From a virus: a stretch of DNA of 20,012 nucleotides. The stretch covers positions 1-20,012 of IMG/VR virus record IMGVR_UViG_3300044987_001088; one strand, given 5' to 3'. Shown here in pieces: positions 1 to 20,012 of the stretch. Below the pieces are notes generated by a model. It was not told where the DNA came from. It made no database searches and was given only the letters and a program-made list of their open reading frames with translations. How positions within the stretch are numbered: position 1 is the stretch's first letter; each line of letters starts with the position of its first letter. The translations under genes and the position numbers were made by a program.

Positions 1-28
1 ATCAATAGTAACAACGAGCGGAACATAA
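1..28 (+). CDS. C-terminal end of an upstream gene (partial, tentative)
   Basis: Reading from base 2 gives S-I-V-T-T-S-G-T and then a TAA at 26-28, one base before the ATG of the giant gene. Every other junction in this block has the same form, a TAA followed a few bases later by an ATG, so I read these bases as the tail of the preceding gene in the same operon. Eight codons are too few to identify a product. The alternative is a short untranslated leader. The bases GAGCGGAA (about 16-23) would then double as a weak ribosome-binding site for the next gene. Confidence 0.4.
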
Positions 29-29
29 C

Positions 30-3000
30 ATGGCGGATACTAAAAAAACAGTTAATTTATTGCCCGAGTATCTAAGAACAGATAAGAATGCCAAATTCTT
101 ATCCAGCACCCTTGACCAATTTATTCAGACACCCCAATTAGAGCGAGTTGATGGATATGTAGGCTCAAAGATTACTCCTACTTATGATCCAAATACAGAT
201 TTTTATCTAACAGAAGCGTCACCTCTTCGTAAAAATTATCAATTAGAGCCTGCTCTAATTATTAAAGATCAAAATTCTAAAATTACTGATGTTGTTGCAT
301 TTGATGATATCATTAATGAATTAACAATCCAAGGAGCAAAAACTGAAAATTTAGATACTTTGTTAAGAACAGAGTTCTATTCGTTTAATCCTCCTATTGA
401 CTGGGACAAGTTGGTTAATTTTGACCAATACTACTGGCTTCCAACAGCGCCAAAGTCTATATTAGTTGACAATACAGGCACAAACATTTTTACATCAGTA
501 ATTGGTCAATCAACTTATACTATGCCTAATGGATATGCGCTGAGCAACGGTATGAATGTAATCTTTAAATATTCTGCAACAACCGGAACTAATACAGTTG
601 TTGCAGGTAGAGAATATATTGTTGAAGGTGTTGGCAGCTCTATTAAATTAGTCAGTCTTGATTCTTTAGAATCTTTTGATTCGTTTCTAGTTGTTTATAA
701 CGAAACATTTGACAGCGAGCAATTTGATGATTTTCCGTTCGATGGCGATAAAAAATTACCTGTATATCAAGAATACATAACAATTAATAGAGCCAGTAAT
801 GATAAAAATTCGTGGAGTCGATACAATCGTTGGTTCCATAAAGATGTAATTAAAACTGCGGCTGAGGCCAACGGCCTGGTGCCAACTTATGATGCCAACT
901 TTAGAGCAAAGCGTCCAATTGTTGAATTTAACGCCGATCTCCAATTGTATAATTTTGGTAAGGCCGGAATACCAGCAGTTAATCTAATTGACAATGACAC
1001 AGTAGATGCATTTTCTACAGTGCAGGGATCTTACGGTTATTATGTCGATGAAGTATTATTAGAAGCTGGATTTAAAGTTATCTTTAATGCAGACACAAAT
1101 CCTGATGTAAGGGGCAAAGTCTACGTTGTATCTTATGATATTTCTAGTGGCACACCAATTTTACAATTGACTGAGGACTATACACCTTCTAATCTAGATT
1201 CTGTATCAGTAAAAGAAGGTGCTAATTCCAGCGGCACTAGCTGGCATTATCATGCAACTGACAATGTTTGGGTGTATTCTCAACAGCATACAAACTTAAA
1301 CGTATTTCCATTGTTTGATCTCTTTAACGACACTGGAGTAAGTTATACTGACTTATCTGCGAATAACTTTACTGGATGCAGAGTATTTAATTATGCAGTA
1401 GGATCCGGAATCAACGATACTGTTTTAGGATTTCCTCTAAAATATCAAAATAGTCAAGGAGTAGGTAGTTATCTATTCCAGAACTATTTCATGACTGACG
1501 AAATTTCTATTACTGAAAACAATGTTAGTTCAGTATTCCCAACTGGCATTACATTTTTAAAATATAATGACGGAAATAACACATTAGTAAATGTATGGAC
1601 TGACGCTGAAGAATATAAAATTCCTGTTAATGAAATACAAGTAATTCCTAGTTCAACTAGTTCATTAAAGGTCACTGCGTTTGATAAACCAATTAGCACA
1701 TCAACAACAGTTATTGCCTATGTTAACAATGTTAAAGTATCTACTACCGCTACAGTTAGTTCAACTGGTATTACCGTTAATTTTGAAAATACACTAGCTG
1801 TTAATGATACCGTTGTTTTAAAGTTAACATCTGACCAGGTTCCTAATGTAAATGGATATTATGAAGCTCCTTTGAGCTTAACTAATAATCCATTAAATGG
1901 TCCTATTTCTGATATGACACTTAGCGAGCTAAGTGATCATGTATTCACTGCAATCGGAAGGAACCCAAATTTTGAAGGTATTTTTCCCGGCTCTAGCAAT
2001 CTTAGAGATCTAAGTGATTATGCAAAATATGGAACACGATTTATTGTAAATGCAAATCCTATTTCTTTTGTTAAATTGTTCTTTGGTAAAAAAGAGCACA
2101 ATGTAATAGATGCTATACGATTTGCGGGAGATCAATACAATCAATTTAAGATGAATTTCTTAAAATCTTTAATTAATGTAACCGAGCAGTTAACTCCAGC
2201 AGATGCATTAGATGAAATTTTAAAAGATATTAATAAAAGCAAAGATTCAAAATCTCCGAATTATAGATCCGATATGTTAGCGTATGGGTCTGATAATACT
2301 ATAAGATTTTTTACAGTGACTGATAGCAATGTTACTGAATACCCAGTTGGATATAATTTCGATCTTGATGTTTTAAGTTTTAATTCCGTCCTTGTATACA
2401 TTAACGGAGTTCAACAAGTTTTTGGAAAAGATTATACTTTTAATAAAATTGACGGTTCTGTAATTTTTGATGCAGAATTATCTATAAATGATGAAATTGG
2501 AATAGTGTATTACCCAGATACTCTTGGTTGTTTTGTTCCTGCAACTCCTAGCAAACTAGGGTTATACCCAAAGTTTAAACCAGAACTAGTTACTGATGAC
2601 ACATACCTTGACAGCAGTGTAACAATGATTATTGGCCACGACGGTAGTATGATGAAAGCCTACGGCGATTATCGAGATGCTATTGTTTTAGAATACGAAA
2701 AAAGAATATACAACAACATTAAAGTTGAATACAACTCTGCAATTTTAGATGTTAACAAATACCTACCTGGCGTTTTTAGAGATACAAATAATTCAGTAGA
2801 AGAAATTAATAATATTCTTCAAAAGGATTTTATGAGATGGGCCGGATCCTATGGTGTTAACTATATTTCAAACACCGGGTTTGATGATGGAGATTCGTAT
2901 ACATGGAACTACACAGGCGGTGTTGACAAGTTGTTCAAGCAACCGTTAGCTGGATACTGGAGAAACGTATTTAAATATTTTTACGATACAGACCGACCTG

Positions 3001-6000
3001 ATACGCATCCATGGGAAATGCTAGGGTATTATGAAAAGCCGACTTGGTGGGACACTCATTATAGCTGGACAAATTTGTTAAAGCGAGCAAATTTAATTGA
3101 TGCATTAACTTATGGTAAGACTGAAGAATTTCCATCGTCAGTAGTGAATTCAACTTATGCAAGGCCCGGCTTTGCAAATGTAGTTCCTGTTAATACATTT
3201 GGTAATCTAATTACTCCTAATGTATTATTAGCTGGCCCGATGTCGTATACAGACATGAAAGCAGATTGGAAGTTTGGTGATCATGCTCCTGCAGAAACTG
3301 CGTGGAGAAAGAGTAGCCACTGGCCGTTTGCTATCAGCATATTGGCAGCATTATCTGATCCATCATCTTATGCATCCAGGATGTTTGATATCAGCAGAAC
3401 ATCTTTTAATATTAAAAATCAAATAACTTATAAAGAAGACGATTTATATCTAAGTCCTAAGAAGTTAGTTATCGAAGGTGACAACAATGCTCAGATTGCT
3501 GGGTTTGGTAATTTTGTTATTGAAAGGGGTAATCAACAAACAGTTAATTACACCACACTACTTAAAACAGATTTAACCTACATTAATTTTAATCTATTCC
3601 ACAAGCTGGGAGGTTTTGCCAGCAAAGATAAACTAAGAATTGTTATTGATTCTGTTGATCCATTAACTACTGGTCAGGGGGCGTTACTACCATCTGAGGA
3701 CTATTCGTTAATTTTAAATGTTAGTAACCCAGTTAAGTCATCTAGGATTTCTGGTATCATTGTTCAAAAATCAAACGGACAATTTGTTGTAAAAGGTTAC
3801 GACAGAATGAATCCTTATTTTGACATTTTAAAACCTATTAATACTGCGGTATCCGGTGGAGTAACAGTCGGCGGAACATCAGAATCTTTTACAGAGTGGT
3901 CTAATGTTGTTAACAACAGTAATCCTGCATTGGGTGCTACTGATAGCACAACTGCTAACTCTACAACAACTAGATATTATAGGCAAGGTCAATTAGTAAG
4001 ATATAACGGCAAGTTCTATCGAGTAAAAGTTGGACACACTGCACAATCTACATTTGATCCTGCATTGTTCCAATCATTATCGGGTCTTCCAGTAACCGGG
4101 GGAGCACGAGCTGCATTACCTGCAAAGTTTGCAGGCTCAACTACTCGTATTCCTTATGGCACAGCGTTTTCAACTATACAAGAAGTTTACGATCTTATTG
4201 TTGGATACGGTGCTTACTTAGAAAGCGAAGGATTTGTATTTGATCAATATAATACAGATCTTAATGAAGTAGTCGATTGGAAGTTTACAGGAAAAGAATT
4301 CTTATACTGGACTACACAGAATTGGTCAGATAATAATTTAATTACGTTGTCACCTTTTGCTGATTATTTAAAATACAGTTATTCAAATTCTATTGTAGAC
4401 GATGTTAGCGGTAAGTCTTATGATTATAGTTTGTTAAAAGCAGACGGCACACCGTTTCCTATTGAACGGTTTACTTTATCTAGAGAAGATGCAATTTGTG
4501 TAATTAAAACAGTTAACACTGAAGATGGGTTATTTTTTGCTGTTTTAAATTCTGTGCAGAAAGAGCATGGAATGGTATTTGAAAATACTACGTTGTTCAA
4601 TGACACTATCTATGATATCGAAACCGGATATAGACAGCGTAGAATTAAATTATCTGGATTTAGAACTAAAAACTGGAACGGAGATTTGTTTAGTCCGGGA
4701 TTTGTTTATGATTCAGTTGAAATAACTGATTGGGAACAATACCAAGAATACCTGCCTGGAAAAGTTGTAAGATACAACGGTGCATATTACGAATCTAAAA
4801 TTAGAGTTACAGGTTCTTCTTTTTTTAACTTTAACGAATGGGTAAAGTTAAGTGAAAAACCAATTCCTGATTTACTTCCAAACTTTGATTATAAGATTAA
4901 TCAATTTGAAGATTTCTATAGTTTAGACATTGACAACTTTGATGCAGGGCAACAACAGCTTGCTCAACATCTAATAGGCTATACTCCCCGTTCCTATTTA
5001 AACGAGATTTTTACTAATCCTATCAGTCAATATAAATTCTATCAAGGCCTTATCAAAGACAAGGGTACAAGAAATGCGTTGGATAAGTTATCTAAAGCAC
5101 GAATTTTTAACAATCAAGGATCAATTGATCTTAAAGAAGAGTGGGCATTTAGAATTGGCCACTATGGCGGATTTCCTTCCTATAATGAAATTGAGATTCC
5201 TTTAGAAGAAGGCACGTCTCTTGAAAATCCATATATTGTTAAGTTTGTAGGATCACTTCCCTCTAACAATAACCCGTTGGTTAATTATTACCTTCCTACA
5301 GATTTATTATTGTCTCCTGACAATTACGCATCATCATCTACATTTAAAACATACCCTAGCACATTTGATGATACAAATATCGAATTAACAACAGCTGGAT
5401 ATATTAGACCTGATGATGCTACATTTACTGCTTACAATAAAAATAGTTTATTAGATATTGCAAACAACACACTAATTCAAAATGGTAACACTATTTGGGT
5501 TGGCTTCTTAGAAAACGGCGGCTGGGACATATATCGATATACAAGGCAGTTGGCAAAAATTTCTGGAGTTTTTGTAAGTGCTCCTGCAAGTGAAATTACT
5601 TTTGTTACTAACTTATTTCACAATCTTTCAGTGGGAGATATTGTTTCTGTAGTTAGATTTAACGAACAAGTTAATGGAGTGTATGTTGTTACTGGCGTTC
5701 CTAAGTTAAACCAGTTTACTGTAGCATCGACACTTTCTACTATTACTAATGAAGAATTATTAGCATACGGTGCGCTGTTTAAATTTGACACCGCGCGATA
5801 TGGCTCCTTTAGTGATTTGTCTAAGGCACGAAACCTATTAGGGTTGTCTGCAGGTGAAAAGATTTGGATTGATAACGGATCGTCTGGCAAATGGGAAGTA
5901 TATGAAAAAGTAGAAAACTTTACATCTACATATTTTACCTCTGCAGGATTTAATGCTGGACAACGTTTAGGATACAGTATACATGCTCCTCAAGATAGTA

Positions 6001-9000
6001 ATACAGCGTTAGTATCTTTGCCTGGATATAGGATTCCTTCTAGCAACTTTGTTGGTAGAGTATGGGTAACTGAAAAGACACCATCTAAGTCTATTGAAAA
6101 ATTATTTGATTTTACTTTAAATTCTGCAACCGAAACTTACGCTGCAAATAACACAGCAACTGAATTTGGTTATTCAATGGCCTTTGACATTGCTAAAAAC
6201 TTATATATTGTTGGAGCACCGTCGGCAAGTTTAGTCAGAGCAACTTCTGTCCCTGGACCTGTAACATACAGCACTGGGTCCGGCACCACAAGAATTTATG
6301 ATTATGAAGGTATTGTTAAGATTAGCACAAAGAGTGGAAATGCTAATGCAGAATTAGTTAAGAGAGTTCTTGCACATCCTTATATTGTTAATGCAAATAA
6401 TTCTAGATTTGGCCACTCTGTTTATACAACTCAAAATGCCGCCTCAACTTCTACTTTGTTATTAGTTGGCGCACCGGGCACTACTAGTCATGTAGGAACT
6501 GGTTCAGTATTTGCATATAAGCTAGATTTAACAACTTCTACAGTTAATGTTTCTGCACACAATATCTTTATGGTAGGAACTACTAGCACAGCAGTCCCGT
6601 TAACTATTGGCAGCAAGTTTGGACATAAGATTTCTGGAAGTCTTGATGGAACTAAGATTGCAATCTCTGCGCCCTCATATACCACTTCCACAGCCGGCAC
6701 TACCTACGTCGGAGTTGTTCAGATATTTGACGAGAATTTGACCTGGAAACAAAAAATATTTTCACCATTCGGCACAGACACTGAATTTGGTAGTGATGTA
6801 GCAGTATCATCCACCGGTAAATTTATTGCTATCTCTAGTATAGATGCTCGTCGTAACTCTATCGATCAATATGGCAAAGTTGCTGTTTACAAATGGAATA
6901 ACACATCAAGTCAATATGTCTGGCAACAGACTATTGAAAATTCTGCATCAGCTGGCAACTTAAAGTTTGGATGTGCAATTGATTTTAGCAAAGACGAAAA
7001 GACTTTAGTAATTTCATCATTGGGCACTAATAGATCACAAGTTATTGAATTTGATAAGGCTTCAAAATCTGGTGAAACAACATTTGACGGTGCAACAACT
7101 AGATTTGTTGCAGCTATTCCTGATTCCGGAACTGTTTATGTTTACAATAACCTTGGTGACTATTTTATACAATCTGAAGAATTATCAAATGTAGATATTT
7201 TAGAAGGTAGCAGATATGGAGCTTCGGTTGTTGCTAACAACAATAGTATCTTTATTGGCGCCCCATCATATGCTAGTGTCGGTATTAACACAATTTCAAT
7301 GTCTACTAGCACTATTGCAGGGCTATCTATCGGTGAAAATGCTAGAGTAGAATTTTCAGAACCTGAATTAGATCCTGGTGTTACTCCGTATGTATTGCCA
7401 ATCTATGGCAACGTAACTTCGACGACTAAAGATATTATCGGACTAAGAATAGTAAATGCCGGAACTGGATATCAGTCAAAACCTGTGGCATATTTAAAGA
7501 ATTCTGCAGGAACGATTCTTGATACATTAGTGGTAACACTATCTGCTGATAATTCTAGATTCTATAGATTTAATAAAGTAGATGACTCTACCAATGGGTG
7601 GAACTTATTAAGAGAACAGCCAGATACTGTTGATGTCACTACAGTGAAGCGTATTGCACTAATTGATTCCTTTAAAGAAGAAGTGATTGATTACTTAGAT
7701 GTTTTTGATCCGTTAAAAGGAAAAATTCCAGGTATTGCAGAACAAGAATTAAAATACAAAGCAGCATTTGATCCCGCAGTATACTCTATTGGTATTGCAG
7801 GAACTGTTAATGATGATGAAACAAATTGGATTGATGAGCATATTGGTGAGCTATGGTGGGATTTAAGCACTGCTAAGTATGTCTGGTATGAGCAAGGCGA
7901 TGAAATTTTTAGAAAAAACAATTGGGGCAAACTATTCCCAGGTGCAAGTATTGACGTGTATGAATGGGTGAAATCTGATTTACTACCAAGTGATTGGGCT
8001 GCTCAAGCTGACACCAATGAAGGTTTAACAAACGGAATAAGTGGACAACCAAAATATCCAGACAACAGTGTTGTTTCTGTAAAACAAATATTCAATACTG
8101 TAACAAGTTCTTTTGAAAATGTTCATTACTTTTGGGTTAAGAACAAAGTAACATTACCGGAGTCTAGCAATAGAAGAATTTCCAGTTATCAAGTTGCAAG
8201 TATTATTAGCGATCCACGAGCACTTGGCCTTAAATTTGCTGAGGTGCTTTCTTCGGATTCTATAGCACTGGCTAACGTTCAACCATCATTAGTTGGTAAT
8301 AGGATTAATGCAAATATTGTCACTGATAATATTAACAACGAAATTCCACGTCATACAGAGTGGTTGTTGTTAGAAGAAGGAAATGATAAGACTGTTATTA
8401 ACACTTTATTAGAAAAGAAATTAGTTGATAGTTTGTTAGGACATGATTCCTTTGGTAACCAAGTTCCTGCAAATAACCTTACAGATAGAAACAAATATGG
8501 GTTAGGAATTCGCCCTCAGCAGACAATTTTTAAAGATAGATTTGAAGCATTGAGAAATTTGGTGGGATTTACAAACAGCGTATTGACTGCAAATAGAATT
8601 ACAGGTAATTATTCTTTTGATAATCTCAATACTAAAGAAGAAATTCCCAATGAATTTAGTAGAGACTATGATTTAATTGTTGAAGACTTATCAGAATTAG
8701 AAGATGTAGAAACATCACAATTTAGAAAAGCAACAGCAGTATGCTTTGTATCTAATGGTAAAGTTAAAAATGTAATTATTACTGATCAGGGACTAGGATA
8801 TACATCACCACCTGCAATTACTGTTTCGGCAACAACTGGCACAGGCGCAGTTATCTTAACTGAAATTGACAATTTTGGTAGAGTTATTAATGCAACAGTA
8901 TCTGTTTCTGGAAATGGATACGAACAAGCGCCTTTAATAGAAGTTAGATCACACACTGTTTATGTCCAAGTAAACGAAAACTACGGAAACCGTTGGACTA

Positions 9001-12000
9001 AACACATATATGACTATGAGTTTGATCAGTGGATTAGGATTAAAACACAAACATTTAACACTAAGAACTATTGGACTTACGCCAATTGGATAGATCCTTC
9101 TTACAGTCCTTATAAAGATTACAGCTATGTTGTTAGTGACACATACGAATTAGCAAAATTAGTTGATGCGGTGCCTGGAGATTATGTTAAAGTTAAAAAC
9201 ATAGGCAATGACAATTTTGCAATCCTTGAAAAATTAGATAACAGCACAGTTGGGAACTTCACTCCTAGTTATAATATTATCTACAGTGAAAACGGAACTA
9301 TACAAATCTTAGATTCTATTTGGAATTATGGAACAGGATATGATGTTAATACACTTGAAGAAACATTGTATGATGAAATTCCTGATCTAGAGTTACAATA
9401 TATTTTGACTGCTCTTAAAGAAGATATTTTTATCAAAGACCTTAAAGTTAATTGGAATCTATTCTTCTTCAAGGCTGTTCGATACGCACTTACTGAACAG
9501 AAGTTGTTAGACTGGGCTTTTAAAACATCATTTATTAATGTTCAAAATAGATCTGGAATATTAGATCAACGATCAGTTTACAAACTTGATAATGAAACAG
9601 CAGTAGAAGAATACATTAGAGAGATTAAACCATATCATTCTAAATTAAAAGATTTTACATCTTTCTATAGTTACTCTGATACAACAGCCGAAGGCGTGGC
9701 AATGTCGGCAACTGATTTTGATTTGCCTTCTTATTATAACACAACTACTGACAAATTCACAACAGTTAGTTTGGGAGATAATTTATTAGGATCTCGTCCG
9801 TGGAAAGATTGGGCAGACAATTATACATACATGGTAGAAGATGTCATTGTTGCTGACAGGGGCGTTGGTTACAACTCAACAGTTTCTGTTCGTATCCTAG
9901 GCGGCGGCCCAAATGTTATTACTACTGCTACTGCGGAAGCCTATATAAGAAACGGCGGCATCTATAAGATTCTTGTTACAAACTCTGGAACAGGCTATAC
10001 TACTTCACCGTGGGTGGAAATAACAGGTGGTGGCTCAAATGTAACTACGGTTGCTACAGCGTCAGCAATATTAGGTGGCTCGCCAGTTCGTAAAAATACG
10101 TTAGGACTTAGATTTGATAGAGTTAGTGCAATTAATGAAATTGGTCAACAGACATATACTGATACATTTGTTTGCAATGGCACTACTGAAGGATTTGTAT
10201 TAACTTGGTTAGCTGAACCTAACAAAACAAATATTGTTCCATTGTTAGATGGAAAGTTAATTTTTGCAACTGATTACACTATCGAATACTACACAGAAGA
10301 ATTTAATGGGTATAAGAAAAAATATTCTAAGTTTGTATTCTTAAAACAAATTCCAAAAGAGAATCAGGTGTTTAAGATTACTTACAATAAACATATTGAT
10401 CTATACACAGCAGTTGACAGAATTGATAATTTCTATAACCCAACTAATACAATGATCGGTGACAACGTAGCATTGTTAATGGACGGAGTTGAATACCCAC
10501 AGACACAAATACAAGGCCTGCCGTTCGATTACTCTACCTACTGGGATGCTGCAAATGGTTACGAAAATTCTGCTTGGGAAGATTTAGTTAATTATTATGC
10601 ATCGGCTAAGGTAACTGCCACAGCAACGATTGGCGCAACAACTTTATATTTGAATACTACAACTGGAATAGTTCCAGGCCAAATATTAAATATGTTAAAC
10701 ACAACTACTAATGTTATTAGAACTGATACAGTGGTGTTATCTGTGTCAACTGCATCTAGAACTATTACAATTAGTAACCCTTCTTATACATTAAAAAGAA
10801 TTAGGGCAGCAAATACATCTTCTTTAGGAATTGGTTCGTCTATTATCGTTGAGACTAACAGTTTATTCAAGGGAGACATTCGCCAAGGCGATATTGCAAT
10901 TTTGTCTGGAATTACCTCTGTCGGTTATAATGGAACCTACACTGTAGATGAAATTTTAGGCAATGCAAAATTTAGAGTAACTGCTACTTCTGTATTGTCC
11001 ACTGCTAGGGCAGCAATTAGTGTTAGCGCCGCAGTTAATGTTTCTAGTTTAACAAAACAGATTAATGCAAAGAGTGTGTTCTTAAACAACTATGTTTATA
11101 CAGCAACAAATACATCTACTGCATTAATTGTTACACAATCACCATTAGCTGATGTTACTCGACATGTAGTAACTGCTACAACAAATACAAGTATTATTTC
11201 GTTAACCACAGTTACGTCTACTGTTACTTTATATTATTCTGTAATTCAAGATCCGTCAATTACAGGAAGAGCAGCCGTTAGAGTTTACAACTTAAACACA
11301 ACTACTGCAACCACTATTAATATTAATCTATATAGTGATCCTGCAATTGAATTCTGGGTAAATGATACAAATGCAACAGCATTGGATACTTCAATATCTG
11401 GAGGTAGTTGGTCAGGTGTTGGAATGTCTGGCGCACTTGGTATTGCACCAGAAGACATAATTATTGATGGCGACAGTTTACTAAATGCTAATGCAGGACA
11501 TGCACCAGAAGAGTGTGTTGCGGGACATGTGGTTGATAGTTTGGGCATGAACGTTTATACTAGAAATACTGATCAAAGTGCAGTTATTATTACTGGCGCA
11601 TTTGCTGTAACATCATTGAATACAACAGTGACTTCATACCTAAGTATAGACGATACTGCAATTGCTGGTATTCGAGTTTCTCTAAACGGTGTTACATATG
11701 AAAGGGTTACTAGTTTAGCATTTACTGATACAGATCAGTTCTTTATTGAAGGACGAGTAATTACATTACCGCCACAAACAATGGTTGGTCGCGTTGGATA
11801 CACAATTGTTACAGTGGGCGGCGATGTTTTATTAGATAGCGGCAGTGTTCAAACTTATGGACAATCTTCGGCAATAATTTATAGTTCACTAAGCGAATCT
11901 GATATTAAAGGAGCGTATGTATTAGTTGACGGAACCGAGGTATTTGAAGTAACAACTTCTACAAGTTACGGTTATATGTTGAATGTAAATAATCCACTAA

Positions 12001-13721
12001 ACAATCGAGCATCGGTTACTGTTTATAATTTACCTACAGGAAACCACACTGTTGAAGCATGGTTTTTTGATAACCCATATGGAAACTACAATAGGTTCAA
12101 CGAACAAATAATACAAAGTGATCCATTTACAACTATTGATACATTTACGCTTGACTACCCTCCTGGCAATGTTGAACCTTTGAGTTCTCAAGTAATTGTC
12201 GAACTGTCAACAGGAACAGATCTCACTAACCGTTTAAGACTTACTCCGCCTTGGGTTACTTACTACAAGGTAGAAAACAATCAAACAATATTTCCAATAG
12301 AAACTAAGTATCAAAACCCGGAATGGACAGGCAGCTCATATACTATTGATACACTTAAAGTCTACGCTAACGGCATAATACTACGTGCAGGTTTTGATTA
12401 TACAATTGATAATACCGGAGCCGGATCAATTACTATTACTTCGAACTTGCTAAACAACGGAGATGTTCTTGCAATTGAACTCCTACTTCCTGGTTATTAC
12501 GACTATGTAGTTACAGGAAATACTTTAAGATTAACAACTGCAATTCCGATCCCTGGCACCTCTGAAAATTCGTTAAAGGTAACCTCCTTTACGACCCACG
12601 ACAACATGAATATTAGGACTGAAAGATTTTTTGGCAATGGTGCGAATAAACGTTTTACCTTGGCACTACCTCCGTTATCTGATAGTTATGTTTGGGTATC
12701 TGTAGCAGGCGCATTCTTAATTCCTAATTATGATTTTGAAATATTAGAAGATGGTAAAACTATACAGATTAGCGAATGGTATACTATTAATGAGAATGCT
12801 GACATAGTAATTACTAGTTTTGATATGCCATACAATGGCAGTCAAATTATTGGTTATAGAATTTTTAAAGACATGTTTGACAAACCTTTCTATACAAGAT
12901 TGTCTAAAGCTCATACAACTGAATTGTCTAGAGATCTTCTTTATACTGATACTGAAATTTATGTAACGGACGATGATAAAGTTGTTCCTCCAAATCCTGC
13001 ACAAAACAAACCAGGGGTGTTGATATTAGATGCAGAACGGATTGAATTCTTTAAGAAAGAAGGCAATGTGCTAAGTCAACTTCGCCGTTCTACTTTGGGA
13101 ACTGGTCCTGCAAGATTCTCAGAAGCAGGAACAAAAGTATTAGATCAAAGTCTATTACAACGAATTCCTTATGCAGAATACGAATACAAACAGCATATTC
13201 TTAGCACAACTGCTACTATCTATACAATCAACACTGCTACTTCTTTATTTGCTGCTAATACAACTGGCACAGCAATTACATTAGCATCTAGTGTGCCGGC
13301 CGTTGACCAGATTGAAGTATATTATGGCGGAAGAAGACTTCGTAAAAATTCAATTGAGGTGCATGATAAAGCTATTGCTTATGATTCTAATACTTCGATT
13401 GTTCTTAACGGAATAACAACTACCACCAATATAACATTGGCCGCTGAATTTACAGTAACAACTTCTACACAAGCATTACACTTAAATATAGCTGGCGGAG
13501 TTACTACTGGAACTAGAATTACTGTTATTCAACGTCAAGGGAGAATTTGGAATACCTTAACAGAATCCTTATTAACAAGCAATTCTCTTCAGGCACAGTT
13601 CTTAAGAGATGCTCAAGCTGAATTGCCTAACACTTATTATTATGGTGGTGATCCAGCACTGTCTGAGATAACAAATACGCCGTTAACAAATGATGATGGT
13701 TCACCATTAGAAGGATATTAA
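30..13721 (+). CDS. Giant multidomain virion structural protein (4563 aa)
   Basis: This is a single open frame of 4563 residues with no frameshift or intein, and no signal peptide or membrane segment that I can see. Visible blocks in order: an N-terminal block with [10 protein letters not shown] and [16 protein letters not shown] (1-140); [13 protein letters not shown] (from 262); an '[13 protein letters not shown]' beta module (about 784); [17 protein letters not shown] (868); [16 protein letters not shown] (975) and [24 protein letters not shown] (1083); two YNG carbohydrate-module-like motifs (about 1320 and 1575); [14 protein letters not shown] (1625); seven FG-GAP repeats (1980-2418); [14 protein letters not shown] (2600); G-x-GY repeats; KPYHSK (3200); [15 protein letters not shown] (3825); two more NG/DYT-like modules (4109, 4224); LRRSTLGTG (4351). 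I recall these blocks from very large structural proteins of marine myoviruses, where their role is poorly defined. A tail, baseplate or fibre role is inference from composition and the fibre genes downstream. The ATG at 30 follows a probable TAA by one base. The frame is well supported; the exact function is not. Confidence 0.88.
2952..3335 (+). other. Conserved aromatic-rich block of the giant protein
   Basis: This covers residues about 975-1101. It opens with [16 protein letters not shown], continues with [16 protein letters not shown], and closes with [19 protein letters not shown]. The density of Trp, Tyr, His and Pro is far above the Ser/Thr-rich surroundings, which suggests a compact folded core rather than a fibre shaft. 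I recall the same wording from large structural proteins of marine T4-like phages. No enzymatic motif is visible, so I assign no activity. Confidence 0.6.
5967..7283 (+). repeat. Seven FG-GAP repeats: predicted seven-bladed beta-propeller
   Basis: Within the giant protein, seven repeats begin with (L/F/Y)G-x-(S/K/D/A) and run to a GAP-, SAP- or SS-type turn. They start at residues 1980 (LGYSIH), 2046 (FGYSMAF), 2127 (FGHSVY), 2197 (FGHKISGS), 2253 (FGSDVAVSS), 2313 (FGCAIDFS) and 2396 (YGASVVAN). Turns include IVGAP, LVGAP, AISAP and FIGAP. Spacing is 56 to 83 residues. Seven FG-GAP units is the number that closes an integrin-alpha-type propeller, so the domain looks complete. The classical DxDxDG calcium loop is missing from the repeats, which resemble the FG-GAP_2 type more than the integrin calcium-binding type. 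An adhesion or protein-binding platform is inferred. Confidence 0.75.
7434..7530 (+). repeat. Single G-x-GY beta repeat
   Basis: Around residues 2469-2500 of the giant protein is [17 protein letters not shown], matching the pattern 'V..V.I.N.G.GY...P.V' seen again twice further on. It lies directly after the propeller. Such G-x-GY repeats are common in phage fibre and baseplate beta-structures. Boundaries are approximate. Confidence 0.5.
7827..7869 (+). other. [14 protein letters not shown] conserved motif
   Basis: Residues 2600-2613 of the giant protein carry [14 protein letters not shown], preceded by [20 protein letters not shown] and followed by a YEQGD and a WGKLFPG segment. I recall this arrangement from large marine-phage structural proteins. 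The LWWD core resembles the LWYD/LWVD motif of the fibre proteins at the end of this window, but the surrounding residues differ, so I do not claim homology. Confidence 0.5.
8763..8950 (+). repeat. G-x-GY beta repeat pair
   Basis: Residues about 2912-2973 hold two tandem copies of one pattern: [17 protein letters not shown] followed by [17 protein letters not shown], each leading into a hydrophobic beta strand. It is a short duplicated beta module inside the giant protein, related to the units near residues 2470 and 3270. Boundaries are approximate. Confidence 0.55.
9372..9662 (+). other. Conserved KPYHSK block of the giant protein
   Basis: Residues 3115-3211 run from [20 protein letters not shown] through [17 protein letters not shown] and DWAFKTSFI to [17 protein letters not shown] (KPYH starts at 3200). 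Unlike the beta-rich neighbours, this part has charged and aliphatic periodicity suggestive of helices. I recall the 'DWAFKTSFI ... KPYH(S/T)K' combination as a hallmark of giant structural proteins in marine myoviruses. Its biochemical role is unknown to me. Confidence 0.55.
9834..10080 (+). repeat. G-x-GY / glycine-rich beta repeat pair
   Basis: Residues about 3269-3350 contain two units, [19 protein letters not shown] then ILGGGPNV, and [19 protein letters not shown] then ITGGGSNV, each followed by an alanine/threonine-rich strand (TATAEAYI and TVATASAIL). The second unit is a clear copy of the first, indicating internal duplication. The GY and GGG turns are typical of phage fibre beta-prisms and similar folds. 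Boundaries are approximate. Confidence 0.6.
13709..13715 (+). promoter_or_regulatory. Ribosome-binding site for the collagen-like gene
   Basis: AGAAGGA lies within the last codons of the giant gene, 8 bases before the ATG at 13724. It is the best Shine-Dalgarno match among the junctions in this window and supports that start. Confidence 0.6.
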
Positions 13722-13723
13722 AA

Positions 13724-14521
13724 ATGACAAAAGTTACACAATTACCGTTACTGACTACTGCTACTAGTGCTACAAGCATTCTGGTAGTTGATGATAAGTT
13801 GACAAGGAAAATTGTTTACAGTAATCTAGTCCATGCCGTTGCGGTAGATGCAGTCGGAACTGGATTGATTTCTGTAGGAAATACTGGACCAACTGGCCCC
13901 CAAGGACCTAGAGGACCAACTGGCCCCCAAGGCCCACTTGGAGTAACTGGCCCCCAAGGCCCCCAAGGTGTGCCCGGACCGACTGGCCCAAGTGGCGGAC
14001 CAACTGGCCCAAGTGGGCCCACTGGAGCAGGAGTTCCCACAGGAGGCCTTGTTGGGCAATCGTTAGTAAAAGCATCCAATACTGATTATGATACTACGTG
14101 GCAAACTATTAGTGGCGGAGGAGGTGGCGGCGGGAGCCTACAGTCTAGAACTACGGGCACTGGTTATACATTATCTATCAGTAGCGGAACAACATCAACA
14201 ATTAACATTACTGGTTTTAAAACTTATGTTTTATCAAAAGTTACGACCACATATCCAGCTTGGGTAAGATTGTATACAGATGCAACTAGTAGAACCAACG
14301 ATGTTGCTAGAACTGAAGGCAACGATCCTACTCCCGGCAGTGGAATTATCGCTGAAGTTATTACTACATCTGGGTCTTTGACACAGTTAATTACACCCGG
14401 AGTTATTGGATTTAACAATGATACTTCGACTGTTACTACTGTGTATTTGTCTGTAACAAATAAAGATACAGTATCAAGATCAATTGGTGTTACCTTAACT
14501 TTGTTACAATTGGAATCATAA
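13724..14521 (+). CDS. Collagen-like phage fibre protein (265 aa)
   Basis: The N-terminus ([20 protein letters not shown]...) is the short attachment style of phage fibres. Residues 52-103 are collagen-like: 13 unbroken Gly-X-Y triplets (52-90), a one-residue insertion (Gly91), then four more triplets. Then come [16 protein letters not shown], a motif I recall from phage fibres, and a run of seven glycines (131-137) forming a flexible linker. The C-terminal domain (about 145-265) includes [43 protein letters not shown] and a final [10 protein letters not shown], a beta-rich cap I recall in other tailed-phage fibres. The Gly-X-Y part should form a trimeric triple helix, so a trimeric virion fibre or decoration is likely. 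Receptor binding by the C-terminal cap is inference. The ATG follows the giant gene's TAA by two bases with a good ribosome-binding site. Confidence 0.85.
13877..14032 (+). repeat. DNA repeats encoding the Gly-X-Y stretch, 27-bp period
   Basis: The 15-mer AACTGGCCCCCAAGG occurs at 13891, 13918 and 13945, a perfect 27-base period (three Gly-X-Y triplets). A variant, ACTGGCCCAAGTGG, occurs at 13982 and 14003, 21 bases apart; this short offset reflects the single inserted glycine. The tract is visibly richer in G and C than its surroundings because of Gly and Pro codons. The regular period points to growth by slippage or unequal recombination. Confidence 0.8.
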
Positions 14522-14522
14522 T

Positions 14523-16181
14523 ATGTCTCTTAAAGAATATATTGTTACTCTCCACAGCACGGAAGACTTGGAATCTTTTTATGAAGATATAGAAACTCCT
14601 GGCGGAAATCTATATATTCCTAATCGAGCAGTCCCTGTGCATGTTAGACGTCCAATGAGTAGAAATACACATTATATGCTAACTGATATAGAAGCTAAAC
14701 AACTTGCAGATGATCCTCGAGTTATGGCAGTTGAGTTATCTATGGAAGAGCAAGGTATTCAATTTAGACCAATATGGACACAGACTAGCAGTTTGTGGAA
14801 TAAATCTACCACACTTAGTTCTTCCTATAAAAATTGGGGATTGCTTAGAGTAACTGAAGGTAAACAACGACTAAATTGGGGCAGCACTGCTACTACTACT
14901 GTTTCTGGGTCAATAACTGTTACTGCCAGCGGAAAGAATGTTGATGTTGTTATTGTTGACGGCCATGTTGATCCTACACATCCAGAATTTGCAGTAGATC
15001 CTAGTGGATCGGGCGGCAGTAGGATTAATCAATACAACTGGTTCCTATTAAATCCAGAAGTTACAGGAGGTCCGGCAGGGACTTATGTCTATCCTCCGTA
15101 TGTTGATGCTGCGTATCCAGATAATAACCTTGATGGGATATCTGACAGAACAGCAGATAACGATCACGGTACTCACGTTGCAGGTATTGCGGTCGGCAAT
15201 TCTCAAGGATGGGCAAGAGATGCAAATATTTATAATATAAGCCCCTACTCAACAACACCCAGCGTCACCAGCTTTTTTATTGATTATATTAGAGCATGGC
15301 ATAGACAAAAACCAGTTAATCCTATAACAGGAAGAAAAAATCCAACAATTACTAATCATAGTTACGGAATAGTAAACAAAGTATTAATATCGTCAATTAC
15401 TTCTGTTCGATATCAAGGAGTTACTACAGTGGCCCCTCTAACAGCCGGTCAACTAACAAATCGTGGGATTTATAATGATGGAACCTATGTGTATATGCCC
15501 GGCAGAGCTACATTGGCATTTGAACAAGATTATATAGATGCAATGGCCGAAGGTATTATCTTTGTCGGTGCAGCAGGAAATAACGGATCACTAATTTCTG
15601 AATATAACGCCAATGTCTCTGATAATTATAACAACAGAGTTGACGTAGGTGGAACATTCTATTTTTGGAATAGAGGATCAATATCTGCAATTGATGGAAT
15701 GTTATGTGTCGGTGCTATTGGCATAGCAGTAGAAGATTTTATTTGGTCGTTAACTGAAAGAGGTCCTAGGGTCGATGTGTTTGCTCCTGGTAGACAGATT
15801 ATGAGCAGTGTTAATTCTAGTGTTGGCACAACTGTAGATGATCCTAGAAACTCTTCTTATAGAGTTACTAAAAAGACTGGAACAAGTATGGCAAGTCCGC
15901 AAGTTTGTGGAATACTTGCTTGTCTTGCAGAAACCTGGCAAAATTTATCTCAGTCGCAAGCAATTGAATATATACAAAGATATTCGAAAGAAAATCAAAT
16001 TACGGCGTCAACAGGCGGATTTACTGATACTACGGACTTACTAGGAGCTCCGAACAGATACTTGTATTTCTATAAAGAACGTCCAGTATCTGGGCAAGTT
16101 GGACCCAAGACCAATTTAAATCTTCGTCCTACAACGGGACAAATGTGGCCTCGCCCGCACATATATAGATACGGAAGATAA
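14523..16181 (+). CDS. Subtilisin-family (S8) serine protease in the virion operon (552 aa)
   Basis: The catalytic signatures are complete: Asp146 in VIVDGHVDPTHPEF, His215 in DNDHGTHVAGIAVG, oxyanion Asn353 in GAAGNNG, and Ser455 in GTSMASPQVCG. The N-terminal 75 residues (EYIVTLHSTEDLESFYED ... LADDPRVMAVE) resemble an I9-type inhibitor propeptide, suggesting a zymogen that removes its own prodomain. There is no signal peptide, so it is cytoplasmic or virion-packaged. The C-terminus ends in a basic, proline-rich tail (TTGQMWPRPHIYRYGR). The Asp motif is unusual: the residues after Asp are Gly-His where subtilisins usually have Ser/Thr-Gly. The start is one base after the previous TAA, with only a weak GGAA upstream. 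Placement among fibre and structural genes suggests virion maturation or host-surface proteolysis, which is inference. The peptidase assignment is firm. Confidence 0.93.
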   Translation: MSLKEYIVTLHSTEDLESFYEDIETPGGNLYIPNRAVPVHVRRPMSRNTHYMLTDIEAKQLADDPRVMAVELSMEEQGIQFRPIWTQTSSLWNKSTTLSSSYKNWGLLRVTEGKQRLNWGSTATTTVSGSITVTASGKNVDVVIVDGHVDPTHPEFAVDPSGSGGSRINQYNWFLLNPEVTGGPAGTYVYPPYVDAAYPDNNLDGISDRTADNDHGTHVAGIAVGNSQGWARDANIYNISPYSTTPSVTSFFIDYIRAWHRQKPVNPITGRKNPTITNHSYGIVNKVLISSITSVRYQGVTTVAPLTAGQLTNRGIYNDGTYVYMPGRATLAFEQDYIDAMAEGIIFVGAAGNNGSLISEYNANVSDNYNNRVDVGGTFYFWNRGSISAIDGMLCVGAIGIAVEDFIWSLTERGPRVDVFAPGRQIMSSVNSSVGTTVDDPRNSSYRVTKKTGTSMASPQVCGILACLAETWQNLSQSQAIEYIQRYSKENQITASTGGFTDTTDLLGAPNRYLYFYKERPVSGQVGPKTNLNLRPTTGQMWPRPHIYRYGR

Positions 16182-16198
16182 GTTGTAAAAATTAGATG

Positions 16199-16206
16199 GA
16201 TAAATA
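16199..16206 (+). promoter_or_regulatory. Possible T4-type late promoter (GATAAATA)
   Basis: GATAAATA matches the T4 late-promoter core TATAAATA at 7 of 8 bases; in T4-like cyanophages I recall a looser NATAAATA form. It sits in the 30-base gap before the 214-residue gene, the widest gap in the window. The extended T4 form TATAAATACTATT matches GATAAATATCATT at 10 of 13 positions. Transcription would be expected to start at about 16212, the A of the ATG. The AT-rich background makes a chance match quite possible. Confidence 0.35.
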
Positions 16207-16211
16207 TCATT

Positions 16212-16856
16212 ATGGACAATAAAGAAACAAACAATTTACCAAAACCTGCACCGAACGAAGTCGGCGGCATTAGCATCCAGGGTCATATTAAAATATTTGA
16301 TCCTGTTTCTAAAGAAATCTTTGTTGATAAAAGAAACGCAATTCATTACGAAAACTTTTCTATTGCTATGGCACAGAGTATTTCGAATCAAGGAGAAGGC
16401 ACTATTGCTGAAATGTGTTTTGGTAACGGCGGATCTAGAGTAGATCCAACCGGAATTATTACATATCTAACTCCTAATACTACAGGTAGTGGCGCTGCAT
16501 TATATAATCAAACCTACTATAAAGTAGTTGATGCTAAGAAGTCATACTCCTTAGATCCTGCAAGAAACTTCATGGAAACAAGGCATATTGCAGGTACAGC
16601 ATATACAGATGTATTGGTAAGTTGTTTATTAGATTTTGGAGAACCGAGCAATCAATCTGCTTTTGACACTGCTGGAACAAACGAAGATACCTATGTATTT
16701 GATGAGTTGGGGTTACGATCATACAATCCAGAGGCACCTAATACTGGAATGTTATTAACTCATGTTATTTTCCACCCTGTGCAGAAGTCTTTGAATAGAA
16801 TGATCCAAATTGATTACACTGTGAGAATACAGAGTTTGAGTAATACTGGAATTTAA
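16212..16856 (+). CDS. Conserved phage virion-type protein of unknown function (214 aa)
   Basis: A soluble protein with no signal peptide or membrane segment. After a short polar N-terminus, residues 17-105 read GGISIQGHIKIFDPVSKEIF, VDKRNAIHYENFSIAMAQSI, EMCFGNGGSRVDPTGIITYL and GAALYNQTYYKVVD. I recall this pattern (KRNAIHYEN, FGNGG, TGIITYL, LYNQTY) from conserved, functionally unnamed proteins in tail-fibre regions of marine T4-like phages. The second half includes VLVSCLLDFGEP, TYVFDELGLRSYN, LLTHVIFHPV and a final strand IQIDYTVRIQSL, suggesting a compact beta-rich fold. It lies between the protease and the fibre genes and is probably a tail or baseplate component. The ATG at 16212 has only a distant AGATGGA (16194-16200) upstream. 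Met52 is the next in-frame start but would remove the conserved N-terminal part. Confidence 0.78.
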   Translation: MDNKETNNLPKPAPNEVGGISIQGHIKIFDPVSKEIFVDKRNAIHYENFSIAMAQSISNQGEGTIAEMCFGNGGSRVDPTGIITYLTPNTTGSGAALYNQTYYKVVDAKKSYSLDPARNFMETRHIAGTAYTDVLVSCLLDFGEPSNQSAFDTAGTNEDTYVFDELGLRSYNPEAPNTGMLLTHVIFHPVQKSLNRMIQIDYTVRIQSLSNTGI

Positions 16857-16858
16857 CT

Positions 16859-18853
16859 ATGTCATCAACTTATACACTAAATTTTTCGGATCCCACAAAG
16901 ACTGATACCATAACAGTTCCGGGCACCGCAGTTGGTCCCGGTAAGAATAATTACAGCACTAGTCTTGAATTAATAGGACCCGGCTATACAAATTTTGGTC
17001 AACCTTCAGCGCAGAATCTTGTTAAACTTTTAGAAAACTTTTCCAGCCCTCATCCTCCAAATAATGCGATCGAAGGACAGTTGTGGTATGACACCAGTAA
17101 TCCCGATAGAAAAGTTTTAAGAGTTAATAACGGAACAGCAACTAGCACTCGTTGGCCGAATGTCAGCGGAATATATCATCAACCTAATGACCCTAGTGTG
17201 CAATATTCACTAAGTGTTAAATCTGGAGACCTTTGGGTTGACACTAGTGAAAATCAACTCAAACTTAGAGTTGCAAATACTTGGTCAGTTATTGGCCCAG
17301 GTGCAAGTTCAGGATTAGACAAAACAGGCAGCGAAGCTGCATTTGTTCAAAGCAATACAGGAACAACATATCCTATAATACTTAATTGGGCTAATGGTAA
17401 AGTTGTAGAAGTTATTGCATTCAATGAATTTATACCTAGAACAGTAATTGACGGGTTTACTACAATTAAACCTGGATCAAATTTAACAAATAAAGCTCTT
17501 GCAAAATACAACGGATTAGCTGATAGAGCATCTGCACTCGAAGTTGCACCAAACGTTCTTATTAGGTCCTATGAAGTATTAAAGAATAGAGTAACAAGCC
17601 AAACTCATACAGGGACATTTATTATTCAGGATGCAACCGGACTATTGGTTAAAAATAATTTTTTTCCGTCTGAAAGTATTAGGGTATATAATACATCCGG
17701 CATTGGATACGTAAGCCTTGTTAGTTCTAGTAAACCATTTAAAGTGGGTGTAGGATCTGCGGGAAGTGATGCGTATATTCAGTTCAACCCTCAGAGTAGA
17801 ACAGTTGGAATTAATACTGGATCAGCAGTTGCTACGTTGACTGTCAATGGGTCTGGAAGATTTGAAAATACACTAACAGTTACAACTACTGCATCAGTTG
17901 CATTGAGTATTGCAGGGGGAACGGCAGTTGGTGGAAAATTAACAGTTTCTGGAGACTTTCAGTTATTGGGAGCTACTACCGCAACTGGCCTAGTAACACT
18001 TGGATCACTAGCAGGTAGTGGCACAATTTTAATACCAGCAGCCAACGATGTTTACGATCTTGGCACAACATCTACGGCATTTAGAAAATTATTTGTTTCT
18101 CAAATTGGTGCTACCGGCACTAACGTTGACATTTACGGAACAGTTTACGGAACTGCTACGACATTAGAATCTGCAAGAACTTTCCGTGTAGAGGGAGTTG
18201 TAACTACTACTGTAACTTCGTCTTTTGATGGATCTGCCAATGTAGTGTTTACAACAACTGCACATAAGAGTTTAATAACCGGGCAAGAAACAACATCTAC
18301 GACTGCTGCAACGTTGACTATGTTAGTAGTTAATACATCAACTACAACATCTGTTTTACAACAAATTTCTAAAGCAAATTTCTTATCTGACGTTTATCCG
18401 TTGTTAGTTCCTACTGGAATGATTACTCCTTGGCCAATTTCGACGGCAACAAGCGGTTATTTAATATGTGATGGATCAGAAGTTAGCCAGACGACATACA
18501 GCGCCTTATACAATATGTTTGGATTGCTGTATAATCCGACTCCGACTGCGGGAACATTTAAACTTCCCGACATGCGATATTCTACTGTATTAACTAAGAC
18601 AACAGTAGAAGCATCAACAGTTTCACAATTTGCATCAGCAGGTACTGATACTATTGCTTTATCGACATTAACAAACATTACAGTAGGATTGATGGTTGAC
18701 GGCTATAGTGCTATCGGATACGGTACTTCTGTAGCATCATTTATTGGAACGGATAGTATTAAGTTATCTGCAAATATTGTAGGTGATATTGCAAGCGGAA
18801 TATCATTATCCTTTAGCACAGCTACATATATGAATTACGTTATAAAGACATAA
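16859..18853 (+). CDS. Tail fibre protein with LWYD modules and C-terminal collar motif (664 aa)
   Basis: The N-terminal module (1-150) has NLVKLLENF, then EGQLWYDTS (72-80) and GDLWVDTS (123-130), ending at WSVIGPG. These LWYD modules are typical of marine myovirus fibre proteins. A middle region (150-300) contains IAFNEFIP and GFTTIKPGSNL. The shaft (300-510) is a Thr/Ser/Gly/Val-rich beta stretch with VYDLGTTSTAFRKLFVSQIG and ARTFRVEG. The C-terminus has a tail-collar motif: PTGMITPWP (518-526), GYLICDGSEVSQTTYSALY (533-551) and FKLPDMR (567-573). The usual remainder of the collar is replaced by another module (594-654) before the closing MNYVIKT. Collar domains normally sit at the tips or attachment sites of phage fibres. 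The start follows the previous TAA by two bases. A host-contact fibre is the best reading. Confidence 0.85.
   Translation: MSSTYTLNFSDPTKTDTITVPGTAVGPGKNNYSTSLELIGPGYTNFGQPSAQNLVKLLENFSSPHPPNNAIEGQLWYDTSNPDRKVLRVNNGTATSTRWPNVSGIYHQPNDPSVQYSLSVKSGDLWVDTSENQLKLRVANTWSVIGPGASSGLDKTGSEAAFVQSNTGTTYPIILNWANGKVVEVIAFNEFIPRTVIDGFTTIKPGSNLTNKALAKYNGLADRASALEVAPNVLIRSYEVLKNRVTSQTHTGTFIIQDATGLLVKNNFFPSESIRVYNTSGIGYVSLVSSSKPFKVGVGSAGSDAYIQFNPQSRTVGINTGSAVATLTVNGSGRFENTLTVTTTASVALSIAGGTAVGGKLTVSGDFQLLGATTATGLVTLGSLAGSGTILIPAANDVYDLGTTSTAFRKLFVSQIGATGTNVDIYGTVYGTATTLESARTFRVEGVVTTTVTSSFDGSANVVFTTTAHKSLITGQETTSTTAATLTMLVVNTSTTTSVLQQISKANFLSDVYPLLVPTGMITPWPISTATSGYLICDGSEVSQTTYSALYNMFGLLYNPTPTAGTFKLPDMRYSTVLTKTTVEASTVSQFASAGTDTIALSTLTNITVGLMVDGYSAIGYGTSVASFIGTDSIKLSANIVGDIASGISLSFSTATYMNYVIKT
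18639..18821 (+). other. Replacement module in the collar domain
   Basis: Residues about 594-654 of the 664-residue fibre, with TDTIALSTLTNITVGLMVDG, GYGTSVASF, TDSIKLS and ISLSFS, sit between FKLPDMR and the terminal MNYVIKT. The 'T-x-(I/L)-x-L ... (V)G(L/Q) ... I-x-(L/I)S' layout resembles residues about 3533-3590 of the giant protein ([20 protein letters not shown], then ISNP). It appears to be a small portable beta module. Boundaries are approximate and homology to the giant protein is tentative. Confidence 0.45.
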
Positions 18854-18857
18854 GAAC

Positions 18858-19928
18858 ATGGCCTACATAATTTACAACAACGATGGATCAGTATTAACAA
18901 CTTTGTCAGATGGCGAAGTTGATGTGCTGTCTACCAGCTTAACACTACTCGGAAAGAATGTTAACAACTATGGACAATATTGGAATAATAATCTTGTAAA
19001 GTTGTTAACTAATTCTGCACTAGGTGTTCAACCCTTACAACCTCAGTTGGGACAGCTTTGGTATAACTCATCTGCTAAAACATTAAATGTTTGGAACGGC
19101 GCAGCCTTTACATCAGTTAGCGGAGCGAATGTATCGGGCACAGGACCAGTAGGAGTAAGCACTGGCACCATGTGGTATGACACTGTTAATAGTCAATTAA
19201 AAGTTTGGAACGGTTCAGTTTATAAAGTTATTGGGCCTGCAGTATCTTCTACTTACGGAAGCAAATTTGGAATTGAGCCACCGACAACTTCTACTATTAA
19301 AGAATACGTTACTAATTTACCTAAAGATGTAGGAGTTATATATTCATACGGAGATGCATTAGGATTATTAACAACTGCTTCTTTTGTTATGTCTACGGCA
19401 TCATCATACACATTCTTAAATGAAACGACTGCAACAACACTTATTGCTGGATTAACATTGAGAGATGATTTAGATGTTAAGGGCAATTTGTATATTGATG
19501 GTGTGCAACAAATTCCTCCTGTAAAAACATTAACGGCACAGTATGATATGTCCTTTTGGGGCAACCATTTTACTGGAGGATCAACATCGACTAGACAAAC
19601 AATAATCGATGTGGGTAATAATTTCCTAAGATTAAATTTGTTACCAATGTTGTTTACCACTGCAACCGAAACTTACGGAATAATTTATTCAAATGGTACC
19701 ACTGCTACATTTACTAGAGCGCAATACCCAACAGGATCCGAAGCTAATGTTATATGCAAATTATCCACTTATAACACTGGGACTACGGTAAGACGTTTTG
19801 TTCTTTTAGATATATTAGGGACAAGTAATAGACAATGGCAACCGAGGTATCTGCTAAACCCTAATGGTTCATTCTCTACCAGCACATATACAAGCCATAT
19901 AACAAATATTGTTTTGAATGCAGATTAA
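18858..19928 (+). CDS. Fibre-like protein, paralogue of its neighbours (356 aa)
   Basis: The N-terminus MAYIIYNNDGSVLTTLSDGE is the short form of the fibre module shared with flanking genes. It continues with NNYGQYWNNNLVKLLTN (36-52), GQLWYNSSAKTLNVWNG (65-81) and GTMWYDTVNSQLKVWNG (103-119), ending at YKVIGP. These two units match the LWYD and LWVD units of the 664-residue protein. The middle has DDLDVKGNLYIDGVQQIP (203-220), a typical fibre beta element. The C-terminal 130 residues (from about 225: LTAQYDMSFWGNHFTGGSTS ... RRFVLLDILG) look different from the collar of the neighbour and are not a family I recognise, so they may be a distinct tip. The start follows the previous TAA by four bases with a poor ribosome-binding site. 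A virion fibre or attachment protein is inferred. Confidence 0.8.
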   Translation: MAYIIYNNDGSVLTTLSDGEVDVLSTSLTLLGKNVNNYGQYWNNNLVKLLTNSALGVQPLQPQLGQLWYNSSAKTLNVWNGAAFTSVSGANVSGTGPVGVSTGTMWYDTVNSQLKVWNGSVYKVIGPAVSSTYGSKFGIEPPTTSTIKEYVTNLPKDVGVIYSYGDALGLLTTASFVMSTASSYTFLNETTATTLIAGLTLRDDLDVKGNLYIDGVQQIPPVKTLTAQYDMSFWGNHFTGGSTSTRQTIIDVGNNFLRLNLLPMLFTTATETYGIIYSNGTTATFTRAQYPTGSEANVICKLSTYNTGTTVRRFVLLDILGTSNRQWQPRYLLNPNGSFSTSTYTSHITNIVLNAD

Positions 19929-19931
19929 AGG
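19926..19931 (+). promoter_or_regulatory. Ribosome-binding site for the last, partial fibre gene
   Basis: TAAAGG lies at the end of the preceding gene, its TAA serving as that gene's stop, with 10 bases between it and the ATG at 19942. It supports that start. Confidence 0.45.
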
Positions 19932-19941
19932 TTAACAGTCT

Positions 19942-20012
19942 ATGCCATATATTATTAATAAAACAAACGGTGAACAACTTACGGTAGTCGATGATGCAAG
20001 TCTTGATTTAAC
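19942..20012 (+). CDS. Third tandem fibre-like protein (5' partial fragment)
   Basis: From ATG 19942 the frame reads MPYIINKTNGEQLTVVDDAS then L-D-L and runs off the window end after 23 complete codons. It aligns by eye with the start of the 356-residue gene (MAYIIYNNDGSVLTTLSDGE): same length to the acidic pair, with Tyr-Ile-Ile and the Asn/Asp-Gly turn conserved. It is therefore very likely another copy of the same fibre N-terminal module. The rest of the protein lies outside the window. Confidence 0.65.
   Translation, partial: MPYIINKTNGEQLTVVDDASLDL

Follow-up and report, generated by a model that had tools for sequence, protein, structure and literature searches.

A seven-bladed FG-GAP propeller of integrin-alpha-like fold as an optional module of a giant jumbo-phage virion protein

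Known FG-GAP propellers

The described system closest to the propeller presented here is the N-terminal beta-propeller of integrin alpha chains (9t3y, 5ffg), with which it shares seven blades, FG-GAP repeats, an alignment over the whole ring and profile matches. It differs from the integrin propeller by having no calcium motif, by the absence of the GAP proline in blades 5 and 6, and by its location inside a phage virion protein. Integrin-type FG-GAP propellers are also found in bacteria; these non-animal proteins, described in PMC3192720, likewise have seven consecutive FG-GAP repeats, but they carry one calcium site per repeat, whereas the present propeller has no calcium site motif. The text of PMC3192720 contains neither the word phage nor the word virus. 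Without calcium motifs, and with the GAP proline in five of its seven blades, the present ring is not an integrin-type propeller in the strict sense of PMC3192720 and PMC8023676.

In viruses, FG-GAP propellers are already annotated in model databases. Viral propellers of BFVD sharing the fold according to Foldseek include those of Atu_ph07 (A0A2L0UZX4, 1.9e-14), S-TIM5 (H6WG31, 5.9e-13) and an uncultured Caudovirales (A0A6J5S3H5, 3.0e-16). The Atu_ph07 propeller is encoded by a stand-alone 1182-nt gene adjoining the tail-sheath genes and is not a domain of a giant protein. Among the open-licence literature matches listed (including PMC13282480, PMC8023676, PMC12923769, PMC9218822 and PMC3192720), none places an FG-GAP propeller in a phage baseplate or a jumbo-phage virion protein. 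Within the same scope, no prior description was found of the present arrangement, in which a ring occupies a fixed site, empty in some relatives, of a jumbo-phage giant virion protein, as seen here in at least about 200 distinct sequences.

The giant carrier protein and its neighbourhood

The window, i.e., the whole stretch of DNA analysed, comprises 20,012 nucleotides of the viral record IMGVR_UViG_3300044987_001088. Its ORF 30-13721 matches the PHROGs family phrog_10938, annotated as virion structural protein (E 9e-304); the earlier claim places the propeller in a phage structural protein. The parts of the protein surrounding the propeller are the following.

30..13721, + strand: giant virion protein, 4563 aa, phrog_10938 (E 9e-304)
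3975..4049, + strand: CBM_5_12-like stretch upstream of the propeller, residues 1316-1340 (Pfam, 32 bits for a cut-off of 26.2; two stretches in all)
4407..5255, + strand: conserved N-side flank, residues 1460-1742 (comparison with relatives)
5256..5912, + strand: mid segment from the N flank to the propeller, residues 1743-1961 (retained by relatives whose site is empty)
7623..8609, + strand: conserved C-side flank, residues 2532-2860 (alignment A1, relatives)

Searched by tblastn, residues 1-1940 of the giant protein match 57 of 50,697 phage records, every one below 60% identity and almost all jumbo phages, among them PA5oct, Atu_ph07, SCTP-2, Phosso, Vibrio 2.275.O, Munch and RaK2. The giant protein record of PA5oct bears the note ESI-MS/MS. 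In four of these seven cultured relatives (PA5oct, Atu_ph07, Phosso and RaK2), the gene immediately upstream of the giant is an annotated baseplate wedge gene; in SCTP-2, Munch and the Vibrio phage, this neighbour is hypothetical or named for a CBM. The uncultured relative L002 shows the order gp25 (PF04965), gp6-like wedge protein (phrog_10646, phrog_219) and giant, and a wedge protein also precedes the giant in the uncultured L066 and L032. This gp7-type placement, right after gp6 as in the T4 order, is seen in relatives, the window itself starting too near ORF 30-13721 to include the upstream gene. When eight blocks of the giant protein are compared by hhalign with single T4 sequences (gp7 and other wedge proteins), which is a weak test as the targets are single sequences, no similarity appears (probability <1%). 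The baseplate assignment is therefore based on gene order: a giant encoded behind gp25- and gp6-like genes is probably a baseplate-linked protein. The C-flank profile has no match among PDB sequences.

Seven FG-GAP-type repeats

FG-type repeats start at residues 1980, 2046, 2127, 2197, 2253, 2313 and 2396 of ORF 30-13721, i.e., at spacings of 66, 81, 70, 56, 60 and 83 residues. A sequence-only reading of the window had proposed seven such repeats at intervals of 56 to 83 residues, and the same starts and intervals are recovered here. A repeat HMM built from 435 repeat copies of 67 relatives gives seven good matches on the 4563-aa protein, all within 1966-2420, and no match with i-E <10 elsewhere in it; the split outer strands of repeat 7 (2506-2530) appear as a weak tail (i-E 59). 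As this HMM is partly circular, its copies having been cut by the window's borders, each repeat was rescored with its own position left out. Each of the seven then beats 1000 of 1000 of its own shuffles, with 14.1-33.7 bits against shuffle maxima of 8.8-17.7. The repeats, all supported by this leave-one-out scoring with the repeat HMM, are as follows.

5931..6131, + strand: repeat 1, residues 1968-2034, LG at 1980
6129..6374, + strand: repeat 2, residues 2034-2115, FG at 2046
6372..6584, + strand: repeat 3, residues 2115-2185, FG at 2127
6582..6752, + strand: repeat 4, residues 2185-2241, FG at 2197
6750..6932, + strand: repeat 5, residues 2241-2301, FG at 2253
6930..7181, + strand: repeat 6, residues 2301-2384, FG at 2313
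7179..7268, + strand: inner strands of repeat 7, residues 2384-2413, YG at 2396 (also model strands)

By reading of the sequence, the glycine at the repeat start is present in all seven repeats and the GAP-type proline in five of them, and the FG-GAP/Cage residues do not occur in every repeat. Repeat 6 has a long B-C loop containing a conserved TTFD...T.F stretch. As the sequence-only reading had stated, the integrin calcium loops are missing, no DxDxD-type motif being present in the window's propeller; a DxDxD/DxNxDG-type string occurs somewhere in 12 of 68 aligned members.

With Pfam FG-GAP_2 (PF14312), the window propeller reaches 17 bits in a segment scan (cut-off 23, E 0.0067), while 65 of the 68 aligned members match at E<=1 (best 9.9e-15), and the relatives L241 (60 bits), L003 (48.1) and L027 (38.5) lie above the cut-off. 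This signal is visible only in segment and alignment scans: a Pfam scan of the whole ORF 30-13721 yields no FG-GAP at E<=1, and a PF14312 search of the window's own record yields nothing. Against PHROGs, the 68 propellers match just three families, each through a single member (best E 0.0027). Independently of the repeat HMM, a profile made from the 68-row propeller alignment matches integrin alpha chains in the PDB, namely alpha-4 (6.5e-15) and also alpha-M, alpha-IIb, alpha-V and others. The score below the FG-GAP_2 cut-off and the blank PF14312 search of the record are what could be expected if the repeats were a chance or low-complexity resemblance and no propeller existed. However, the leave-one-out scores, the integrin profile matches and two predicted structures with Z >34 to integrin heads make this explanation virtually negligible.

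Fold and borders of the ring

The AlphaFold2 model obtained on the 68-row alignment (mean pLDDT 89.1, pTM 0.87) shows seven blades closed into a ring, and integrin alpha heads are its top structural matches by Foldseek and VIA-align 2. The alpha-M/beta-2 structure 9t3y aligns with Z 37.0 over 364 residues (2.9 A, 15% identity), and alpha-V 5ffg with Z 35.6 over 383 residues (3.0 A). The aligned model residues 21-586 correspond to window residues 1962-2527. A second model including the flanks (979 residues, pLDDT 79.6) gives the same propeller borders, its C flank being poorly predicted; both predicted structures exceed Z 34 to integrin heads. The ring and the two elements of its last blade are placed as follows.

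5913..7610, + strand: seven-bladed FG-GAP propeller, residues 1962-2527 (two predicted structures aligned to integrin alpha heads)
7275..7538, + strand: insert in the blade 7 B-C loop, residues 2416-2503 (gapped in >70% of relatives at 2416-2490 and 2494-2503)
7557..7616, + strand: outer strands closing blade 7, residues 2510-2529 (model strands, weak HMM tail, counterpart hairpin in empty-site relatives)

The closed integrin-alpha-like propeller announced by the sequence-only reading is thus recovered, with matches to integrin alpha heads over the whole ring. That reading had been made to depend on a propeller structure and on no fewer than five repeats; a ring is predicted and seven repeats are found. 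Its stretch of 5967-7283 (residues 1980-2418) ends too early and leaves out the two strands that close blade 7, since these lie at about 2510-2529, behind the insert 2416-2503. It is practically certain, on computational grounds that settle fold and completeness, that this FG-GAP propeller is complete and closed, with seven blades, an integrin-alpha-like fold and no calcium motifs.

An optional module at a fixed site

The giants of PA5oct, Atu_ph07, SCTP-2, Phosso, Vibrio 2.275.O, Munch and RaK2 are homologous to that of the window on either side of the propeller, and all seven cultured phages examined have no FG repeats in this protein. Between the same flanks, the window has 784 residues, whereas Munch has 204, RaK2 206, Vibrio 2.275.O 266, PA5oct 319 and SCTP-2 507; the spans of Atu_ph07 and Phosso are 1532 and 1525 residues. 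Four relatives placed among propeller-bearing rows (L116, L122, L123 and L139) have an empty site. Together with the shorter spans of the five cultured phages, they support the earlier idea that the segment is an insertion. In the empty L116 and L123, where the alignment is clean, the left match stops at window residues 1958-1959 and the right match restarts at 2524 and 2512, respectively; in L122 and L139, the right-hand match begins far to the left, with poor identity. From the match limits in L116 and L123, ring-free proteins possess a counterpart of the hairpin ending the last blade, which may reflect either the entry route or a scar of loss.

On a FastTree tree of the C flank, in which 75 of 235 inner branches are open and long branches meet at L290, L259, L007/L175 and L157/L172, propeller presence needs at least five changes versus 28.7 in shuffles. 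Twenty-four propeller-free rows, with cultured phages among them, form one group (support 99), and the rows L116+L122, L123, L139 and L157+L172 are propeller-free amid propeller-bearing ones. With only five presence changes, the propeller appears mostly inherited, and frequent swapping at the site is weakened as an explanation. L157 has a YHYH domain (PF14240, 8.4e-31) at the propeller point. The lipase of L172 sits before the mid segment and thus away from the propeller point. The cassettes of SCTP-2 and L175 look LamG/ConA-like by eye, and Pfam finds nothing in them. It is well supported that the propeller is a dispensable module with a single fixed site in the giant virion protein of these jumbo myoviruses, and it has been lost or replaced more than once while the host protein was retained.

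These features lead to a tentative proposal, considered rather improbable, in which the site serves the jumbo-phage baseplate as a port for domain exchange, one hairpin of the giant baseplate-linked protein accepting the integrin-like ring, a YHYH domain or nothing. A change of module could then shift host recognition, and the host hairpin (W.VY.Y...W..R.Q in empty relatives) would supply the outer strands of the last blade, the carrier thereby completing the ring.

Distribution among relatives

The locus set, taken as the best 80 of at least 600 rows per scan, comprises 334 loci, several of them taken twice from one contig. After leaving out 16 loci with no N flank found, 318 with both flanks were merged when 200 residues of the C flank were identical, giving 238 distinct relatives; a single locus with a short C flank was excluded. 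Among these best matches listed, 207 of 238 have at least two FG repeats at the site, a proportion that is not a frequency in nature owing to the best-80 selection, and none are detected in 31. L196, which belongs to these 31, was assigned manually to the propeller-bearing rows for the tree, since diverged repeats are visible by eye although the HMM gave 0. Among the 207 of the best matches listed, seven repeats are counted in 93, six in 56, five in 32, four in 19, three in 5 and two in 2, and never more than seven; at a looser threshold, 142 of the 207 have seven and none has eight. No FG repeat match lies outside the site in the 238 distinct relatives of this list.

In whole records, the profile finds one full-length propeller match in each of G001-G004 and partial matches in one long frame in G005 and G007, and no propeller match in G006, G008 and five of the seven cultured phages. 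A tblastn search with three propellers (window, E<=1e-3; L003 and L033, E<=1e-2) returns 0 of 50,697 phage records, a zero that reflects limited sensitivity because profile searches did find FG-GAP ORFs in two (Atu_ph07 and Phosso) of the seven cultured phages whose entire records were scanned.

For most of the very large virion proteins of jumbo phages, the annotation goes no further than virion structural protein, and one stretch of them now has a fold and borders. The range of known FG-GAP propellers is extended by an integrin-type head with no calcium sites that is kept in at least about 200 distinct sequences from uncultured viruses. With the fold, the borders and natural pairs in which the ring is present or absent, its role becomes testable.

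Variation and possible function

Over 49 sequences, mean pairwise identity falls from 0.64 in the C flank to 0.46 in the mid segment and to 0.35 in the propeller. Conservation reaches 0.39-0.53 in strands versus 0.25-0.33 in loops, and the loop classes are nearly alike, so no binding face stands out; a diversifying ligand face was considered and is unsupported. Alignment A2 excludes L027 and some near-identical loci, and alignment A3 retains 48 of 60 prepared loci, nine with long or partial cassettes being excluded.

The preferred reading, held with slightly better than even confidence, is that the propeller is an optional surface-exposed host-binding module on the jumbo-phage baseplate, its place in the virion and its exposure being putative, as are binding and ligand. 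The conserved flanks would anchor the giant protein, and the ring would present its loops outward from the baseplate and contact a host surface component, e.g., a glycan or a surface protein, at adsorption. The domain is common to a large section of the family and mostly passed on by descent, is more variable than the flanks and has extra inserts in some loops. The sequence-only reading had suggested a surface that binds host glycans or another virion protein, and this putative role fits the variation pattern; the domain may also have been acquired from a cellular protein, as that reading further proposed. On the other side, no diversifying ligand face is visible, the inserts lie on several loops rather than on one face, and about five presence changes represent a slower turnover than expected of a fast-switching adhesin.

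The head of integrin alpha docks its beta subunit. By a comparable role, the ring could be a docking or assembly platform contacting another virion protein and serving baseplate architecture instead of host binding, as its well-conserved strands, its retention in the 207 relatives among the best matches listed and its inheritance mostly with the protein would suggest. However, the propeller is less conserved than its flanks and is absent several times from an otherwise intact host protein, and this alternative is judged rather unlikely.

Loops of 60-131 residues occur in single members, the window carries its blade 7 insert, and L027 has a 250-residue insert. The ring might therefore be mainly a scaffold displaying inserted domains that do the work, such as those of the window and L027. 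Yet most members have no such insert, and only eight loop instances of at least 60 residues (3+1+1+3), spread over several loops and not confined to one face, are found in the 68-row alignment, which makes the scaffold role quite unlikely.

For the host-binding reading, a side observation counted in its favour comes from Atu_ph07, whose giant protein has no ring and whose stand-alone propeller ORF is a putative hemagglutinin by annotation only.

Repeats and loops of the propeller region

The seven-bladed FG-GAP propeller of the giant virion protein carries a long B-C loop in blade 6 (6930-7181), which, for all its length, holds a TTFD...T.F stretch that is near-invariant across the family in its D and T columns. 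Further along the same protein and after its gene, the window includes the following features:

8736-8960 (residues 2903-2977 of the giant protein): GYxxPP-type repeats, phrog_460-like
13724-14521: collagen-like repeat protein, directly after the giant gene; Pfam Collagen at 25 bits, slightly short of the cut-off of 27.2
14523-16181: subtilase-family protein within the tail-gene cluster (PF00082, 1.1e-26)
16859-19928: two adjoining ORFs of 664 and 356 aa, with a phrog_14394-type module at the N-terminus common to both

Judged by eye, stretches similar to these GYxxPP-type repeats are also found in the blade-7 insert (residues 2416-2503), and GYxxPP-like stretches occupy part of the propeller site in the cultured jumbo phages Atu_ph07 and Phosso.

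Additional domains in relatives

In the same giant protein of a relative, L172:4820-7048, a GDSL-like lipase domain (6.5e-10) is inserted immediately ahead of the mid segment, which precedes the propeller site. Within one cassette of L215:3746-7057, matches to a WD40/EML-type propeller (PF23414, 1.2e-7) stand together with a weak FG-GAP_2 match, and this single protein possibly combines two propellers. The propeller of L027:7643-10048 is interrupted by an insert of about 250 residues, one stretch of which appears PA14-like by eye; the Pfam scan matched no family to this insert, including the PA14-like stretch. Phosso displays two giant ORFs side by side (record 48338-68978; 3182 and 3702 residues) that harbor the majority of its 42 FG-GAP_2 matches and are apparently long FG-GAP repeat chains.

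Tail genes following the giant gene

A collagen-like repeat protein is encoded in the equivalent position after the giant gene of the relative L002, and, as with the subtilase-family protein of the window, Phosso carries an S8 peptidase gene among its tail genes. The 664-aa ORF, first of the adjoining pair, includes a tail collar domain in addition to the shared N-terminal module, whose presence in both ORFs suggests a duplicated tail-fibre attachment region.

Follow-up and report, generated by a model that had tools for sequence, protein, structure and literature searches.

The genes for gp37 and gp38 are adjacent. In T2/S16-type phages, gp38 is a separate tip adhesin that caps the distal end of the gp37 fibre (PMC6630733). 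Most virion-associated depolymerases are hydrolases or lyases of glycans, and many sit inside trimeric tailspikes; one polypeptide-cleaving virion-associated example is the PhiNIT1 phage peptidase, which cuts poly-gamma-glutamate (PMC5380687). The subtilase described here, encoded directly behind a fibre gene of a T4-like phage from a widespread aquatic group, resembles a detachable tip adhesin of the gp38 kind combined with a virion depolymerase, an analogy that does not claim membership of either group. Like gp38 it would be a separate tip protein, but gp38 is a polyglycine-rich binder and not an enzyme, and no sequence relation between the two is claimed. With the depolymerases, including the PhiNIT1 peptidase, the proposed cap would share the property of being a phage-borne enzyme that opens the host surface, although for the protease this action is inferred.

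By sequence, the closest described proteins are those of the phrog_9158 / T4-GC_292 family of cyanomyoviruses (S-H38, S-CREM1, S-WAM2, P-SSM2). These have full-length homology to the protease (35-45% in the closer clades) and the same prodomain and triad, and they start 0-1 bp after a fibre gene. Several phage records already annotate the homologue as a "subtilisin-like serine protease", and it is T4-GC 292 in P-SSM2. The enzyme family is known and annotated; its setting behind a constant fibre domain is new here, and no published description of the phrog_9158 protease as a tail enzyme was found in the literature searched. More distantly, S8 subtilases with an I9 propeptide (proteinase K, aqualysin, subtilisin) share the catalytic fold (Foldseek E 4e-18), the catalytic residues and the order of prodomain elements. 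Unlike these, the phage protease has no signal peptide, carries a conserved disordered C-terminal tail and is only 16-21% identical. The window, that is the whole stretch of DNA analyzed, is an entire 20,012-base virus record, and its relevant features are collected in Table 1.

Table 1. Features of the protease locus and neighbouring genes, with positions in the window.
Feature	Position	Strand	Basis or remark
Giant virion structural protein, 4563 aa, phrog_10938	30..13721	+	Same place as giant baseplate-wedge gene of S-H38, S-CREM1
Upstream fibre, 265 aa, collagen-like stretch at residues 52-93	13724..14521	+	
Fibre C-terminal domain, last ~125 aa, jelly-roll-like beta fold	14144..14518	+	Constant partner of protease gene
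Subtilase (S8) gene, 552 aa, phrog_9158 / T4-GC_292 family	14523..16181	+	ATG to TAA
I9-like prodomain, residues 1-75, predicted beta-alpha-beta-beta-alpha-beta	14523..14747	+	AlphaFold2, Foldseek
Variable linker, poorly modelled at residues 78-83; probable self-cleavage zone	14748..14834	+	Alignment, AlphaFold2
Catalytic domain, ~residues 105-495	14835..16007	+	Pfam, AlphaFold2, Foldseek
Catalytic Asp146 codon	14958..14960	+	Invariant 87/87; Glu in S-CAM1
Catalytic His215 codon	15165..15167	+	Invariant 87/87
Oxyanion-hole Asn353 codon	15579..15581	+	Invariant 87/87
Catalytic Ser455 codon	15885..15887	+	Invariant 87/87
Disordered C-terminal tail, residues 516-552; candidate docking peptide	16068..16178	+	Low pLDDT
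RPxxGxxWPR motif, residues 535-544	16125-16154	+	Conservation; tracks upstream fibre domain
ORF, 214 aa, phrog_11259	16212..16856	+	Similar-sized ORFs 3' of protease in many relatives
Tail fibre with phage collar domain (PF07484)	16859..18853	+	
Fibre-like ORF, 356 aa	18858..19928	+	Weak structural matches only

The subtilase, its predicted fold and its relatives

The protein is an S8 subtilase by profile, by its triad and oxyanion asparagine and by its predicted fold. Pfam Peptidase_S8 (PF00082) matches the catalytic domain with E=1.1e-26 (94 bits, where the cut-off is 21.8), and the phrog_9158 match spans the full length (residues 3-548 of 552, E=9.6e-106). An earlier note on this DNA, made from the letters alone, had described all four S8 signatures as intact, and they are: D146, H215, N353 and S455 are unchanged in 87/87 aligned homologues, which represent 65 clusters at 90% identity. 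Loss of catalytic residues from most homologues, named in that note as telling against its reading, was not seen. Because the four residues are invariant, catalysis by the protease appears to be under selection. Among 18 more diverse homologues the sole departure is that of S-CAM1, with Glu for the catalytic Asp. This protein (L014:6990-9245) has a long divergent N-terminal part and is annotated as a tail fibre. It retains the upstream fibre domain and the C-terminal tail motif.

An AlphaFold2 model built on a 57-sequence alignment (pLDDT 87) predicts strand 4-10, helix 13-24, strands 39-42 and 48-53, helix 55-61 and strand 67-72 at the N-terminus, which is the I9 order. Pfam I9 gave no match in the protease at E<=0.1, so the assignment of a prodomain rests on the predicted fold; the mean majority-residue frequency of this region is 67%. 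The best subtilase match of the model in Foldseek has E=3.6e-18 (subtilisin fold); unautoprocessed pro-subtilisin E and ProN-Tk-SP also match, aligned over more than 500 columns with the propeptide, as does PCSK9. The structure prediction agrees with the I9-like prodomain proposed in the earlier note, and the self-activation it suggested is plausible. The absence of a secretion signal that it reported also holds: the first predicted strand begins at residue 4, too early for a signal peptide to precede it, and a hydrophobic run is absent.

A tblastn search with the protease retrieved 46 phage records, nearly all of them cyanomyoviruses, and at least 568 confirmed relatives were found in IMG/VR, where the nearest among the matches listed is 61% identical. 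Among bacterial and archaeal genomes, a scan turned up just four long relatives; each lies in a metagenome-bin contig and follows the same fibre domain, which makes phage DNA the probable source. The remaining 46 matches are to the generic S8 core. The family looks phage-borne on this sequence evidence, and a cellular origin was rejected on the result of the same scan. The photosynthesis gene psbA was not found in ten long IMG/VR records that hold close homologues, so a cyanobacterial host cannot be assigned to the phage of the window by psbA. Two S8 genes occur in each of two records, neighbouring at 295060-299384 in one of jumbo size (G017, the 383-kb record of L170) and far apart in the other (G015, the record of L125).

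The upstream fibre domain and the protease tail

The protease start follows the stop of the collagen-like fibre gene after a single base (TAA-T-ATG), as the earlier note had observed, and a fibre is likewise the gene immediately upstream in the isolates and loci read. What is constant in these fibres is their C-terminal end. The last ~125 aa are ~36-70% conserved between distinct phages, with a conserved Glu as the final residue, and this domain precedes the protease in 82/83 IMG/VR loci with a readable upstream gene; the gap between the two genes nearly always lies between -4 and +8 bp. The bodies of the same fibres vary completely, with or without collagen and with several N-terminal types, and the fibres are 168-1724 aa long. 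A reverse search from the fibre domain left 79 usable loci. The protease came next in 71 of them (43 non-redundant) and a second large protein family in eight (seven non-redundant); a third kind of neighbour never occurred. Because the query derived from protease-linked fibres, the ratio of 71:8 is biased, but this does not explain the absence of other neighbours. Chance linkage of protease and fibre domain is rejected by this two-way search. The position expected of a gp38-like cap, right behind a fibre whose C-terminal domain is constant, is the one seen in 82/83 loci and again in the reverse search.

The fibre domain has no solved relatives by sequence and, by fold, weak jelly-roll matches only. 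Some of the latter, at E ~0.02-0.04, are to the P-domain (or C-terminal jelly-roll) found in Kex2, furin and Tk-SP; these could be chance.

The tail of the protease varies with the fibre end that precedes it. In 60 clusters, R535 is conserved at 98%, G539 at 93%, P543 at 100% and R544 at 97%, and family-wide the motif is a near-invariant R..G..YPR, present in every full-length homologue that stands behind the ~125-aa fibre domain. Only one full-length homologue, that of L080, lacks this domain upstream, and there the tail motif is also missing; the protease of this locus (L080:7986-10034) bears a different C-terminal extension. The proteins of P-SSM2, S-SCSM1, Sf-CH8 and S-T4 follow another type of fibre end and have their own tail motif, (F/Y)(N/S)P(F/Y)xN, with no R..G..YPR. 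No homology between the two types of fibre tip was detectable (hhalign probability 0.2%). The coupling of motif and fibre domain suggests that the C-terminal tail is the element that docks the protease on the fibre tip.

A second partner family, fused domains and virions

The second partner family is found in S-BM3, Sf-CH1b, S-H9-1 and ACG-2014i and as gp140 of S-SCSM1, and has neither a Pfam match nor any protease signal. S-H9-1 and ACG-2014i each carry both cassettes in one phage, and S-SCSM1 has protease and non-protease pairs. In S-BM3, a 7.9-kb gene labelled "peptidase S8" (L030:1-3337) was not matched by tblastn with the window protease; the label may be mistaken, or the domain highly divergent.

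Several of the proteases are extended by further domains. S-SCSM1 gp144 (1411 aa) consists of a subtilase followed by two laminin-G-like (lectin-like) domains, and in ACG-2014h (L022:6995-9919) the protease is fused to an alpha/beta-hydrolase (esterase-like, with a weak AXE1/BD-FAE match) and a cupredoxin-like domain. A cupredoxin-like domain is also fused to the C-terminus of the protease in S-H9-1, S-CAM4 and others, and this module is common to some proteases and the second partner family. Its His..Cys..His..Met pattern was seen at the protease C-termini of L011, L023, L024, L025 and L026 and in the partners of L031 and L011.

Is the protease carried on the particle? In the S-SCSM1 record, a virion-protein tag is attached to gp144, to the fibre upstream of it (gp145) and to both members of the other pair (gp141/gp140). 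Mass spectrometry detected 45 proteins in S-SCSM1 virions, among them three unusual ones, an NMNAT, a lysozyme-like and a carboxypeptidase-like protein (PMC9602691). The record has ~47 tags by our count against these 45, and the tags cover the three unusual proteins, so very probably they reflect that experiment. The tagged homologue is distant, fused and of another fibre-tip type than that of the window. The S-SCSM1 proteome also has the prohead protease and scaffold, so that detection there is no proof of stable assembly. For S-CREM1, a close relative, 14 proteins only were detected, and the peptidase is not named in the main text of the paper. On the S-SCSM1 tag, virion association is likely.

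Possible roles of the fibre-linked protease

The reading that we favour, with a confidence that barely tips to the positive side, is that this self-activating subtilisin forms the second half of a two-gene fibre-tip cassette, as an exchangeable cap that cuts a host surface protein. The upstream gene would provide a fibre with a freely varying body and a common beta-fold tip formed by its C-terminal ~125 aa. In the infected cell, the protease would be synthesized with a prodomain of the I9 type, which aids folding and is then removed. It would dock on the fibre tip, probably via its flexible R..G..YPR tail, and be displayed on the virion, facing outward. During adsorption it would most likely cut a host surface protein, as tail depolymerases cut polysaccharide, and the second partner family, in which no protease domain is detectable, would occupy the same slot on other fibres. 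A wider proposal, which can be put forward only tentatively, is that a common fibre-tip socket in T4-like marine and freshwater phages takes one of two unrelated caps, either a self-activating subtilisin docked by its own conserved tail or a non-protease, and that the subtilisin breaks open the host's protein surface as the phage adsorbs.

A cap facing the host has to be weighed against an enzyme that works during assembly, cutting its partner fibre (for example to detach a C-terminal domain that serves as a chaperone) or some other protein of the tail and remaining a virion passenger only. The missing signal peptide, the prodomain, the late structural cluster and the strict pairing with one fibre domain all agree with such a morphogenetic protease, and gene adjacency would fit a dedicated fibre-maturation enzyme too. 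It is nevertheless unlikely in our view: the non-protease family follows the same fibre domain in 8/79 loci, and also in S-BM3, Sf-CH1b and others, so the fibre domain needs no protease; the lectin and esterase fusions point outward; and the fibre bodies share no sequence usable as a common target. The pairing with the fibre domain, the non-protease swap and the lectin and esterase fusions together fit a host-facing tip enzyme better. The earlier suggestion of a virion or maturation protease is supported as to a likely virion association, while maturation is the weaker of its two halves. In an alternative that we consider doubtful, the subtilase would cut its own prodomain only and then serve as a receptor-binding cap in the manner of PCSK9. 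In its favour, Foldseek lists PCSK9 among its matches, the other cap family shows no signature of an enzyme and S-CAM1 has lost the canonical Asp; against this, many true enzymes match as well or better in Foldseek, and a blocked active site was not seen in the AlphaFold2 model.

Two further roles take the protease off the fibre altogether. The missing secretion signal would suit an intracellular protease that acts on host proteins in the infected cell, in takeover or counter-defence, but the position in a fibre cassette, the fusions to surface-binding domains and the virion tag of the S-SCSM1 homologue make this very improbable. An alternative prohead protease, for which a protease amid structural genes is the whole of the argument, is hardly conceivable: gp21/Peptidase_S77 is also encoded in 15/15 isolate genomes with the S8 gene, and the window protease is S8 by sequence and no replacement for the separate gp21. 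That role is refuted in these genomes, in line with the earlier remark that subtilisins are not the usual prohead proteases of T4-like phages.

If the host-facing cap is correct, abundant aquatic phages would also attack surface proteins, by means of a plug-in protease on the fibre, and a corresponding receptor or barrier could be sought in their hosts. To our knowledge, the tail enzymes known so far act almost entirely on glycans. The protease would be a proteolytic counterpart of the tailspike depolymerases in the form of a separate, swappable subunit, and the fibre tip a natural socket with a coupled docking motif that is directly testable. With the number of IMG/VR relatives given above, the protease family is widespread.

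The earlier note called the giant protein or the neighbouring fibres plausible substrates and named co-occurrence of the gene with the fibre cluster as a check. Co-occurrence was borne out for the fibre C-terminal domain, but not for collagen or the giant protein: most relatives sit behind non-collagen fibres, and the gene neighbourhoods of most lie away from any giant gene. Neither is therefore a conserved partner, and with the fibre C-terminal domain as the only constant neighbour, the giant protein or collagen fibre is not upheld as the natural substrate. Within the giant protein of the window, a short match to the carbohydrate-binding module CBM_5_12 was seen at residues 1316-1340 (positions 3975-4049).
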